Shown: positions 1 through 62,543 of the stretch, one piece after another
Numbering within the stretch: position 1 is the stretch's first letter
How the letters are laid out: every line of letters begins with the position of its first letter
Assembly: GCA_949283145.1 (NCBI GenBank)
Contig: CASDRL010000022.1
Coordinates: forward strand, 1-62,543
Reading direction: 5' to 3'
Source: an uncultured Clostridia bacterium
Lineage (GTDB): Bacteria; Bacillota; Clostridia; Christensenellales; CAG-917
DNA: 62,543 nt
Made by a program: the position numbers and the translations under genes
The notes under the pieces: model-generated
Databases searched by the model: none
What the model was told of the DNA's origin: nothing
The model's input: the letters and a program-made list of their open reading frames with translations, nothing else

Positions 1-399
1 AGCGCGGGAGCCTCGCCGAGAGTTTTTTGACGAGGTTAAAGCGAGCACGATTTGTGGGGGAAAGGAGCCGCAGGCTTTGATGCGGGCACCTTGCGCCCAT
101 GCAAGGTGTCGCGAACTTTGCCTTGCGGCGACGCAACGCAGGCAATAGTATACATATTGGCAAGTTTCGGCTGTGCAAAAGCGCCGAAAAGAATTGCTCC
201 GAGGCTGGTTCGTATTATTCCTGTCTGGCATGCAACATCTCGTGTTCGCCGGTTTTTTGGCGGATTGTTCGTTGCGGTTTTTTAATATCGCCTTTCAAAA
301 TGATTTTTTTCCGGCAACGGGATGCAAGGCATGTCCTGTTTTGGGTACGTGTGTTTGAGTAAATTTAAAGAAAAACTTGCAAAGGGACGAGTCGAGACC
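1..399. other. Noncoding stretch with small stem-loops at window edge
   Basis: I see no credible gene here. The overlapping short reading frames have no ribosome-binding site and no recognisable product. Several inverted repeats are visible: CCTCG/CGAGG around 10-35, CACCTTGC (87-94) with GCAAGGTG (101-108), and an imperfect TTGCCT/AGGCAA pair around 118-148. They could belong to a structured RNA or a repeat that starts outside the window. No convincing promoter for the gene at 400 was found. Confidence 0.4.
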
Positions 400-3300
400 A
401 TGGAAACCATAAATGCGGAGCAGATCAAGGATATATTGCAGGCATATATCGAAGCGGAGGGACACGACGCACGCATTTACCGCGAAAAGAAGATAGGTCA
501 GGCGGTGTGCGATCTGATGGCAGTCACCGACATTCTCACCGGATATGAGATAAAGAGCGACCTCGACAATTTCTCAAGGCTTTCGTCTCAGATAAACGCG
601 TACGATATGTTTTTCAACAAAAATTATATCGTTGCGGGTGCGGGACACGCAAAAGCCGCCGCCGAAAAGGTGCCCGATCATTGGGGAGTGATCTGCATAG
701 ACAGCAATTCGGTCAGCTGTGTGCGCGAGGCACGCGTGAACAGAAACGCGAGGGCAGAGCAACAACTGTCCATGCTTTGGGAAGTGGAACTCAAAAATCT
801 GCTTATAAGGAACAATATGCCCGCATACGCCCTTAAAGGAAGGCAATTCATAATAGACAGGCTTGTGCGGTCGGTGTCTCAGCCCGCACTGTTTCGCCAA
901 ATCGCCGCAGAGCTGAAAACGCGCAACTACGCCCTTTTTTACGGGGATGATGACGGCGGAGGCGAAAATATCTTCGGGAGGGAACTGATAGACAGGCTGT
1001 CCGACGCGATAGGCGACAATTTCACCCTCGACAAATGGATAGAGCTGTTCGGCAGGGCAAAGAGCGTAAGCGAGCGCAAGCACGGTGCGGCTTTAAAGAT
1101 CGAAAAAAGCAGAAAGCCGCATACCATATCCTACAAGGACATAGAAGTGTCGCTGGGCGCGCCGTGGATAAGTGTGGATATAGTAAACGATTTCGTCTAC
1201 CACATCCTGAACTTCGATGACTCCGAAATTTATAGAAAACTCAGCAGTTGGTTGAAGTCGGACCCGTATATCGTAAGCTACGAGGAGGTGACGGGGTGTT
1301 GGCATCTGCGCGAAAAGGATTTTTTCGCATCGGGCAATCCAAACGCCGTTTTAAAGTACGGGACAAAGAGGTATAACGCCCTGCATATCATAGAGGCGAC
1401 TTTAAATCTGCGCGAGATCAGGCTGAAAGACGGCGACGGGAAATATGACGAAAGTGCCACGATCGCCGTGCTCGAAAAGCAGAGGCTCATCTGCGACGAG
1501 TTCAAAGCTTGGGTGTGGAAGGATGAGGACAGGATATGGGAGATAGAGGAGGCGTACAACACCATGTTCGACGGGATCGTCGTCCCGCGCTACGACGGCA
1601 GGGGACTTGCCTTCCCCGATATGTGCAAAGAAATAAAATTGTTTGATCACCAAAAGGACGCGGTGCAAAAGATAATTTCGTCGCCTAACACGCTGCTTGC
1701 CTTCGATGTGGGTGCCGGCAAGACATATATCATGATAGCCGCCGCCATGGAGATGAGGAGGCAGGGGATCTCGCGCAAGAATATGTTTGTCGTGCCCAAC
1801 AATATCGTCGGACAGTGGGCGTTGATGTTCACGACGTTATATCCGTCCGCCAAAGTCCTTGTCATAGAACCTAGGACGTTCAAAAAAGAAATGCGGCACA
1901 AAGTGCTCGAACAGGCGCAGAGCGGCGATTACGACGGCATAATAGTCGCGTACAGCTGCTTTGAGATGATAAATCTTTCGGGGGAGTATATAGCCGCGAG
2001 CCTTGATGAAAAAGTGTCCGTTCTGCGCGGTGCCATCCGCGGGCTTAGGGCTGACGGCAGGTACAGGTGGGGCAGCGTTCCGCTCGAACGCGAAATAAAA
2101 TACATAAATTCGATCATGGGCGAACTCATGGAGGGGGTAAATTCCGCCCTGGGTGAAATTACTTTTGAAAAGCTGGGGATAAATACGCTGTTTGTAGACG
2201 AGGCGCACAATTATAAAAATATACCCATAAGGACCGGTCTTAAAAACCTGCGCGGCATAAACGTGACGGGTTCTAAAAAGTGCCTGGATATGCTCGAAAA
2301 GGTAAAATGCATTCAAAAAGAAAACGGCGGCAGGGGTGTGGTCTTTGCAACGGGCACACCGCTTTGCAATTCCATATCCGACGTGTACGCCATGCAGATG
2401 TATCTTCAGCCAGAAGCCCTTGAAAAGCGCAGGCTGGACAGGTTCGACAATTGGGTAAAGACGTTTGCCCGCCCCGAACAGGTTTGCGAGATAGACGTGA
2501 ACGCCTCCGGCTACCGCTTCGTGCGCAGATTTTCCGAATTTTTCAACTTGCCGGAGCTGAGCAAACTGTTTGCGCAGGTCAGCGTGTTTTTTGCGGCGGA
2601 CGGCGGCGAGCTGCCCGAATTTTCGCAATATAACGACGTTGTGATAGAGCGCAGCGCAGAGCTTAAAGAATATATAGACGACCTCTGCCTCCGCACCGAA
2701 AATATAAGGGCTAAAAAAGTTCCCTCCACGCGGGATAACATGCTCAAGATCACTACGGACGGCAGGAAGGCGGCACTCGACCTCACTTTGGTTGGCAAGC
2801 AACAAAAATATGACGATACGAGCAAAATATTCAATTGTGTGGCTAATGTTCTGCGCATTTACAAGGAGAATGCGGGCTGTACGCAACTTGTGTTCTGCGA
2901 CTATTCAACGCCTAACGGTGCCGATTTCAGTGTGTATCGGGAACTTAAAAATGAGCTCGTTGCGGCAGGGATACCCGAAAAGGAGATAGCGTTTATCCAT
3001 TCGTATACAAGCGAAATATCCAGGCTGAAATTGTATGAGGATTTCAACATCGGAAAGGTGCGCATCATAATAGGCTCAACATTCAAACTCGGTCTGGGCG
3101 CAAACGTGCAAAGAAAGCTCAAAGCCGTTCACCACGTCGATGTTCCGTGGCGTCCTGCCGATATGATCCAGCGCGAGGGCAGGATACTTCGCCGCGGCAA
3201 CGAGAATAAAGAGGTGTTCATATACCGTTACATAATCAATGGCAGTTTCGACGCATATTCGTGGCAGATCCTCGAAACGAAACAGCGTTTCATTTCGCAG

Positions 3301-3990
3301 TTTTTAAGTGGCAGCAGTTACAGCCGCACGGCATCCGACCTTGAAAACAGTGTGCTCACTTATTCCGAAGTCAAGGCACTCGCAGTGTCCGACGCGAGGA
3401 TGAAGCTGCTTGTCGAAAAAGAAAGCGAGGTGCGCAATCTGCGCGTACTGTACATGCAGGAGCTTGAAGCAAGAGAGGAGGCTGCGCGCACCGTTTCGGC
3501 TCTCGAAGAGCGCGTTCCAGCATTGGAAGCCGAATATGATGCTACACTTAAAAACGCCGCATATGTTCTGTCGCTCACAAAAGAGTGCCTTGCCCGTGAA
3601 ATAAGATCGGCGTGCGAAAATATAGCTCGGTGCGACCTGCTCACGCCGCATGACGGTGCGCTTGGCGAAATATGCGGCTTTGCGGTCGACTTGCCCGACA
3701 AGCAGTCGAAAAAGAAGCCTTATCTGCTACTGTCCCGAAACGGAGCGAGTTATATGATGGAGGTGGGCAGGACGGTACAGGGCAATATGCGCAGATTTTC
3801 AAACTTTTTCGCTGCTTTCGGCAAGCAGGCGGATGCAAAGAGGCAGACGCTCGACGAAGAGAAGGCGCGCCTTACCGCTTTAAAACAGCAACTCGCTTCG
3901 CCGCTTGTCTATGACAAAAAACTTGCTGCGGCAAAGACGGAATATGACAGTCTGATCGAAGATATGCGCGAGAATATTTACGCACAGTAG
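400..3990 (+). CDS. Nuclease (sce7726-like PD-(D/E)XK) fused to SNF2/DEAH-type helicase
   Basis: A 1196-residue accessory protein. Residues 1-90 look like the sce7726 nuclease family: D38, then Y-E50-I-K52-S-D54, followed by a conserved SRLxxQ stretch, a PD-(D/E)XK-like arrangement. The second part is a superfamily 2 helicase with Walker A (DVGAGKT, near 437), DEAH (near 600), motif III (ATGTP, near 650) and motif VI (QREGRILRRG, near 922). A coiled-coil-rich C-terminus follows (about 1010-1060). The ATG at 400 is chosen because GGGACGAG lies about 10 nt upstream; an in-frame ATG at 322 would add 26 residues. Codon use (many ATA, AGG and AAA codons) is unlike the neighbouring core genes, suggesting transfer. 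Known relatives of each part occur in restriction, defence and mobile-element proteins. The substrate is unknown, and a defence role is inference. Confidence 0.75.
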   Translation: METINAEQIKDILQAYIEAEGHDARIYREKKIGQAVCDLMAVTDILTGYEIKSDLDNFSRLSSQINAYDMFFNKNYIVAGAGHAKAAAEKVPDHWGVICIDSNSVSCVREARVNRNARAEQQLSMLWEVELKNLLIRNNMPAYALKGRQFIIDRLVRSVSQPALFRQIAAELKTRNYALFYGDDDGGGENIFGRELIDRLSDAIGDNFTLDKWIELFGRAKSVSERKHGAALKIEKSRKPHTISYKDIEVSLGAPWISVDIVNDFVYHILNFDDSEIYRKLSSWLKSDPYIVSYEEVTGCWHLREKDFFASGNPNAVLKYGTKRYNALHIIEATLNLREIRLKDGDGKYDESATIAVLEKQRLICDEFKAWVWKDEDRIWEIEEAYNTMFDGIVVPRYDGRGLAFPDMCKEIKLFDHQKDAVQKIISSPNTLLAFDVGAGKTYIMIAAAMEMRRQGISRKNMFVVPNNIVGQWALMFTTLYPSAKVLVIEPRTFKKEMRHKVLEQAQSGDYDGIIVAYSCFEMINLSGEYIAASLDEKVSVLRGAIRGLRADGRYRWGSVPLEREIKYINSIMGELMEGVNSALGEITFEKLGINTLFVDEAHNYKNIPIRTGLKNLRGINVTGSKKCLDMLEKVKCIQKENGGRGVVFATGTPLCNSISDVYAMQMYLQPEALEKRRLDRFDNWVKTFARPEQVCEIDVNASGYRFVRRFSEFFNLPELSKLFAQVSVFFAADGGELPEFSQYNDVVIERSAELKEYIDDLCLRTENIRAKKVPSTRDNMLKITTDGRKAALDLTLVGKQQKYDDTSKIFNCVANVLRIYKENAGCTQLVFCDYSTPNGADFSVYRELKNELVAAGIPEKEIAFIHSYTSEISRLKLYEDFNIGKVRIIIGSTFKLGLGANVQRKLKAVHHVDVPWRPADMIQREGRILRRGNENKEVFIYRYIINGSFDAYSWQILETKQRFISQFLSGSSYSRTASDLENSVLTYSEVKALAVSDARMKLLVEKESEVRNLRVLYMQELEAREEAARTVSALEERVPALEAEYDATLKNAAYVLSLTKECLAREIRSACENIARCDLLTPHDGALGEICGFAVDLPDKQSKKKPYLLLSRNGASYMMEVGRTVQGNMRRFSNFFAAFGKQADAKRQTLDEEKARLTALKQQLASPLVYDKKLAAAKTEYDSLIEDMRENIYAQ

Positions 3991-4144
3991 ATCCGATGCA
4001 CCTAAAAACACACAAGCCGTTTGGTGTGATGACTGTATACGCCACGCAATGATGCCGCCGCCGGCAAATTTCTTGACAAAACAGTCTCGACATCTGCCGA
4101 AACAAAGCACCGCACCGCCGTATAATGCCCCCTTCCCGGAACGG

Positions 4145-4170
4145 AAAGCCGCACTGTTTAGTGCGGTTTT
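4145..4170 (+). terminator. Rho-independent-like terminator after the helicase gene
   Basis: CCGCAC/GTGCGG stem with loop TGTTTA, followed by TTTTCC on the plus strand. It lies 155 nt after the stop of the nuclease-helicase gene. A near-identical hairpin recurs at 4764-4785, so it is also part of the local repeat family. Confidence 0.5.
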
Positions 4171-4342
4171 CCTGGCGGAGAAAGTGGAGCCTGAATCGAA
4201 CTTAAATGAGGAGTGAAATCGATTTAATGGCGGAAAATGATGGGACGGAGAAGACATTATAAGCGGCGGAGAGAAAAAAATTCGTCGTAAAAAGTGTTGG
4301 ATGTTGACATAAATTCGTTGTAATTTTTGTGTTCTTGTGGTC

Positions 4343-4549
4343 GGAGGTGGATGTTCGCCATAAGTGTAGGGCATTGAAAGGGTAATGTTTTGGTGAGCGT
4401 TGCATCACATCGCGGACGGCAGGAAAGGGCGAAGGCGTCTTGCGGTGCAAGCCGCCGAACCTGCGCGAATTGAGGAATTGCCCGAAAAGGTAAAATAATA
4501 TCGCAAACGATATATCACGCAATTAGTAGACATTTGCGCGCAATGTTCG
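4343..4549. repeat. 207-bp direct repeat, copy A
   Basis: Begins GGAGGTGGATGTTCGCCATA and is clearly similar over its length to 4787-4995, with scattered substitutions and small indels. Its first bases resemble the tRNA-Tyr T-arm/acceptor end. It is followed by a hairpin with a T-run (minus strand) and then a 23-nt exact copy of the tRNA-Tyr 3' end, which is the same arrangement that follows copy B. Confidence 0.8.
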
Positions 4550-4559
4550 CATGCCTTGA

Positions 4560-4619
4560 CCTCCTCCCACCAAGCAAAAACCCAGCCAAACGGCTGGGCT
4601 ATTGCTTGGTGGGAGGAGG
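4560..4619. repeat. 18-bp inverted repeat enclosing a terminator-like hairpin
   Basis: CCTCCTCCCACCAAGCAA (4560-4577) is perfectly complementary to 4602-4619. Inside it is a second stem, CCCAGCC (4581-4587) with GGCTGGG (4592-4598). Read on the minus strand the inner stem is followed by TTTTTG, like the terminator downstream of the tRNA operon. The right arm is part of a tRNA-Tyr 3'-end copy, so the left arm is an inverted copy of the same sequence. Confidence 0.75.
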
Positions 4620-4629
4620 TGGATTCGAA
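4607..4629 (-). repeat. Detached copy of the tRNA-Tyr 3' end
   Basis: The 23 nt are identical to 5054-5076, which is the CCA end, acceptor strand and T-arm of the tRNA-Tyr gene. The match stops abruptly and the rest of the tRNA is absent. tRNA 3' ends are common integrase attachment sites, so this could be an old attachment duplicate. It could equally be debris from tandem duplication of a tRNA gene. Confidence 0.7.
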
Positions 4630-4786
4630 AGGAGATAGGCGGGTGCTAACGCACCGCCTTCGACGGAATAGCCGTTTTGCCGTTATCTGATCTGCGTGCG
4701 GAGTTCACGCAGAACGGCAAACGGCGTCAGCGTCGGGTAAGAATCCACCTGCCCAAAACAGAAAACCGCACTATTTAGTGCGGTTA

Positions 4787-4995
4787 GGAGGTGGATGTTC
4801 GCCATAAGTGCAGGGCATTGAAAAAGGGGAGGGCTTTGGCGGGCGTTGCGTCTCATTGCAGGTGGCAGGAAAGGGCGAAAGCGTCTTGCGGTGTAAGCCG
4901 CCGAACCTGCGCGCATTGTGGAATTGCCCGCAAAAATTAAACAATATGGCAAACGACGCATCACGCGATCGGCATAAATTTGCGCGCATGGTTCG
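4787..4995. repeat. 207-bp direct repeat, copy B
   Basis: Second copy of the repeat at 4343-4549. It is preceded by the hairpin at 4764-4785 and followed by the tRNA operon terminator and the intact tRNA-Tyr gene. The duplicated unit therefore seems to be repeat + terminator + tRNA-Tyr 3' end. Confidence 0.8.
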
Positions 4996-5016
4996 TCCAC
5001 CGTCCCTTCCACAAAC

Positions 5017-5050
5017 AAAAACCTCAACCGAATGGTTCGATTGAGGTTTT
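5017..5050 (-). terminator. Terminator of the tRNA operon
   Basis: Stem AAAAACCTCAA/TTGAGGTTTTT with a 13-nt loop, followed on the minus strand by a T-rich tract. It begins 4 nt past the CCA end of tRNA-Tyr, the last gene of the operon. Confidence 0.85.
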
Positions 5051-5053
5051 TGT

Positions 5054-5138
<85 letters not shown>

Positions 5139-5139
5139 A

Positions 5140-5215
5140 TGGAGCTGGTGAACGGAATCGAACCATCAACCTGCTGATTACAAATCAGCTGCTCTGCCTA
5201 TTGAGCTACACCAGC
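5140..5215 (-). tRNA. tRNA-Thr (TGT)
   Basis: 76 nt with encoded CCA. Acceptor GCTGGTG pairs with 5144-5150. Anticodon TGT lies in the context TTTGTAA. It starts immediately beside tRNA-Tyr (spacer 1 nt). Confidence 0.95.
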
Positions 5216-5272
5216 GTATTGAGGGTGCTCCGGCTTGAGCGGTGGGGCGCGGTTGCGGGCACCGGCTTTTTG

Positions 5273-5348
5273 TGGTGCCTCGGGGCGGACTTGAACCACC
5301 GACACAGGGATTTTCAGTCCCTTGCTCTACCAACTGAGCTACCGAGGC
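5273..5348 (-). tRNA. tRNA-Phe (GAA)
   Basis: 76 nt with encoded CCA. Acceptor GCCTCGG pairs with 5277-5283. Anticodon GAA lies in the context CTGAAAA. Confidence 0.95.
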
Positions 5349-5363
5349 ATACGGTCTAGGGAA

Positions 5364-5388
5364 GTGGCAGTGACGGTGTCACTGCCAC
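5364..5388. repeat. Perfect 11-bp hairpin between two tRNA genes
   Basis: GTGGCAGTGAC and GTCACTGCCAC flank a 3-nt loop (GGT) in the spacer between tRNA-Asp and tRNA-Phe. There is no T-run, so it is more likely a processing or spacer stem than a terminator. Confidence 0.6.
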
Positions 5389-5396
5389 TCGACCTT

Positions 5397-5473
5397 TGGC
5401 GATCCGGAAGGGACTCGAACCCTCGACCTCCAGCGTGACAGGCTGGCGTACTAACCAACTGTACTACCGGACC
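5397..5473 (-). tRNA. tRNA-Asp (GTC)
   Basis: 77 nt with encoded CCA. The 5' acceptor GGTCCGG pairs with the strand at 5401-5407 through one G-U. Anticodon GTC lies in the context CTGTCAC. The discriminator is G, as usual for tRNA-Asp. Confidence 0.95.
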
Positions 5474-5480
5474 GTATATT

Positions 5481-5557
5481 TGGTGGGCCTTCACGGACTC
5501 GAACCGCGGACCAATCGGTTATGAGCCGACCGCTCTAACCAACTGAGCTAAAGGCCC
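5481..5557 (-). tRNA. tRNA with CAT anticodon (Met elongator or Ile2)
   Basis: 77 nt with encoded CCA. Acceptor GGGCCTT. Anticodon CAT lies in the context CTCATAA. It is not an initiator, since position 1 is paired. The GGCTCATAACC anticodon arm and the GGRCCTTTAGCTCAG start recall Bacillota tRNA-Ile2, whose C34 is modified by TilS to read AUA, so the true identity may be Ile rather than Met. Confidence 0.85.
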
Positions 5558-5588
5558 TCATCCGGGGATATCCCATCGTCACGAGTTT

Positions 5589-5665
5589 TGGTCGGGGTGA
5601 GAAGATTCGAACTTCCGACCCCATGGTCCCAAACCATGTGCGCTACCAAACTGCGCCACACCCCG
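5589..5665 (-). tRNA. tRNA-Pro (TGG)
   Basis: 77 nt with encoded CCA. Acceptor CGGGGTG pairs with 5593-5599. Anticodon TGG lies in the context TTTGGGA. It is the first gene of the operon, 28 nt downstream of the promoter -10 box. Confidence 0.95.
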
Positions 5666-5693
5666 TGAGCCGGGATCAATTCGTGACTATGAC

Positions 5694-5722
5694 AATATAC
5701 AATACGGGCGGAAGAATGTCAA
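5694..5722 (-). promoter_or_regulatory. Sigma-A promoter of the tRNA operon
   Basis: On the minus strand TTGACA (5717-5722), a 17-nt spacer, then TATATT (5694-5699). It lies just upstream of tRNA-Pro and drives Pro-Met/Ile2-Asp-Phe-Thr-Tyr. It is near consensus, as expected for a stable-RNA operon. Confidence 0.85.
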
Positions 5723-5853
5723 CTTTTTTGAGAGGGATTTTGAGAGAATTTATTGACAAAATCAACGACGAACGGAAGCGCGGCGTCAAAACCTGTCAAA
5801 TCACTCGGGCGGAGATGATGTAGCATTGTCGGTGTACGGTCACGGAGGAATGT

Positions 5854-6162
5854 ATGAGCATTGAATGCAGACACGAACGCGGGCGTCTGACCGTCATTTT
5901 CAGCGGAGACATCGACGAATTTGCCTGTCGTACGCTGCGCGGAGAGCTGGACGGCGAGATAGGGCGCCAAGCGCGGGAAGAGGTGGTCTTCGACCTCGGG
6001 AACGTGTCCTTTGTGGACAGCACGGGGCTCGGGCTCATCCTCGGACGATACAAAAAGATAAGCGCGTCGGGCGGAGTGCTCCGTCTGAAAAACGTTCCGC
6101 CTCAGGTGGACAAGGTGCTGCGCATGAGCGGCGTATATTCCGTTGTGGAGAAGGTGAAATGA
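5854..6162 (+). CDS. spoIIAA: Anti-sigma F factor antagonist SpoIIAA
   Basis: A 102-residue STAS-domain protein. In known systems unphosphorylated SpoIIAA binds SpoIIAB and frees sigma F in the forespore; SpoIIAB phosphorylates it on a conserved serine and SpoIIE removes the phosphate. The site is visible as DSTGLG, with S56 the phosphorylatable residue. The ATG follows GGAGGAATGT. It is the first gene of the spoIIAA-spoIIAB-sigF operon, and its stop overlaps the next start (ATGA). I could not find a sigma-H-type promoter upstream. Length matches the family (about 115) closely enough. Confidence 0.93.
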   Translation: MSIECRHERGRLTVIFSGDIDEFACRTLRGELDGEIGRQAREEVVFDLGNVSFVDSTGLGLILGRYKKISASGGVLRLKNVPPQVDKVLRMSGVYSVVEKVK

Positions 6163-6605
6163 TGACGGGCAACCATATGAAAATGCAGATCCCGGCATAC
6201 GGGAAAAACGAAAGTTTCGCGCGCAATGCGGTCGCGGGGTTCGCGGTGGAATGCGAGCCGACCGTGAGCGAACTCAGCGACATCAAAACGGCGGTGAGCG
6301 AGGCGGTGACGAACGCCGTCGTGCACGCCTACGACGAGGAGCGTGAGGAAAATCTCATCGAGATCTGCGCCGACATCGACGACGGCGGGATCCTTACGGT
6401 CAGCGTCAGGGACTTTGGACGAGGGATCGAGGACGTGCCGCGCGCGCTCGAACCCTTTTTCACCACCAAACCCGGCGAGGAGCGCAGCGGCATGGGGTTC
6501 ACCGTCATCGAGACGTTCATGGACGATATGAAGGTGGAGTCCGAGCCCGGGCGCGGCACTACCGTCGTTATGCGCAAAAGGATGGGCGGGAATGCTCGGT
6601 CATGA
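6159..6605 (+). CDS. spoIIAB: Anti-sigma F factor / serine kinase SpoIIAB
   Basis: A 148-residue GHKL-fold kinase that binds and inhibits sigma F and phosphorylates SpoIIAA. The N box (E48, N52, H56 in EAVTNAVVHAY), the DFGRG ATP-lid start (about 85-89) and the GMGF loop (111-114) are visible. The start at 6159 overlaps the spoIIAA stop and follows an AAGGTG ribosome site; in-frame ATGs at 6162, 6177 and 6183 are alternatives, and family alignments would favour a start close to MKMQIPAYGKNESFARN. Its 3' end overlaps sigF by 14 nt, typical of translational coupling in this operon. Confidence 0.93.
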   Translation: MMTGNHMKMQIPAYGKNESFARNAVAGFAVECEPTVSELSDIKTAVSEAVTNAVVHAYDEEREENLIEICADIDDGGILTVSVRDFGRGIEDVPRALEPFFTTKPGEERSGMGFTVIETFMDDMKVESEPGRGTTVVMRKRMGGNARS

Positions 6606-7302
6606 AGAGACGCTGGAGCTGATCAAGCGCGCTCAGGACGGCGAAGAAGAGGCAAAGCAAACGCTGGTGGAGGAAAATCTGCCGCTCATCCGTTCCGTAG
6701 TCAAGCGCTTTAAGGGCAGGCTGGAATACGACGATCTGATGCAGCTCGGCGCAATGGGCTTTCTGAAAGCCGTTGCGGGCTTCGATCCCTCCTTCGGCGT
6801 GCGGTTTTCCACTTATGCCGTGCCCATGATCATGGGCGAGATAAAGCGATTTTTGCGGGATGACGGCGCGGTCAAAGTTTCCAGATGGGCGAAAGTGCTT
6901 GCGGGCAGGATCGCGGCATACACGGACGAAAGGCTGAAAAACAACCTTCCCGAGCCGACCGTCGAGGAGCTTGCCGAAAAATTCGGCTGTGATACGGGCG
7001 ACGTCGTGTTCGCATTGGACACGGGGCGGTTCGTCGTGTCGCTGAACGAGACGGGCGAGGAGGACGGCACGCCGCTCGGAGACAGGTTGGTTGGCGCCGA
7101 AGCGCCTGACGAAGATATTGACGGATTGATGTTGAGAGAGAACATCCGCGCTCTTCCCGAAAGGGAACGCAAGCTCATCATCCTGCGCTATTTCCGCGAC
7201 AAGACGCAGAGCGAAGTCGCGGCGGAACTCGGAGTGTCCCAAGTGCAGGTCAGCAGGCTGGAAAGCAAGATCCTTGCCAAAATACGCGAAAATATGGAGT
7301 GA
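6592..7302 (+). CDS. sigF: RNA polymerase sporulation sigma factor F
   Basis: A 236-residue sigma-70 family factor that directs early forespore transcription. Region 2 (about residues 28-95, with DLMQLGAMGFLKA and RFSTYAVPMIMGEI) is clear, as is a region 4 helix-turn-helix near the C-terminus (SEVAAELGVSQVQVSRLES). Position after spoIIAA-spoIIAB identifies it as sigma F rather than sigma G. Its start lies inside spoIIAB. A strong terminator (7459-7488) closes the operon about 160 nt downstream. Targets in other Bacillota include the spoVA genes, which follow here, though those are usually read by sigma G. Confidence 0.95.
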   Translation: MLGHEETLELIKRAQDGEEEAKQTLVEENLPLIRSVVKRFKGRLEYDDLMQLGAMGFLKAVAGFDPSFGVRFSTYAVPMIMGEIKRFLRDDGAVKVSRWAKVLAGRIAAYTDERLKNNLPEPTVEELAEKFGCDTGDVVFALDTGRFVVSLNETGEEDGTPLGDRLVGAEAPDEDIDGLMLRENIRALPERERKLIILRYFRDKTQSEVAAELGVSQVQVSRLESKILAKIRENME

Positions 7303-7458
7303 CGCCGCCGCGCGGCGTCGTTTGACGCGGCGTTTTGCGGAACTCTTTTGATTTTTGTTAATTTTCATCGCAACGCCCCGCATATGTGCGGCGGTCTTGT
7401 TTGAAAGTGCGGTCGTCTCTGAGCGTGCGGGAGCAGGGGGAATATTATCGGCGATTAT

Positions 7459-7488
7459 GTCCACACTTAGTTTGTGGACGTTTTTTTT
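7459..7488 (+). terminator. Terminator of the spoIIA-sigF operon
   Basis: GTCCACA/TGTGGAC stem with a small loop, followed by G and eight Ts. It sits in the 271-nt gap between sigF and spoVAC and implies that spoVAC has its own promoter, which I could not place with confidence. Confidence 0.9.
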
Positions 7489-7573
7489 ACGGAAAACAGT
7501 GAGACGAGCGAGATCTTTTACGCCGCCGAAGCGCAGGAAGATCCCGCGCGCCCTGTAAAATGAGGGAAAAAGA

Positions 7574-8011
7574 ATGACGGATAAGGCGGAATACCGCGAG
7601 TATGTAAAAAAGAACGCGCCCGGCTCTCCCATGTGGCGCTCGCTCTTTGCCGCATTCGTTGTGGGCGGGCTCATATGCTGCGTGGGGGAAGGCGTGCATG
7701 ACGCGATAGAAACGCTTTTCCCCGGGCTTTCCGAGGACGCCGTCGGCAGCTGGACGACCGTAGTCATGATCTTTTTCGGCGCGTTTTTCACTGCTGTCGG
7801 ACTGTATGACCGGCTGGGACGCGTCGCGGGCGGCGGTTCCATCATCCCGATCACCGGATTTGCCAATTCCGTGGTATCGCCCGCGCTCGAATACAACCGC
7901 GAAGGCGTTTTTTTCGGAGTGTGCGCGAAAATGTTTGTCATTGCGGGTCCCATCATCGTTTTCGGAGTGGTGTCGGGCATCGTCGTAGGCGTGATAAGCC
8001 TGTTGGTGTGA
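7574..8011 (+). CDS. spoVAC: Stage V sporulation protein AC
   Basis: A 145-residue integral membrane protein of the SpoVA channel, which moves dipicolinic acid across the inner spore membrane during sporulation and germination; SpoVAC is the mechanosensitive-channel-like component in B. subtilis. Several hydrophobic segments are visible (about 22-40, 60-80 and 115-145) with the family motif IIPITGFANSV between them. GAGGG lies before the ATG. It is followed 7 nt later by spoVAD. spoVAA and spoVAB are absent here, as is common in Clostridia. Confidence 0.93.
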   Translation: MTDKAEYREYVKKNAPGSPMWRSLFAAFVVGGLICCVGEGVHDAIETLFPGLSEDAVGSWTTVVMIFFGAFFTAVGLYDRLGRVAGGGSIIPITGFANSVVSPALEYNREGVFFGVCAKMFVIAGPIIVFGVVSGIVVGVISLLV

Positions 8012-8018
8012 GGTCGGG

Positions 8019-9278
8019 ATGAAGGCAGGCAGACAGAGTTTCAAGGCGGAAAAGCCGGTGTATGTGCGCTCGTCTTATACGATCGTCGGACCGAAAGAGG
8101 GGGACGGTGCGTTCGGTCGGATGTTCGATACGGTGCTCGGGGACGACCTTTGGGGAGAAAAGTCCTACGAAAAGGCGGAAAGCAAGATGCACCGCGAAGC
8201 AGTGCGGGGCGCCGTTTGTCTTGCGGGCGTCGGTCTTGAAGGGATAGATCTGATGCTTGCGGGCGACCTGCTGAATGAGATAAGCGCGTCAAGCCTTGCC
8301 ATGCGCTACTTCAAAGTGCCGTTTGCGGGGCTGTATAACGCTTGCTCGACGTTCAGCGAGGCGATTTTGCTCGGCAGCGCGCTCATCGAGGGCGGCGCAG
8401 TGCATACCGTTACATGTTCGACATCCAGTCACTTCGCTTCCGCAGAGAGACAATACCGCTATCCGTTGGAGCTCGGGAACCAACGCACGCCCACTTCGCA
8501 ATGGACGGTGACGGGGGCGGGCTGTACGGTGCTCGGTGACAGGCGTCCGACGGCGGAAGAAGACGAGAAGATGCGAGAGACTTTCGGTGAGCGGATGCGT
8601 GAAATGCGGGAAAGGTTCCTGCGAGACGCCGAAGGCGAGGACGGCGAATGCCGGAGACACGGCGGAAAAGGCGGCGACGGCGACGAAAATCCCTTCTCAA
8701 AAGACGGGATATTGGGAAAATTGAAGAAGAAACTGATCCTGCGCTGCCGTCCCGAGACGCTTGCGGAACCGATGGTGGACGCCTCTTATCGCCGCACGTA
8801 TATCGTAAAGATCACAGGAGGAACGTTCGGGAAAGTGGTGGACTTCGGCATCGACGACGAGAGCAACATGGGCGGCGCGATGGCGCCCGCTGCGGCAGAC
8901 ACGCTGCTTGCTCATTTTGAGGATACCGGCACATCGCCCTCCGACTACGACGCCATATTCACGGGAGACCTGGGCAGATTCGGAAAGGAAGCGTTTGAAT
9001 ATCTGTTGTCTAGGGAAGGAGTAGTGCTCGGAGAAAAACACCGAGACTGCGGTGCGGAATTCTATCTGCCGCGCCAAAAGACCTTTCAGGGCGGATCGGG
9101 AGCGGGGTGCGTGAATGTCGTGTTCAATGCCTACATCGCAAAAGCCCTCGAACGGGGAGAGTTTGGAAGGGTGCTCGTGCTGGCAACGGGGGCACTTCTC
9201 AACAAAGACACGCCGCTGCAAAAGGAGAACATCCCCGGTGTAAGCCACGCTTTCGTTGCCGAAAGTGAGCCTATGTGA
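8019..9278 (+). CDS. spoVAD: Stage V sporulation protein AD with an internal insert
   Basis: SpoVAD is a thiolase-fold protein that binds dipicolinic acid and sits on the spore inner membrane. Family features seen include the GLYNACSTFSEA segment (about 104-115, the thiolase active-site region), GAGCTVLG (167-174), the GAMAPAAADTL stretch and a GGSGAGCVNVV segment near the C-terminus. At 419 residues it is about 80 longer than the usual 338. The excess is a charged, Glu/Arg/Gly-rich insert at about 176-250, between the two thiolase half-domains. The reading frame stays open through it. The core is intact, so I expect a functional protein. Confidence 0.9.
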   Translation: MKAGRQSFKAEKPVYVRSSYTIVGPKEGDGAFGRMFDTVLGDDLWGEKSYEKAESKMHREAVRGAVCLAGVGLEGIDLMLAGDLLNEISASSLAMRYFKVPFAGLYNACSTFSEAILLGSALIEGGAVHTVTCSTSSHFASAERQYRYPLELGNQRTPTSQWTVTGAGCTVLGDRRPTAEEDEKMRETFGERMREMRERFLRDAEGEDGECRRHGGKGGDGDENPFSKDGILGKLKKKLILRCRPETLAEPMVDASYRRTYIVKITGGTFGKVVDFGIDDESNMGGAMAPAAADTLLAHFEDTGTSPSDYDAIFTGDLGRFGKEAFEYLLSREGVVLGEKHRDCGAEFYLPRQKTFQGGSGAGCVNVVFNAYIAKALERGEFGRVLVLATGALLNKDTPLQKENIPGVSHAFVAESEPM

Positions 9279-9407
9279 AAGGGTAGTGCTCTCGAAAACG
9301 CCGAAAAGTATTATACTAAACGGCAAAAATGAGAATAGTTTCGGCGCGCAGAGGCTTGCGCCGCAGCGATTGCGGTGTGTCCGTAAAAGCGCGCAGGAAG
9401 TGAGCAA

Positions 9408-9779
9408 ATGGAAGTTTTTTTGACTTATCTGAAAGTGTTTGCGGTGGGCGGAGCGCTGTGCGCATTCGGTCAGCTGCTCATAAACAAGACCAAAATGTCT
9501 TCCGCACGCATATTGGTGCTTTTTATGCTGCTTGGTCTTGTGCTGGAAGCCGCGGGAGTGTTCGCCTATATAAAAGAGTTCGCCGCGGCGGGCGTCACGG
9601 TGCCCATCACGGGGTTCGGGAGCAGTCTTGCAAAGGGCGCCATCGAGGGCGCGAAGGAGGACGGAGTGCTCGGCGCCGTCGCGGGAGGGCTGAAAGCCGC
9701 CGCCCCCGGCATCTCCGCAGTCATCCTATTCGGATTTTTGTTTTCGCTGATATTCAAATCCCGCAGCAAAAAGACCTGA
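9408..9779 (+). CDS. spoVAE: Stage V sporulation protein AE
   Basis: A 123-residue membrane protein of the SpoVAE/SpoVAEb type, part of the SpoVA dipicolinate channel. Three to four hydrophobic segments and the VPITGFGSSLAKGAIEGA motif, which echoes that of SpoVAC, are visible. The ATG follows AGGAAGTGAG. It is separated from spoVAD by 129 nt, an unusually long gap for this operon, containing a short GCCG/CGGC stem but no clear promoter. A long hairpin follows the stop. Confidence 0.92.
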   Translation: MEVFLTYLKVFAVGGALCAFGQLLINKTKMSSARILVLFMLLGLVLEAAGVFAYIKEFAAAGVTVPITGFGSSLAKGAIEGAKEDGVLGAVAGGLKAAAPGISAVILFGFLFSLIFKSRSKKT

Positions 9780-9820
9780 CCGCGCACCGAAGCATTTTTT
9801 TGCTCTTTTCGGTCGCGGTC
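9778..9820 (+). terminator. Long hairpin after spoVAE
   Basis: GACCGCG pairs with CGCGGTC, extended inward by ACCGAA/TTCGGT. The T-run is weak, so the call as a terminator is moderate. It ends six nt before the -35 box of the next transcription unit. Confidence 0.5.
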
Positions 9821-9825
9821 CGTAT

Positions 9826-9854
9826 TTGATTTTTATGCAAAAGCGGGATATAAT
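9826..9854 (+). promoter_or_regulatory. Sigma-A promoter of the Nudix-HAD pair
   Basis: TTGATT (9826-9831), 17-nt spacer, TATAAT (9849-9854). The predicted transcript starts about 35-40 nt before the Nudix start codon. Confidence 0.75.
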
Positions 9855-9898
9855 GTCTGTGTCCGAAGAGAGCATATTTTTTGTCCGAGGAGGTCTCG

Positions 9899-10513
9899 AT
9901 GGATAATTGGTTGAAATGGGCTGTGGAGATCCAGGCAATGGCGCAATCCGGGCTGACATATACCGACAACCCCTACGATAAAGAAAGATATGAACGGCTA
10001 AGGGAGATAGCCGCGGAGATGATCGCGGAAAAATCGGATATACCGCTCGGGAAAGTGAAGGGGCTTTTTTGCGGAGAAACAGGCTATCAAACGCCCAAAT
10101 TGGATACGCGAGCGGCAATTTTTAAAGACGGAAAAATTTTGCTGGTACACGAAAATAACGGGACATGGTCATTGCCGGGCGGTTGGTGTGACGTTTTGGA
10201 GTCCGTGAGGTCAAATACGATCAAGGAAGTGAAGGAAGAAACGGGCTTGGACGTCGAAGCGCTACGGCTGATCGCAGTGCAGGACAGAAACAAACACAAT
10301 GTTCCCTTATACGCTTACGGGGTGTGCAAAGTGTTTGTATTGTGCAAGATCATAGGCGGCAAATTTGTCGAAAACATCGAAACGACGGAGATCGCGTTTT
10401 TCGATGAGGAGGATCTGCCTATGGATCTGGCAAACGAAAAAACGACCAAAGAGCAAATATTAATGTGCTTTAAGGCAATGAAAAACGAAAATTGGCAGCC
10501 GTATTTTGACTGA
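9899..10513 (+). CDS. Nudix hydrolase with N-terminal Nudix-associated domain
   Basis: A 204-residue protein. Residues 1-65 match the small N-terminal domain often found on ADP-ribose-type Nudix hydrolases. The Nudix box runs from G95 through E101, K109-E110 and E113-E114 to G116, matching GX5EX7REUXEEXGU except that the usual Arg is Lys. The substrate cannot be told; an ADP-sugar or nucleoside diphosphate derivative is the family norm. The ATG at 9899 follows GAGGAGGT; an in-frame TTG at 9881 is less likely. Its stop overlaps the start of the HAD gene, so the two are probably one operon. Lower GC than the sporulation genes on the left suggests a transferred pair. Confidence 0.85.
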   Translation: MDNWLKWAVEIQAMAQSGLTYTDNPYDKERYERLREIAAEMIAEKSDIPLGKVKGLFCGETGYQTPKLDTRAAIFKDGKILLVHENNGTWSLPGGWCDVLESVRSNTIKEVKEETGLDVEALRLIAVQDRNKHNVPLYAYGVCKVFVLCKIIGGKFVENIETTEIAFFDEEDLPMDLANEKTTKEQILMCFKAMKNENWQPYFD

Positions 10514-11178
10514 TGCGGGACGCGCAAATGAAATATCAAAACGTGATTTTCGATTTGGACGGCACGCTGATAGACACCGACAATGCCGTGTTGAAAACCT
10601 GGGAACGTACTTTGCGGGAATGCAGCTTCGGCTATTCGCAAAACGAGCTGCAAAGGGTATTGGGTGTAACGGAACAAGCAGCGTTGCGGGCTTTGAATAT
10701 CTGCCCCGATGAAAAGTTTTCGAACAAATGGATGCGCAATTACGCCCTGTTCGGGGGAGAAGCGAAGTATTTTGCCGGCGTCGAAGAGATGCTCCTGCGG
10801 TTGAAACGGAGCTGTCATACGGTAGGCGTCGTAACATCGAGATATCGGTCTGAATGTGATCTGTTTTTCACGCATCTGCAATTTGACAAATATTTTGACT
10901 TGGTCGTCTGCGCCGATGACACCGAGCGGCACAAGCCTTTTCCCGCCCCGCTGCAAAAGTATATGTCGCTTTTGAAAACATGTCCGTGCGACTGTATTTA
11001 TATAGGCGATATGCCCACCGACATACGGTGCGCGAAAGCCGCAGAAACGGCGTCCGGTCTTGCCTTATGGGGCAAGAAAAACAAAAATACGACCGGTGAT
11101 GCCGACTATATTTTTTATCATCCCGCGGATGTTTTTGGCAATGCCGGACCTTGCGGGGCGGAGCGGGTCAGGGGGTGA
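10513..11178 (+). CDS. HAD superfamily phosphatase (phosphoglycolate phosphatase-like)
   Basis: A 221-residue haloacid-dehalogenase-type hydrolase. Motif I is FDLDGTLIDTD with D14 and D16 as nucleophile and acid/base. A helical cap (about 25-90), motif II (VVTSR), a Lys in HKPFP and motif IV (YIGDMPTD) follow in order. This resembles the PpaX/Gph phosphatase group, but the substrate is not readable from sequence. The start overlaps the Nudix stop (TGATG); an ATG at 10528 (MKYQNVIFDLDG) aligns better with relatives. Its C-terminus overlaps the convergent yunB gene by 11 nt. Confidence 0.82.
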   Translation: MRDAQMKYQNVIFDLDGTLIDTDNAVLKTWERTLRECSFGYSQNELQRVLGVTEQAALRALNICPDEKFSNKWMRNYALFGGEAKYFAGVEEMLLRLKRSCHTVGVVTSRYRSECDLFFTHLQFDKYFDLVVCADDTERHKPFPAPLQKYMSLLKTCPCDCIYIGDMPTDIRCAKAAETASGLALWGKKNKNTTGDADYIFYHPADVFGNAGPCGAERVRG

Positions 11179-11848
11179 GGTCGAGATAGCCGCCGTTTTG
11201 CATGGATCCTCCGAAGTAGAACTCCGGCACTTCACCCACGATGAGATTTTCCGCGACCAACACTTCCGCTTTCACGGTTATTGTGGGCTCGTCGAGGGGA
11301 GTGATGATGTTGATCTCCGCATGTACGTCGATGTAGATCTTGTGCAGGGTCTGGTTGATGCCCGCAGCGGTGAAATAGCTCACAAAGTCGCACAGGGCGG
11401 AGCCTATCGGCATGACGCTGATGGTGACGTCGGGGCCTAGCCCCATCAGGAGCGCGAGTCCCGTGAAAGTGCCGATCGGTATGGATATCTCTTTGAGCCC
11501 CAGTGCGTCCAGGTTGGCTTGGGCGAGCCCCGCGATCTCTCTTGCGATCATATTTATCTCGGGCGAATTCGCCTGCACCATCTCGATGTTGCCTGCGTCG
11601 TCGCGCACGATGGAAAAGAGGTCGTCATATTCCACACCGCCGCCGACTACGGCGGTGACGGCGGTGTTGATCGTCTCGGTGCACATGGCGCGCACCTCGG
11701 CGACCGCGCTCCCCATGACCGTCGGGACGATGTTGTTGCGGAAATAAACGGTGCAGAAGATGAATGCCGCCACGAACAGCGTCAGCGCGACGGCGATGCG
11801 GAAAAATCCCGGTTTGAGTCGTTTTGCACCTTTCTCCATGCCGTACAT
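11168..11848 (-). CDS. yunB: Sporulation protein YunB
   Basis: About 226 residues with one N-terminal membrane segment (FRIAVALTLFVAAFIFCTVYF) followed by a domain facing the intermembrane space. The family signature is seen: asparagine-rich N-terminal helix, the QANSPEINMIAREIA stretch, the GIPIGTFTG-like IPIGTFTGLALLMG, and the C-terminal ISVMPIG...FVSYFTAAGINQTLHKIY block. YunB is a mother-cell sporulation protein needed for full spore formation in B. subtilis; its biochemistry is unknown. The start is uncertain: ATG at 11848 or 11839, both without a strong ribosome site, and a TATAAT-like string overlaps the first. It is convergent with the HAD gene and divergent from pheS. Confidence 0.82.
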   Translation of the reverse strand: MYGMEKGAKRLKPGFFRIAVALTLFVAAFIFCTVYFRNNIVPTVMGSAVAEVRAMCTETINTAVTAVVGGGVEYDDLFSIVRDDAGNIEMVQANSPEINMIAREIAGLAQANLDALGLKEISIPIGTFTGLALLMGLGPDVTISVMPIGSALCDFVSYFTAAGINQTLHKIYIDVHAEINIITPLDEPTITVKAEVLVAENLIVGEVPEFYFGGSMQNGGYLDLTP

Positions 11849-11991
11849 TATATTCGGGAGCGCGTTCGGGCAACACACGGCGGCGTGATCGTAAGACGGG
11901 CGCGGAGTTTTGCTTTCGGCGAAGAGCAAAGTGCGTTTGCCGCCGAACCGCGAGACCGAAGACGCAAATTTGCGCATTTTCCCCGCTTTTG

Positions 11992-12020
11992 TTGACTGCT
12001 GCGGACAAAATTGATATTAT
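11992..12020 (+). promoter_or_regulatory. Promoter of pheST
   Basis: TTGACT (11992-11997), 17-nt spacer, TATTAT (12015-12020). A TATAAT at 12018-12023 would need a 20-nt spacer. The leader is only about 50 nt with one small GTGCGC/GCGCAC stem, too short for a T-box riboswitch. Confidence 0.6.
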
Positions 12021-12074
12021 AATCAAGTTATATTTCGTGTGCGCTTTATGCGCACGCATGTGTACGGAGTTTAC

Positions 12075-13109
12075 ATGAAAGCACAAATCGAAAATGTCAA
12101 GCAGGCTGCACTTGCCGCCGTCGCCGCGGCGGGCACCGTGCAGGAACTCGGAGAGGTCAGAGTGCGCTTCCTCGGCAAGAGCGGCGAACTGACTTCTCTC
12201 ATGAAAGGATTGGGCGCGCTCTCCAAAGAGGAGCGTCCCGAGATGGGCAAGGTGCTCAATCTCGCCCGCACGGAGATCGAGACGGCTCTCGAACAAAAAC
12301 TCGCCGCTGCGGAAGAGCGCGAAAAACAGGCGCGCCTCAGTGCGGAAGCGGTGGACGTCACGCTGCCCGGCAGAAAACCCGTGCGCGGCACTCTTCATCC
12401 GATCACTCAGGTGAGAGAAGACATAGTGCGCGTCTTCCTCGGCATGGGATTCGAGGTGGCGGAAGGTCCGGAGATCGAGAGCGACCTTTACAATTTCCAG
12501 CTGCTCAACGTCCCCAAGGATCATCCCGCACGCGACATGCAGGACACCTTTTACGTCAACGATTCCTTCGTGCTGCGCACGCACACGTCTCCCATGCAGG
12601 CGCGAATGATGACCACGAGAAAGCCTCCCATCCGTGTCGTCATCCCGGGCAGGGTGTACCGTTCGGACGACGACGCGTCCCACAGCCCCATCTTCCATCA
12701 GATCGAGGGGCTCGCGGTGGACAAATATATCACGATGGGCGACCTCGAAGGCTGTCTCACGGCGTTCGCGCAGCAGATGTTCTCCAAGGACACGGAGATC
12801 CGTCTGCGCCCCTCCTATTTCCCCTTCACGGAGCCTTCCGTCGAAGTGGACGTCACCTGCGCGATATGCGGCGGAAAAGGCTGCAGAGTGTGCAAAGGCA
12901 CAGGCTGGGTGGAGATCCTCGGCGCCGGCATCGTGAATCCTGCGGTGCTCGAAATGTGCGGCATCGACAGCAAGGAATACAGCGGTTTCGCGTTCGGTCT
13001 CGGGCTGGAGCGCATCGCGATGATCAAATACGGCATCCCCAACATCAAGCTCTTCTATGAGAACGATGTCAGGTTCTTGAAACAATTCAACGGGGAGGTG
13101 GAAAAATAA
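12075..13109 (+). CDS. pheS: Phenylalanyl-tRNA synthetase alpha subunit
   Basis: A 344-residue class II aminoacyl-tRNA synthetase catalytic subunit, working as an (alpha-beta)2 tetramer with PheT to charge tRNA-Phe. An N-terminal coiled coil (1-85) is followed by the catalytic core. Motif 2 is around RVYRSDDDASHSPIFHQIEG, and motif 3 is FAFGLGLERIAMIKYG. A Cys-rich CAICGGKGCRVC loop, common in Bacillota PheS, lies before GAGIVNPAVL. The ATG at 12075 follows ACGGAGT; longer upstream starts lack this. The stop overlaps the pheT start by one base. A tRNA-Phe gene lies in the same window but is not linked. Confidence 0.97.
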   Translation: MKAQIENVKQAALAAVAAAGTVQELGEVRVRFLGKSGELTSLMKGLGALSKEERPEMGKVLNLARTEIETALEQKLAAAEEREKQARLSAEAVDVTLPGRKPVRGTLHPITQVREDIVRVFLGMGFEVAEGPEIESDLYNFQLLNVPKDHPARDMQDTFYVNDSFVLRTHTSPMQARMMTTRKPPIRVVIPGRVYRSDDDASHSPIFHQIEGLAVDKYITMGDLEGCLTAFAQQMFSKDTEIRLRPSYFPFTEPSVEVDVTCAICGGKGCRVCKGTGWVEILGAGIVNPAVLEMCGIDSKEYSGFAFGLGLERIAMIKYGIPNIKLFYENDVRFLKQFNGEVEK

Positions 13110-15502
13110 TGCTCGCACCAATATCGTGGCTCAAAGATTATGTGGATATCAACGTCACTCCCGAAGAGCTTGCCGCCCGTCTCGTGGCGATCGGCTTTGA
13201 GGTGGAGGGCATAGAATATCAGGCAAAGAAGGCGACTCTCGTCAAGACTTGCAGGATAGTCGCCGTGGAGAAGCATCCCGCGGCGGACAGGCTGCGCGTG
13301 GCTAAGGTCGACATCGGCGGCAAGATCATACAGGTGGTCACAAATGTCCCCGTCGAGGGCGGCGAACTGACCGCGGTGGCTCTTGACGGAGCGAAACTCG
13401 CCGACGGACACGAGATAAAGAAAGGCGCGCTCCGCGGCGTGACTTCGGAAGGCATGCTATGCGGCGCAGAAGAGATCGGTTTCTCCGCCGCGGATATAGA
13501 CGGGCAGAAGGAGGGGGACATCCTGCGTTTCCCGGAGGGCACTCCTCTCGGCGTCGACGCGGCGCCCGCACTCGGGCTCGATGATGTGGTGCTGGACGTT
13601 TCCGTCACCGCCAACCGCCCCGACTGCAACAGCATTTATAAACTTGCAAAGGAAGTCGCCGTCGCACTCGGCACCGAGTGCCGTGAGCCGGAGATCGGCT
13701 ATGAAGCGACGGGCGCGGACGTCGGCGAGGCGGTGAGCGTCGAGGTGAAGAACCGCGAGCTCTGCCCGAGGTATATGGCGGCTTGCGTGAGAGACGTGAA
13801 GATCTTCCCGTCTCCCGCAAAGATGCGTATGCGCCTGAGAGCGGTGAGCATCCGTCCCATCAACAACATCGTTGACATCACCAACTACGTCCTCATCGAG
13901 ATAGGGCAGCCCATGCACGCCTTCGATCTGAGATATCTTGCGGGAGGTAAGATCGTGGTGCGCAATGCGGAAGAGGGCGAGCACATCGTCACCCTCGACG
14001 GCAAGGACAATACGATGACCTCATCAATGCTCGCGATCTGCGACGCGGAAAAGCCCGTTGCGGTCGCCGGCATCATGGGCGGGGAGTACAGCGGCATACA
14101 GGCGGACACTTCCACCATCATATTCGAGTCCGCCAAATTCGCGCGTGACAGCGTGAGACGGACTTCCCGTGCGCTCAACCTGCGTTCGGACAGCTCCGCA
14201 CGCTTTGAGAAAGGCATCGATTTCGCCTCTCAGGAATACGGTCTCGAGCGCGCGCTCACCCTCGTCTATCAGACGGGCAGCGGCGTCATCGGCAAGGGCG
14301 TCATCGATGTCAAAGTGGACTACGAAAAGGTCAGGGACATTCCCTTCACGGTGGAGAAGATAGAGCGCATCCTCGGCTGCGAAGTGCCGGAAGGCGAGCT
14401 TGTCGCCATCCTTTCCCGTCTCGGCATCCCCGTGGACAAAACGGGGGAGGGCGCGTTTGTGGCTCACGTCCCCGACGCCCGTTCGGACATGGACGGCGTG
14501 AACGATATCGCGGAAGAGTTCATCAGAGTGTACGGTTATGCGCACGTCAAGCCCACGCTTTTCGCGCACGCGGCGCTTACGCGCGGCGGCGTGCCCGCGG
14601 ACATCGCCTTCCGCAACAGGGTGAAAAACGAACTTGCGGCGGCAGGACTCAACGAATGCATAACCTATTCCTTCACTTCGCCCGCATTTGCGGACAGGCT
14701 GCGCATCCCCGCGGACAGTCCTTTGAGACAGTGGGTGGAGCTGGTCAATCCTCTCGGCGAGGCGCTCAGCGTCATGCGCACGGTGCTCACGCACAGCATG
14801 CTCGAGGTGCTCGCCTACAATGCGGCGCACTTCAACAAGAGCGCGGCGCTTTTCGAGATCGCAAAGACCTATCATCCCAAGGCGCTGCCGCTTACGGAGC
14901 TCCCCGAAGAAAAGGAAAAGCTCGTCATCGGCATGTACGGTGCGGACGCGGACTATTTTGCGCTGAAAGGCGTGCTTGACGCGCTCTTCGACGCCCTTCA
15001 CACCGAGGCAGATTACAGCCGTTCGACACTCCCGTTCCTGCATCCCGGAAGAGGCGCGGACATCACCGTGAACGGGAAACGGGTCGGCTATCTCGGCGAG
15101 ATCCATCCCGATGTCGCAGAGGAATACGGCGCGGATGTCAGGCTTTACGCGGCGGAGCTCGATCTTGACGCTCTTGCTCCCGAATGCGCCGGAGTCGCGC
15201 GGTTCAAAGAGTTCTCCAAATATCCGCCGGTGGAGCGCGACCTCGCCGTCGTTGTCGCGGAAGGAGTCGCCGCAGGCGATATGGTGAAAGCAGCTAAAAA
15301 CGCGGGCGCAGAGCATATGACCGACGCCGGAGTCTTCGACGTCTACCGCGGAGCTCAGGTCGGCGAAGGGCTGAAGAGCGTCGCTATGAATTTCTCCTTC
15401 GCTTCCGCGGAGCGCACGCTGACCGACGACGAGATCGCCGCTGAAATGGCGCTCATACTCGCAGCGCTTGAAAAGGAGTTCGGAGCCAAGATCCGCGCTT
15501 GA
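13109..15502 (+). CDS. pheT: Phenylalanyl-tRNA synthetase beta subunit
   Basis: A 797-residue beta subunit, the usual length. Domains in order: N-terminal fragment, tRNA-binding EMAP/OB domain (about 40-150), B3/B4 editing domain (about 210-380, which in relatives removes mischarged Tyr), B5 domain (about 400-475), a degenerate synthetase core, and the C-terminal FDX-ACB anticodon-binding domain (about 705-797, starting at KEFSKYPPVERDLA). Starts at the last base of the pheS stop (TAATG), so translation is likely coupled. Nothing is missing or odd. Confidence 0.97.
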   Translation: MLAPISWLKDYVDINVTPEELAARLVAIGFEVEGIEYQAKKATLVKTCRIVAVEKHPAADRLRVAKVDIGGKIIQVVTNVPVEGGELTAVALDGAKLADGHEIKKGALRGVTSEGMLCGAEEIGFSAADIDGQKEGDILRFPEGTPLGVDAAPALGLDDVVLDVSVTANRPDCNSIYKLAKEVAVALGTECREPEIGYEATGADVGEAVSVEVKNRELCPRYMAACVRDVKIFPSPAKMRMRLRAVSIRPINNIVDITNYVLIEIGQPMHAFDLRYLAGGKIVVRNAEEGEHIVTLDGKDNTMTSSMLAICDAEKPVAVAGIMGGEYSGIQADTSTIIFESAKFARDSVRRTSRALNLRSDSSARFEKGIDFASQEYGLERALTLVYQTGSGVIGKGVIDVKVDYEKVRDIPFTVEKIERILGCEVPEGELVAILSRLGIPVDKTGEGAFVAHVPDARSDMDGVNDIAEEFIRVYGYAHVKPTLFAHAALTRGGVPADIAFRNRVKNELAAAGLNECITYSFTSPAFADRLRIPADSPLRQWVELVNPLGEALSVMRTVLTHSMLEVLAYNAAHFNKSAALFEIAKTYHPKALPLTELPEEKEKLVIGMYGADADYFALKGVLDALFDALHTEADYSRSTLPFLHPGRGADITVNGKRVGYLGEIHPDVAEEYGADVRLYAAELDLDALAPECAGVARFKEFSKYPPVERDLAVVVAEGVAAGDMVKAAKNAGAEHMTDAGVFDVYRGAQVGEGLKSVAMNFSFASAERTLTDDEIAAEMALILAALEKEFGAKIRA

Positions 15503-15550
15503 CGATCGTCGGGGCAGACGCATCCGCGCCTGTCCCGCGGACATGACCGT

Positions 15551-17599
15551 ATGTTTGACGACAAAAATCTGAACACGCTGGAATTCGGGAAGATCCTCGA
15601 AATGCTTGCCGCCCACGCTCAGTCGGAGGGCGGCAAAGCCCTGTCCCGTGCGCTTCGTCCCGCCGTCACGGCGGAAGAAGCCGCGCTTGCCCTCGATATG
15701 ACCGCAGAGGCGGACAGGACTCTTTTCGAGTTTTCCGTCTCGCCGTCTTTTGCGGTGGACGACATCGAGGAGACCGTCGTCAAAGCGGAAAAGGGCGCGG
15801 TGCTGTCCATACCCGAGATACTCCGCGTCGGACGGGCTCTGCGCGCCGCGAGAAGGGTGACGAAGTCCGTCTCTCCCGTTGTCGGCGTGCCGGGGTTGCA
15901 TGCCATGCTCGGCGCGCTCTATTCCGACGACAAGCTGGAAAAGGAGATCTTCGACGCCTTCATTTCCGACACCGAAGTGGCGGACAATGCGACTCCGGAA
16001 CTCAGGGCGATAAGGCTCCGCATAAGGAAACTCGGCGACAGCGTAAAGACCAAATTGCAGCTCTTTGTCACTTCGCCGACCTATCACAAATATTTGCAGG
16101 ACAGCATCGTCACGGTGCGCGGCGACAGATACGTCATCCCCGTCAAGAGCGAGTTCAAAGGCGCGATAAGCGGGCTTGTGCACGATCAGTCCGCTTCGGG
16201 CGCCACGCTCTACATCGAGCCCATGCAGATAGTGGAGCTCAACAACGAGCTGAAAACCGAAAAACTCAACGAACAGGCGGAGATCGAGCGCATCCTGCGC
16301 AATTTTTCCACAGCCGTGAGCGCGCATGCGGACAGGCTGAAAGCAAGCTATGCGACCATCGTCGAGATGGACGCCATCTTCGCCCGCGCACAGCTGGCGC
16401 ACGAGATGAAAGCCGTGCGTCCCGAACTCAACACAGAGGGCGAACTCTCCGTCAAACAGGGGAGACATCCTCTCATTGACGCAAAAAAGGTCGTTCCGCT
16501 CACGCTCGCACTGCGCCCGGAAGAGCGAATGCTGCTCATCACCGGTCCGAACACGGGCGGAAAGACGGTCACCCTCAAAATGACGGGACTCTTTGTTTGC
16601 ATGGCGCTTTCCGGGCTCTATGTGCCGGCAAAGAGCGCGAAGATCCCCGTTGTTGACGGCGTATATTGCGACATCGGGGACGAACAGAGCATAGAACAGA
16701 GCCTCTCCACATTTTCCGCGCACATCAAGAACATCATCGGCATACTCGGGAAGATGACCCCGCAGTCCCTCGTGCTCTTCGACGAGCTAGGCGCGGGCAC
16801 GGACCCGGGCGAAGGCGCGGCGCTTGCGGTCAGCATATCGGACTATGTGATGTCCGCGGGCGCGAAGTTTCTGGTGACATCTCATTTCAACGACCTCAAA
16901 GAATACGCTCTCACCACCCCCGGCGTGGTGGCGGCGTCGATGGAATTCGACACGGCGACATTCCGTCCCACTTTCAAGCTGGTGATGGGCGCCATAGGCA
17001 CGTCCAATGCGCTCGATATAGCGACCACTCTGGGGCTGGATCCCGGCATCGTTGAGAGGGCGAGGGGGAGGATCTCGGCGGAAAAGAGGCAGTTTGACAG
17101 CGTGCTGTCCGCGGCGGAACAGACCAGACGCCGTGCGGAACAGCTGGTCTCGGACGCATCTCTCGACCGCGAAAAGGCGGCAAGCGCTTTGAGAGAAGCG
17201 GAGCAGGAGAAACGCATCATTGTCGAAAAGCGGGAAAAACTTGATGAGAGCATCCGCCGCGAGACAAAGAAACTCATTGAGGACTCCGTCGAAGAGGCGG
17301 ACGAGATCATCGATAAGCTCAAAGAAATGCTCGACAAAGAGACTGTGGAGGACCGCGACATCTTCGAGGCGCGCGCCCTCAAACGCAAGCTCGAGAATCT
17401 TTCGGCTAAATACGATACGGAGAGCGTGGTGGAAGACGTCCCCGATCCCACCCCGCTGCGCCCCGGCGACAATGTCTGGGTGAAGTCGCTGATGAAGCGA
17501 GGACAGCTGAAAGGGATCAATGCCCGCGGCGAGGCGGAAGTGCTGTTCGGCAAACTTGCCGTCAAGGTGAAGGCAGGGGACTATTATAAGGTGAAATGA
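15551..17599 (+). CDS. mutS2: MutS2-type ATPase lacking the Smr domain
   Basis: 682 residues; typical MutS2 is about 780-790. The MutS core and ATPase are intact: Walker A ITGPNTGGKTVTLK (about 325-338), Walker B LVLFDELGAGTDPGEGAAL (about 410-428), and the long coiled-coil arm (about 500-610). After it comes a small KOW-like domain (PLRPGDNVWVKSLMKRGQL), and the protein then ends, so the C-terminal Smr nuclease domain is absent. The stop overlaps the next gene by 4 nt, and no Smr-like sequence follows in any frame. Known MutS2/RqcU acts at collided ribosomes or on recombination intermediates; without Smr it could still split ribosomes but not cleave nucleic acid. The start has only a weak ribosome site. 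Confidence 0.9.
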   Translation: MFDDKNLNTLEFGKILEMLAAHAQSEGGKALSRALRPAVTAEEAALALDMTAEADRTLFEFSVSPSFAVDDIEETVVKAEKGAVLSIPEILRVGRALRAARRVTKSVSPVVGVPGLHAMLGALYSDDKLEKEIFDAFISDTEVADNATPELRAIRLRIRKLGDSVKTKLQLFVTSPTYHKYLQDSIVTVRGDRYVIPVKSEFKGAISGLVHDQSASGATLYIEPMQIVELNNELKTEKLNEQAEIERILRNFSTAVSAHADRLKASYATIVEMDAIFARAQLAHEMKAVRPELNTEGELSVKQGRHPLIDAKKVVPLTLALRPEERMLLITGPNTGGKTVTLKMTGLFVCMALSGLYVPAKSAKIPVVDGVYCDIGDEQSIEQSLSTFSAHIKNIIGILGKMTPQSLVLFDELGAGTDPGEGAALAVSISDYVMSAGAKFLVTSHFNDLKEYALTTPGVVAASMEFDTATFRPTFKLVMGAIGTSNALDIATTLGLDPGIVERARGRISAEKRQFDSVLSAAEQTRRRAEQLVSDASLDREKAASALREAEQEKRIIVEKREKLDESIRRETKKLIEDSVEEADEIIDKLKEMLDKETVEDRDIFEARALKRKLENLSAKYDTESVVEDVPDPTPLRPGDNVWVKSLMKRGQLKGINARGEAEVLFGKLAVKVKAGDYYKVK

Positions 17600-18102
17600 C
17601 TGAAAGATATGTGCAAAAAGTGGAAGCCGAGCCGCGAAAAGGCGCCCGGCGCGATCAGATCCTCGGGATAGTGCTGCAGCTCATGGGGCTGGGGCTCATC
17701 CCCGTCGCGATTTTCGTGACCGAATGGATGGCATTCGGAGTGGCTGTCGCCTTCGTTTTCGGGATCTGGCTGACCCAGCGTTTTTATTCCTCGCCGAGGG
17801 AATACGAATACGCTTTCACCGGCAGCAAGCTCATAGTCTCGCGCGCCAACATTCTCGGCAGGGGAAGAAAGATGCTGGAGATCGCCCTTGCGGACGTGAG
17901 ATCTTTTACGGGATTTTACGATATGGTGCTGTCCGGTGATTTTCTCGCCGCCGAAAACGTGAACTCAGGCGACGTCAAAGCGATGACTTTTGTCGCCGGC
18001 GGGACCGAATACCGGCTGTTGTTTTCGCCGGACGTCTATCTTACGGAGCTGCTTTCGGAAAAACTCAGGAATAAAGAAAAGTCTGCCACGGAGGCAAAAT
18101 GA
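17596..18102 (+). CDS. Unrecognised two-TM membrane protein
   Basis: 168 residues I do not recognise. Two adjacent hydrophobic segments (about 23-60) follow a basic N-terminus. A soluble part after them (about 70-155) contains RANILGRGRKMLEIALADVRSF, which looks like a bacterial PH-like membrane-associated fold, as in YcxB- or DUF-type proteins; that is inference. It overlaps mutS2 by 4 nt on one side and the cysteine desulfurase by 4 nt on the other, so it is certainly part of this operon. No catalytic motif is visible. Confidence 0.7.
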   Translation: MTERYVQKVEAEPRKGARRDQILGIVLQLMGLGLIPVAIFVTEWMAFGVAVAFVFGIWLTQRFYSSPREYEYAFTGSKLIVSRANILGRGRKMLEIALADVRSFTGFYDMVLSGDFLAAENVNSGDVKAMTFVAGGTEYRLLFSPDVYLTELLSEKLRNKEKSATEAK

Positions 18103-19235
18103 TATATCTCGACAACGCCGCAACGACCAGGATGTGCGAGGAATCTCTCGCCGTATTGGATGACGCCAACCGCAACAGGTGGTTCAACGCGTCCGCGCTC
18201 TATAAGGAAGCGAGCGATGAGACCGGGCGAATAAGAGAGGCGAGAGAGGCTCTTTCAGCGGCTCTCCGCGCCGGGGGCGGAGAGTTATATTTCCTCTCCG
18301 GCGGCACCGAGGCGGACAACACCGCACTGCTTTGCACGCGGAAACCCAAGGGCAGCCGCGTCATTGTCGGCGAAGGGGAGCACGATGCGGTCATCAACCC
18401 CGCAAAAGTGCTCAAAGAGCAGGGATATGACGTCGTTTTCGCGCCCATCAGACCCGACGGCGGTGTGGACGAAGAGAAATTTGCCGAGATGCTCACCCCA
18501 AATGTCTCTTTGGTTTCCGTCATGCACGTGAGCAACGAGACGGGGGCGGTGAATGACATCGCAAAACTCGTCAAAATGACAAAGAAAGTCTCTCCCAAAG
18601 CTGCTTTCCACAGTGACGGAGTGCAGGCGTTCGGCAAAGTGAAGGTGGATCTGCGCGCCCTAGGTGTCGATCTTTACACCGTCTCGGGGCACAAGATCGG
18701 AGCGCCGAAGGGCATCGGCGCCCTCTATGTAGCAAAAGGTGCGCCCGTTCGTCCTCTCGTCTACGGCGGAGGGCAGGAGAAAGGGTTTCGCTCCGGCACG
18801 GAGAACGGTCCCGCCATCGAGGCGTTTGCCGCCGCAGCGGAGAGAGCAGTGAGGCTTTTGCAGGAAAACTCTTCTAAAAAACACGATTATATAGAACACT
18901 TGGCGAACGGGCTCGCGGAAGCCGTGCCCGATACGGTGTTCATCACGGACAGGGAGCGCTCGGCGCCTCATATCCTCACCGTCGCATTCTCGGGAGTGCG
19001 CGGAGAGGTGCTGCTGCACGCTCTTGACGCGCGCGGCATCATGGTGGGGGTGGGCTCCGCCTGTTCCTCTCACCGTGAGAGCAGGTTCAAGTCCCTTCTG
19101 GGACTTGACGAGGCTCACCGCGACGGCATCGTGCGGTTCAGCGTGTCGGAAACGAACGACATTGCCGAAGTGCCCGTGGTCGTGCAGGCAATAAAGGAAG
19201 AGACGGAAAAATTGCGCAAATTCGCACGCAAGTGA
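18099..19235 (+). CDS. Cysteine desulfurase (NifS/IscS family)
   Basis: A 378-residue PLP enzyme that takes sulfur from cysteine to form a protein persulfide. The glycine-rich LSGGTEADNTALL loop, the PLP lysine in TVSGHKIGAPKG and the catalytic loop cysteine in GVGSACSSHRE are all present. It sits 75 nt before thiI, which takes sulfur from such an enzyme for 4-thiouridine synthesis, so it is probably the dedicated sulfur donor for ThiI (an IscS/NifZ-like partner, as in B. subtilis nifZ-thiI). No scaffold (IscU) gene is adjacent, which fits a tRNA thiolation role rather than Fe-S assembly. Confidence 0.93.
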   Translation: MIYLDNAATTRMCEESLAVLDDANRNRWFNASALYKEASDETGRIREAREALSAALRAGGGELYFLSGGTEADNTALLCTRKPKGSRVIVGEGEHDAVINPAKVLKEQGYDVVFAPIRPDGGVDEEKFAEMLTPNVSLVSVMHVSNETGAVNDIAKLVKMTKKVSPKAAFHSDGVQAFGKVKVDLRALGVDLYTVSGHKIGAPKGIGALYVAKGAPVRPLVYGGGQEKGFRSGTENGPAIEAFAAAAERAVRLLQENSSKKHDYIEHLANGLAEAVPDTVFITDRERSAPHILTVAFSGVRGEVLLHALDARGIMVGVGSACSSHRESRFKSLLGLDEAHRDGIVRFSVSETNDIAEVPVVVQAIKEETEKLRKFARK

Positions 19236-19310
19236 TCGTGCACGCGTCGATTTTCGGCGGAAGGCGCTGTGATACAGATGTCCGCACGCAACACTAAAAA
19301 CGGAGATATT

Positions 19311-20486
19311 ATGGAAAGAGTCATAGTTATACGTTTCGGCGAGCTATTTTTGAAGGGCAAAAACCGCGATTATTTCGAGTCCATGCTCGTTCGCAACATC
19401 AAATGGGCGCTTGAAGGCGTGGAGCACACTTTCGAGCGTTCTCAGGGCAGATATTTTGTGGAAAATTTCGCCGAAGACGATGAGACGGAGCTCATCGACC
19501 GCCTGAAAAAGGTGTTCGGCATCCATTCCCTGTCCGTTGCGGACAAGGTCGCGGTGCGTGCGGATGAGGATTTTCCCGAGATCCGCGCCTCGCTTGCCGC
19601 CGCCGCTAAGCGCGCCGCGGAGGAAAGAGAGGGCAGGCTCCGCTTCCGCGTCACGGTGAAGCGTGCGGACAAGCGTATCCCTATGACCTCGGCAGAGATA
19701 GCCGCCGCGCTCGGCGGCACGGTGCTTGCGCTCGGCGGGTTCAAAGTGGATCTCACGGAATATGACTGCGACTTCAAGGTGGACATCCGCGAGAACGGGT
19801 GCGCGTTGGTCTACACCGATGTCATCCCCGGCGCGGGCGGGCTGCCCGTCGGCTGTTCCGGGCGGGGAGTGTTGCTCCTTTCCGGCGGCATAGACTCTCC
19901 CGTGGCGGCTTATATGATGGCAAAACGCGGGATGAAACTCTTTGCGGTGCACTTCGCGTCGCCGCCTTACACCTCGGAAAAGGCAAGAGAAAAGGTGGTG
20001 GAGCTCAGAAACATCGTCTCGGGCTATACGGGCAGGATGCGCCTCTTCGTGGTGCCTTTCACCGACATACAGCTCGCCATCCACAAGGATTGTCCCGCCA
20101 ATTTCATGATCACGATCATGCGCCGCTTTATGATGCGCATCGCCTGCCGCATCGCGGAAAGGTTCGAGTGCGGAGCTTTGGTCACCGGTGAGAGCCTGGG
20201 ACAGGTCGCGTCCCAGACGGTGGAGAGCATGACCTGCACGGGCGATACCGCGACTTTGCCCATCTTCCGTCCCCTCATCGGGATGGACAAGGACGAGATC
20301 GTCGCCGTCGCCAAAAAAATCGACACCTTCGAGACGTCCATACAGCCGTATGAGGACTGCTGCACGGTGTTTTTGCCCAAGTCTCCCGTCATCCACCCCT
20401 CTCTCGAAGCGGTGCGCAAGGCGGAAGCAGCCCTCGATGTCGACGATCTCGTGGAGCAGGCTCTTGCCGCAGTAGAAGAGTTTTGA
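19311..20486 (+). CDS. thiI: tRNA 4-thiouridine synthetase ThiI
   Basis: A 391-residue protein with an N-terminal ferredoxin-like and THUMP RNA-binding region (1-165) and a PP-loop ATPase (SGGIDSPVAAYMM, about 187-200). It adenylates U8 of tRNA and exchanges it for sulfur supplied by the cysteine desulfurase. A QPYEDCCTVF segment near the end is typical of the short, non-rhodanese ThiI of Bacillota. The ATG at 19311 follows ACGGAGATATT; the longer 19269 start would add 14 unlike residues. A strong hairpin terminator follows. Confidence 0.95.
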   Translation: MERVIVIRFGELFLKGKNRDYFESMLVRNIKWALEGVEHTFERSQGRYFVENFAEDDETELIDRLKKVFGIHSLSVADKVAVRADEDFPEIRASLAAAAKRAAEEREGRLRFRVTVKRADKRIPMTSAEIAAALGGTVLALGGFKVDLTEYDCDFKVDIRENGCALVYTDVIPGAGGLPVGCSGRGVLLLSGGIDSPVAAYMMAKRGMKLFAVHFASPPYTSEKAREKVVELRNIVSGYTGRMRLFVVPFTDIQLAIHKDCPANFMITIMRRFMMRIACRIAERFECGALVTGESLGQVASQTVESMTCTGDTATLPIFRPLIGMDKDEIVAVAKKIDTFETSIQPYEDCCTVFLPKSPVIHPSLEAVRKAEAALDVDDLVEQALAAVEEF

Positions 20487-20533
20487 CAAAGCCGCAGCGG
20501 ATGTGTTTGCGCCGATATTGTTTTAAGTGAGAC

Positions 20534-20560
20534 AAAACGACCGCTTTAGCGGTCGTTTTT
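20534..20560. terminator. Bidirectional terminator between thiI and the PBP gene
   Basis: AAAACGACCGC pairs perfectly with GCGGTCGTTTT around a TTTA loop, with T-runs in both directions. It lies between two convergent genes. Confidence 0.9.
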
Positions 20561-20561
20561 A

Positions 20562-23009
20562 TCATTGCACTCGGGAACGGAAAGGCAGGAATGCGGACGG
20601 AAAACAACTTTTTTCCGCGCTGCCGAGCAATTTTTCGCTCTCTTTTGACAGCACTTCGACGGTGTAAGTCACCTTGTCCCCGAATGAGAACGGCGTGTGT
20701 GAGAGTGTGACCGAAAGCGCGGGGAAACGCTCCGTCTCTCTGATTTTTTCCCGCTTCAGGACGGAGACTTCGCCCTTGCCGGCATATGCCGTTGTACCCC
20801 CGCGAATGACGGCGTCTCCGAAGTATCCGCCATTTTTTGCTCTGCCGTATTGCGGCGTCTCGTTTGCTTTTATGAGAGAGCCGCTTTCGCCGTCCAGCAC
20901 CGCTATGCGCCTTTTCCCGAGAGAATCGAGGCAATATATCTCGTATACGAATGGTTCTTCCGCAGTCAGCGAAAGTGTGACGGCGTCTTCCGCCGCAAGC
21001 TCGAAGTCGGGTGCGGCGCCCGCAAAGCGGGATCCCGCCGTATCCGCACGGTGCGCAATGTCGAAAAGCTCTTTGAAGACATATTTTTCGGGGGTGTCGG
21101 GGAGGGCGAGGACGGTCTTGCCGCCGCAGAAAGTGGAGTAAGCGTCCACTTCTTCTTCGGTCACGGAGCGCGGCAGAGCGAAGGGCACCGGTCCGTCGCC
21201 TTTTTGATAGACCGTTTTCCAGATGTTTGCGGCGTGGCGGGCGGGATGTCCGCCGCCGAGTTCCGTCATCTTTTCCGCACCGTGCCATACGGCGAGAGTG
21301 TGTTCGGTGGTATAACTCACGCACCATGCGTCGGTGTTGGCGTCCGCATTGAGCTGCACCGTGCCCGTCTTTGCCGCGATGTCGAACGGCAGTGAGGAGA
21401 GGGCTTTTGCGGTGCCGGTGCGGGCTGTGTCGGCAAGGCAGTCGGTGACGAGAGCCGCCGCGGCAGGCGAGACCGCCGCGCGCGCCGTACAGTTGTTCAC
21501 GGGCAGTTTTTTGTCTTCCTTCACGATCGCGCGCACAAAATGCGGCTTGACGAAGTTGCCTTCTCTCGCGAGGGCGGAATATGCTCCCGCCATTTCTACC
21601 GGGCTCACGCCTTTTGCCGTAGCGCCCAGCGCAAGAGTCAGCGCGGCGTCTTTGTCGGTGACGGGAAGTCCGAATTTTTTGCAGCATTCGGCTCCGCGGT
21701 CTGCCCCTAGATAGGACAGTATCTTGACGGCGACGGTGTTGACGGAATGTTTCAGCGCCTCTCGCGGAGTGATGTCGCCGAGATAGTTCCCGCCGAAGTT
21801 TTCGGGCTGCCATCCGCGGAAGTCTGTCCTTTCGTCGCGTACGGGGGTGGCGAGAGTGATGACTCCTGCGTCCAGTGCGGGCGCATAGACAGCGATCGGT
21901 TTCATCACGGATCCCGCCTGACGGCGCACTTCATAGCCCGTGGTGTTGTAGTAGGCGACTATCTCCCCCGTGGCATTTTCGATGAGCACTGCCTCGCCGT
22001 CGACTTCGGGGGAGGAGTAGACGGCGGGGTTTTCCGTCTCACGGACAAGCGCGGACTGCGCGGAAGGGTCGTAGGCGGTGAGGAGAGTGAGCCCGGAATT
22101 GCTGAGCTCGTATTCCGTGATGCCGAGCAGTTCACACGCCTCTTTTACGGCGGCGGCGACATAGCGCGCGGCGGGGTCGCTCTTTTCCGTTCCTTCCGAT
22201 ACGACGAGCTTTTCCGCTTTGGCTTTGTCGCGTTCCTCTTCCGTCAGGCATCCTTCGCGGTACATCACGTCGAGGACGAGGTCGCGGCGTGCGACGGCGT
22301 TTTCGGGGTGATTTTTCGGGGAATATTCCGCGGGATTTTTGAGTATCCCCGCAAGAGTCGCAGCCTGCGCCGCGGTGAGGTCCTCGGGCTCTTTGCCGAA
22401 ATAGACCCGGCTCGCTTCCTTTATGCCGTAGGCGCCCGAGCCGAAATATATGACGGAAAGGTACATCGAGAGGATCTCGTCCTTCGAATAGTTCTGTTCG
22501 AGCTTGGCGGCGATGGCGATCTCCTTCAGCTTGCGCTCCAGGGTGCGCTCCGCGCTGAGATGCGTGTTTTTGACAAGCTGCTGAGTGATGGTGGAAGCAC
22601 CTTCGACGGTGCGACCCGAGCGGATGTTTTTGATGACGGCGCGCAGCATCCCTTTGGGGTCGTAGCCCTTGTGGGAATAGAACCGCTTGTCTTCGAGCGC
22701 GACGAACGCGTCCGTGACCCGTCGCGGCAGAGAGCCCGGTTCGATATAGTTGTCCGCAGCGTATTCAAGTTCGTTCCCGTGACGGTCGAGTACGACGGGG
22801 AGTGCTGTTGCGGTGGGGAGAAGAGAGGGGTCGAACTCCGCCTTTTCGACGCTTGAACGGAACCACAGCCAGCCGCCCAGCGTCGCCGCGCCGCAGAGCA
22901 CGGCGAGGACGGCAAGGGCGATGAGGACGCCTGCGGCGGTCTTTTTCAAAATTTTCTTCCGTTTGTTTTCCGCGGTCGCGGTCTGCTTTTCGGGCTCTCG
23001 GTTTTTCAT
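20562..23009 (-). CDS. Class A penicillin-binding protein
   Basis: An 815-residue bifunctional peptidoglycan synthase with a cytoplasmic basic tail, one membrane anchor (about 25-50), a GT51 transglycosylase domain (catalytic E106 in ALEDKRFYSHKG; second conserved block EGASTITQQLVKN), and a transpeptidase domain with S367-V-M-K370, S422-V-N424 and K547-T-G549. A C-terminal region after about 640 has a beta-rich look (FN3- or Big-like) that I cannot name. The serine tetrad motif is SVMK rather than the common STxK/SxFK, but its lysine is in place. Divergent from miaB. Which PBP1 paralogue it is cannot be said. Confidence 0.93.
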   Translation of the reverse strand: MKNREPEKQTATAENKRKKILKKTAAGVLIALAVLAVLCGAATLGGWLWFRSSVEKAEFDPSLLPTATALPVVLDRHGNELEYAADNYIEPGSLPRRVTDAFVALEDKRFYSHKGYDPKGMLRAVIKNIRSGRTVEGASTITQQLVKNTHLSAERTLERKLKEIAIAAKLEQNYSKDEILSMYLSVIYFGSGAYGIKEASRVYFGKEPEDLTAAQAATLAGILKNPAEYSPKNHPENAVARRDLVLDVMYREGCLTEEERDKAKAEKLVVSEGTEKSDPAARYVAAAVKEACELLGITEYELSNSGLTLLTAYDPSAQSALVRETENPAVYSSPEVDGEAVLIENATGEIVAYYNTTGYEVRRQAGSVMKPIAVYAPALDAGVITLATPVRDERTDFRGWQPENFGGNYLGDITPREALKHSVNTVAVKILSYLGADRGAECCKKFGLPVTDKDAALTLALGATAKGVSPVEMAGAYSALAREGNFVKPHFVRAIVKEDKKLPVNNCTARAAVSPAAAALVTDCLADTARTGTAKALSSLPFDIAAKTGTVQLNADANTDAWCVSYTTEHTLAVWHGAEKMTELGGGHPARHAANIWKTVYQKGDGPVPFALPRSVTEEEVDAYSTFCGGKTVLALPDTPEKYVFKELFDIAHRADTAGSRFAGAAPDFELAAEDAVTLSLTAEEPFVYEIYCLDSLGKRRIAVLDGESGSLIKANETPQYGRAKNGGYFGDAVIRGGTTAYAGKGEVSVLKREKIRETERFPALSVTLSHTPFSFGDKVTYTVEVLSKESEKLLGSAEKSCFPSAFLPFRSRVQ

Positions 23010-23021
23010 CGTGATTTATTA

Positions 23022-23050
23022 TTGTGTTTTCGCCGCTTTTTATGTATAAT
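23022..23050 (+). promoter_or_regulatory. Promoter of the miaB-mutS-mutL-miaA operon
   Basis: TTGTGT (23022-23027), 17-nt spacer, TATAAT (23045-23050), about 105 nt before the miaB start. It lies in the divergent gap with the PBP gene. Confidence 0.65.
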
Positions 23051-23154
23051 TATTAGACCGATAAAATTTGCGCACGCACGCATATATGCATGCCCCATGC
23101 GCGCACGGGCGCCCGCGGCAGACGCCGCCGGCGGCAGAGGAAGAACAAGACAAG

Positions 23155-24504
23155 ATGAAGTATAAGATCGTCACATACGGCTGTCAGATGAACGTGCACG
23201 AATCCGAGAAGATAGCGGGGCTCCTCGAAGGGATGGGCGCCGCGGCTTGCAAAGAGGATGAGAGCGCGGATATAGTCGTATTCAACACCTGCTGCATCCG
23301 CGACAATGCGGAGCGCCGCGCCCTCGGCAACATCGGCGTCGTGAAAGGCGAGAAGAAAAAGAATCCGAGTATGGTCATCGCCGTCGTCGGCTGCATGACG
23401 CAGCAGAGCGGGATGGCGGACACGATAAGATCGCGTTATCCCTATGTCGACATCGTCCTCGGCACCCGCAACATATTCGCTCTGCCGGAAGAGATAAAAA
23501 AGGTGCTTGCGGCGCGCGCCGCGATGAAAAAGCGTTCCGACAAGCGCTATCGCGCCTTCGAAACGGACTATGCAGAGGACTATCTCGCCCTCGACGAGGC
23601 GGCGCCCGTTGCCCGCACGAGTTTCCCGAATGCATGGGTCAACATCATTTACGGCTGCAACAATTTCTGCACCTATTGCATAGTGCCGTATGTGAGAGGC
23701 AGGGAACTTTCCCGCCCGATGCCGGCGGTGCTGGACGAGGTGAAAAGAGCGGTCGACGAGGGTTACGGCGAGATAACCTTGCTGGGGCAGAACGTCAACT
23801 CCTACGGGCATGACCTTTCGGGCGGAGAGAGCTTTGAAAAGCTCCTCAGAGAGATAAGCCGGATAGAGGGGAAATTCCGCGTGCGCTTCATGACCTCCCA
23901 CCCCAAGGATCTCACGGACGGCGTGATCGCTGCCATGGCGGAGAGCGGGTGCGTCTGCAACAACATACATCTTCCCGTGCAGTCCGGCTCCGACAAGGTG
24001 CTTCGCGACATGAACCGCCGTTATACGCGCGACCGCTATTTCTCCCTCATCGAAAAATTGCGCGCGGCGATGCCGGACATCGGCATCACGACGGACGTCA
24101 TGGTGGGCTTCCCGACGGAGACGGAGCAGGACTTTAAGGATACGACGGATCTTGTGAAAAGTGTGCGTTTCTCGAATGCGTTCACTTTCATATATTCGCC
24201 GCGGAAGGGCACTCCCGCAGCCGAAATGCCGCAGATCCCGTACGCCGTCAAACGCGCGCGCATAGGCGAACTGATAAAATTGCAGAACACCGTAACAAAG
24301 GAACTTTCCGAAGATTATGTGGGCGGAGTGTACGAAGTGCTTACCGAAGACGTTTCGCCGAAACACCCCGGGATGCTGTGCGGCAGGACCGAAAGCGGCA
24401 GGCTCGCCACCTTCCCCGGGACGCCCGATAAGATCGGCAGGTTTGTAAACGTGAGGATCACGGAGGCGCGCTCGGCGTCACTGTTCGGCATTGCGGAGGA
24501 ATGA
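23155..24504 (+). CDS. miaB: tRNA-2-methylthio-N6-dimethylallyladenosine synthase MiaB
   Basis: A 449-residue radical-SAM methylthiotransferase that adds a methylthio group to i6A37 of tRNA, acting after MiaA, which lies at the other end of this operon. The N-terminal MTTase domain has three Fe-S cysteines (C10, C46 or C47, C80). The radical-SAM CxxxCxxC motif is C168-C172-C175 (CNNFCTYC). A C-terminal TRAM domain starts near 375. The start at 23155 is chosen from GGAAG about 11 nt upstream and family alignment; a longer frame would add 29 low-complexity residues. Confidence 0.96.
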   Translation: MKYKIVTYGCQMNVHESEKIAGLLEGMGAAACKEDESADIVVFNTCCIRDNAERRALGNIGVVKGEKKKNPSMVIAVVGCMTQQSGMADTIRSRYPYVDIVLGTRNIFALPEEIKKVLAARAAMKKRSDKRYRAFETDYAEDYLALDEAAPVARTSFPNAWVNIIYGCNNFCTYCIVPYVRGRELSRPMPAVLDEVKRAVDEGYGEITLLGQNVNSYGHDLSGGESFEKLLREISRIEGKFRVRFMTSHPKDLTDGVIAAMAESGCVCNNIHLPVQSGSDKVLRDMNRRYTRDRYFSLIEKLRAAMPDIGITTDVMVGFPTETEQDFKDTTDLVKSVRFSNAFTFIYSPRKGTPAAEMPQIPYAVKRARIGELIKLQNTVTKELSEDYVGGVYEVLTEDVSPKHPGMLCGRTESGRLATFPGTPDKIGRFVNVRITEARSASLFGIAEE

Positions 24505-27140
24505 TGGAAATAGACGTAAAGAAACTTTCACCGATGATGCAGCGCTATTTCGAGATAAAGGCAAATTATCCCGACAGTTTGCTGTTTTTCAGGCTCGGCG
24601 ACTTTTACGAGATGTTTTTCGAAGACGCGGAGACGGCGTCCCGCGTGCTCGACCTCACCCTCACGGGGCGCGACTGCGGGCTGAAAGACCGCCGTGCACC
24701 CATGTGCGGCGTGCCTTATCACGCGGTGGACAACTACATCCGCCGTCTCATCGACGCGGGATACAGGGTCGCGATCTGCGAGCAGCTCACCGATCCCGCG
24801 ACTTCAAAAGGGATGTTGGAGCGCGACGTCGTGAGGGTGGTCACTCCCGGCACCGTGATGGAAGAGGAGATCCTCGACGAAAAAGTCACCAATTATCTCG
24901 CCTCGGTGTGCCTTTGCGGCGACGCTTTCGGGCTGGCGTGGACGGACATCAGCACGGGGGAATTCTGCCTTTACGAATATGAAGGCGAGGACTGGGCGAC
25001 CAGGCTCTCCGACGTGCTGTCCTCCGCAAAACCGTCGGAATTCGTGTGCAACGAGGAGTTCGAGTCCGCATGGCGCAATGTCCCGTACTTTTCTTTCACG
25101 GATGCCAAACCGCGCTGCTGGCACGGGTTTGCCTACAATCTCCGCACGGCGGAAAAGAGACTTTGCGAAACTTTGGGCGTAGCGTCTCTTGCCGCATTCG
25201 AAGTCGAGGACAAGAAATACGCGGTGTCCGCAGCAGGCGGACTGCTGGAATATCTTTTGCAGACGCAGAAGCGCACGCTCGCGCAGATCGGCAGCGTCAC
25301 ATATCTGCATGATAAGTCCTTCATGCTGCTCGACGCGGCAACGCGGCGCAATCTCGAACTCACCGCCCGCGCCCGTGACGGCAAAAAGACGGGCTCTCTC
25401 ATAGGCGTGCTCGACAGGACGCGCACCGCAATGGGCGCGCGCACTTTGAGGGCGTGGCTCGAAAGACCTCTGAGGGACGAAAAAGCCATCAACGCCCGTC
25501 TTAATGCGGTGGAAACGTTGGTCGAAGACAGAGAGGCGCGCGAGAGCATCATCGAATCGTTGGGCGATGTCCGCGACCTGGAAAGGCTTGCGGGGCGGGT
25601 GGCGTACGGATCCGCAACGCCCGGGACGCTCATTGCGGTCTCTGACACGTTGAATGTGCTCCCCGCGCTCAAAAAGGCGGTTTCCGAGCTCAAAGATCCG
25701 CTCATAAAGCGCATCGCCGCAGACATCAGACCTTTGCCGCAGCTTGCGTCGGAGCTCGACCGCGCGCTGGAACGCAGCGCCCGCAAACTGGAAAAGGACG
25801 GCACCGGCGGCTATATCATCGCCCGTGGCTACGACAAAACTCTCGATTCGCTGCGGGACGTCAAGACCACGGCGCAGGAGTGGCTGACCAACCTCGAAGC
25901 CCGGGAGCGCGAAGCGACGGGGATACGCGGGCTCAAAGTCAAATATAACAAGGTGTTCGGCTACTACATCGAGGTGACGAATTCCTTCCTCGACAAGGTC
26001 CCGTACCGCTATCAGCGCAAGCAGACTCTTGTCGGTGCGGAAAGATTCATCACGGAAGAGCTGAAAGAGATCGAAACGCGCATTCTCACCGCGCACGAAG
26101 AGGCGGCGGCGCTCGAAAACAGGCTTTTCGACGAACTGAGGTCCAAGACTTTTCAGGAGCTTGCCTCTTTGCAAAAGACCGCGCGCGCCATCGCCGCACT
26201 GGATGTGCTGTGTTCATTCGCGGCGGTGGCGGTGCGTTCGGGCTATGTCAAGCCCGTCATCGGAGCGAAGGTGAAAGCCATCGACATAAAGGACGGCAGA
26301 CATCCCGTCGTCGAAACGCTGATGGAGCACGGCGCATATGTCCCCAACGATACGCTCCTTGACAGCGGCGACAACCGCACCGTCATCCTTACGGGGCCCA
26401 ATATGGCGGGGAAGAGCACTTATATGCGGCAGGTCGCCCTCATCACGCTCATGGCGCACATAGGCTCATTCGTGCCCGCAAAAAGCGCGGAGATCACTTT
26501 GACGGACAGGATCTTCACCCGCATAGGCGCAAGCGACGATCTTTCCGGCGGACAGTCCACGTTCATGGTGGAGATGATCGAAGTCGCCACCATCCTTAAC
26601 TACGCCACTTCCTCTTCGCTGCTCATATTGGATGAGATCGGACGGGGAACATCTACTTACGACGGGCTGAGTATCGCGTGGGCGGTGCTGGAATACATCA
26701 CATCCGCGATCCGCGCAAAGACGCTGTTTGCCACTCATTTCCACGAGCTCACGGACGCGGAGAGCTTCGGCGGAGTGAAAAACTACCGCGTCCTCGTCAG
26801 CGAGACGAAGGACAGGATCGTGTTCCTGCACAAGATAGCCAGAGGCAGCGCGTCCAGAAGTTTCGGCGTGGAAGTCGCGTCGCTCGCAGGCGTCAAAAAG
26901 AGCGTGATCGAACGCGCGCGCGGGATCATGGCGGAGCTTGAGAAGCGCGCCGCGGACCGCGATTCCAACAGTATGCTGCTGGCGTCGTCGGGCGGCAACC
27001 GCGAGGTCAGGCAGACCAGCCTTTTCGACAGAGAGGATTCCGAAGTGGAAAAGGAACTCAGAGAAATAGACGTCGAGAATCTGACGCCGCTGCAGGCGCT
27101 CACCGTTCTCAATGACCTCAAAAAGAAACTGGAAGATTGA
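24501..27140 (+). CDS. mutS: DNA mismatch repair protein MutS
   Basis: 879 residues, the usual length. The mismatch-recognition Phe-x-Glu is F35-Y-E37 in LGDFYEMFF. Connector, lever and clamp domains follow, then the ATPase with Walker A GPNMAGKSTYMRQ (about 635), Walker B LLILDEIGRGTSTYDG and the TLFATHFHEL signature. The last residues (LFDREDSEVEKELREIDV) are like the processivity-clamp/C-terminal tail of Bacillota MutS. It overlaps miaB by 4 nt and is followed after 3 nt by mutL. Confidence 0.97.
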   Translation: MMEIDVKKLSPMMQRYFEIKANYPDSLLFFRLGDFYEMFFEDAETASRVLDLTLTGRDCGLKDRRAPMCGVPYHAVDNYIRRLIDAGYRVAICEQLTDPATSKGMLERDVVRVVTPGTVMEEEILDEKVTNYLASVCLCGDAFGLAWTDISTGEFCLYEYEGEDWATRLSDVLSSAKPSEFVCNEEFESAWRNVPYFSFTDAKPRCWHGFAYNLRTAEKRLCETLGVASLAAFEVEDKKYAVSAAGGLLEYLLQTQKRTLAQIGSVTYLHDKSFMLLDAATRRNLELTARARDGKKTGSLIGVLDRTRTAMGARTLRAWLERPLRDEKAINARLNAVETLVEDREARESIIESLGDVRDLERLAGRVAYGSATPGTLIAVSDTLNVLPALKKAVSELKDPLIKRIAADIRPLPQLASELDRALERSARKLEKDGTGGYIIARGYDKTLDSLRDVKTTAQEWLTNLEAREREATGIRGLKVKYNKVFGYYIEVTNSFLDKVPYRYQRKQTLVGAERFITEELKEIETRILTAHEEAAALENRLFDELRSKTFQELASLQKTARAIAALDVLCSFAAVAVRSGYVKPVIGAKVKAIDIKDGRHPVVETLMEHGAYVPNDTLLDSGDNRTVILTGPNMAGKSTYMRQVALITLMAHIGSFVPAKSAEITLTDRIFTRIGASDDLSGGQSTFMVEMIEVATILNYATSSSLLILDEIGRGTSTYDGLSIAWAVLEYITSAIRAKTLFATHFHELTDAESFGGVKNYRVLVSETKDRIVFLHKIARGSASRSFGVEVASLAGVKKSVIERARGIMAELEKRAADRDSNSMLLASSGGNREVRQTSLFDREDSEVEKELREIDVENLTPLQALTVLNDLKKKLED

Positions 27141-27143
27141 GCT

Positions 27144-29075
27144 ATGGGCAGAATAAATATTTTGCAGCCGGGAGTTTTCAATATGATATCGGCGGGCGAA
27201 GTCGTGGAGCGCCCCGCCTCCGTCGTAAAGGAACTCGTGGAAAACAGCATTGACGCCGGCGCGACGGAGATATCCGTCGTGATAGAAGAGGGCGGTATCC
27301 GCCGCATCACTGTCAGCGATAACGGCACCGGAGTGCTTTCCGACGACATGCGCGCAGCGTTCCTTCCGCACGCGACGAGCAAACTCGCCGAGATAGTCGA
27401 CCTCGACACAGTCTCGACGCTCGGTTTCCGCGGCGAGGCGCTCGCGAGCATCGCCTCCGTGAGCGAAGTCACCATGATCTCTCACGCGGACGGCGCGCCC
27501 GCGGCGAACAGGATCGTGCTGAGCGCGGGAAAAGTGACCGAAGAGTGCGTGGACAGCCGCGCAAAAGGCACTTCCGTCACCGTTGAGAATCTCTTTTTCA
27601 ACACCCCCGCGCGCCTCAAATTCCTGAAAAAACCTTCCGTCGAACAGGGATATATCGTGGATGCGGTGGAGAAGATCGTATTGTCCGATCCCTCCCTCAG
27701 GATCTCGCTCAGCAACGAAAAGGGCGTGCTTTTGGAGCATGCTGGCGGCGATCTCGCGTCCGCGATGGCTGCGGTATATCCCGCCTTGGATATGAAGCGC
27801 TTTTTAAAGGTGGACAGGCTGTCTTCAAGCGGCGTCAGAGTCCGCGGCTATATCTCCGAAGTGGATAACACCGCGCCCACCAGGTCTCGCCAGACGGTGA
27901 TCGTCAACGGCAGACCCGTAAGCGTGGACACCGTCTCCGCCGCCGTGGATAAAGCGTATCGGGATTATCTCGTCAAACGCACTTATCCGATGTATGTGCT
28001 GGACATCCTCGTGCCGTTCGAAGACGTTGACGTCAATGTGCATCCCGCCAAAGCCGAAGTGCGTTTCCGCAACAAAAACGCCGTTTTCGGCGCCGTGTTC
28101 AGAGCCGTCGAAGAGGCGCTTAAAAGCTCTTTTTCCGAGCGCGAACACGCTTTTGAGCCTGCGGATAACTCGGATGCCGCCCCCATTGGGGATCCCGTCC
28201 GTTATGAGCAGACGGCAATGGATACCGCGGCTATGTATCCCTTTGAAGAAGAAGGCAGCGTTTCGCCGTACGGCACGGTCGTCGGTGTGAGCCGCGGCAG
28301 CGGGCGCGATGTTCCGTTCGACATCAGCTCCCTCCGGAATGCCGGAGCCGTCCGCGCGGGCTGGGCGCACGATCAGGTGTCCGACAGCAGCATTTCGCCT
28401 TATGCGACGGACGGCGCGGTGACGAGGGATATATATTCCGGGGCTGTCGCGAGCGAAATTGACGAGGATTTAGCGAATAGTTCTAACGGCAGGTTCCGTC
28501 TTTTCGACGGCACCATCGTCGGACAGATATTTGACACCTATCTCATTGTCGAACGCGCAAACGTGGTCTACATCATAGATCAGCATGCCGCACACGAACG
28601 CATCCTGTATGACAAGCTAATGAAACAGCTCGATCCGGAATATGCCCAAACATTGCTCATCCCGCACAAGCTGCGTCTCTCGGGCGAGGAAGGGGAATAT
28701 TTCGAAAAGGTGATGCCCGCGCTCAACGGAATGGGGTTCGTCATCGAAAAGAAAAGCAGCAGTTTCATCGTGTACGCCGTGCCCGAGCTCGTGGTCAGGA
28801 TGGACTTCGAGCGATTTTTGTCCGAACTGTTCTTGCACATGTTGGACGACGGCGAACTCAAACTTTCCGACCTCGTCAAAGAGAACGTTTGCAGGGACGC
28901 GTGCCGAGCTGCGATCAAAGGCGGAGAACATCTCTCCAAAATTCAGATCGAACAGGTGCTCTCAAACTTTATAGATGAAAAAGGCGTATTGCCGCAAAAG
29001 TGTCCGCACGGGCGCCCCGCCGTCGTTGCGCTCACTCGGCGCGATCTTGAGAAAATGTTTTTGAGGATCGTGTAG
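27144..29075 (+). CDS. mutL: DNA mismatch repair protein MutL
   Basis: A 643-residue GHKL ATPase plus a C-terminal dimerisation/endonuclease domain. The ATPase motifs are VVKELVENSIDAGA, DNGTG and the RGEALASI loop (all within about 25-105). A proline/serine-poor linker (about 335-460) precedes the endonuclease domain, with DQHAAHERILYDK (about 480-492), CPHGRP near the end and a CxC-like zinc site. The nicking motif means this organism probably uses methyl-independent repair, as in other bacteria without MutH. It uses a TAG stop. Confidence 0.96.
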   Translation: MGRINILQPGVFNMISAGEVVERPASVVKELVENSIDAGATEISVVIEEGGIRRITVSDNGTGVLSDDMRAAFLPHATSKLAEIVDLDTVSTLGFRGEALASIASVSEVTMISHADGAPAANRIVLSAGKVTEECVDSRAKGTSVTVENLFFNTPARLKFLKKPSVEQGYIVDAVEKIVLSDPSLRISLSNEKGVLLEHAGGDLASAMAAVYPALDMKRFLKVDRLSSSGVRVRGYISEVDNTAPTRSRQTVIVNGRPVSVDTVSAAVDKAYRDYLVKRTYPMYVLDILVPFEDVDVNVHPAKAEVRFRNKNAVFGAVFRAVEEALKSSFSEREHAFEPADNSDAAPIGDPVRYEQTAMDTAAMYPFEEEGSVSPYGTVVGVSRGSGRDVPFDISSLRNAGAVRAGWAHDQVSDSSISPYATDGAVTRDIYSGAVASEIDEDLANSSNGRFRLFDGTIVGQIFDTYLIVERANVVYIIDQHAAHERILYDKLMKQLDPEYAQTLLIPHKLRLSGEEGEYFEKVMPALNGMGFVIEKKSSSFIVYAVPELVVRMDFERFLSELFLHMLDDGELKLSDLVKENVCRDACRAAIKGGEHLSKIQIEQVLSNFIDEKGVLPQKCPHGRPAVVALTRRDLEKMFLRIV

Positions 29076-29077
29076 GC

Positions 29078-30064
29078 ATGGGCGGCGAAAGAGAAAAATA
29101 TCCGTTCGGAGCGCCGAATGCGGTGTTCGTTATGGGACCCACGGCGTCAGGAAAGTCAGAGTTTGCGTTCCGCATCGCAAAACGCTTCGGCGGCGAGATA
29201 ATTTCTGCCGACAGCATGCAGATATACCGCGGGCTCGACATCGGCACCGCCAAAGAACCCGAGTCCCGCCGCGCGGAAGTGCCGCATTCCATGATCGACA
29301 TAGTCGGCCCCGCCGAAGAATATTCCGTCGCGCGGTTTCGCGACGAAGCGACAGAGGCGGGCAAAAAAGCTCTTCTTGAAGGCAGACTTCCCGTTTTTGT
29401 CGGCGGAACGGGACTATATTTCGAGAGTCTGTTTTATCCTCTGAGTTTCGGCAGCGCGATGAAGGATCCGCAGCTCAGGAAGGAACTCGAAGACGAGCTT
29501 GCGCGTACGGGTGCCGAAGCCATGCACCGCAAACTCGCCGCCGCGGACCCGTCTGCCGCCGCGCGTCTGCACCCCAACGACACAAAACGCGTCATTCGCG
29601 CTCTGGAGATATCTCTGTCGGGTGCCGCCGTCAACAGAGCCGAAACGGGAACGGAAGTCCCGGATGTTATCGCGCTGAAATTCGAGCCGAGAGACAGAGC
29701 CGCACTGTATGCGCGCATCAACTGCCGCGTCGAAGAGATGATGAAGGCGGGGCTCAAAAACGAGATCGCGCGGATAAGTCCCGATCCCGAATGGCAGAGC
29801 ATGCAGGCGATAGGTTACAAGGAATTTATGGTATATTCCGCGCGCATACGCGACGGCAAGCTGCCGCTGACAGACGAGGAACTCGCCGCGACTGCCGAAC
29901 TCATCAAAAAACATACGCGCAATTACGCCAAACGACAATTGACGTGGTTCCGCCGCTACGCTTTTGCCGCAAGTTTCGATGTCGGTGACTTTGACGCCGC
30001 GGAGGAATACGTTGCAAAGCGTCTTGCGGAAAGCGGACGGCGGAATGCCGCCCGGACAGATTAA
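29078..30064 (+). CDS. miaA: tRNA dimethylallyltransferase MiaA
   Basis: A 328-residue enzyme that isopentenylates A37 of tRNAs reading UNN codons, giving the substrate for MiaB. Walker A GPTASGKSEFAFRI, the DSMQIYRGLDIGTAK block, FVGGTGLYFESL and the C-terminal TRNYAKRQLTWFRR segment are all visible. It begins 2 nt after mutL. With miaB at the start of the operon, both steps of ms2i6A37 formation bracket the two mismatch-repair genes. Confidence 0.96.
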   Translation: MGGEREKYPFGAPNAVFVMGPTASGKSEFAFRIAKRFGGEIISADSMQIYRGLDIGTAKEPESRRAEVPHSMIDIVGPAEEYSVARFRDEATEAGKKALLEGRLPVFVGGTGLYFESLFYPLSFGSAMKDPQLRKELEDELARTGAEAMHRKLAAADPSAAARLHPNDTKRVIRALEISLSGAAVNRAETGTEVPDVIALKFEPRDRAALYARINCRVEEMMKAGLKNEIARISPDPEWQSMQAIGYKEFMVYSARIRDGKLPLTDEELAATAELIKKHTRNYAKRQLTWFRRYAFAASFDVGDFDAAEEYVAKRLAESGRRNAARTD

Positions 30065-30142
30065 GGCTTTCAAACAAAAGTTAATTGTGTCCGGAACAAG
30101 AACTATCGAAAACAAGGAATTTTAGAATACTTCGGTGTAAAT

Positions 30143-31387
30143 ATGAGAAAAGATGCCGCAGAAAAACTTGTAAACGAATGCATTGCGGAATTAAAGCCCG
30201 AGTTCGACCGCATCGGCGCCGTAGCCTTGCACAATCAGGAAAAAGTGCTCAACGCTTTTCGCAACAACGCCGTCCAGGCACGGCATTTTTCGGGGAGCAC
30301 GGGTTACGGCTATGACGACGCGGGGCGGGACACTCTTTCGCAAGTCTTTGCAGACGCCTTAGGCGCCGAAAGCGCCGTAGTCTCGCCGATGATCACTGCG
30401 GGAACGCAGGCGCTCGCGCTCATGCTTTTCGGAGTGCTGCGTCCCGGCGATCTGTTGGTCTCCGTTTCGGGCAAACCGTACGACACTCTTGCCGATGTCA
30501 TTTCCGGTGAAAATTGCGGCTCATTGAAGGAATTCGGCATAGATTTTGAGCAGATCGAGCTCAAATTCGACGGTTTGACGCCCGTATTCGACTATTTTGC
30601 CATCGAAAAACTGCTGACGGAGCACAAAGTCAAGGCGATTTTCGCAGGCCGCAGCCGCGGCTATGAATGGCGCAGCGCCGTATCCGTGGAACAGATAGGC
30701 GAAATGATCGCTTTTGTCAAGCGGATCAGCCCCGAAACGCTGGTTTTGGTGGACAATTGTTACGGCGAATTCGTGGAAAAGATCGAGCCCACCGATGTCG
30801 GAGCGGATCTTATAGCGGGCTCGCTCATCAAAAACATCGGCGGCGGCATCGCGCCCACAGGCGGCTATATCGCCGGCAAAAAAGAGCTTGTTGAGCTCGT
30901 CGGAAAGCGCCTTACCGCGCCTTCGCTCGGTACGGAAGTCGGATCCTACGACGCTGGTTACACCAGGTTTTATCAAGGACTTTTCCTTGCGCCGCAAGTC
31001 ACCGAAAACGCACTGAAAAGCGCATTTTTGTTCGCCAAAGCTTACGAAAAACTCGGGTTCGACACGCTCCCGAAAGCGGGGATGCCTGCCTATGACATTG
31101 TCACCAGCATACGCATGAACGGCGCAAAGCATCTCACGGATTTCTGCGAGGCGATCCAAAGCGTGTCGCCCGTGGACAGCAACGTCATTCCCGTACCGTG
31201 GGCGATGCCGGGCTATCAGCACGACGTCATCATGGCTGCGGGTGCTTTTGTTCAAGGGGCGTCCATCGAACTCAGCGCCGACGCGCCGATCAAAGAGCCG
31301 TACATCGTCTATGTGCAAGGAGCTTTGACATTTGAGCACGCGCAGATCGCCGTGCGCGAAACATTGCAGCGCGTGATCCCGGATTGA
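30143..31387 (+). CDS. PLP-dependent YnbB/aluminium-resistance family protein
   Basis: A 414-residue fold-type I PLP enzyme of the group annotated as methionine gamma-lyase family or aluminium resistance protein (YnbB). The motifs HFSGSTGYGYDDAGRDTL, the PLP lysine in AGSLIKNIGGG (about residue 231) and the C-terminal YVQGALTFEHA are family hallmarks. Its real reaction has not been settled to my knowledge. In many Bacillota this gene follows miaA, mutL or hfq, as here (78 nt after miaA). No clear ribosome site; GGTG lies 9 nt before the ATG. Confidence 0.88.
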   Translation: MRKDAAEKLVNECIAELKPEFDRIGAVALHNQEKVLNAFRNNAVQARHFSGSTGYGYDDAGRDTLSQVFADALGAESAVVSPMITAGTQALALMLFGVLRPGDLLVSVSGKPYDTLADVISGENCGSLKEFGIDFEQIELKFDGLTPVFDYFAIEKLLTEHKVKAIFAGRSRGYEWRSAVSVEQIGEMIAFVKRISPETLVLVDNCYGEFVEKIEPTDVGADLIAGSLIKNIGGGIAPTGGYIAGKKELVELVGKRLTAPSLGTEVGSYDAGYTRFYQGLFLAPQVTENALKSAFLFAKAYEKLGFDTLPKAGMPAYDIVTSIRMNGAKHLTDFCEAIQSVSPVDSNVIPVPWAMPGYQHDVIMAAGAFVQGASIELSADAPIKEPYIVYVQGALTFEHAQIAVRETLQRVIPD

Positions 31388-31523
31388 CGGCTAATTGGCG
31401 GCGAACGAACGATTTGCGGCGAGAAGTATTACATATGCGGCGAATCGCGCCCGTAATGAGACAGGCAATCGCGCAGTTTAATGACCGAACGATCGACGGA
31501 TGAGCAAACGGATGACCGGCGCA

Positions 31524-31597
31524 CGAACAACCGGATGATCGCGGCATAATATTTATCTGCGCGCCGAACAACCGAATGACCGCGGCATAATATTTAT
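31524..31597. repeat. 33-nt direct repeat, two copies
   Basis: Copies at 31524-31556 and 31565-31597 (period 41) differ at two positions. Core is CGCGGCATAATATTTAT. Decayed relatives of the first half are visible back to about 31400. I see no palindromic repeats or regular spacers, so it is not a CRISPR array. Confidence 0.75.
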
Positions 31598-31702
31598 AAT
31601 TGCCTGCGCCGAACAGCCTAATAACAAATTACAGGTCGTCGAAAATTCAGAATTTCGTAAAGGATGGTTAACTCTACCGAAAAAGTCGCATTTTACCGCT
31701 TT

Positions 31703-31732
31703 CTATTCGCAAAAGTTGAGTTTTGCGAATAG
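31703..31732. repeat. Perfect 12-bp inverted repeat
   Basis: CTATTCGCAAAA (31703-31714) and TTTTGCGAATAG (31721-31732) around GTTGAG. There is no T-run, so it is not an obvious terminator. It lies about 300 nt upstream of the Xre regulator promoter. Confidence 0.7.
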
Positions 31733-32034
31733 ATTAATAGGCTCTCTGCCCTCAAATTTTTTGAAAATTTTCAGAAAGTTTTCGGTTTATGAAGCGGTGA
31801 TATGGGGCGAGATCCGACTATCGGGATGAACCGGAGCGGATGTCGGCGAAGAAGATCCGGCTTGCGGGGCGGGCGTAAAGGAGAATGTGCGGAGCACCGC
31901 CGAATCCCCGGGGATATAATGTGTAGTAAAAGCACAACAAACCGTCTTCCCTGTGCTCTATTATGTCCGACAGCCGTTTTTTTATATCGTTCGGATGCGA
32001 TCAAAGGATGTTCCACTCGTTTTCAAAAAGCGGC

Positions 32035-32063
32035 TTTACAATGCGGGCTTGTGATAGTATACT
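32035..32063 (+). promoter_or_regulatory. Promoter of the Xre regulator gene
   Basis: TTTACA (32035-32040), 17-nt spacer, TATACT (32058-32063). The start codon begins 7 nt after the -10 box, so the predicted transcript starts at or next to the ATG. Confidence 0.7.
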
Positions 32064-32069
32064 TATTTC

Positions 32070-32294
32070 ATGGGCTTAGGGGCTAGGATAAAGGAACTCA
32101 GGATAATGAGTGCTCTGACACAAGCGCAGCTTGCAGAAAAGGTCGGCGTGAACACCAGCGCGGTTTCTCTTTGGGAAAATGACATAAACGAACCCAAAGC
32201 AAGCTATGTGGCGCGTCTTGCGATAGTATTCGACGTGTCGTCCGATTATCTGCTAGGGATCGAGGACGAGGCAGGCAGCAGGATAAGGCCGTAG
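32070..32294 (+). CDS. Small Xre-family transcriptional regulator
   Basis: 74 residues made up of a single helix-turn-helix (LTQAQLAEKVGVNTSAVSLWENDINEP, about 15-41) and the short tail SSDYLLG typical of SinR/Xre proteins. It probably binds DNA as a dimer; the target is unknown. No ribosome-binding site precedes the ATG, and the promoter is so close that the message is predicted to be leaderless. No toxin, phage or conjugation gene is adjacent, so it is not clearly half of a two-gene module. A bidirectional terminator follows about 80 nt downstream. Confidence 0.85.
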   Translation: MGLGARIKELRIMSALTQAQLAEKVGVNTSAVSLWENDINEPKASYVARLAIVFDVSSDYLLGIEDEAGSRIRP

Positions 32295-32373
32295 CGCGGG
32301 ATCCGCCTGCGGTGTCGGCGCTGCTCTGCCGCGATTTCTGCGATCAACGGTGCAAATCGGGTCGCTTTTATTG

Positions 32374-32400
32374 AAAATAACGGCAAAATGCCGTTATTTT
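32374..32400. terminator. Bidirectional terminator
   Basis: AAAATAACGGC pairs with GCCGTTATTTT around AAAAT, with T-runs both ways. It separates the plus-strand Xre gene from the 3' end of the minus-strand ribF operon. Confidence 0.9.
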
Positions 32401-32491
32401 TGATGTTTTAGCAATACGCCACCCTATCTACACCGAATTTATCGTGTGCAAACGATTTTCCGTCCGAACCGCGGCATTCGCCTTAATATGG

Positions 32492-33391
32492 TCACTTTCG
32501 GTTGCGGACGGCTCCGTCTGCGGCCGACATCCATACATCCCGCATTTCGGCTGCGTCTTCCGCCTGAGTGCCTGCCGACTCCGAGAGGATGTGCGGCGTG
32601 AGCCCGTATTTAACGATGACTTCGGCAAAAGGTTCGAACTCGGGGCCGTAAACGTCGTCTGCAAACGTGAGGTGTCTTATCTCCCCTTTTGCGCCGTACT
32701 GTATTTTGGAGAAATGCACCTGCATATTTTTCGTCTTTTCTTCGCCGATGCCGTCGAGGAGTTTCTTGACGATGAGCTCAAAATCCTCCGTCGTTTTCAG
32801 ACTGCCGCCGTAGAGGGCGTTGATGTGCCCGAAATCCACGCAGGGATAGACATTACGTCCCATTTGGCACAATTCGACGATCTCTTCCACGGTACCGATC
32901 TGCGCCTGTTTGCCCATGGTCTCCGGACAGACGATGAGATTGTCGTAGGCGGATTCTTCCGCGATGAGTTCGAGTGCGCGCCCGAACGCCTCTTTTGTGC
33001 GGGCGAACGCCGCCTCGCGGGTGTCCTTCCCCTGCGCACCGGCGTGGAACACGCAGCGCTCTCCGCCGAAACTTTTCAGCACTTTGAGGGATGACAGCAG
33101 ATAATTCACAGAATTCTCCGCTTTTTCGGGTTCGGGAGAGGCAAAATTGATGAAATACGGCGCATGGACGCTCATTTCAATTCCGTATTCGTCGCACACG
33201 GCACCGATCGCCGCCGCGGTCGCGGTGGACACACGCACTCCTCTGCCGAAGGAATATTCAAAGATATCCAGCCCTTTTGCGGCGAGCCATGCGGGCATAT
33301 CCGCCGTGGCGGTGTGCCCTTCCGCGGCAAAACTTTCGGAGTGACCGGAAGGTCCGAAGAGCGGGCGGATTCCCGAAAACTTATTTTTCAT
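32492..33391 (-). CDS. Endonuclease IV-like TIM-barrel protein
   Basis: 299 residues of the AP-endonuclease-2 / xylose-isomerase-like TIM barrel. Candidate metal ligands are H in SVHAPY, H in VFHAG, E in CPETMGK, D and H in CVDFGH, and H in MQVHFSK, following the Nfo order. Nfo itself has HPG, ENTAG and DTCH, so the loops differ and the activity is not certain. The ATG at 33391 sits 6 nt after GGAGG; ATG at 33394 is the close alternative. It overlaps the ribF stop by 11 nt and is the last gene of the rimP-ribF run. Confidence 0.82.
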   Translation of the reverse strand: MKNKFSGIRPLFGPSGHSESFAAEGHTATADMPAWLAAKGLDIFEYSFGRGVRVSTATAAAIGAVCDEYGIEMSVHAPYFINFASPEPEKAENSVNYLLSSLKVLKSFGGERCVFHAGAQGKDTREAAFARTKEAFGRALELIAEESAYDNLIVCPETMGKQAQIGTVEEIVELCQMGRNVYPCVDFGHINALYGGSLKTTEDFELIVKKLLDGIGEEKTKNMQVHFSKIQYGAKGEIRHLTFADDVYGPEFEPFAEVIVKYGLTPHILSESAGTQAEDAAEMRDVWMSAADGAVRNRK

Positions 33392-34307
33392 CATTTGCCT
33401 CCGCAAAAATTTCTCTTATGTGTGCGACATCGCGCCCGAGCTGCTCCGCGAGCCCATCCGCCGAGCCGAAGTCGCTTATCCCGCGCAGTCTTTCATAGAA
33501 CGAGAGTTTTATTTTCTTTCCGTAGATGTCGCCGTCAAAATCGAGTATGAAGGTCTCCACGGACGGTTTCCCGTCCCCGAAAGTGGGTTTTGTGCCCACG
33601 TTTGTACCCCCGAGGAAGGTCTTTCCCGCGACGGTGACTTTGGTGGCGTAGACGCCGGGAGCCGGCATACAGCGGCTGTCGTCAAAGGGGATGTTTGCGG
33701 TGGGATAGCCGAAAGTGGCTCCCCTGCCGTGCGCGTGCGACACCTTGCCGAGCATGAAATATGGTTCGGAAAGCAGCGCGTTGACGCGCGCGATGTCCCC
33801 TGCCGAAAGAGCCTCCTTGACCGCCGTAGACGAGATTTTTTGTTTCTCGCCGTCGATGAAAAGAAGGGGCAGCACCTTGACATCGGCGCCGTATGAGCCG
33901 AAATCTTCGGCGAGGGTCGAGGCGTCTCCGGCTCTGTTTAAGCCGTATGTATAATCCTCGCCCGCGCGAACAGCCCGGATGTCCAGCGAGTCGCGGAGGA
34001 TATCCGCAAAGCGCTCCCGTGAGAGTGCGGCGAACCGCGAGTCGAACTCGGCCGAGACTATGACGTCGACGCCGAGACCGCGAAGCGCCTCTGCCCTTTC
34101 TTCAAATGTGTAGATGCGGGAACGTTTCCCGACGAATGCGCCGGGGTCGTTTGAAAAGGTGAAGACTGCACATTCACCGCCGTAACTTTCGGCGTGATCG
34201 CGTGCAGACGCAATAACTTCGGCATGTCCGCGATGCACGCAGTCGAAAAAACCGAGCGCGAGCGCGAGCGGAGCGTCATATTTTTCGCCGAAATTTATCT
34301 TTTTCAT
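33381..34307 (-). CDS. ribF: Riboflavin kinase / FAD synthetase
   Basis: A 308-residue bifunctional enzyme making FMN then FAD. The N-terminal nucleotidyltransferase domain has GFFDCVHRGHAEVI, with an HxGH-type motif, and SSTAVKEALSAGD. The C-terminal kinase domain (from about 185) has GRGATFGYPTANIPFDDS and the NVGTKPTFGDGKPSVETFILDF block. It overlaps truB by 4 nt, the usual neighbour in Bacillota. Confidence 0.95.
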   Translation of the reverse strand: MKKINFGEKYDAPLALALGFFDCVHRGHAEVIASARDHAESYGGECAVFTFSNDPGAFVGKRSRIYTFEERAEALRGLGVDVIVSAEFDSRFAALSRERFADILRDSLDIRAVRAGEDYTYGLNRAGDASTLAEDFGSYGADVKVLPLLFIDGEKQKISSTAVKEALSAGDIARVNALLSEPYFMLGKVSHAHGRGATFGYPTANIPFDDSRCMPAPGVYATKVTVAGKTFLGGTNVGTKPTFGDGKPSVETFILDFDGDIYGKKIKLSFYERLRGISDFGSADGLAEQLGRDVAHIREIFAEANDEK

Positions 34308-35194
34308 AGTCTCACCTTGAGTCTCATCCCTCTTTCGTCCGCCTGTCCCAGTCCGAGCAGTCTGCCGCCTTCGGAAAACACGGCGGCGTGCTCGCCTGCC
34401 TCGGATGCGGACGGCACCGGGACGCCGTTCGAGATCATTCTCTCCTCTTTTTCGCCGAGAACGAGACGGGGAAGCCCGTCAAGTGCTCGTTCGGCGGGGA
34501 TGATTTGTTTCTCCGGCGCGGCTCTGAACTCCTCGAGCGTCACAGCGTCTTCGAGAGTGAAGATCCCGGAACGGGTGCGTTTTAATGCGGACATGTATGC
34601 GCATGTGCCGAGCTCTGCCGCGATGTCGCGCGCTAGCGAACGGATGTATGTTCCGCCTCCGCATACGACGGAAAGTGTGAATTCATCCCCTTCCGCTGCG
34701 ATAAGGTGTATGTCGTCGATGTGAACACGGCGTGCAGTGAGTTCCACTTCAACGCCCTTGCGCGCGAGGTCGTATGCCCTTCTGCCGCCCACGGATTTTG
34801 CGGAATAAGCGGGCGGGACCTGCATTATGTCCCCTACGAACATTTTTGCCGCCGCCGCGACCTCGTCCGCATCCGGGACTCTCCCCGTCTCCTCCGAAAA
34901 ATGCCCTCCGCGGTCGAGTGTATCCGTCGTTTTCCCGAAAGTGAAACGCGCGATGTATTCCTTTGTCTTGAACGCGAGGAAATCGAACAGTGCGGTGGCT
35001 TTGCCGAGCGCAACGGGCAGGACGCCTTCCGCAAGCGGATCCAGAGTGCCGAGGTGCCCCGTCTTCTGTCTGCCGCCTATCACGCGCGATAAAACGCCGC
35101 GGACAATGCACACGGCGTCGGAAGAGGTCATCCCTTCTGGCTTTGCGAGGTCGACGAACCCCGTGACGGAATGGGGAGAAGAAGAGCGCGGCAT
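34304..35194 (-). CDS. truB: tRNA pseudouridine-55 synthase TruB
   Basis: A 296-residue enzyme that makes pseudouridine 55 in the T-loop of tRNAs. The catalytic aspartate lies in GHLGTLDPLAEGVLPVALG (about residue 49); the YIARFTFGKTTDTLD and VVCGGGTYIRSLARDIA motifs follow. A short PUA-like C-terminal part ends at LGLGQAD. It starts on the stop codon of nrnA (TAATG) and ends within ribF. Confidence 0.95.
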   Translation of the reverse strand: MPRSSSPHSVTGFVDLAKPEGMTSSDAVCIVRGVLSRVIGGRQKTGHLGTLDPLAEGVLPVALGKATALFDFLAFKTKEYIARFTFGKTTDTLDRGGHFSEETGRVPDADEVAAAAKMFVGDIMQVPPAYSAKSVGGRRAYDLARKGVEVELTARRVHIDDIHLIAAEGDEFTLSVVCGGGTYIRSLARDIAAELGTCAYMSALKRTRSGIFTLEDAVTLEEFRAAPEKQIIPAERALDGLPRLVLGEKEERMISNGVPVPSASEAGEHAAVFSEGGRLLGLGQADERGMRLKVRL

Positions 35195-36147
35195 TACATT
35201 CTGTCCCTTGCGGCTTTCAGGAGTTTGTCGACGACGTCCTCATAAAAACCGCTGAGTCTGCACCCTGCGGCGCGGCTGTGTCCGCCCCCGCCGAATGCCG
35301 ACGCGATGTCGCTCGCATCCGCTTTGCCTTTGGTGCGGATGCTGATCTTGAAGTTCTTGTCCGCGGCTTCCGAGACCGCGAAGGCGACTTCCACGCCGTC
35401 CACATCGATAGCGGAGGCGATGATCCCCTCCGTATCCGCAGGCTCGGTGCCCGTCGCTTCGAAGTCCGCCGCGAGGAATGTGATGACCGCGATACTGCCG
35501 CCGTCGAAGAACCTGCACTTTGAAAGCACGCGGTTTTTGAGTGCAAAGACGGAGGGAGTTATCTTTCTGTACACGCGGTAGATGATGTCTGCGGAGTCGA
35601 TGCCGAACTCCATAAGTCTGCGCGCGATGTCATGGGTGCGCTCGGTGGTGGAAGGATATTGGAAGCAGCCGGAATCCGCCACGATGCCCGCGAATATGAG
35701 CTCCGCCGACGTCTTGTCGATGAGTCCCATGCCGTCGAGGAGAAGATAAATTATTTCCGCGCAAGCCGCGGCATCGGCTTCGACATGATCGATCTGAGCG
35801 AATTTTTCGTGAGACTTGTGATGGTCGATCGCTGCGCGCTTTTTGGCGGAGAGGAACATCTTTCCCGCGCCGCCGAGGCGGGAAAGATCGCTGCAATCCA
35901 CCGCAAGAGCCGCTTCGTACACTTTTTTGCCGGGGAGAACAAAATCCTCCGCACCCTTCATAAAACGGTATTTTTCGGGCACGGGTGAGTCGCATACGGG
36001 CACCGCCTTTTTGCCGAGACCGCGCAGCGCCGAGCACACGGCAAGAGCGCAGGCGATCGCGTCACCGTCGGGATTGGTGTGACAGCATACGGCGATGTCG
36101 GTCGCGCTTCTCAGCATATCGGCGATCTTTTGCAGTCTTTCGTTCAT
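35194..36147 (-). CDS. nrnA: DHH-family oligoribonuclease / pAp phosphatase NrnA
   Basis: A 317-residue DHH/DHHA1 phosphoesterase. Known NrnA degrades 2-5-nt RNAs and dephosphorylates pAp. Seen are NPDGDA (near 24-29), VDCSDLSRL, the DHH motif in AAIDHHKSH, the fourth metal aspartate in IVADSGCFQYPST and the DHHA1 signature FGGGGHSRAAGC near the end. The ATG overlaps the rbfA stop (TGATG). Its position between rbfA and truB is conserved in Clostridia and Bacilli. Confidence 0.94.
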   Translation of the reverse strand: MNERLQKIADMLRSATDIAVCCHTNPDGDAIACALAVCSALRGLGKKAVPVCDSPVPEKYRFMKGAEDFVLPGKKVYEAALAVDCSDLSRLGGAGKMFLSAKKRAAIDHHKSHEKFAQIDHVEADAAACAEIIYLLLDGMGLIDKTSAELIFAGIVADSGCFQYPSTTERTHDIARRLMEFGIDSADIIYRVYRKITPSVFALKNRVLSKCRFFDGGSIAVITFLAADFEATGTEPADTEGIIASAIDVDGVEVAFAVSEAADKNFKISIRTKGKADASDIASAFGGGGHSRAAGCRLSGFYEDVVDKLLKAARDRM

Positions 36148-36518
36148 CACTCTTCGTTGCCTGTTTCCGGCGGGATGTCTATCGTGCGCAGCAGCCCGTC
36201 GATCTTCATGCCGTAATCCACGCTGGTGTCCAGCTGAAAGTCGAGATCGGGCAGCAGGCGTATCTCGACGAGATCCTTCAGCCTGTTGCGTATGAAATGT
36301 TTGGAGCGGCGCACCGTTTCCAGCACTTCCGCCCTGTCCTCTTCGCTTTTGGAATAGACGGAAAGCCACACTTTCGCGAACTTCAGATCGGGCGTCGTGG
36401 TGACTTTGGTCACGCTTACGATGCCTTTACTAAGGCGCGGATCCTTGACGTCATGCGCGATGACCGCCGCGATCTGCTTTTGCAGCTCGGAATTGACGCG
36501 TTCCATCCTAATCTTCAT
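36147..36518 (-). CDS. rbfA: Ribosome-binding factor A
   Basis: A 123-residue KH-fold protein that helps 16S rRNA 5'-end maturation in late 30S assembly. The family pattern [31 protein letters not shown] and LKFAKVWLSVY is clear. It overlaps infB by 11 nt and nrnA by one base, so it sits inside a tightly packed translation operon. Confidence 0.94.
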   Translation of the reverse strand: MKIRMERVNSELQKQIAAVIAHDVKDPRLSKGIVSVTKVTTTPDLKFAKVWLSVYSKSEEDRAEVLETVRRSKHFIRNRLKDLVEIRLLPDLDFQLDTSVDYGMKIDGLLRTIDIPPETGNEE

Positions 36519-39258
36519 TGATCTGCTCCATAACGAACGCTTCGATGACGTCGCCCACTTTGATGTCCTGATAGTTCAGGAGCATGATGCCGCAATCGAA
36601 GTTCTTTGCCATCTCTTTGACGTCGTCCTTTCCGTGGCGGAGAGACGCGATCTCGGTCGTGACCTGTACCGCGCCGTTTCTGAGCAGACGCGCTTTCGCT
36701 CCGCGCTGGATCTTGCCGTCCGTGACATGGCAGCCCGCGATGATGCCGACTCCCGTGATCTTGAACAGCTCTCTGACTTCCGCACTGCCCAGGACATTTT
36801 CGCGGAATTTGGGTTCAAGCAGACCTTTGACCGCCTTCTCGATATCTTCGATGGCGTTGTAGATGATGTCGTAGAAGCGGATGTCGATGTGCTTCTGCGC
36901 GGCGAGCGCCTTGGCGTTGGCATCGGGGCGCACGTTGAAGCCGATGATGATGGCTTTTGCGGTGTCCGCAAGTGTGACGTCGCTCTCCTTGATGGCGCCG
37001 ACGGCTCCGTGGATGATGTCGATGTCCACTTCGTCGTTGCCGAGTTTGGAAAGGGACTGTTTGACCGCTTCGAGAGAGCCCTGCACATCCGCCTTGATGA
37101 TGAGCTTGACGGATTTGAGCTCGCCCTTCTTGATCTTGTCGAAAAGATCGTTGAGGGACACCGCGCCGGATTCTTCGCCCTGCGCCGCGAGTTTGAGCCT
37201 GCGCTCCTCCGCGAGTTCTCTCGCGAATTTCTCATCCGCGACCACGTCGATGATGTCGCCGGCTTCGGGCACTTCGTCCCAACCGGTGACGGAGACGGGG
37301 GTGGAAGGACCCGCCTTCTTCACCTTTCTGCCCTTGTCGTCCACCATGGCGCGGATCTTGCCCGTGGATGTGCCAGCAACGACGTTGTCGCCGATGCGCA
37401 GCGTGCCGGTCTGCACGAGGATGGTCGCCACTTTGCCCACGCCCTTGTCCAGGCGGGCTTCGATGATGGTGCCGCGTGCGGGACGGTCGGGATTGGCTTT
37501 GAGTTCTCTGATCTCCGCCATGATGAGGATGTTTTCAAGAAGGCTCTCGACGCCCTCGCCCGTCTTTGCGGAGACGCGCACCACGGGAGTCTCGCCGCCC
37601 CACTCCTCGGGGAGAAGGTCGTAGTTGGTGAGCTGCTGCAGGACCTGATCGGGGTTGGCGCCCTGCTTGTCTATCTTGTTGATGGCGACGATGATGGGCA
37701 CTTCCGCCTGCTTGGCGTGGTTGATCGCCTCGATGGTCTGAGGCATGATGCCGTCGTCCGCCGCGACGACGAGCACCGCGATGTCCGTCACCTGCGCGCC
37801 GCGCGCTCTCATAGAGGTGAACGCTTCGTGGCCCGGGGTGTCCAGGAAGGTGATGGGCGAGCCTTTCAGCGACACGGTATAAGCGCCGATATGCTGGGTT
37901 ATGCCGCCCGCTTCGCCGCCCGCGACGTTGGCTTTGCGGATGTAGTCCAGAAGGGATGTCTTGCCGTGGTCGACGTGACCCATGATCGTGACGACGGGAG
38001 GGCGCGGTCTGAGTTTCGCGGTGTCCTCGTCGTCGATGACGAGCTTGGCGGAAAGAGTCTCTTCCAGAGTGACTTCGGGCTTGAGCTCGAGGGTGATGGG
38101 ACGGTTTTTTGTGATCTCGCCCACGACGAGTTCCGCCGTCGCGAAATCCACGCTTTCGTTGATGGTCTTGATGATGCCGAGCATGAAGAGCGTCTTGATG
38201 ATCTCGGACGCGGGGATGCCCGTCTTCTCGCTGAGCACTTTGACCGGCACCGGATCGGTGGTGATGATCGCATGCTCGATGACCGTCGCCTGTCCGCCGC
38301 CCGAGGCTTTGGACTTGGACTTGAAGACGCGAACTCTCGGATCTTCGTCGTCGAGCACCATCTTGCTGTCATCCACGATATAGCCCTTTTTCATAAGGGC
38401 GCGTTTGTTCATACTTCCGCGGTCGTCAAAACGCTGTCCGCCGGAAGATTTGCCTGCGTTCTTGTTTTTCTGCGTGGAAGCCTTTCCGGTGGGCATGGTT
38501 GCCGCCTTTTGCAGATTGGCTGCCATGGTGTCGCGCCGCATACCTGCGCCGGGACCCGCAGGACGCATCCCCTGAGGTCTGTCGCCCTGGGGACGCGGAG
38601 ACCTTCCGCCCGTATATCCGCCCTCGAACACGCGGGTCTTGATGGCGGGCTTTGTGGCTGCGGGCTGCACGAATATGCGTCTGACCTCTCCGTTGGGGAG
38701 GATCTCCTGCACGATATTGGGGTTGGAAGTGGGGATGATCTTCCTCTCCTGCTTTTCCTCTTTTCCCGCGGGAGCGGATCTCTTCCCCGCGGGCTTTTCC
38801 GCGGGGGCTTCGGCGGGCTTTTCGCTTGTTGCCGTCTCCTCTGCGGGGATCTTTTCTTCGACGGGCTCCGCGGTCTCCTTCTCTTCGGCGGCGGGGACCT
38901 CTTCGGGCGCCGCTTCTTCGTGGACTTCTTCGGAAGCCTGAGGCTCCTCTGCCGCAGTCTCTTCCGCCCGGACTTCCTCTTTGTCCTCGGGAGCTTCCTG
39001 CACGGGAGTTTCGGCGGGAGTTTCGATGACTTCCGCCTTTTCCGCGGCGGTCTCATCCGCTCTGCGCTCCTCTTCGAGCCTCTTCGCTTCTTCCTCGGCA
39101 AAGAGCGCCGCTCTGCGTGCCCTGACCGTAGCGAGAAGTGCCGCGGCCTTTGCTTTTTCCGCGGAAATGAAGGACATCAGCTCGGAGAGTTTGCCCGTCT
39201 TGTATGCGCCGAGTTGTTTCACGGCGTCTTGTGTGGATTCTTTTTTGACTTCGCTCAT
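36508..39258 (-). CDS. infB: Translation initiation factor IF-2
   Basis: A 916-residue GTPase that brings initiator tRNA to the 30S subunit. The first ~250 residues are low complexity, rich in Glu, Ala, Pro and Lys. An IF2_N-like domain follows (about 335-390, [15 protein letters not shown]). The G domain begins near 424 with GHVDHGKTS, then DTPGHEAF and NKIDK. Domains II, III and C2 complete the protein. The N-terminal tail is long even for Clostridia. A 979-codon open frame runs antisense to it, which is a composition effect of the GC-rich coding strand. Confidence 0.97.
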
Positions 39259-39260
39259 AG

Positions 39261-39542
39261 CTACCTCGTAAGGTTTATGATCGCCGCCGCGAGTGAACTG
39301 TCCGTGACGGCTATGGCTTTAACATTGTCGCGGTGAGTCGCCGCCGCGAGGTCTTCCACCTCGAAGAGCGGGATGTCGCCGCAGATCCGTTTCAGTTCCC
39401 GAAGGAACTTTTCGGGTGCGCCCGAGTCCGCAAGGACGACGAGCGCCTTTCCGCGCTTTTCCGCAATGCGGTCGGCACCGTACAGCACCGAGCCTTTACG
39501 CTGTGCGAACCCGACATAAGGGGCGATGTCAGATGCTTTCAC
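39261..39542 (-). CDS. L7Ae-like ribosomal protein YlxQ
   Basis: 93 residues of the L7Ae/L30e/S12e/Gadd45 fold, the YlxQ protein found between ylxR and infB in Bacillota. The VGFAQRKGSVLYGADRIAEK start and ALVVLADSGAPEK segment match the family. L7Ae-type proteins bind kink-turns; YlxQ is reported to do so in some species, but the role in this operon is unknown. It overlaps ylxR by 14 nt. Confidence 0.88.
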   Translation of the reverse strand: MKASDIAPYVGFAQRKGSVLYGADRIAEKRGKALVVLADSGAPEKFLRELKRICGDIPLFEVEDLAAATHRDNVKAIAVTDSSLAAAIINLTR

Positions 39543-39786
39543 GGAGCGCCTCCGTCACATCTTCGGGCACAGCGCATTTGAACGCCGCATTGAGTGCCTT
39601 TTTCTTTTCGGCGAGCGCGATGCACTCCTTGGTGCGGTGCAGCCACACTCCTCTGCCGTCCGCCTTGCCGGTCGGATCCACGAATATCCTGCCGTCCTTT
39701 GCGCGGCAGATGCGGATCATCTCGGACTTTTCGGCGTGTTCGCGGCAGGCGGCGCACCTGCGCACTCCGGGAGGATTATTCGGCAT
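39529..39786 (-). CDS. RNA-binding protein YlxR (DUF448)
   Basis: 85 residues with the DUF448 pattern: PPGVRRCAACREH, MIRICRAKDGRIFVDPTGKADGRGVWLH. Related proteins are nucleoid- or RNA-associated regulators. The Cys pair (CAAC) and the GRGVWLH block are intact. It lies between nusA and ylxQ with overlaps on both sides, as is usual in Bacillota. Confidence 0.9.
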   Translation of the reverse strand: MPNNPPGVRRCAACREHAEKSEMIRICRAKDGRIFVDPTGKADGRGVWLHRTKECIALAEKKKALNAAFKCAVPEDVTEALRESI

Positions 39787-40861
39787 CCGCCGCCTCCTCT
39801 TCCGCCGCGCCTTCCGCCGCCATCACGGAGGAATAGGGTTTGACGTCTATCTTCCAGCCGGTGAGTTTTGCGGCGAGCCTTGCGTTCTGACCGTTCCTGC
39901 CGATGGCGAGGCTGAGTTTTTCGTCGGGGACGACGACGCGCGCGGTCTTTTCCTCCTCGTTGATGGAGACCATGAGGACCTGCGCGGGGCTCAGCGCTCT
40001 TGCGATATATTCGATGGCGTCGGAGCACCACTCGATGACATCCACTTTCTCACCCGCGAGTTCGCCGACCACCGCATTGACGCGCACGCCTTTGTTGCCG
40101 ATGCAGGCGCCCACCGCGTCTACGTTGGGATCTTCGGAATATACCGCGAGTTTCGTGCGGAAACCGCCTTCGCGGACAATGCCCGCGATCTTGACGAGAC
40201 CCGCCTTGATCTCCGGCACTTCCATCTCGAAAAGTTTGCGGACGAAACCTGCCGAACTTCTGGACACCACGACTTGGGGGCCGTTCCTGCCCTCGCGGAT
40301 CTTTTTGATGAACACTTTGATGACGTCGCCGACATTGTAGGTCTCGGTGGGGATCTGATCGCTCTGCGCCATCACGCCTTCCATCTGCGAGCCGCTGATC
40401 TCGACATAGACGGTCGGCCCCTCTTTGCGGCGCACGACCGCATTGACGAGCTCGCCCTGGCGTTCGGTCATCTCGTTGCGCACGAATTCTTTCTTCGCGT
40501 CGTTGAGTTTCTGCATGATGACCTGTTTCGCCGTCTGTGCCGCGATCCTCGAGAACTCCTTGGGGGTGATGTCTTCGATGACGATGTCGCCGATCTTGTA
40601 GGTGGATTTGATCTCGCGCGCCTCTTCGAGAGAGATCTGCTGATCGGGGTCTTCCACCTCTTCCACGACGATGCGGTGAGCATAGACGTTGACGGTCTGC
40701 CTCTCCTCGTTGAAGCGGACCGCGATGGGCTTGCTCTCGCCGTATTCTTTCTTGTAAGCGGCGGCGATGCCGGATTCCAGCGCGTCTACGAGCACTTCTC
40801 TGGAGATTATTTTCTCTTTGGCGAACTCTTCGAGCGCCTGAAAGAATTCTCTGTTGATCAT
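39776..40861 (-). CDS. nusA: Transcription termination/antitermination protein NusA
   Basis: A 361-residue protein with an N-terminal RNA-polymerase-binding domain (1-130), an S1 domain (about 132-200, GELVNAVVRRKEGPTVYVE) and two KH domains (about 205-345, with GACIGNKGVRVNAVVGEL and AIGRNGQNARLAAKLTGW). There is no C-terminal acidic repeat, which is normal for Bacillota. NusA controls pausing and termination; a terminator-like hairpin lies in the leader of its own operon. Confidence 0.96.
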   Translation of the reverse strand: MINREFFQALEEFAKEKIISREVLVDALESGIAAAYKKEYGESKPIAVRFNEERQTVNVYAHRIVVEEVEDPDQQISLEEAREIKSTYKIGDIVIEDITPKEFSRIAAQTAKQVIMQKLNDAKKEFVRNEMTERQGELVNAVVRRKEGPTVYVEISGSQMEGVMAQSDQIPTETYNVGDVIKVFIKKIREGRNGPQVVVSRSSAGFVRKLFEMEVPEIKAGLVKIAGIVREGGFRTKLAVYSEDPNVDAVGACIGNKGVRVNAVVGELAGEKVDVIEWCSDAIEYIARALSPAQVLMVSINEEEKTARVVVPDEKLSLAIGRNGQNARLAAKLTGWKIDVKPYSSVMAAEGAAEEEAADAE

Positions 40862-40870
40862 GGTTTCCTC

Positions 40871-41356
40871 CTAAAACCCGATGTACGGTTGCACCTTGGT
40901 TTTGTTATTTCTGTTGATGGTTTTTTCTTTTTCGTATTTGCCGCCGGTGAGGACCGTAAAAGTCTCCGCCGTGTAGCTCGTGAGTGTGCCGCGCACGGTC
41001 TCTGCGGGCATGATCGCCTCTATCTCGGTGCCGAGAGCGCGTCTGAAATCGTCATCGGTGACGATGGGACGGTCCAGCCCCGAGGAGGAAACGTTGAGGA
41101 TGTAGTACGCGGGGAAAAGATCTTCCGCGGCGTCAAGTGCGTCGGAGACCGCGCCGTGCACCTTCTCGCAGTCGTCGAGGGTGACTTCGTCGGCGTGCCA
41201 GATGAACACGGTCAGGTTGAACTTGCCGTATTCCTTGGTGTAGCGCACCTCGACTATCTCATATCCCGCGTCCAGCGCTTCCACCGCGTCGGAGACGAGT
41301 TTTTCGATCTTGCCGCGCGCGTCTTCGGACAGCGCGGAGCGGGCGTCTTTTGCCAT
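40871..41356 (-). CDS. rimP: Ribosome maturation factor RimP
   Basis: 161 residues, two-domain RimP that acts in 30S subunit assembly. The motif AGYEIVEVRYTKEYGKFNLTVFIWH and the VSSSGLDRPI sequence are diagnostic. It is the first gene of the rimP-nusA-ylxR-ylxQ-infB-rbfA-nrnA-truB-ribF operon. GGAGAAGG lies before its ATG. Confidence 0.95.
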   Translation of the reverse strand: MAKDARSALSEDARGKIEKLVSDAVEALDAGYEIVEVRYTKEYGKFNLTVFIWHADEVTLDDCEKVHGAVSDALDAAEDLFPAYYILNVSSSGLDRPIVTDDDFRRALGTEIEAIMPAETVRGTLTSYTAETFTVLTGGKYEKEKTINRNNKTKVQPYIGF

Positions 41357-41367
41357 ATCCTTCTCCT

Positions 41368-41395
41368 AAAACAAAGAGTGAGCGGCTGCTCACTC
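41368..41395 (-). terminator. Terminator-like hairpin in the rimP-nusA leader
   Basis: On the minus strand GAGTGAGC pairs perfectly with GCTCACTC around AGCC and is followed by TTTGTTTT. It lies between the rimP promoter and the rimP ribosome site, so transcripts from that promoter must pass it. A smaller AGTAGA/TCTACT stem lies just upstream. Attenuation of the operon is plausible. Confidence 0.7.
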
Positions 41396-41422
41396 TCAGT
41401 AGAATCTACTTAAAGCATATAT

Positions 41423-41451
41423 AAATTATCACATAAGAAAAATATATGCAA
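41423..41451 (-). promoter_or_regulatory. Promoter of the rimP-nusA-infB operon
   Basis: TTGCAT (41446-41451), 17-nt spacer, TAATTT (41423-41428) on the minus strand. It lies in the 181-nt gap after the polC-like gene. Confidence 0.6.
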
Positions 41452-41537
41452 GCGTTTTCACCCCCGATTTGCAAGAATTTTGCGCGGAATTTTTACTTCC
41501 GCAGCGATATAACGCCGAAATTCGGGGCGAAGCGCGG

Positions 41538-42968
41538 TCAGATGCGCTCGGCGATGATGTTCAGAAGTTCCGCCGTGGCGAACACGTCTCCCATCGCGCG
41601 GTGTGCGTTGATGTGCGTGATGCCGAACATTTTTGTGAGCGCTTCGAGCCCCACATGGCGGGCTTCCGGAATGTATTTCCGCGCCAAAATGATGGTGTCT
41701 TCTAGTTCGTTGTCAAAGACGTATCCTGCCGCGGAAGCGTACTTGTTGAGCAGCGGGAAATCGTAGGAAGAGATGTTGTGCCCCACGAGCACCGCGCCGC
41801 GCGTGAATTTGAAGAAATCGGGCAGCACTTCCGCGAAAGTGGGCATGCCGTGCACCATGGCGTCGTTGATGGAGGTCTTTTCGGCGACTTCGTCCGGGAT
41901 GTGGCACTTCGGATCCAGAAGTGACGTGAAAGTCTCCGTTATCCTGCCGTCCACGATCTTCGCCGCGCCTATCTCGATGGGCTCTATCGTCGCGATGTCC
42001 AGCCCCGTTGCCTCGAAATCGAAGACGACAAAGGTTTTTCCCCGCAAAAATTCCGGGGTCTTTTTCTCGCCGTCGCTCTCAAAGAGGTCTTTTTTGCCGC
42101 GTTCGTCCTTGAAGGGCTGCGGTTTGAGCACGGTATAGCGTGCCGGAACGGGTTTTGAAGGCGCGGCTTGGACGGATGAAAAATCGATCTTAGCGCGGAA
42201 GACCGCATTCACCGCAAAGCTCGGCGCGCCGTTATAGGAGGATATCGTCACCTTGCCCGCGCAGATGACCTCATCCTTTTCCGCAAGGGCGTCGAATGCG
42301 TCCGCGTCCTCGGGGCGCGGGAAACAGACGCAGTCCATCCTGCCGGTGGTGTCGTCGAGGAAAAACCGCACAAGCGGCAGCTCTTCGGGGCCGTTCTTCG
42401 GATCGTCCGGCGTATATTTTTTGTTCTTGTAGGTGCGCTTGGTGACGCCGGTTATCCTGCCGCACAGAACCAGATTGTCGGCTGCGCCTTTGACATCGCC
42501 GATGTATGCCGGCATTTTTGCAATGCCCGCGATCTTACCGCGCGCATACACCTTATCCCCCGTTTCCGCCGAAATGAGCCGTGTGGACGGATCGCGCACG
42601 ACGACGGTGTCGGAAAAATCGTCGAAAGCAGGCGCGGGGGTCGCGCCCGTATCTTTGAGATTCACCGAGACCCGCTGATTGAAGTTGTTGTCCAAAAACG
42701 CCGCGAGATCCTTGGGGATGTCCGAACCCTGAAGCATGAGGAAGAGCGCGCTTTCGAGCGCAAGCGTGACAGAAATGTCGGTTTCGCTCACGGAGATGAG
42801 CAATGTTTCGGGCGAAAGCGCGCGGAAGACCAGATTGTTGTGCGCGTTGAAATATTCCGAAACTTTGTTGCGCACGGTCCCGTCGTCGGCATAAGTCCTT
42901 ATGTATTCCGCGTGCACGGGGATGCCGGGGAAAATGCCCGCTAGAGCGTCGTCAACGCGCTTTTTCAT
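41538..42968 (-). CDS. PolC-like protein without polymerase domain (OB fold + DEDDh exonuclease)
   Basis: 476 residues: a PolC-type N-terminal region (1-110), an OB fold (about 138-262) and a DEDDh 3'-5' exonuclease (about 310-474), with D317-x-E319 (DFEATG), D401, H454 and D459 all present. It then ends; the polymerase, PHP and finger domains of PolC (about 1400 residues in full) are missing. Its place upstream of rimP-nusA is where full-length polC sits in many Bacillota. The ATG at 42968 has no ribosome site. The same frame extends upstream through a single TAG codon to a well-placed GTG start (see 42993-43121). It may be a proofreading-type exonuclease or a decaying gene; the catalytic residues argue it is, or recently was, active. 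Confidence 0.75.
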   Translation of the reverse strand: MKKRVDDALAGIFPGIPVHAEYIRTYADDGTVRNKVSEYFNAHNNLVFRALSPETLLISVSETDISVTLALESALFLMLQGSDIPKDLAAFLDNNFNQRVSVNLKDTGATPAPAFDDFSDTVVVRDPSTRLISAETGDKVYARGKIAGIAKMPAYIGDVKGAADNLVLCGRITGVTKRTYKNKKYTPDDPKNGPEELPLVRFFLDDTTGRMDCVCFPRPEDADAFDALAEKDEVICAGKVTISSYNGAPSFAVNAVFRAKIDFSSVQAAPSKPVPARYTVLKPQPFKDERGKKDLFESDGEKKTPEFLRGKTFVVFDFEATGLDIATIEPIEIGAAKIVDGRITETFTSLLDPKCHIPDEVAEKTSINDAMVHGMPTFAEVLPDFFKFTRGAVLVGHNISSYDFPLLNKYASAAGYVFDNELEDTIILARKYIPEARHVGLEALTKMFGITHINAHRAMGDVFATAELLNIIAERI

Positions 42969-42992
42969 ATCGGCGTCGAACGCTCGTGCGGA

Positions 42993-43121
42993 CTATGCCG
43001 AGATGAGAAAACGCACCGTGAGCGTGCCGATATCCTTTTGGAAAGCGGCGGATTTGAATTTGAGCATGGGGAAAGCCCCGTTTGTGACCGCTTCGAATTC
43101 TTCCGTAAATTTGTTCTGCAC
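42993..43121 (-). CDS. 42-codon 5' part of the polC-like gene, ending at an in-frame TAG
   Basis: A GTG at 43121 sits 6 nt after a near-perfect GGAGGAA ribosome site. It opens a 42-codon frame ending at TAG (42993-42995), nine codons upstream of and in the same frame as the ATG of the exonuclease gene. Its residues (ending FQKDIGTLTVRFLISA) read smoothly into the following SARAFDAD-MKKRVDDALAG, like the N-terminal domain of PolC. So the original start of the gene is probably here. The amber codon is either a nonsense mutation, a read-through site or a sequencing error. Other genes in the window (mutL, the helicase) use TAG as their normal stop. Confidence 0.65.
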   Translation of the reverse strand: MQNKFTEEFEAVTNGAFPMLKFKSAAFQKDIGTLTVRFLISA

Positions 43122-43253
43122 TTTGTTCCTCCGTTTGCGTTCCGCATCCGCATTTTACCGCCCGCGTCCCGCGTTTTGCCTCTGTTTGCTTGCTTTCCGC
43201 GTCATGTGCCGCTCTGTCGGGCAGGGCGGACTTCTCCCGCTTTTACGGGCAAA

Positions 43254-44330
43254 CTACTCTATATTTTTATGATTTTTAGAATACTCTGCAATGTAGTCGT
43301 CGAGGAGAGCCATGAAATAAGGCATAAGCATTTCGCTCCTCACCGTCGCCGCTATCTCGCCGTCTCGCATGATGACGGACTTCTCTTTTCCGCCCGCGAT
43401 GCCGAGATCGCTGTTCCTGCCCTCTCCGATCCCGTTGAGAGGACACCCCATCACCGCGATCTTCAACGGCAGTCTGACATGCGCGGTGGCGCGTTCCACT
43501 GCGGAAGCCAGCCCTTCGACGTCTATCTCCGTGCGCGCGCATGTCGGGCAGGACACCACTTCGACGCAATCCGTTTTCAGCCCCAATGATTTAAGGAGAG
43601 TCTTTCCCGCCAACACCTCTTCTACGGGCGGAGCGGAGAGGGAGACCCGGATGGTGTCGCCTATCCCCTCTTGCAGCAGCGTTCCGATGCCGAGCGCGGA
43701 CTTGACGAGCCCGCTCCTCAGTGTACCCGCTTCCGTCACGCCGAGGTGCAGCGGATAATCGCATACGGCGGCAAGTGCCCTGTTTGCCCGGATCATAGTG
43801 TGCACGTCCGAGGCCTTGATGGCGATGACGATGTCCCTCATCCCGCAGCTTTCAAAGACGTTTGCGCATTCGAGCGCACTCTCTTTCAGCGCTTCGCTCT
43901 CCTCCATACCGTCGAATTTCGGGTCGAGCGATCCGCCGTTCACGCCTACGCGCACGGGCACGCCCGCGTCGGACATCCTGCGCGCAAGCTCTTTTATCTC
44001 GGCAAAATCCCTCATGTTGCCGGGGTTCATACGGATCTTTTTCGCACCGGCATCCAGAGCGAGATGCGCGAGTTTGTAGCTGTAATGTATGTCGGCGATG
44101 AGAGGGAGCCCGCAGCGCTTTGCGATCACGCCGAACGCTTCCGCCGACGCCTCGTCGGGGACGGCAAGGCGGATGAGATCGCATCCCGCGTCCGCGAGTT
44201 CCGCGATCTGACGCAGACTGCCTTCAATGTCGGTGGTGCGCGTGTTGAGCATGGACTGCACCGTTATCGGCGCGCCGCCGCCTATCTTTACTTTCCCGAT
44301 CCTGACCTGACGTGTTTTTCTTCTTTCCAT
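43254..44330 (-). CDS. ispG: 4-hydroxy-3-methylbut-2-enyl-diphosphate synthase IspG
   Basis: A 358-residue [4Fe-4S] enzyme of the MEP isoprenoid pathway. A TIM-barrel domain carries IGGGAPITVQSM, PLIADIHYSYKLA and KIRMNPGNM. The C-terminal Fe-S domain has C-P-T-C (VSCPTCART), the third Cys in MGCPLNGIGEG and a conserved Glu after it. It acts downstream of Dxr, encoded two genes upstream in the same run; rseP lies between. dxs is not in the window. Confidence 0.96.
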   Translation of the reverse strand: MERRKTRQVRIGKVKIGGGAPITVQSMLNTRTTDIEGSLRQIAELADAGCDLIRLAVPDEASAEAFGVIAKRCGLPLIADIHYSYKLAHLALDAGAKKIRMNPGNMRDFAEIKELARRMSDAGVPVRVGVNGGSLDPKFDGMEESEALKESALECANVFESCGMRDIVIAIKASDVHTMIRANRALAAVCDYPLHLGVTEAGTLRSGLVKSALGIGTLLQEGIGDTIRVSLSAPPVEEVLAGKTLLKSLGLKTDCVEVVSCPTCARTEIDVEGLASAVERATAHVRLPLKIAVMGCPLNGIGEGRNSDLGIAGGKEKSVIMRDGEIAATVRSEMLMPYFMALLDDYIAEYSKNHKNIE

Positions 44331-44428
44331 TTTCTTACACCGTACTTTCGCATTTGTGCCCGTACTATTTCATTATAGCTCTTTCGGCTCCCGTTTTTGT
44401 CACATTAGTGGCGAGACTCCGAAAATTT

Positions 44429-45628
44429 TCAGTTTCGCACCAAATGGAAGATGTCCAGGAACACCGCAAGGAGCAATATCAATATCATCCCGACGGCGTG
44501 TATGACCGCTTCCACTTTCCGCGGCACCGGCTTTCGGAAGATCATTTCGATGAGCGTGAACAGCATCCGCGAGCCGTCCAATGACGGGATGGGCAGCAGA
44601 TTCATGACTGCGAGGTTCGCGGAGATGATCGCCACCACATAGAGGAAGGATCCGAACCCCGATGCGCTGATGTTTGCAATGGTGGTGATCACCGTGATGG
44701 TGCCGCCTGCGGCTTCCAGCCCCACCTGCCCCGTCAGCAGCGCGCCGATCGAGGCAAGGATCTTGAACACGATGAAGAAACTGAAACCGAAGGAGCGCCC
44801 GAGTGAGCGGAAAAACCCCAGTTTTACGCTTTCCACGCCGTAGACGATGCCGACGCCCGTCTTTTCTGCGGACTCCCCGTCTTCGAGATATTCCTCTCCG
44901 AGGGTATAGCTGCCGACCGTCGCGGTGACGGTCATCGCCTTGCCGTTGCGCAGGATCTTATATTTCGTGCCCGTCTTGACGTCTTCGAATGCGTTCGCGA
45001 CGTCGTCCTGCGTCATTATATTGACCTGCAGCCCGTCTTTTGCGAGGATCACGTCTCCGGGGAGGAAAACGTTGCTTTCGCCGTTCACGTCGTACACTGC
45101 GGACACCACGGGAAGGATCTGCCCGTATGCGGTGAAATATATCGTGATGATGAATATGGCGCTGAGGAAGTTGAAAAGCGCGCCCGAAAACAGCACGATG
45201 AGCCGTTTCCAGGGTTTCTGGCGGTTGAACGGTATGCCATCGTCCGCTTTTGTGCGGTCAGTCTCCCGCGCGTCTGCCCCTGCGGACGCCGCCGCGGCAC
45301 ACGCGGCTCCGCCCCGCGTATACACAAGCTCCATATCGCTTGCGCTCAGTCCCCCGTCCTCGTCCTCACCGCGGAAGGCGCAGAAACCGCCCAGCGGCAA
45401 GATGCGCACGGTGAAGAGTTCTCCCGTCTTTTTGTTGCGCTTTTTGATGATGGGCGGTCCGAACCCTATGGCGAATTCGTCGATGCGGAAACCTAGCAGT
45501 TTGCCTGCGAAATAGTGCCCCGATTCGTGCACTACGATCATGAACATGAGGGCGACCAATGCCAGCAGGATGAAACCGATGTAGGTGAACACTTCACCGG
45601 CAGTGGTGGACGACAGGGTCAGCAGCAC
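44429..45628 (-). CDS. rseP: Site-2 intramembrane metalloprotease RseP/RasP
   Basis: A 399-residue S2P-family zinc protease that cleaves transmembrane anti-sigma factors. The HExxH motif is H34-E35-S-G-H38. The PDZ domain is near 190-260, and the second metal motif NLLPIPSLDGSRML near 345 contains the third ligand Asp. A ~55-residue Ala/Asp-rich insert at about 95-150 follows the first TM motif; such inserts occur in clostridial homologues. It lies 2 nt after dxr, its usual neighbour. Confidence 0.94.
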   Translation of the reverse strand: MLLTLSSTTAGEVFTYIGFILLALVALMFMIVVHESGHYFAGKLLGFRIDEFAIGFGPPIIKKRNKKTGELFTVRILPLGGFCAFRGEDEDGGLSASDMELVYTRGGAACAAAASAGADARETDRTKADDGIPFNRQKPWKRLIVLFSGALFNFLSAIFIITIYFTAYGQILPVVSAVYDVNGESNVFLPGDVILAKDGLQVNIMTQDDVANAFEDVKTGTKYKILRNGKAMTVTATVGSYTLGEEYLEDGESAEKTGVGIVYGVESVKLGFFRSLGRSFGFSFFIVFKILASIGALLTGQVGLEAAGGTITVITTIANISASGFGSFLYVVAIISANLAVMNLLPIPSLDGSRMLFTLIEMIFRKPVPRKVEAVIHAVGMILILLLAVFLDIFHLVRN

Positions 45629-45629
45629 T

Positions 45630-46796
45630 TCATTTTACTCCTACGGAATAAGTGTATTTGCGAGCTTCTGCGTCTATGCCGATGATATCCTCCAATGCGA
45701 CATCGCCGACCTTTGCGAACTTTTTCTCCACTTTGTCCAGCACGGCGGCTATGTCCGTAAATTTGATCGTTCCCGCAAGGAATGCGTCCACGAGCACCTC
45801 ATCCGCCGCAGAGACCGCGATACAGGCGCCCTCGCCAGCTTTTGCGGCGCGCATCGCGACGCCGAGGCAGGGATAACGCTCGAGATCGGGGGCGTCGAAT
45901 TCGAGACTTGCGAGTTTGGCAAGGTCGAGTTCGGGCAGCGTTCCGACGGCTTTTGCGGGATAAAAGAGAGCCGTTTCGATCGCGAGAGCCATGTCGGGGA
46001 CGCTCATGAGTGCCTTGACGCTGCCGTCGCGGAACTCCACCATCCCGTGGATCACGCTTTCGCGGTGCATGACCACCTTCACTCTGTCGGCGTCCACGGA
46101 AAACAGCTTCATTGCCTCTATGACTTCCAGCCCTTTGTTGAAGAGGGTCGCGGAATCTATGGTCACCTTTTTGCCCATGCTCCATACGGGATGACTAAGG
46201 GCCTCGCGCGCCGTGACCTTAGAGAGACGCTCCAAAGGCATATCGCGCAACGCGCCGCCGCTTGCCGTGAGTATGACGCTGCGCACGCTGCCGGGGTCCT
46301 CCCCTTTCAGACATTCCATAATGGCGGAGTGCTCGGTGTCGAGGGGCAGGATCCTGCCGCCGTACTTCTTTTCCAGGGCTTTGAGATGCCTGCCCGCGCA
46401 GACTATGGTCTCCTTGTTTGCGATGGCGAGAGTGCCGCCGCGTTTCAAAACGGCAACGGCTGCCCACAGACCCGCTATCCCGCTCACCGCGGAGACCGTG
46501 ATGTCCGCGGGATAATCGGCGAGTTCTTCAAGACTCCCGAGGCATTTCGCCGCGAATTTGTCATCGTCGAGAAAGTCGAACAGGCTGCTCTGGATCTCCA
46601 CGCCGCCCGCCGGATAATAGTAGTGTTTGGGTGAATATTTGTCGATCTGCTCCCGCAGGAGTTTTTCGTTGGTGAATGCCGAAAGTCCGACCACTTTGAA
46701 GCGGTCAGGGTGACGGTCGACTGCGGCAAGCACCTGCCTGCCTACGGATCCCGTGCTGCCGAGCACGGTCAGCGTAACGTGTTTCTTTTCGCTCAT
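45630..46796 (-). CDS. dxr: 1-deoxy-D-xylulose-5-phosphate reductoisomerase
   Basis: A 388-residue NADPH enzyme making MEP from DXP, the first committed step of the MEP pathway. The dinucleotide motif GSTGSVGRQVL is at the N-terminus. The metal-binding DTEHSAIMECL, the TASGGALRD loop and the C-terminal helical domain with the PDMALAIETALFYP segment follow. In order, cdsA-dxr-rseP-ispG is the common Bacillota arrangement. Confidence 0.96.
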   Translation of the reverse strand: MSEKKHVTLTVLGSTGSVGRQVLAAVDRHPDRFKVVGLSAFTNEKLLREQIDKYSPKHYYYPAGGVEIQSSLFDFLDDDKFAAKCLGSLEELADYPADITVSAVSGIAGLWAAVAVLKRGGTLAIANKETIVCAGRHLKALEKKYGGRILPLDTEHSAIMECLKGEDPGSVRSVILTASGGALRDMPLERLSKVTAREALSHPVWSMGKKVTIDSATLFNKGLEVIEAMKLFSVDADRVKVVMHRESVIHGMVEFRDGSVKALMSVPDMALAIETALFYPAKAVGTLPELDLAKLASLEFDAPDLERYPCLGVAMRAAKAGEGACIAVSAADEVLVDAFLAGTIKFTDIAAVLDKVEKKFAKVGDVALEDIIGIDAEARKYTYSVGVK

Positions 46797-46827
46797 TTTG
46801 TCTCCGTACCTGCGGGGTGCGCGGTGC

Positions 46828-47724
46828 TCAGAACACGGACATTCCCTGCGCCCCGTATATTATCGTGAAGAACACGAGGAGCACGATGATCCCCGCGATT
46901 ATGCTGTCGAAGCGGTCCATGATGCCGCCGTGTCCCGGGAAGATGCTGCCGAAATCTTTGACGCCGAGAGCACGTTTTATTCGGGATGCGGCGAGGTCGC
47001 CGAGCTGTCCAGCCAGCGCTCCGACAAGACCGATCGCGAGATATATCAAGGCGGATTTCCACGTCGCGTCGGTGAACGGGATATATCCGGCGTCCGGGAA
47101 GGGCTCGAACTGCTCGAAGAGCAGGAACATTACGACAGCCACCAGCATGCCCCCGAACAGCCCTCCGACAAAGCCTGCGACCGTCTTTTTGGGACTGATC
47201 GAAGGACACAGTTTTTTGCCGCCTATCATACTGCCGAACCAATAGGCGAAAGTGTCGGCGCCTACGGGCAGGAATATGGCGAAGGGAATGGCGTACACCG
47301 CGGAATAGCGTTGTACGAGCATCCATGCGAGCGAGATGAGCAGCCCCGGATATACCGCCACGAACACCGTCGCGAAAAGATCCTTGGCGGTGTTGCGTTC
47401 GGGATCAGCAAAAGTGAAGATGACGAGCGCGATGAACACGCTGACCGAAAAGCTGATCAGGATGCCGAGGAACCCCTGCCTCGTGAAATGCTCCATGAGG
47501 TACATCACGGGATAGGACGTGAGGAGAAATACTGCGAGCGGGACGCGGAAGAGCTTGAAACCCGCTTGCTGCATGCAGAAATACATCTCCCTCATCGCTC
47601 CCGCAAGCAGGATCCATATGAAGAGATCGAGGAAAATGTTGCCGTGCTTGACGAAATAACTCAATGCGAAGAGCCCGATGAGCAAAGCTATGAGGCATAT
47701 TGCCGTTACAGTGCGTTTTAGCAT
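46828..47724 (-). CDS. cdsA: Phosphatidate cytidylyltransferase CdsA
   Basis: 298 residues with about eight membrane segments. It makes CDP-diacylglycerol from CTP and phosphatidic acid. The signature SRIKRALGVKDFGSIFPGHG followed by GIMDRFDS near the C-terminus is diagnostic, and the conserved Asp and Lys are present. It sits between uppS and dxr with small gaps. Confidence 0.95.
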   Translation of the reverse strand: MLKRTVTAICLIALLIGLFALSYFVKHGNIFLDLFIWILLAGAMREMYFCMQQAGFKLFRVPLAVFLLTSYPVMYLMEHFTRQGFLGILISFSVSVFIALVIFTFADPERNTAKDLFATVFVAVYPGLLISLAWMLVQRYSAVYAIPFAIFLPVGADTFAYWFGSMIGGKKLCPSISPKKTVAGFVGGLFGGMLVAVVMFLLFEQFEPFPDAGYIPFTDATWKSALIYLAIGLVGALAGQLGDLAASRIKRALGVKDFGSIFPGHGGIMDRFDSIIAGIIVLLVFFTIIYGAQGMSVF

Positions 47725-47735
47725 AACCGATCAGT

Positions 47736-48389
47736 TCATGCGCCGAATTTGCGCGTGCGCGCGGCAAAATCGCCGAACGCGGCGTCGACGTCTTCCGCCG
47801 TCATATCCGGCCAGAGTTTGTCGACGAAGAGAAGTTCCGAATAGGCGGCTTCATAAAGCATGAAGCCCGAAAGCCGCTTCTCCCCTCCGCTCCTTACGAT
47901 GAGATCGGGAGCGGGCAGCCCCCGTGTCGAAAGCGCCTTTTCGAAACTTTCGCGGTCTATCTCCCCTTGTTTTGCGGCGGTGCGCGCCGCATTTACGATA
48001 TCTTCCCTTCCGCTGTAACCCAGGGCTATGACAAGCTGCATCCCGCCGTTTGCGGCGGTGCGTGCCGCAAGATTTTCCGCCTCATTCCCGACGTCTGCGG
48101 GAATGCGTGAAAGATCGCCGATGAAACGGACTTTCATGTCTCCGTCATATGACGAACACCACTCTTTTACGACGGAGAAAATGGCGGCGGTCTCCTCTGC
48201 GGGACGCGCGAAATTCTCCGCGGAAAACGCGTACACCGTTGCGGTATCCGCGCCGAGCTCCTCTGTGCGGCGGAGCACCGTTAGCATCGCTTTCAGCCCC
48301 TCGGCATATCCGGCGGTGCGCGGCAGACCGCGTCTTTCCGCCCATCTGCCGTTGCCGTCCATGATGTAGGCTACGTGGCGCGGGATCAT
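47736..48389 (-). CDS. uppS: Undecaprenyl diphosphate synthase UppS
   Basis: A 217-residue cis-prenyltransferase that makes the lipid carrier for cell-wall synthesis. The catalytic Asp is D11 in IMDGNGRWAERRG; FSAENFARP, NIAARTAANGG-like residues and the C-terminal DLIVRSGGEKRLSGFMLYEAAYSEL follow. It is slightly shorter than typical (about 240), mainly at the N-terminus. The first ATG overlaps the frr stop. Isoprenoid units would come from the MEP genes dxr and ispG in the same run. Confidence 0.95.
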   Translation of the reverse strand: MIPRHVAYIMDGNGRWAERRGLPRTAGYAEGLKAMLTVLRRTEELGADTATVYAFSAENFARPAEETAAIFSVVKEWCSSYDGDMKVRFIGDLSRIPADVGNEAENLAARTAANGGMQLVIALGYSGREDIVNAARTAAKQGEIDRESFEKALSTRGLPAPDLIVRSGGEKRLSGFMLYEAAYSELLFVDKLWPDMTAEDVDAAFGDFAARTRKFGA

Positions 48390-48964
48390 CAGACGGAGAG
48401 GATCTCCTGCTCCTTGTCCTTGGTGAGCTTGTCCACGTCGTCGATCTCGGAAGAGAGCGCCTTATCCACGTCCGCGGTGAAGTCTTTGAGGTCGTCCTCG
48501 GTGATCTCGGAGTCCTTTTCCAGCTTTTTCAGCGCGTCTATGGCGTCGCGGCGCGCGTTTCTGAGCACGACCTTGGTGCTTTCCGCATTGGTCTTGAGCT
48601 CCTTGACGAGGGCTTTTCTGCGCTCTTCGGTGAGCTCCGGGAAAATGAGACGGATGACATTGCCGTCATTGTTGGGCGTGATGCCGATGTTGGCGGCAAG
48701 GATGGCTTTTTCGACGTTTTTGAGCGCGCTCTTATCCCACACGGAGATGACGAGAAGACGCGCTTCGGGCACCGTGATGTTCGCCATATTATTGATGGGG
48801 GTCGGGGTGCCGTAATAGTCCACCATGATCTTGTCGAGGATATGCGGATTGGCGCGGCCTGCGCGCATGCTCTTCATTTCGGTGGAAAAATTGTGCACCG
48901 TCTTGGTGAATTTTTCCTTCATTTCTTCGAAGATGAGATCGACGGAGTCGATTCCGTATGCCAT
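48389..48964 (-). CDS. frr: Ribosome recycling factor
   Basis: A 191-residue protein that splits post-termination ribosomes together with EF-G. The long three-helix bundle motif MRAGRANPHILDKIMVDYYGTPTPINN is clear, as is RIIFPELTEERRK-like IRLIFPELTEERRKALVKE. The ATG at 48964 follows GGAGGCAAATT; the 271-codon longer frame is discarded. It has its own promoter just upstream. Confidence 0.97.
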   Translation of the reverse strand: MAYGIDSVDLIFEEMKEKFTKTVHNFSTEMKSMRAGRANPHILDKIMVDYYGTPTPINNMANITVPEARLLVISVWDKSALKNVEKAILAANIGITPNNDGNVIRLIFPELTEERRKALVKELKTNAESTKVVLRNARRDAIDALKKLEKDSEITEDDLKDFTADVDKALSSEIDDVDKLTKDKEQEILSV

Positions 48965-48991
48965 AATTTGCCTCCTGACACTTTTTTTATG

Positions 48992-49020
48992 ATTATACCA
49001 AACGCGCGCGCATAAAGCAA
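48992..49020 (-). promoter_or_regulatory. Promoter upstream of frr
   Basis: TTGCTT (49015-49020), 17-nt spacer, TATAAT (48992-48997) on the minus strand. It lies between the pyrH terminator and frr, so frr-uppS-cdsA-dxr-rseP-ispG can be transcribed separately from rpsB-tsf-pyrH. Confidence 0.75.
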
Positions 49021-49030
49021 CACGAAAATG

Positions 49031-49057
49031 AAAGGAACGCACATATAAGTGCGTTCC
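49031..49057 (-). terminator. Terminator after pyrH
   Basis: GGAACGCAC pairs perfectly with GTGCGTTCC; followed on the minus strand by TTTCATTTT. Just 42 nt after the pyrH stop. The same GGAACGC stem motif recurs in the hairpin after tsf. Confidence 0.8.
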
Positions 49058-49098
49058 GCGTCTCTTTTGATGAGGCTTGCTCGGCTTTGCCTGCGGGG

Positions 49099-49812
49099 CT
49101 ACTTGCCGATGTATGTGCCGATCTTCTCTCCCGTGATCGCGCGGCGGATGCTGCCCTCCTCGTTGAGGCTGAACGCGATGATCGGGATCTCGTTGTCCAT
49201 GCACATGGTGATCGCGGTGGTGTCCATCGCTTTCAAGCCTTTGGAGATGACCTGCATATAGGTCAGCGTCTCGAATTTCACGGCGTCGGGGTTCAGTTTG
49301 GGATCGCTGTCATAGACTCCGTCCACGTTTTTGGCAAGCAGCAGCGCGTTTGCGCCGATCTCCGCGGCGCGGAGAGCCGCGCCCGTATCCGTGGAAAAAT
49401 AGGGATTGCCCGTGCCGCAGGCGAAGATGACGATCCTGCCCTTTTCGAGGTGGCGGAGAGCTTTCCTCAGGATATACGGTTCCGCCACTTTGGTGACGGT
49501 GAGCGCCGTCTGCACTCTGACCTCCGCTCCTTTGCGTTCGATGCAGTCCTGCAAAGCGAGCGCATTGATGATGGTTGCAAGCATGCCCATATGGTCGGCG
49601 GTGCTGCGGTTCATCTCCTCGTCGGCTTGCCTGCCTCTCCAGAAATTGCCGCCGCCGATGACCACGCCCACCTGCGCGCCCATGTTCCTGACTTCGACGA
49701 TCTGTTCCGAAACCTTTGAAAGTTTGTTGTGATCGATGCCGGCGCCGTTCTCGCACGCGAGCGCTTCGCCCGAGATCTTGATGACTACACGGTCGTATTT
49801 GAGTTTTGCCAT
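49099..49812 (-). CDS. pyrH: UMP kinase
   Basis: A 237-residue amino-acid-kinase-fold hexameric enzyme making UDP. The N-terminal VVIKISGEALA, GVVIGGGNFWRGRQ, the FACGTGNPYFSTDTGAALRA block and the DGVYDSDPK block match the family. It lies between the tsf terminator hairpin and its own terminator; no separate promoter was found, so some read-through from rpsB-tsf is likely. Confidence 0.97.
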   Translation of the reverse strand: MAKLKYDRVVIKISGEALACENGAGIDHNKLSKVSEQIVEVRNMGAQVGVVIGGGNFWRGRQADEEMNRSTADHMGMLATIINALALQDCIERKGAEVRVQTALTVTKVAEPYILRKALRHLEKGRIVIFACGTGNPYFSTDTGAALRAAEIGANALLLAKNVDGVYDSDPKLNPDAVKFETLTYMQVISKGLKAMDTTAITMCMDNEIPIIAFSLNEEGSIRRAITGEKIGTYIGK

Positions 49813-49841
49813 AACGTTCTTCCTTTGCTTTGCGCTGAGAA

Positions 49842-49867
49842 AAAAGGAACGCTTACGCGTTCCTTTT
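49842..49867 (-). terminator. Terminator-like hairpin after tsf
   Basis: GGAACGC/GCGTTCC with a TTAC loop, followed on the minus strand by six or more Ts. It lies 5 nt past the tsf stop and partly insulates pyrH. Confidence 0.8.
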
Positions 49868-49872
49868 CGGTC

Positions 49873-50535
49873 TTACTTGTTGAGCCCTGCCTGAGCCATG
49901 ACTTCTTCTGCGAAATTATCTTCGCGTTTTTGCAGCCCTTCGCCCATCTGGTAACGGACGAAACGTCTGACCGTGATCTTCTCGCCGATGGAAGCGATCG
50001 CTTCCGTCACGAGCTGGCTGATGGTCTTGGAGCTGTCGCGGACATACACCTGTTCCATCAGGCAGACGTCCTTGTAGTATTTCTGGATCCTGCCGTCGAC
50101 CATCTTGTGGATGATCGCATCGGGCTTGGGATTGGGCTCGTTCTTCGCCTGGGCGATGAGGATCTCTCTCTCCTTCTCGAGCTCGGCTGCGGGAACTTCT
50201 TCCTTGGTGACGTAGGTGGGGGCTGCGGCGGCGATGTGCATCGCGATGTTGTGCACGAGCTCCTTGAAGACGGGGCTCATCGCGACAAAGTCGGTCTCAC
50301 AGTTGACTTCGAGCAGCACGCCGATCTTGCCGTTCATGTGGATGTAGCTGTCCACGATGCCCTGAGAGGCGATCCTGCCCTGCTTCTTCGCGGCGGAGGC
50401 AATGCCTTTCTCGCGGAGATAGTCGATCGCTTTCTCCATGTCGCCGTCGGTCTCGACGAGAGCCTTCTTGCAGTCCATCATGCCAACGCCGGTGCGCTGA
50501 CGGAGTTCCATAACGTCTTTGCTGGTAAATGCCAT
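49873..50535 (-). CDS. tsf: Elongation factor Ts
   Basis: 220 residues. It exchanges nucleotide on EF-Tu. The N-terminal UBA-like domain ([18 protein letters not shown]) and [16 protein letters not shown] motif of the core are clear. It has one core subdomain plus the dimerisation part, like other short Bacillota EF-Ts. It follows rpsB by 67 nt, the near-universal pairing. Confidence 0.96.
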
Positions 50536-50602
50536 AATTTATCTCCTGAAAATTCCGTATCAAAATCCGGAAATGCGTGCGCACGCGGCGCACGCTCCAT
50601 CC

Positions 50603-51451
50603 TTACTCTTCTTCCTTCTCTTTCTCGGCGATCGCTTTCTCGAGAGCTTCTTCGGGAGTGAGCGCCACTTCCTCTGCCGCGGTCTCCGCCGTGACAACGG
50701 GCTCTTCCGCCTTTTCCTCGACGACGGGAGCCTCTGCGGGAGCGGCTTCCTTAGCGCCGCCGAAAGACTCGCCCTGGCGTCCTTCGATCACCGCGTCGGC
50801 GATGATGGAGGCAAAGAGCTGAATGGCGCGGATGGCGTCGTCGTTGCCGGGAATGACGTAATCGACGAGGTCGGGATCGCAGTTGGTGTCAACGACCGCG
50901 ACGATGGGGATGTTGAGCTTGCGCGCTTCTCTCACCGCGTTCTCCTCACGCTTGAGGTCCACGACGAAGAGGCATCCGGGAAGGGAGCGCATATTCTTGA
51001 TGCCGCCCAGGTTCTGTTCCAGCTTGTCGCGCTCGGCTTTGAGCTTGAGCACTTCCTTTTTGGGGAGCAGCTCGAACTCGCCGATGAGCTCCATCTGGTT
51101 GATCTTGTTGAGCCTGTCGATGCGGGTGCGGATGGTCTTGAAGTTGGTGAGCGTGCCGCCCAGCCATCTCTGATTGATGTAGTACATGTCGCAGCGCTCG
51201 GCTTCGCTCTTGATCGCGTCCTGAGCCTGCTTCTTGGTGCCGACGAAGAGCACGGACTTTCCTTCCGCGGAGATGTTCTTCACGAACTGGTACGCCGCTT
51301 CCACATGATCGACGGAGATCTGAAGGTCGATGATGTGAATGTCGTTCCTCGTCGCGTAGATGTACTTGGACATCTTGGGGTTCCAGCGCTTGGTCTGATG
51401 ACCGAAGTGCACGCCTGCTTCCAGCAGGGCTTTCATTGTTGTGACTGCCAT
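50603..51451 (-). CDS. rpsB: 30S ribosomal protein S2
   Basis: 282 residues. The S2 core (about 1-235) has [30 protein letters not shown] and [14 protein letters not shown]. The last ~45 residues are a Glu/Ala/Val-rich acidic tail not present in B. subtilis S2 but seen in some Clostridia. AGGAGG lies before the ATG. Transcribed from a near-consensus promoter about 100 nt upstream; the GC-rich leader may host S2 autoregulation, but I cannot show it. Confidence 0.97.
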
Positions 51452-51549
51452 ATCAGTCCTCCTTTTTTGTTTTTACCTCCCCCGACATCGTCGCTGCGGC
51501 TACCTTGCGGAACGACCGCCGCTCCGCCGGGGTGTGCGGTGCATTTGCG

Positions 51550-51578
51550 ATTATATTATATAAAAAAAATTTTTGCAA
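51550..51578 (-). promoter_or_regulatory. Promoter of rpsB-tsf
   Basis: TTGCAA (51573-51578), 17-nt spacer, TATAAT (51550-51555) on the minus strand. The spacer is AT-rich and contains a second, non-optimally spaced TATAAT. The 5' leader is about 95 nt. Confidence 0.8.
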
Positions 51579-51622
51579 GAAAAAAGCAACAAAATTTCCG
51601 CGCATTTTTGCGGATATCATAC

Positions 51623-51654
51623 GGCGCCCGGCGCCTTTTGCCGCACCGGACGCC
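51623..51654 (-). terminator. GC-rich hairpin after the DUF1292 gene
   Basis: GGCGTCCGGTGC pairs with GCGCCGGGCGCC with one mismatch; no T-run follows directly. It lies between the DUF1292 stop and the rpsB promoter, so a terminator role is reasonable but unproven. Confidence 0.4.
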
Positions 51655-51662
51655 GCACAGGG

Positions 51663-51977
51663 TCAGTTTTCTTCCGCGTCGTCGAGAGCTTCCATTTCCT
51701 TCATGAACTCGTCGAACACCTTTTGCAGAAGATCTTCGTCCTCGATGGCAACGAAAATGTCGCCGTCGTCGCCCTCTTGCACCTCGTAGATGAGAACTTC
51801 GTCCTCCTCGATGTCGGGGAGTTTTTCCACGGGTTTGAGCACGACGAACCACTTGTCGTCGACATCCAGCGTCGCGAGATGATAAAAGTCCTCGTCGACG
51901 TCGCGTTCCTCGTTGTAGAGGGTTATGATGTCGTCGCCTTCGTCCATATTGTTCTGGTCTTCAAAAAAGTCTGCCAT
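51663..51977 (-). CDS. DUF1292 family protein
   Basis: A 104-residue acidic protein with the DUF1292 pattern (DDIITLYNEE, FYHLATLDVDDKWFVVLKP, DEVLIYEV). In Bacillota this family (YrzB) usually follows ruvX/yqgF and alaS, as it does here. Function unknown. GGAGCA lies before the ATG. Confidence 0.88.
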   Translation of the reverse strand: MADFFEDQNNMDEGDDIITLYNEERDVDEDFYHLATLDVDDKWFVVLKPVEKLPDIEEDEVLIYEVQEGDDGDIFVAIEDEDLLQKVFDEFMKEMEALDDAEEN

Positions 51978-52021
51978 GATTGCTCCTTTCGGGCATTGCG
52001 CCCTGTGGTTGTGATTAGATT

Positions 52022-52453
52022 TTAACCTCTTCCGCCCTTTCCGTCAAGGTAGGATTGCAAAATGATGGTCGCCGCCACTTTGTCGATGACTTTTTTCCTC
52101 TTGTCCCGCCTTACGTCCGCGCCGATGAGCATGCGCTCGGCAGATACGGTGGTCAGCCGCTCGTCCACATAGATCACGGCAAGCCCGCTCCTTTCCGCCA
52201 AAGCATCACCAAATGCGCGGGTGATCTCGGCGCGCGGTCCTTCCGTCCCGTCCATATTGCGCGGAAGTCCGACGACGAAGGCGTCCGCGTCCTCGCGCTT
52301 TGCGTATTCCGTGAAATATTCTATATCGGCGGCGATGTCGTCCTTTTTGCGGATGTATGTCTCCCGCGGATTGGCGCAGATGCCCATAAGATCGCTCACC
52401 GCCACTCCTATCCTGACGTCGCCGATGTCCAGCCCTATCTTCCGTTTCGGCAT
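52022..52453 (-). CDS. ruvX: Holliday junction resolvase-like RuvX/YqgF
   Basis: A 143-residue RNase H-fold nuclease, thought to process pre-16S rRNA. The first Asp is in GLDIGDVRIGVAVSD, the second conserved acid in VGLPRNMDGTEGP, and the last in VYVDERLTTVSAE with the KVDKVAA-like VIDKVAATIILQ. It lies 44 nt before DUF1292 and 8 nt after the ABC permease. Confidence 0.93.
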   Translation of the reverse strand: MPKRKIGLDIGDVRIGVAVSDLMGICANPRETYIRKKDDIAADIEYFTEYAKREDADAFVVGLPRNMDGTEGPRAEITRAFGDALAERSGLAVIYVDERLTTVSAERMLIGADVRRDKRKKVIDKVAATIILQSYLDGKGGRG

Positions 52454-52461
52454 ATATCCTC

Positions 52462-54192
52462 CTATTTCAAAAATCCGTTCTTCCGCATTTGCGGCGCTGT
52501 TTTCGTCTCCCGCACCGCTCGTCTTTCCCCTATGCTGTCAAAAAGAGGCACGCCCTTTTCGTACAAAATGTACAAACCTGCGGCGGCAACTGCGGCAGAG
52601 ACCGCTATGATGAGACACCAGTAAAGCGCGAGCACTCCGCTTCTGCCCATCGCGTCTTCCAGCCCCGCCATGAATACGCCCGCAACGACAAACGCAACAG
52701 CGGGGATGATGCAAAGCATCATCGGGATGAGCGCCGCGGCTCCGCCGCCCGCACCCGCTCTCATATCCGACTGCGTCTTCCAGTGCACGTTGCCCTTCTT
52801 TATGTCGAAATAGATGTGCAGCGCGCTCGTCCCCGTGCAGAACAGCACCGAAACGATCACGATGGCGAAAGCGGAGCCGATGTCGATGCGGTAAAGCGCC
52901 GCGGCAAGCACGAATATCACCGCAAGAGACGCGCCCGCGGTCAGCAGCGAGAACGCCAGTTTTGCACTGACGGACGTCTTGGGCGGCACGGGCAGGAATT
53001 TGGAGATGAAAAAGGACTCTCCTTCCCTCGAATATGCGGTCATCGCCGCCATATTGGTGCCGCAGAGGAAAATGACGGGATAGATGAGCACGATGCCGCG
53101 CATCATCATCTCGGAAGCGAATTCGCTCATCGTCCTGTCGCCGTCTCCCCTGATGAAGAAATACATCACAGCCATAACTATCGGCGCCAGCACCACGTTG
53201 GAGAACATGCCCATTGCGGCGGACGGGTCGCGCATCACGGAAAGAAAATCTTTTTTGATCAGCGCGGTGAAAATGTTGTTTTGCTTGCCCGCGCCCTTTG
53301 CAGAGCTCTCTTCCGCGGGAGACTCGACGCGTCCCGACGTGATCCTGCGATAAAACAGCATCGCGAAAAGTACTGTCGCGGCGCCTATCGCCGCCCAGAT
53401 CGCCGCGCCGATGCCGAAGTTGACCGCGGCATCTATCCCGAGACACATCGAGATGAGTACGGAGTTCGGGTACATCACTTCGGAGAGCAGCCTAAGTCCT
53501 TCGAGGGCGCTCTCCGAGACGATCGTGCCGTTTTGTCCGAATCCTTCCGTGTTCACGAAAAACACGAGCACCATATACGCTGCCATCAGGATGACGTAAA
53601 ACAGCAATGAAAGCACGGTCTTGACCACCGCCCTGCCTTTCAGGTGCGAGCCGATCCAGATCACGGGCATGGAAAAAAGCACAATTATGAAGATGGGGAG
53701 CATGGGCGCCGCCAGAACGATGACCGCGATGAGCGGGAAAAACCCGTAGAACATCGGGTTGCCGAATGCCGAGTACGTCACCGACACCGTGAGCACGGAC
53801 GGGATGAGCAACACCGCGGCGATCTTGAGCGCGGACACGTAAACTATGAGCAGTTTCGCGAAAAAGACGGAGACCGGGCGCAGCGGCAGTGCGGAGAGAA
53901 AAGCCGCGTCTTCCGCCGAATAGAGAGTGCCCAGCACCGTGGGAAGTGTCATGAACAGGATGAAAAGCTGCACCGCCGACAGTATGGCGTTGAGCAGCGT
54001 CATCGCGGAATAGCGGGTCGTAAGTTCCGCGGATACGAACCCGAGCATGACGCAGATGACCGCCACCATTGGCAGAAGCGAGAGCGTCATCACCGTCTGG
54101 CTCGTAAGTTTCCGTTTGCCGCCGTTGCTCTCTTTCGACACGGCGTAACGGTTTTTATAGAGCACGCGGAAAATCAACAGAAAATCCTTCAT
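52462..54192 (-). CDS. ABC-2-type exporter permease
   Basis: A 576-residue membrane protein with about twelve hydrophobic segments in two halves, separated by a hydrophilic loop (about 290-310). No solute-binding domain or catalytic motif is visible. It overlaps the ATPase gene by 4 nt and is its transport partner. The family resembles uncharacterised two-module ABC exporters in Bacillota (EcsB- or YthQ-like); the substrate is unknown. Confidence 0.82.
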   Translation of the reverse strand: MKDFLLIFRVLYKNRYAVSKESNGGKRKLTSQTVMTLSLLPMVAVICVMLGFVSAELTTRYSAMTLLNAILSAVQLFILFMTLPTVLGTLYSAEDAAFLSALPLRPVSVFFAKLLIVYVSALKIAAVLLIPSVLTVSVTYSAFGNPMFYGFFPLIAVIVLAAPMLPIFIIVLFSMPVIWIGSHLKGRAVVKTVLSLLFYVILMAAYMVLVFFVNTEGFGQNGTIVSESALEGLRLLSEVMYPNSVLISMCLGIDAAVNFGIGAAIWAAIGAATVLFAMLFYRRITSGRVESPAEESSAKGAGKQNNIFTALIKKDFLSVMRDPSAAMGMFSNVVLAPIVMAVMYFFIRGDGDRTMSEFASEMMMRGIVLIYPVIFLCGTNMAAMTAYSREGESFFISKFLPVPPKTSVSAKLAFSLLTAGASLAVIFVLAAALYRIDIGSAFAIVIVSVLFCTGTSALHIYFDIKKGNVHWKTQSDMRAGAGGGAAALIPMMLCIIPAVAFVVAGVFMAGLEDAMGRSGVLALYWCLIIAVSAAVAAAGLYILYEKGVPLFDSIGERRAVRETKTAPQMRKNGFLK

Positions 54193-54962
54193 TCCGCGCC
54201 GTTGTCCTCCGCATTTGTCTCGCCCGATGGGAGCGCTTCCGCGCTGTCCGTAAGTTTGAGGAAAAGTTCTTCCAGCGATTCGTTGAGTCCGGTGGTTTTG
54301 AGCTGGGCGATCGTACAGTCGGCAAGCAGCTTCCCACCGTCAATTATGCCAACGCGGTCGCACACCTTTTCCACAACATCCAGCACATGGGAGCTGAAAA
54401 AGACGCAATTTCCTCTGTCGGCATGTTCCCGCATAAGTTTTTTGAGATTGTACGAGGACTTGGGGTCAAGGCCGGTCATGGGTTCGTCCAGGATCCACAC
54501 CTTCGGCTCGTGGATGAGTGCGCCGATGATATTCAGCTTCTGCTTCATTCCGTGCGAATAGGATTTGATCTGCTTATTCACGGCGTCTTCGAGCGAAAAG
54601 AGGGCGAGATACTCTTCCATCCGCGCGCTGCGCTCCGCATAAGGAACGCCGAACACGTCGCAGACGAAATTGAGAAATTCCCTCCCGGTGAGCCCTTCAT
54701 AGAGGATATGGTCGTCGGAAACGTAGCCGATGAGCCTCTTTGCCGCAAGCGGATCGTCCTTCAGATCGACTCCGCAGATGGTGACCGAGCCGCTCTCGAA
54801 ACCGACGATGCCCGTGATGCATTTGATGGTGGTGGATTTTCCCGCCCCGTTCGGTCCGATGAAACCGTAGATCTCCCCCTCGCCGATGTTGAGGGAGAGC
54901 TCTTCGACGGAGGGACGCAGGTTCCCCGTATAAGTCTTCGTGAGTCTGTTTACATTCAGCAT
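54189..54962 (-). CDS. ABC transporter ATP-binding protein
   Basis: A 257-residue nucleotide-binding domain. Walker A GPNGAGKSTTIKC, the signature SYSHGMKQKLNIIGAL, Walker B KVWILDEPMTGLDP and the H-loop SSHVLD are present. The sequence NRLTKTYTGNLRPSVEELSL at the start is typical of CcmA-type exporters. The ATG at 54962 is chosen because the domain begins there; no ribosome site is clear. It is the first gene of a set leading into the permease, ruvX and DUF1292. Confidence 0.9.
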   Translation of the reverse strand: MLNVNRLTKTYTGNLRPSVEELSLNIGEGEIYGFIGPNGAGKSTTIKCITGIVGFESGSVTICGVDLKDDPLAAKRLIGYVSDDHILYEGLTGREFLNFVCDVFGVPYAERSARMEEYLALFSLEDAVNKQIKSYSHGMKQKLNIIGALIHEPKVWILDEPMTGLDPKSSYNLKKLMREHADRGNCVFFSSHVLDVVEKVCDRVGIIDGGKLLADCTIAQLKTTGLNESLEELFLKLTDSAEALPSGETNAEDNGAE

Positions 54963-55117
54963 AGTGTTCACAAACGGCGACACAGTGCAAACAAAAGCTG
55001 CGCTGCGCCTGCATTTCAAATCATATCAGAGAAATCGATGGCTGTAAACAAAATACGATGCGTTAATACCCGCCGTTCGGGCGCGTTTTTAGTTGCGGGA
55101 TCGCTCGTTCTCACGGG

Positions 55118-56512
55118 TCAGAACGATTTGTCAACGCCGGTGTCCGCGCCTGCAACGATATGCAACGGAATGTCGCCGAGCGTCACGGCGGGCACGCCCG
55201 ACATCACTGTCCCGTTCACGGTGAGAGGGGGCGCCCCGCGCACTATCTCGATCTCGTGCACCGTGCCCGAGTGCTCGATCGCACAGCGCACGCTCACTAT
55301 CCCCTCGGGAAGAGCGCGGCAGACGGAAAGGGAATCGCCGTCCACTCTCACGCCGAAATCCGCGAGAACATTTCTGGTTTTCGGCATAAAACTACTCTTG
55401 ATTTTTGCCTTTTTGATAATACTTTTCTTCTTCCCGCCAAAGAAAAGCTGCATCATTTCGGGGGATGAAAGCGCTCTGGCGAGCAATGTAAGGTCTCCTT
55501 TTGCCGTTGTCGAGACGACACTTCCTTTCCCTGCCGTGAAACGCAGCGTGCGGAGAGGCGGGAGCATGCCGTAGCCGCCGTAATCGCGCAGGCGCAGCGC
55601 GTATGCGTATTCGTCAAGATTTTCCGCGCCGCTCAGTTCACCCAGTTTTTTCATGAACGCCGCCCGCGTGTCGGGAGCAGCCGAAACATAGGCGTCAAAC
55701 TCCCGGAGAACGGACACGGGGGCGTAATAAGAGGAAAAATCGAAGATCTCTATGTTGTCGATGGCGTCGATGACATTACCAAGATAAAAGGCGGTCTCGT
55801 CTGCGAGCGCCAGATAGCCGTCGCGGAATTTCGTGATGTCGTAGCCCAGTTCTTCCGCACAAAAGCGGGAGAAGATCACTCCCCGCATGGCTTTGTATGT
55901 CTTGAAGAGCGTCGCAAGGCGCGGATGCTTTGCCGCGTGCCCGGCGGCTCTCATAACTTTTTCCGTCTTTGTGATGCGGGCGCAGAGAAAAGCCAGTTTT
56001 TCGAACAGTACGAACCGGAACGCCTTCTCCATCTGCTCTATCTCGGAGAATGTGAGCGTATGCACGGCGTTGAAAGCGCCGATGGCCGTCTCCGCTCTGT
56101 CCGCGCAGAAGATGTAGCGCGAATTTTCCAGCACCAGCCGCGCCAGAGTGACGGCGCGCGCCTCGCCCTTTGCGTACGGAAGGTCGCCGAGTGCGGAAAA
56201 ATCCTCTTTCGCAAGTTTTTCAAGATCCTCTTTTCTTTCGCGCAATATGCCCCGCAGCCGTTCGAGAGCTCCGTCGTCGGCAGGACGGACGCAATGTGAA
56301 AGTGCGCGCATCACCGCCCTTTTCATCGCCGCCGTATCAGGCTCTTTCCCTCCGTCCGAAGGCATGCCGAGGTTTTCGGCACATTCACGGGCGCGAGCTG
56401 CAAGCCCCTCCTCTTTGAGAGCCGCGGTGAACCGCTCGCGCATTGCGGGGCGCGTCAGCAAATAGATGATGACAAAAAGCGCGGTCACACCTCCCGCGAT
56501 CGCATATTCCAT
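55118..56512 (-). CDS. Unrecognised membrane-anchored protein
   Basis: 464 residues I do not recognise. One membrane segment at the extreme N-terminus (IAGGVTALFVIIYLL) is followed by a large, mostly helical soluble part (about 40-340) rich in Glu, Arg and Ala. A C-terminal beta-rich part with TVNGTVMSGVPAVTL ends the protein. A weak resemblance in the helical part (RPADDGALERLRGIL, EIEQMEKAFRFVLFEKL) to regions of very large glucan-synthase-like enzymes is too thin to use. The ATG at 56512 is preferred; a GTG at 56554 is possible. No neighbour hints at function. Confidence 0.6.
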   Translation of the reverse strand: MEYAIAGGVTALFVIIYLLTRPAMRERFTAALKEEGLAARARECAENLGMPSDGGKEPDTAAMKRAVMRALSHCVRPADDGALERLRGILRERKEDLEKLAKEDFSALGDLPYAKGEARAVTLARLVLENSRYIFCADRAETAIGAFNAVHTLTFSEIEQMEKAFRFVLFEKLAFLCARITKTEKVMRAAGHAAKHPRLATLFKTYKAMRGVIFSRFCAEELGYDITKFRDGYLALADETAFYLGNVIDAIDNIEIFDFSSYYAPVSVLREFDAYVSAAPDTRAAFMKKLGELSGAENLDEYAYALRLRDYGGYGMLPPLRTLRFTAGKGSVVSTTAKGDLTLLARALSSPEMMQLFFGGKKKSIIKKAKIKSSFMPKTRNVLADFGVRVDGDSLSVCRALPEGIVSVRCAIEHSGTVHEIEIVRGAPPLTVNGTVMSGVPAVTLGDIPLHIVAGADTGVDKSF

Positions 56513-56625
56513 ACCCCGATCATTCCCGTTTTGCCGCGATTTATTCCCGTGCACGACGTTGAACTACGTATGTTTTCCTGCTTTTATTGTAGTTTAGGCG
56601 TATGTCGGGCTATTTCGGGAAGACA

Positions 56626-56651
56626 GAAAAAACGCGCCTCTTGCGGCGCGT
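56626..56651 (-). terminator. Terminator of rnpB
   Basis: ACGCGCC/GGCGCGT stem with a GCAAGA loop, followed by TTTTTTC on the minus strand, 10 nt after the RNase P RNA 3' end. Confidence 0.85.
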
Positions 56652-56660
56652 CTTTCCGTG

Positions 56661-56978
56661 TGCGAGCATAGTCTGTAAGCCGAGTTCTGTCTTGGACGAC
56701 GATCTATCTCGGCCGCATGTTGCCATACGGCTCTAGCGAACGGGAGCTTGCGGGCAGCATTTCACGCTCCTTTCTTGCATCGGGTGGGGTTTACACCGCG
56801 CCTCGTCGCCGATTTGCGGGTGAGCTCTTACCTCGCCTTTCCATCCTTACCCTTGCGGGCGGTTTTTTTCTGTTGCACTTTCCTTGAAGTCGCCTTCACA
56901 GGCAGTTGACCTGCACCCTTGCCCTGTGATGCTCGGACTTTCCTCACGTTTCCGTGCCGTCGCCCGGCTATCTCGCGC
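56661..56978 (-). ncRNA. rnpB: RNase P RNA
   Basis: About 318 nt. Helix P1 is formed by GCGAGATAG at the 5' end and CTATGCTCGC at the 3' end. Conserved core elements are visible on the minus strand: GAGGAAAGTCCGAGC (P4/CR-I), an ACAGAAA stretch, GGTAAGAG and the final AGACAGAACTCGGCTTACAG. It is the catalytic RNA that matures tRNA 5' ends together with RnpA. Exact ends are within a few bases. Confidence 0.95.
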
Positions 56979-56981
56979 AAT

Positions 56982-57011
56982 AATTTAAGCACAGATCGAG
57001 CGGATTAGCAA
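56982..57011 (-). promoter_or_regulatory. Probable promoter of rnpB
   Basis: TTGCTA (57006-57011), 18-nt spacer, TAAATT (56982-56987) on the minus strand, placing initiation at about the 5' end of P1. Confidence 0.5.
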
Positions 57012-57069
57012 GCATTTTCGCATTATTCCGGTCGGCACACATGTCCGACGCGTAACGGCTTGACTGTAT

Positions 57070-58779
57070 TTACGCTCTCTTGGCGGAATCTTCGACCGAA
57101 CGCTTGTATTCCTCCGCCCACTTTTTCATCTCGCGGGCGTGCGGCACCGCGTGCGCGGAGTAATCGTTGCCGCCGATGAGACGCGCAACTTCATCCGTGT
57201 CGTCATTGAGAAGCACGAGGCGGGTGAGCGTCTTGCCGCCTTCCACTCTCTTTTCTATCAGGAAATGGCTGTCCGCCATTGCCGCAAGCGAAGGCATATG
57301 CGTGATGGCGATGACTTGCCGCGAACGCGAGATGTTGCACATTTTTTCCGCAACGACTGCGGAAATATGCCCGGAGATGCCGGTGTCTATCTCGTCGAAC
57401 ACCATGGTGCCGATGCCGTCTATGCCTGCGACTATATTTTTGAGCGCGAGCATGAAGCGGGACATTTCACCGCCGGAAATGATCTTTGCGAGCGGTTTGA
57501 GCGGTTCGCCGACATTGGGCGAGATGAGGAATTCCACCCTGTCGCCGCCGCTTGCCCCGACATTGTCCGCCGAGTAGTCGCTCTCGATGTTCACTTTGAA
57601 TGTGGTGCCGCCCATCCCGAGATCGCCGAGTTCTTTCGTTATGGCGCCCTCGAACTCCTGTGCCGCTTTTTTGCGCAATGCGCCGAGTTTTTCCGCGGCG
57701 GCGGTGAGCTCTTTCCCTTTTGCCAAGATCGCGCGTTCCAGCTCTTCGACTCTCTCGGACGCATTTGCGAGAGTGTCCGCTTCCGCTACGGCTTTCTCGT
57801 AGAATTCCGTCATTGCGGCATAACTGCCGCCGTACTTGCGCTGCAGATTGCGCACCGTTTCCAGCCGCTCTTCCACGGCATCGGCGCTTTTGGCGTCGAA
57901 ATCGAATTCGCGCATCATATCGCCGATCGTCTCGCCGATGTCTTCTATCTCCGTCTTGGCGGCGTCCAGCCTGTCGCAAAGAGGTTCTATGCCTCCGTCG
58001 AATGAGGAGATGGTGTGGAGGCTCGCCGCCGCGGCTTTCAGATTGCCGCCGACGGACGCTCCGTCATATCCTTCAAGTGCGCTCCTTGCGGAAGAGAGCG
58101 CGGAAAGGATCTTTTCCGTGTTCCGGATGCGTTTGCGCTTTTCGAGGAGCTCTTCCTCTTCCCCTTCCTCGATGCCCGCACGCTCGATCTCTTCGATCTG
58201 AAATCTCAGCACATCCAGCCGTCTCGCCCTCTCGCTCTCGTCGCCGAAACGGGAAAATTCCGCTTTCAACGCGCGGTATTCTTCGTGGAGCTCTCCGACT
58301 TCATCACGTGCGGAAAGTATATCTTTGCCGCCTATGCCGTCCAGCATACCTTCGTGATTGGCGGGTTTGATGAGGGATTGGTGTTCGTGCTGTCCGTGGA
58401 TGTCCACCAAAAGTTCCGTGAGCCCTTTGAGCACGGAAAGCGTGGTCACTCTGCCGTTGATGCGGCACTCGTTTTTTCCGTCCGCGCTCATTTTGCGGCG
58501 GATGACAAGGACCTCTTCGGGCTCTATGCCCACATCTTCGAGATAAGCTTCGACTGCGGGCGTGAGATAATCCTCAAAGACCGCCTCGACCGCGGCGTGA
58601 TCGGTGCCGTAGCGTATGAGACTGCGGTCCGCGCGCTCGCCGAGGACGAACCCGAGGGAATCGATGATGAGAGATTTGCCCGCGCCTGTCTCACCGCTCA
58701 GGATATTTAGCTTGTCTCCGAGCTCGAATTCCACCCTGTCGATGAGCGCGATGTTCTGCACCGAAACCGATCTGATCAT
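57070..58779 (-). CDS. recN: DNA repair protein RecN
   Basis: A 569-residue SMC-like ATPase for double-strand-break repair. Walker A GETGAGKSLIIDSLGFVLGERAD (first half) is at the N-terminus. A coiled-coil arm runs from about 150 to 380, and the signature ISGGEMSRFMLALK and Walker B MVFDEIDTGISG are near the C-terminus. It overlaps argR by 4 nt. nadK-argR-recN is a standard Bacillota order. Confidence 0.96.
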   Translation of the reverse strand: MIRSVSVQNIALIDRVEFELGDKLNILSGETGAGKSLIIDSLGFVLGERADRSLIRYGTDHAAVEAVFEDYLTPAVEAYLEDVGIEPEEVLVIRRKMSADGKNECRINGRVTTLSVLKGLTELLVDIHGQHEHQSLIKPANHEGMLDGIGGKDILSARDEVGELHEEYRALKAEFSRFGDESERARRLDVLRFQIEEIERAGIEEGEEEELLEKRKRIRNTEKILSALSSARSALEGYDGASVGGNLKAAAASLHTISSFDGGIEPLCDRLDAAKTEIEDIGETIGDMMREFDFDAKSADAVEERLETVRNLQRKYGGSYAAMTEFYEKAVAEADTLANASERVEELERAILAKGKELTAAAEKLGALRKKAAQEFEGAITKELGDLGMGGTTFKVNIESDYSADNVGASGGDRVEFLISPNVGEPLKPLAKIISGGEMSRFMLALKNIVAGIDGIGTMVFDEIDTGISGHISAVVAEKMCNISRSRQVIAITHMPSLAAMADSHFLIEKRVEGGKTLTRLVLLNDDTDEVARLIGGNDYSAHAVPHAREMKKWAEEYKRSVEDSAKRA

Positions 58780-59234
58780 GGCCGCAGGATCTCCTCCAAT
58801 TTAGCGGCGACTTCTTCGGCGTGGACTGCGGTGTCCACTGCGGCAAAGATGGTATTGTCGCCTGCGATGACGCCGAGGACTCCGTTGAGTTCCAGTCTGT
58901 CGATCGTCTCCGCGGCTGCGTTTGCGGAGCCCGTTTCCGTCTTGATGACAACGATGTTTTCGGCAACTTTGATGGAAACGACGGTGTTGCGGAACACGCT
59001 GAGAAAGCGCTCGGACCTGGCGTCTTTGGGCTGCTGCACCTGATAGCGGTATTTCTTGCCGTCCGGGGACAGCACCTTGACCAGCCCGAGGTCGCGGATG
59101 TCACGGGAGACCGTCGCCTGAGTGACGGAAAATCCGTCCTCAAAAAGGCGGGAAACAAGCTCTTCCTGTGTGTCTACGTCGTATCTGGAAATGATCTCTA
59201 CGATCCTTCTCTGACGTGCGTTCTTGCCTGTCAT
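58776..59234 (-). CDS. argR: Arginine repressor ArgR
   Basis: A 152-residue regulator of arginine biosynthesis and catabolism, working as a hexamer with arginine as co-repressor. The N-terminal winged helix has SRDIRDLGLVKV. The C-terminal hexamer core ends with the Asp pair in IAGDNTIFA, which binds arginine in relatives. The ATG at 59234 follows GGAGGTGACGC and overlaps the nadK stop; the ORF could start 11 codons earlier without a ribosome site. Confidence 0.95.
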   Translation of the reverse strand: MTGKNARQRRIVEIISRYDVDTQEELVSRLFEDGFSVTQATVSRDIRDLGLVKVLSPDGKKYRYQVQQPKDARSERFLSVFRNTVVSIKVAENIVVIKTETGSANAAAETIDRLELNGVLGVIAGDNTIFAAVDTAVHAEEVAAKLEEILRP

Positions 59235-60046
59235 TGCGTCACCTCCGCGGACTGCGCCGAGCCCCATCTGTTCATTTTGTCAAGCAGTCTTGCGTAAAAA
59301 TCCTTTCCTCCCGCATCGACGAAAGGCGCGGTGAGCGGCGAACGCTTCACTTTGACCGACGCGCGCGAAGACAGCGTGCCCGAAGCCGTTCCGTCCACGA
59401 TGATGCCCGCGCCTTCGCCGCCTATGATGTCGAGCTCTATCGAGGCGTCTGCGCCCACAACGAGAGGACGGGAATGCAGGGTGTGCGGACAGACCGGGTT
59501 GACGACAAGCGCGCTGAGATCGGGAGCAAGCACGGGGCCGCCCGCGGAAAGCGAATAAGCCGTGGAGCCCGTGGGCGTCGCGACGATGACGCCGTCGCTG
59601 CGGTACGCGTCCGAAAACTGCCCGTTCACCCTGAGTTCTATGCTCACGGGACGGGTGGACGCGCTCTTCACCACGATATCGTTGAGTGCGAGATAACTCT
59701 TGCCGTCCGCAGTGCACTCGATGAGCATCCTGCGCGCCACGCTCTCGCATACGAGCGCGGCGGCAAGCGTTTTGACGTCCACTTGTGCGTCGAATTGCGT
59801 AAGGAAACCGAGATTGCCGATGTTGACGCCGACGAGAGGAACGTCCGCACGCGCGGCACGGACGGCGGCTTCCAGCATGGTGCCGTCTCCGCCGAAAGCG
59901 AGCAAGCGGTCGAACCCCGCGGGGATCTCGCGCCCCTGCGGGATCTCGGTCAGCAAGAAACCGCTCTCCGAAGAGAGATCGTGCAAAAGTTTGCTGCGGA
60001 CGGGATGTCCCGTCAAAGACGATTTGGTGTAAACTGCTATCCTCAT
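59231..60046 (-). CDS. nadK: NAD kinase
   Basis: A 271-residue enzyme making NADP. The GGDG motif is in AFGGDGTMLEA, the NE/D-type motif is in GVNIGNLGFL, and the PTGSTAYSLSAGGP loop follows. The ATG at 60046 is chosen because a promoter is predicted at 60071-60099; an ATG at 60091 lies upstream of the expected transcript start. First gene of the nadK-argR-recN run. Confidence 0.94.
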   Translation of the reverse strand: MRIAVYTKSSLTGHPVRSKLLHDLSSESGFLLTEIPQGREIPAGFDRLLAFGGDGTMLEAAVRAARADVPLVGVNIGNLGFLTQFDAQVDVKTLAAALVCESVARRMLIECTADGKSYLALNDIVVKSASTRPVSIELRVNGQFSDAYRSDGVIVATPTGSTAYSLSAGGPVLAPDLSALVVNPVCPHTLHSRPLVVGADASIELDIIGGEGAGIIVDGTASGTLSSRASVKVKRSPLTAPFVDAGGKDFYARLLDKMNRWGSAQSAEVTQ

Positions 60047-60054
60047 AATCCAAT

Positions 60055-60066
60055 ATCCGATCGGAT
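60055..60066. promoter_or_regulatory. 12-bp palindrome over the nadK transcription start
   Basis: ATCCGATCGGAT is a perfect palindrome, between the predicted -10 box and the nadK start codon and at the predicted initiation point. It does not look like an ArgR box (AT-rich TNTGAAT-type). It could be an operator for an unknown repressor. Confidence 0.4.
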
Positions 60067-60070
60067 TATG

Positions 60071-60099
60071 ATTATACATTGCCGAACGCATAAATTCAA
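60071..60099 (-). promoter_or_regulatory. Promoter of nadK-argR-recN
   Basis: TTGAAT (60094-60099), 17-nt spacer, TATAAT (60071-60076) on the minus strand. Confidence 0.75.
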
Positions 60100-60268
60100 G
60101 CGTTAAAGCATATTATCCTGATATTTTTGTATGAAAACGAATAATATAATTTTTTCGGACGTTTTTTATGCACGATTTTGAGACGAAGTGCATAAGCGTT
60201 GCATAATTATGAATGCATATTTTACGGCAGAGATGTGCGGAGCCGCAAAACCGACGGCGGGAAAGCGG

Positions 60269-60979
60269 TCACTTTTCGAGAAGCAAAAGATATTCCCTGT
60301 TTTTGTCCTCGTACATCACGGGGGACGGCGCGGAACCGAGCACTTTGAAGCCCGCCGTTTCGGCAGCCGCCGCCACCTTTTCCACCGCCTTTTTCCTCTC
60401 CTTTTCCGAAAGGACGATGCCTTTCTTTGAAAGGGCGCTTTTCCCCGCTTCAAACTGCGGTTTTACGAGTACGACCGCCCTTCCGCCCTCTTTCAGGACG
60501 CCGAAAAACGCGGGAAGCACTAGGGTCAGGGAAATAAAACTGAGATCTGCGGAAAGAAAGTCTTTGTCCGCGGTGGGCGGGAGTTCTCTGGCATTCGCTT
60601 TGAGGAATGTCACGCGGCTGTCGGAAAGGATATTCTCGGGCAGAGCGCACTCCCCTACATCAACGGCAAGCACGCTCTTTGCGCCCTTTCTCAGCATGAG
60701 ATCGGTAAAACCGCCGTTGGAGCAGCCTATATCGGCGCAATCCGCTCCCGAAAGGTCGAGGGAAAAGACGCGGAGAGCTTCCGCGAGTTTATATGCGCCC
60801 TGCGAGGCGTAGCCTTCATCTTCAAGGATGCGCGCGGTCTTGCAGTCTTCCGGGACGTCGAAAGAGGGCTTTTTCACCACTCTGCCGTCCACTTCGACCA
60901 GCCCGCGCAAAATGAGATTTTCCGCATAAGTGCGGGAACGAAGGGAAAATTCGCGCTGCAAAAAAACATCAAGCCTCAT
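60269..60979 (-). CDS. tlyA: TlyA family rRNA 2'-O-methyltransferase/hemolysin-like protein
   Basis: A 236-residue protein. The N-terminal S4 RNA-binding domain (about 1-60, MRLDVFLQREFSLRSRTYA) is followed by an FtsJ-like Rossmann methyltransferase with the SAM motif CADIGCSNGGFTDLML. The family methylates rRNA ribose (TlyA of mycobacteria acts on 16S C1409 and 23S C1920). It is shorter than TlyA of about 270 because the C-terminal part is short. It overlaps oapA by 11 nt and so is expressed with it. In B. halodurans this gene is among the neighbours of OLE RNA. Confidence 0.9.
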   Translation of the reverse strand: MRLDVFLQREFSLRSRTYAENLILRGLVEVDGRVVKKPSFDVPEDCKTARILEDEGYASQGAYKLAEALRVFSLDLSGADCADIGCSNGGFTDLMLRKGAKSVLAVDVGECALPENILSDSRVTFLKANARELPPTADKDFLSADLSFISLTLVLPAFFGVLKEGGRAVVLVKPQFEAGKSALSKKGIVLSEKERKKAVEKVAAAAETAGFKVLGSAPSPVMYEDKNREYLLLLEK

Positions 60980-61895
60980 CGTTTTGAGAGGAAGATGCTG
61001 CGCCTTCTACGGGATCGGCGGCGTTTTCATTTGCGCTTTCGCTCTCTTCCGTGGCGGGCGCGTTTTCGCGCATCAGTTCCGCGTCCGACGTGTCCGCAGC
61101 GGGGACGGAGGCGGCTGCCGCATTAGCGCGCGCAGAGGTCTCTTTGCCCTTCACCGCTTTGTCGGCGCCGGATTTGGGCGCTGCCCCGTTCTCTTTTGAG
61201 GCGAGAGCCTGATATTTCTTCTTTTTCTCGACCTGACGACGGCGTCTCCTGCGCTCCTCGGGATGGAAGATGGCGATGATCTTCGCCACAAACATCACAA
61301 ACTCCTTGGATTTGGAGATGGCGATGTTTTTGAGGAAGGCTTTGCCGCCGACCATGACTGCGGAGATGAGCGCCGACACGCCGATGGACAGCCATTGCTG
61401 CCAGCTTTCATCCAGGTTGTCGGTGATGGCGATGACGATGACCGTACCGCAGGAACCGGAGATGATGCTGATGATGTCGCCGATGACGTCGTTGCAGACG
61501 TTGGAGACCTTCTCGTTGTTCTTGACCAGCCACATCGCGGTCTTGGCGCCGTACTCTTTTTTGGACGCCATGGAGACTATCGGCGTGATGTCGCAGGAAG
61601 TGACGGACACGCCGATGCCGTCCGCGATGATGCCCGCGAGCACGATGAAGAACAGCAGCACTACCGTGATCGCGATGTTGCCCGCCGAGGACGTGATCTC
61701 AGTCAGATAGCTGATGAATGCGGAAAGAAAGAGGGTGACGATCGTGATCTTGATCGCCCAATAATTGTGCTTTTTCTTATGTTTTTTCTGGTTTTTTTGA
61801 CGGGACGGAACGGCGCCGTTATCTGCCGGCTTTTGAGAAATTTCGTCGGAAACGTCCTGTGCGCCCTCCGACGGGGCGGAGATGTTCTCTTCCAA
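60969..61895 (-). CDS. oapA: OLE RNA-associated membrane protein OapA
   Basis: 308 residues from a TTG start. AAGGAG lies 6 nt upstream. An upstream-extended 434-codon frame would run through the structured RNA and is rejected. Four hydrophobic segments are seen: about 45-63, 73-93, 138-158 and 168-188. A conserved-looking acid pair, D92 and D102, flanks the loop ADGIGVSVTSCD just after segment two, followed by ITPIVSMASKKEYG. This matches my recollection of OapA, the membrane protein that binds OLE RNA and links it to the membrane in B. halodurans. A lysine-rich N-terminus (about 33-43) and a run of six arginines after segment four (about 215-220) would suit RNA contact. The family is usually about 180-200 residues; here there is a ~40-residue N-terminal and a ~90-residue C-terminal Ala/Glu-rich extension. 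It is immediately upstream of tlyA. Confidence 0.82.
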   Translation of the reverse strand: MEENISAPSEGAQDVSDEISQKPADNGAVPSRQKNQKKHKKKHNYWAIKITIVTLFLSAFISYLTEITSSAGNIAITVVLLFFIVLAGIIADGIGVSVTSCDITPIVSMASKKEYGAKTAMWLVKNNEKVSNVCNDVIGDIISIISGSCGTVIVIAITDNLDESWQQWLSIGVSALISAVMVGGKAFLKNIAISKSKEFVMFVAKIIAIFHPEERRRRRRQVEKKKKYQALASKENGAAPKSGADKAVKGKETSARANAAAASVPAADTSDAELMRENAPATEESESANENAADPVEGAASSSQNDEA

Positions 61896-61910
61896 AGCAA
61901 ACTCCTTGCG

Positions 61911-61928
61911 CGGACGCCTAGGCGTCCG
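61911..61928. promoter_or_regulatory. 18-nt palindrome just upstream of the oapA ribosome site
   Basis: CGGACGCCTAGGCGTCCG can fold into a 7-bp stem with a CTAG loop. It lies 3 nt before the oapA ribosome site and about 36 nt after the 3' end of the structured RNA. It might be a cleavage or boundary element between the RNA and the mRNA, or an operator. Confidence 0.55.
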
Positions 61929-61939
61929 ATGTATATGTG

Positions 61940-62543
61940 CGGCATGAGCCGTGATCTGCGCTTTTGCTGGCAACAGCCTGAGTAAACCTTGCGCCATCAG
62001 GTTCGGTAGGCTTTCCCCCTGCGGAAACTCGCCGTCGCCGTACGAGGGGTTTCCCATTACTCCGCAAGATGCAGGGTCTCCCGCTGCACAACCGAATCGC
62101 CACTTAGAGCACACTATAATCCCCAAGCTGCCTCGTGAGAACAGTCTAGAAGATTTCCTTGGCAATTTTCGTCCGCCCTTATCTTTTTTTGCAGACAACA
62201 TTTCGAGAGGCGATCGCCCATCGGCATCGGCCGGATGTCTCGGGGCGTGGATCCTCTGTCCCTGAAAGTCCACTCAAAGCAGGCTACACTGCACACAGCA
62301 CTTGCGCACCGCATAGCAGGTTTAACCCCGGTCAGTAGGCGCTGCGCCCACCGATTCGGGTCTCCGCGACGATCGGGTCGAGTTTCGCATGCCGTTGCAA
62401 AGCGCCCGAAAGTCTTAACTCCCAGCAACAGCCCCGGTTTGGGCAACCAAAGCCATCACCAGAAACTTCATCGATATGCCCTTTGGCGATATTTTACCCC
62501 CGCCTTCGGGTCGGCGAAAACTGACTAGAATACTGCGCCAGCA
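61940..62543 (-). ncRNA. OLE (ornate, large, extremophilic) RNA candidate
   Basis: About 600 nt on the minus strand with no credible gene, immediately upstream of oapA and within the tlyA-nadK-argR-recN neighbourhood, which is the known OLE location. The two ends pair: the last seven bases of the window (62537-62543) are complementary to 61965-61971, extended by CAG/CTG across an internal loop. Nested inside are a 7-8-bp helix (62000-62007 with 62091-62098) and a hairpin region at 62021-62065 with CTCG/CGAG and GCGGA/TCCGC pairing. In OLE RNA of about 600 nt such terminal pairing and dense internal structure are expected. The 5' end may lie a few bases beyond the window. Alternative: another large structured RNA of unknown class. 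Confidence 0.8.

Follow-up and report, generated by a model that had tools for sequence, protein, structure and literature searches.

Few conserved bacterial RNAs that lack a known biochemical function are as large as the OLE RNA, which has been proposed to be a natural membrane-crossing RNA. In H. halodurans, the gene cluster that carries it is described as being transcribed as one polycistronic RNA, and Lyon and Breaker have proposed that its helix P3/P3.1 crosses the bilayer, for which about 14 bp were reckoned necessary (PMC12265935). Two copies of the RNA are reported to join at L4, at the complementary loops L5 and L6, and at the P9 loop (PMC12265935, PMC12286853), while the partner protein OapA is reported to bind palindromes in or near P2 and P4a, with a basic cytoplasmic cluster of OapA suspected of binding OLE (PMC12265935). 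An anti-Shine-Dalgarno mimic, CCUCC in P6, has been linked to the binding of bS21 (PMC12054373). Fernando and Breaker (2024, PMC11332333) assign truncated matches of at least 235 bits to a “variant 2”, regard the DxxxD motif as distinctive of OapA and a near-cut-off CNNM match as typical of it, and suggest that OLE and OapA might never occur independently.

Here we compare with these systems the window, the whole stretch of 62,543 nucleotides that was analysed, which is contig 22 of an uncultured Clostridia genome in its entirety. With a probability of about 0.85, this locus appears to hold an intact OLE RNA together with its partner OapA. It adds an example from a small (1.7 Mb) genome in which OapB is present and no MpfA was found.

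Identity and distribution of the OLE RNA

The first-pass annotation had pointed to a gene-free region of ~600 nt with paired ends as a likely OLE RNA, and had named beforehand a search with the Rfam model. That search (cmscan, RF01071) gave a match of 413.7 bits (E 4.2e-118, model positions 18–616), against a gathering score of 50 bits. The paired part, ~580 nt with its ends closed by P1, bears out the predicted region; mechanical open reading frames do overlap it on the window, yet the match stands at the E-value given. It is the sole OLE match in the window genome (1,719,221 bases searched in 81 contigs, listed as 95.37% complete), and 0 of 14 control genomes gave an OLE match. The covariance score, together with the CNNM match and the DxxxD motif of the neighbouring protein, supports the reading of the pair as OLE RNA and OapA. 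The annotation had further called the genome sporulating, with which a Spo0A homologue (262 bits, cut-off 200) agrees, while falling short of proof.

For comparison we used an alignment of 120 RNAs: the window RNA, 29 of its family, 89 from other families of the order, and one from a Pusillibacter replicon. The 89 represent 29 best-scoring loci and 60 hand-chosen from the list, out of 175 OLE genomes. Five short matches (G002, G011, G013, G017, and G020) were kept out of the alignment, and two 5′-cut RNAs (L036 and L039) were excluded from counts of length and conservation, which used 118 of 120 or 158 of 160 RNAs. The window RNA carries the majority letter at 162/162 columns that are at least 97% conserved, and at 219/219 columns that are at least 90% conserved.

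OLE was found in 35 of 43 family genomes, with a 36th (G012) cut by a contig end, in 175 of 396 genomes sampled from the order, and in 284 of 398 sampled from the phylum. Given this last figure, its occurrence outside extremophiles is unsurprising: OLE is ordinary in the phylum and does not single out an extremophile. Nine relatives have names: all are assemblies of uncultured Clostridia, and two belong to Candidatus Limadaptatus, a name that appears in a chicken-gut study. A mobile OLE was considered and rejected. The OLE DNA had no match in a phage collection, a 25-base motif had no exact match among viral contigs, two scans of viral contigs with OapA yielded no confirmed relative, and the one phage record with OapA (MT835614.1) reads as bacterial DNA. 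A plasmid match covering 15% of the query has the full order ole-oapA-dxs-tlyA-nadK-argR-recN on a 504-kb Pusillibacter faecalis replicon (NZ_AP023421.1, 7983–14945), which is typed as a conjugative plasmid.

OLE genes are often cut by the ends of assembled contigs. In 9 of the 35 family genomes with OLE, the match lies at most 40 nt from a contig end, compared with 2/35 for RNase P RNA, a weak contrast among related genomes (Fisher p 0.045). In G002, OLE is split across two contig ends (model positions 1–483 and 458–616). The longest identical run shared by the window OLE with a congener is 143 nt, and within genus g3 such runs extend to 274 nt; for RNase P RNA the figure is 129 nt. Some of the “variant 2” cases of PMC11332333 may therefore be broken full-length RNAs, and truncated OLE matches in metagenome assemblies can be artefacts.

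Table 1. Features of the OLE locus in the window (RNA nt n corresponds to window coordinate 62544 − n).
Feature	Position	Strand	Remarks
OLE RNA	61951..62543	−	Rfam match 61951–62540; paired part 61965–62543
P1, 5′ arm	62536..62543	−	partner 61965–61972; covariation
P2, 5′ arm with CUAG palindrome	62525..62535	−	partner 62142–62149
P3/P3.1, 5′ arm, proposed membrane-crossing helix, 15 bp in window RNA	62509..62523	−	partner 62163–62178
P4 with A-rich loop L4 (UAAAA), dimer contact	62485..62504	−	contact as described in PMC12286853, PMC12265935
AUCGAU palindrome beside P4a, possible second OapA site	62470..62475	−	putative site assignment
P5 with loop L5 (GCCC), complementary to L6	62419..62465	−	
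P6 with loop L6 (GGCA); right arm without CCUCC	62368..62414	−	
P9; apical loop with GGCC palindrome (62229–62232), dimer contact	62183..62279	−	
P13, 22 nt, GAGA loop, place of OapB site	62069..62090	−	OapB site as described in PMC12265935
16-nt perfect palindrome (hairpin), OLE–oapA gap	61912..61927	−	
oapA, 308 aa, TTG start at 61895	60969..61895	−	
oapA codons 101–126, TM2–TM3 loop, conserved P-x3-M-ASKK-x2-G, candidate RNA contact	61518..61595	−	putative function
oapA codons 136–140, DxxxD motif	61476..61490	−	
oapA codons 212–308, C-terminal tail of genus: basic, then low-complexity	60972..61262	−	
tlyA	60269..60979	−	
nadK	59231..60046	−	
argR	58776..59267	−	
recN	57070..58779	−	
RNase P RNA (RF00010)	56659..56975	−	234.9 bits; as far as known outside the OLE complex

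RNA architecture and the P3 helix

RNAalifold predicts a closed structure in which P1 pairs nt 1–8 with nt 572–579; 95% of cells in P1 are paired, and 5 of its 8 pairs show at least three double changes. Overall, 29 of 32 helices hold a pair with at least three double changes (n = 120), a count of sequences rather than events, in helices predicted from the same alignment. At J4a/5, the place of the OapC-binding kink-turn described for OLE, and at J6/7, the window RNA carries the commonest or second commonest letters of the family.

The contacts described for OLE dimers are widely kept: UAAA occurs in L4 of 118/120 RNAs, GCCC in L5 of 117/120, and GGCA in L6 of 120/120. The apical loop of P9 is palindromic in 102 of the 120, whereas 500 shuffled sets average 49.7 and never exceed 63, and its letters vary (GGCC, GAGCUC, CGCG, CGUACG, GUGCAC). 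This swapping of letters with the palindrome retained, which relatives offer as a comparative test, is what would be expected for self-pairing between two copies. As sequence signatures, the L4, L5/L6, and L9 contacts are all kept in the window RNA. For the palindromes at which OapA is reported to bind, CUAG is present in both arms of P2 in 118/118 RNAs, and AUCGAU beside P4a in 104/118; the latter is a possible second OapA palindrome near P4a.

Not all described protein sites are equally constant. P13, the place of the OapB site, is shorter than 19 nt in 18 of 120 RNAs, including 8 of the 9 RNAs aligned from genus g3 and that of a congener, G029, and we note that it is shortened in L024, L026, L027, L029, L032–L035, and L031 despite OapB in the genomes. 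The idea that loss of P13 tracks loss of OapB within the family was rejected, as OapB was found in all ten such genomes. The CCUCC mimic in P6 was likewise rejected as a general feature, with CCUCC in only 6 of 120 right arms.

P3 was compared across 158 RNAs, of which 40 belong to other families in the class and phylum; this set of 40 (of 284) was hand-chosen among the listed higher-scoring matches, one per family, so that low-scoring variants are under-represented. No stem is less conserved in sequence than P3 (0.44 and 0.48 bits per position), and the P3 segments are nearly constant in length, at 19.8 nt (sd 0.46) on the 5′ side and 20.5 nt (sd 0.71) on the 3′ side. Matched to its own partner, P3 forms 11–16 bp (mean 13.9); matched to the partner segment of another RNA, it forms 9.1. 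Expressed as sd/mean, length varies by 2.3% and 3.5% in P3, 15.5% in P7, 7.8% in P9, and 16.8% in P13. P3 thus keeps pairing and length and hardly its sequence, which provides a comparative test for the membrane-crossing proposal. In the portions of PMC12265935 drawn on here, the passages on P3 length ask only whether the helix is long enough, and the term “sequence conservation” is absent.

The pattern suits a sequence-neutral ruler, and bilayer crossing is not thereby proved. The fixed length and free sequence of P3 could equally stem from junction geometry at both of its ends, with no membrane crossing, and we would put this explanation at even odds. P11 resembles P3: its sequence is likewise free (0.69 and 0.64 bits), and its length varies fairly little (6.3% and 3.4%). 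P4, P5, and P14 are also fixed in length, and when the 40 phylum RNAs are taken alone, P11 and P13 vary about as little in length as P3. What speaks for a role particular to P3 is that it is still the least conserved stem in the phylum-only set as in the whole, and that in the cryo-EM structure P3 is described as projecting about 50 Å from domain 1, between the OapA sites (PMC12265935).

OapA, and an oapA locus in which no OLE was found

Directly downstream of the RNA, the first-pass annotation had seen a four-TM, OapA-like protein, and this description holds: the frame has 308 codons, is preceded by AAGGAG at 61902–61907, and an AlphaFold2 model (pLDDT 75.6, pTM 0.60) predicts long helices at residues 45–69, 74–100, 127–160, and 164–194 along with shorter ones. 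The DxxxD motif (D136 and D140 in the window protein) is present in 31/31 OapA proteins aligned, and OapA is located 3′ of OLE in 57 of 59 loci. In the family search that the annotation had proposed, no OapA family was among the Pfam or NCBIfam scan matches of the protein, and CNNM was matched near the cut-off (26.1 bits against 28.4; in a second search 28.5, listed above the cut-off), as is typical of OapA according to PMC11332333. A Foldseek search of the model against the PDB found nothing at E <= 0.001, the best match being CorB at 0.02. In the VIA structure comparison CNNM chains ranked first, at Z values that helical bundles can reach by chance; on this ranking, among VIA-listed folds, the predicted fold of OapA would be CNNM-like. 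The MpfA-type combination of CNNM, a CBS pair, and CorC was not encountered in the Pfam matches of the 308-aa protein, which list CNNM (below cut-off) and a weak Aa_trans. We also note that the C-terminal tail is charged and genus-specific, with a run of six Arg and four Lys.

The record MT835614.1 (L136) bears on the role of the loop between TM2 and TM3. It is an UNVERIFIED “Bacteriophage sp.” entry from human faeces, with the order xseA-xseB-oapA-tlyA-nadK-argR-recN followed by further bacterial genes (1–5333; gene names by homology to window genes and by eye). It is syntenic with the family member G001, which has 602 nt of OLE between xseB and oapA; in MT835614.1, oapA starts 34 nt after xseB. 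No OLE was detected across its 24.9 kb at the gathering score, or in the first 3 kb at E <= 1. Its OapA is 64% identical to that of G001 over 170 residues and keeps 20 of 26 positions that are at least 90% conserved, DxxxD among them. The lost positions are I89, P105, M109, G116, A192, and F210, three of them within the TM2–TM3 loop, where ASKK is also gone; the adjoining TM3 segment is nearly identical. Because both ends of OapA carry basic stretches, this loop should be cytoplasmic. One reading, on the evidence of one unverified scaffold from a genome in which OLE could sit elsewhere, is that the RNA was lost and the docking loop then decayed. The TM2–TM3 loop is thus a candidate RNA-docking site, and may have another role. 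If the reading is true, OapA is able to function in the absence of the RNA, and holding the RNA is what the loop is for.

Neighbourhood, proposed mechanism, and comparison with described systems

Downstream of oapA, the order tlyA, nadK, argR, recN is as the annotation described, and the promoter it proposed for nadK has a counterpart in the promoter-like TTGAAT-17-TATAAT at 60099–60071 in the gap. Within the family, tlyA is downstream in 21/28 loci and dxs in 6/28, compared with dxs in 21 and tlyA in 8 of 29 loci of other families; upstream of OLE is recG in 23 of 27 loci, and xseA-xseB in one. RNase P RNA lies ~5 kb downstream of OLE in the window; in many family genomes it is about as far from OLE on the contig that carries both, on either strand. 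Elsewhere in the window, six consecutive tRNA genes occupy the minus strand at 5057–5665.

Several known partners are encoded in the window genome. OapB (89 aa) lies between map and infA and matches 7k9b, “OLE-associated protein B”, at E 3.6e-8; it is present in 37 of 43 family genomes. bS21 is also present. L7Ae proteins occur in 32/43 family genomes, including 9/9 congeners. No L7Ae protein (OapC/YbxF) was found in the window genome, where a contig ends 73 nt before rpsL, the place of OapC in relatives; L7Ae lies directly before rpsL (the YbxF/OapC place) in G016, G024, and G027, and G024 has a second copy elsewhere. OapA is the sole CNNM match in the window genome, with a second strong one in 5 of 43 family genomes, which agrees with the anticorrelation reported between OLE and MpfA.

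The start of the RNA and the gap that follows it bear on two other accounts of the locus. The window, being a whole contig, ends at the first paired base (nt 1) of P1, and the Rfam match begins there at model position 18, as might be seen if the ole gene were decaying or cut short. In each of the 27 family members whose contig extends at least 60 nt upstream, a sigma-70-type promoter scores at least 10/12 and ends 6–19 nt before P1, where the missing model positions would lie, so that little or none of the mature RNA of the window should be missing. Such a score is reached by 1.3% of shuffled sequences, and outside the family by 35/88 upstream regions of OLE in the order and 13/39 in the phylum. 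Since there are also zero mismatches at the 219 conserved columns, we give decay almost no credence, and the window RNA looks intact. In this family, OLE appears to be transcribed from a strong promoter of its own; that of the window would fall beyond the contig end. With a promoter at its start and oapA following it on the same strand, the element might instead serve chiefly as a cis-acting leader of oapA and not as an RNA in its own right; the GC-rich hairpins that lie in the OLE–oapA gap of the eight folded genus members would suit such a role. A terminator in this gap was considered and rejected: the other seven hairpins differ in sequence from that of the window, no U-run is consistent, and a minus-strand scan predicted none there. 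A length of 600 nt with dimer-type palindromes and conserved protein sites exceeds what a leader would need, and OLE is described as an abundant RNA that is bound to the membrane and acts within a complex (PMC12265935, PMC9723947), which makes the leader account improbable.

We therefore retain the reading of an intact OLE RNA with its partner OapA. By analogy with work on H. halodurans and with cryo-EM of clostridial OLE RNAs, the RNA would be abundant, would pair with a second copy through L4, L5/L6, and L9, and would dock on OapA at the palindromes in P2 and near P4a. The complex may be held at the membrane and help stress adaptation, probably by tuning divalent-metal handling through the CNNM-like OapA. 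The most speculative steps are that P3 passes through the bilayer and that OapA residues 101–119 touch the RNA; the joint proposal, in which P3 spans the membrane as a ruler helix indifferent to sequence and OapA holds the RNA by this TM2–TM3 loop, we hold to be doubtful.

Compared with described systems, the locus shows both differences and likenesses. In contrast to the polycistronic cluster of H. halodurans (PMC12265935), the family has a near-consensus promoter right before P1. Known OLE loci (PMC11332333) differ from those of the family in the recG that lies upstream in most of the latter, and from the window in that the latter has no dxs between oapA and tlyA. Unlike OLE with the bS21-linked mimic (PMC12054373), P6 of the window has no CCUCC. 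Its OapA shares with that of H. halodurans and others the place after OLE, four long helices, DxxxD, and a CNNM-like core, whereas in the seven genus members aligned the protein is longer, its N-terminus bearing a basic stretch and its C-terminus a charged tail. Relative to the CNNM transporters MpfA, CorB, and CorC, it has the four long helices and DxxxD, and no CBS or CorC domain (Pfam, E <= 0.001). The RNA itself is like the full-length OLE class of Fernando and Breaker (PMC11332333) in helices P1–P15, conserved nucleotides, dimer loops, and oapA neighbour, and also in score, that class starting at 390 bits with the authors’ own model and the window RNA reaching its score with Rfam’s model; the window locus is a sound additional member of a known and common family.
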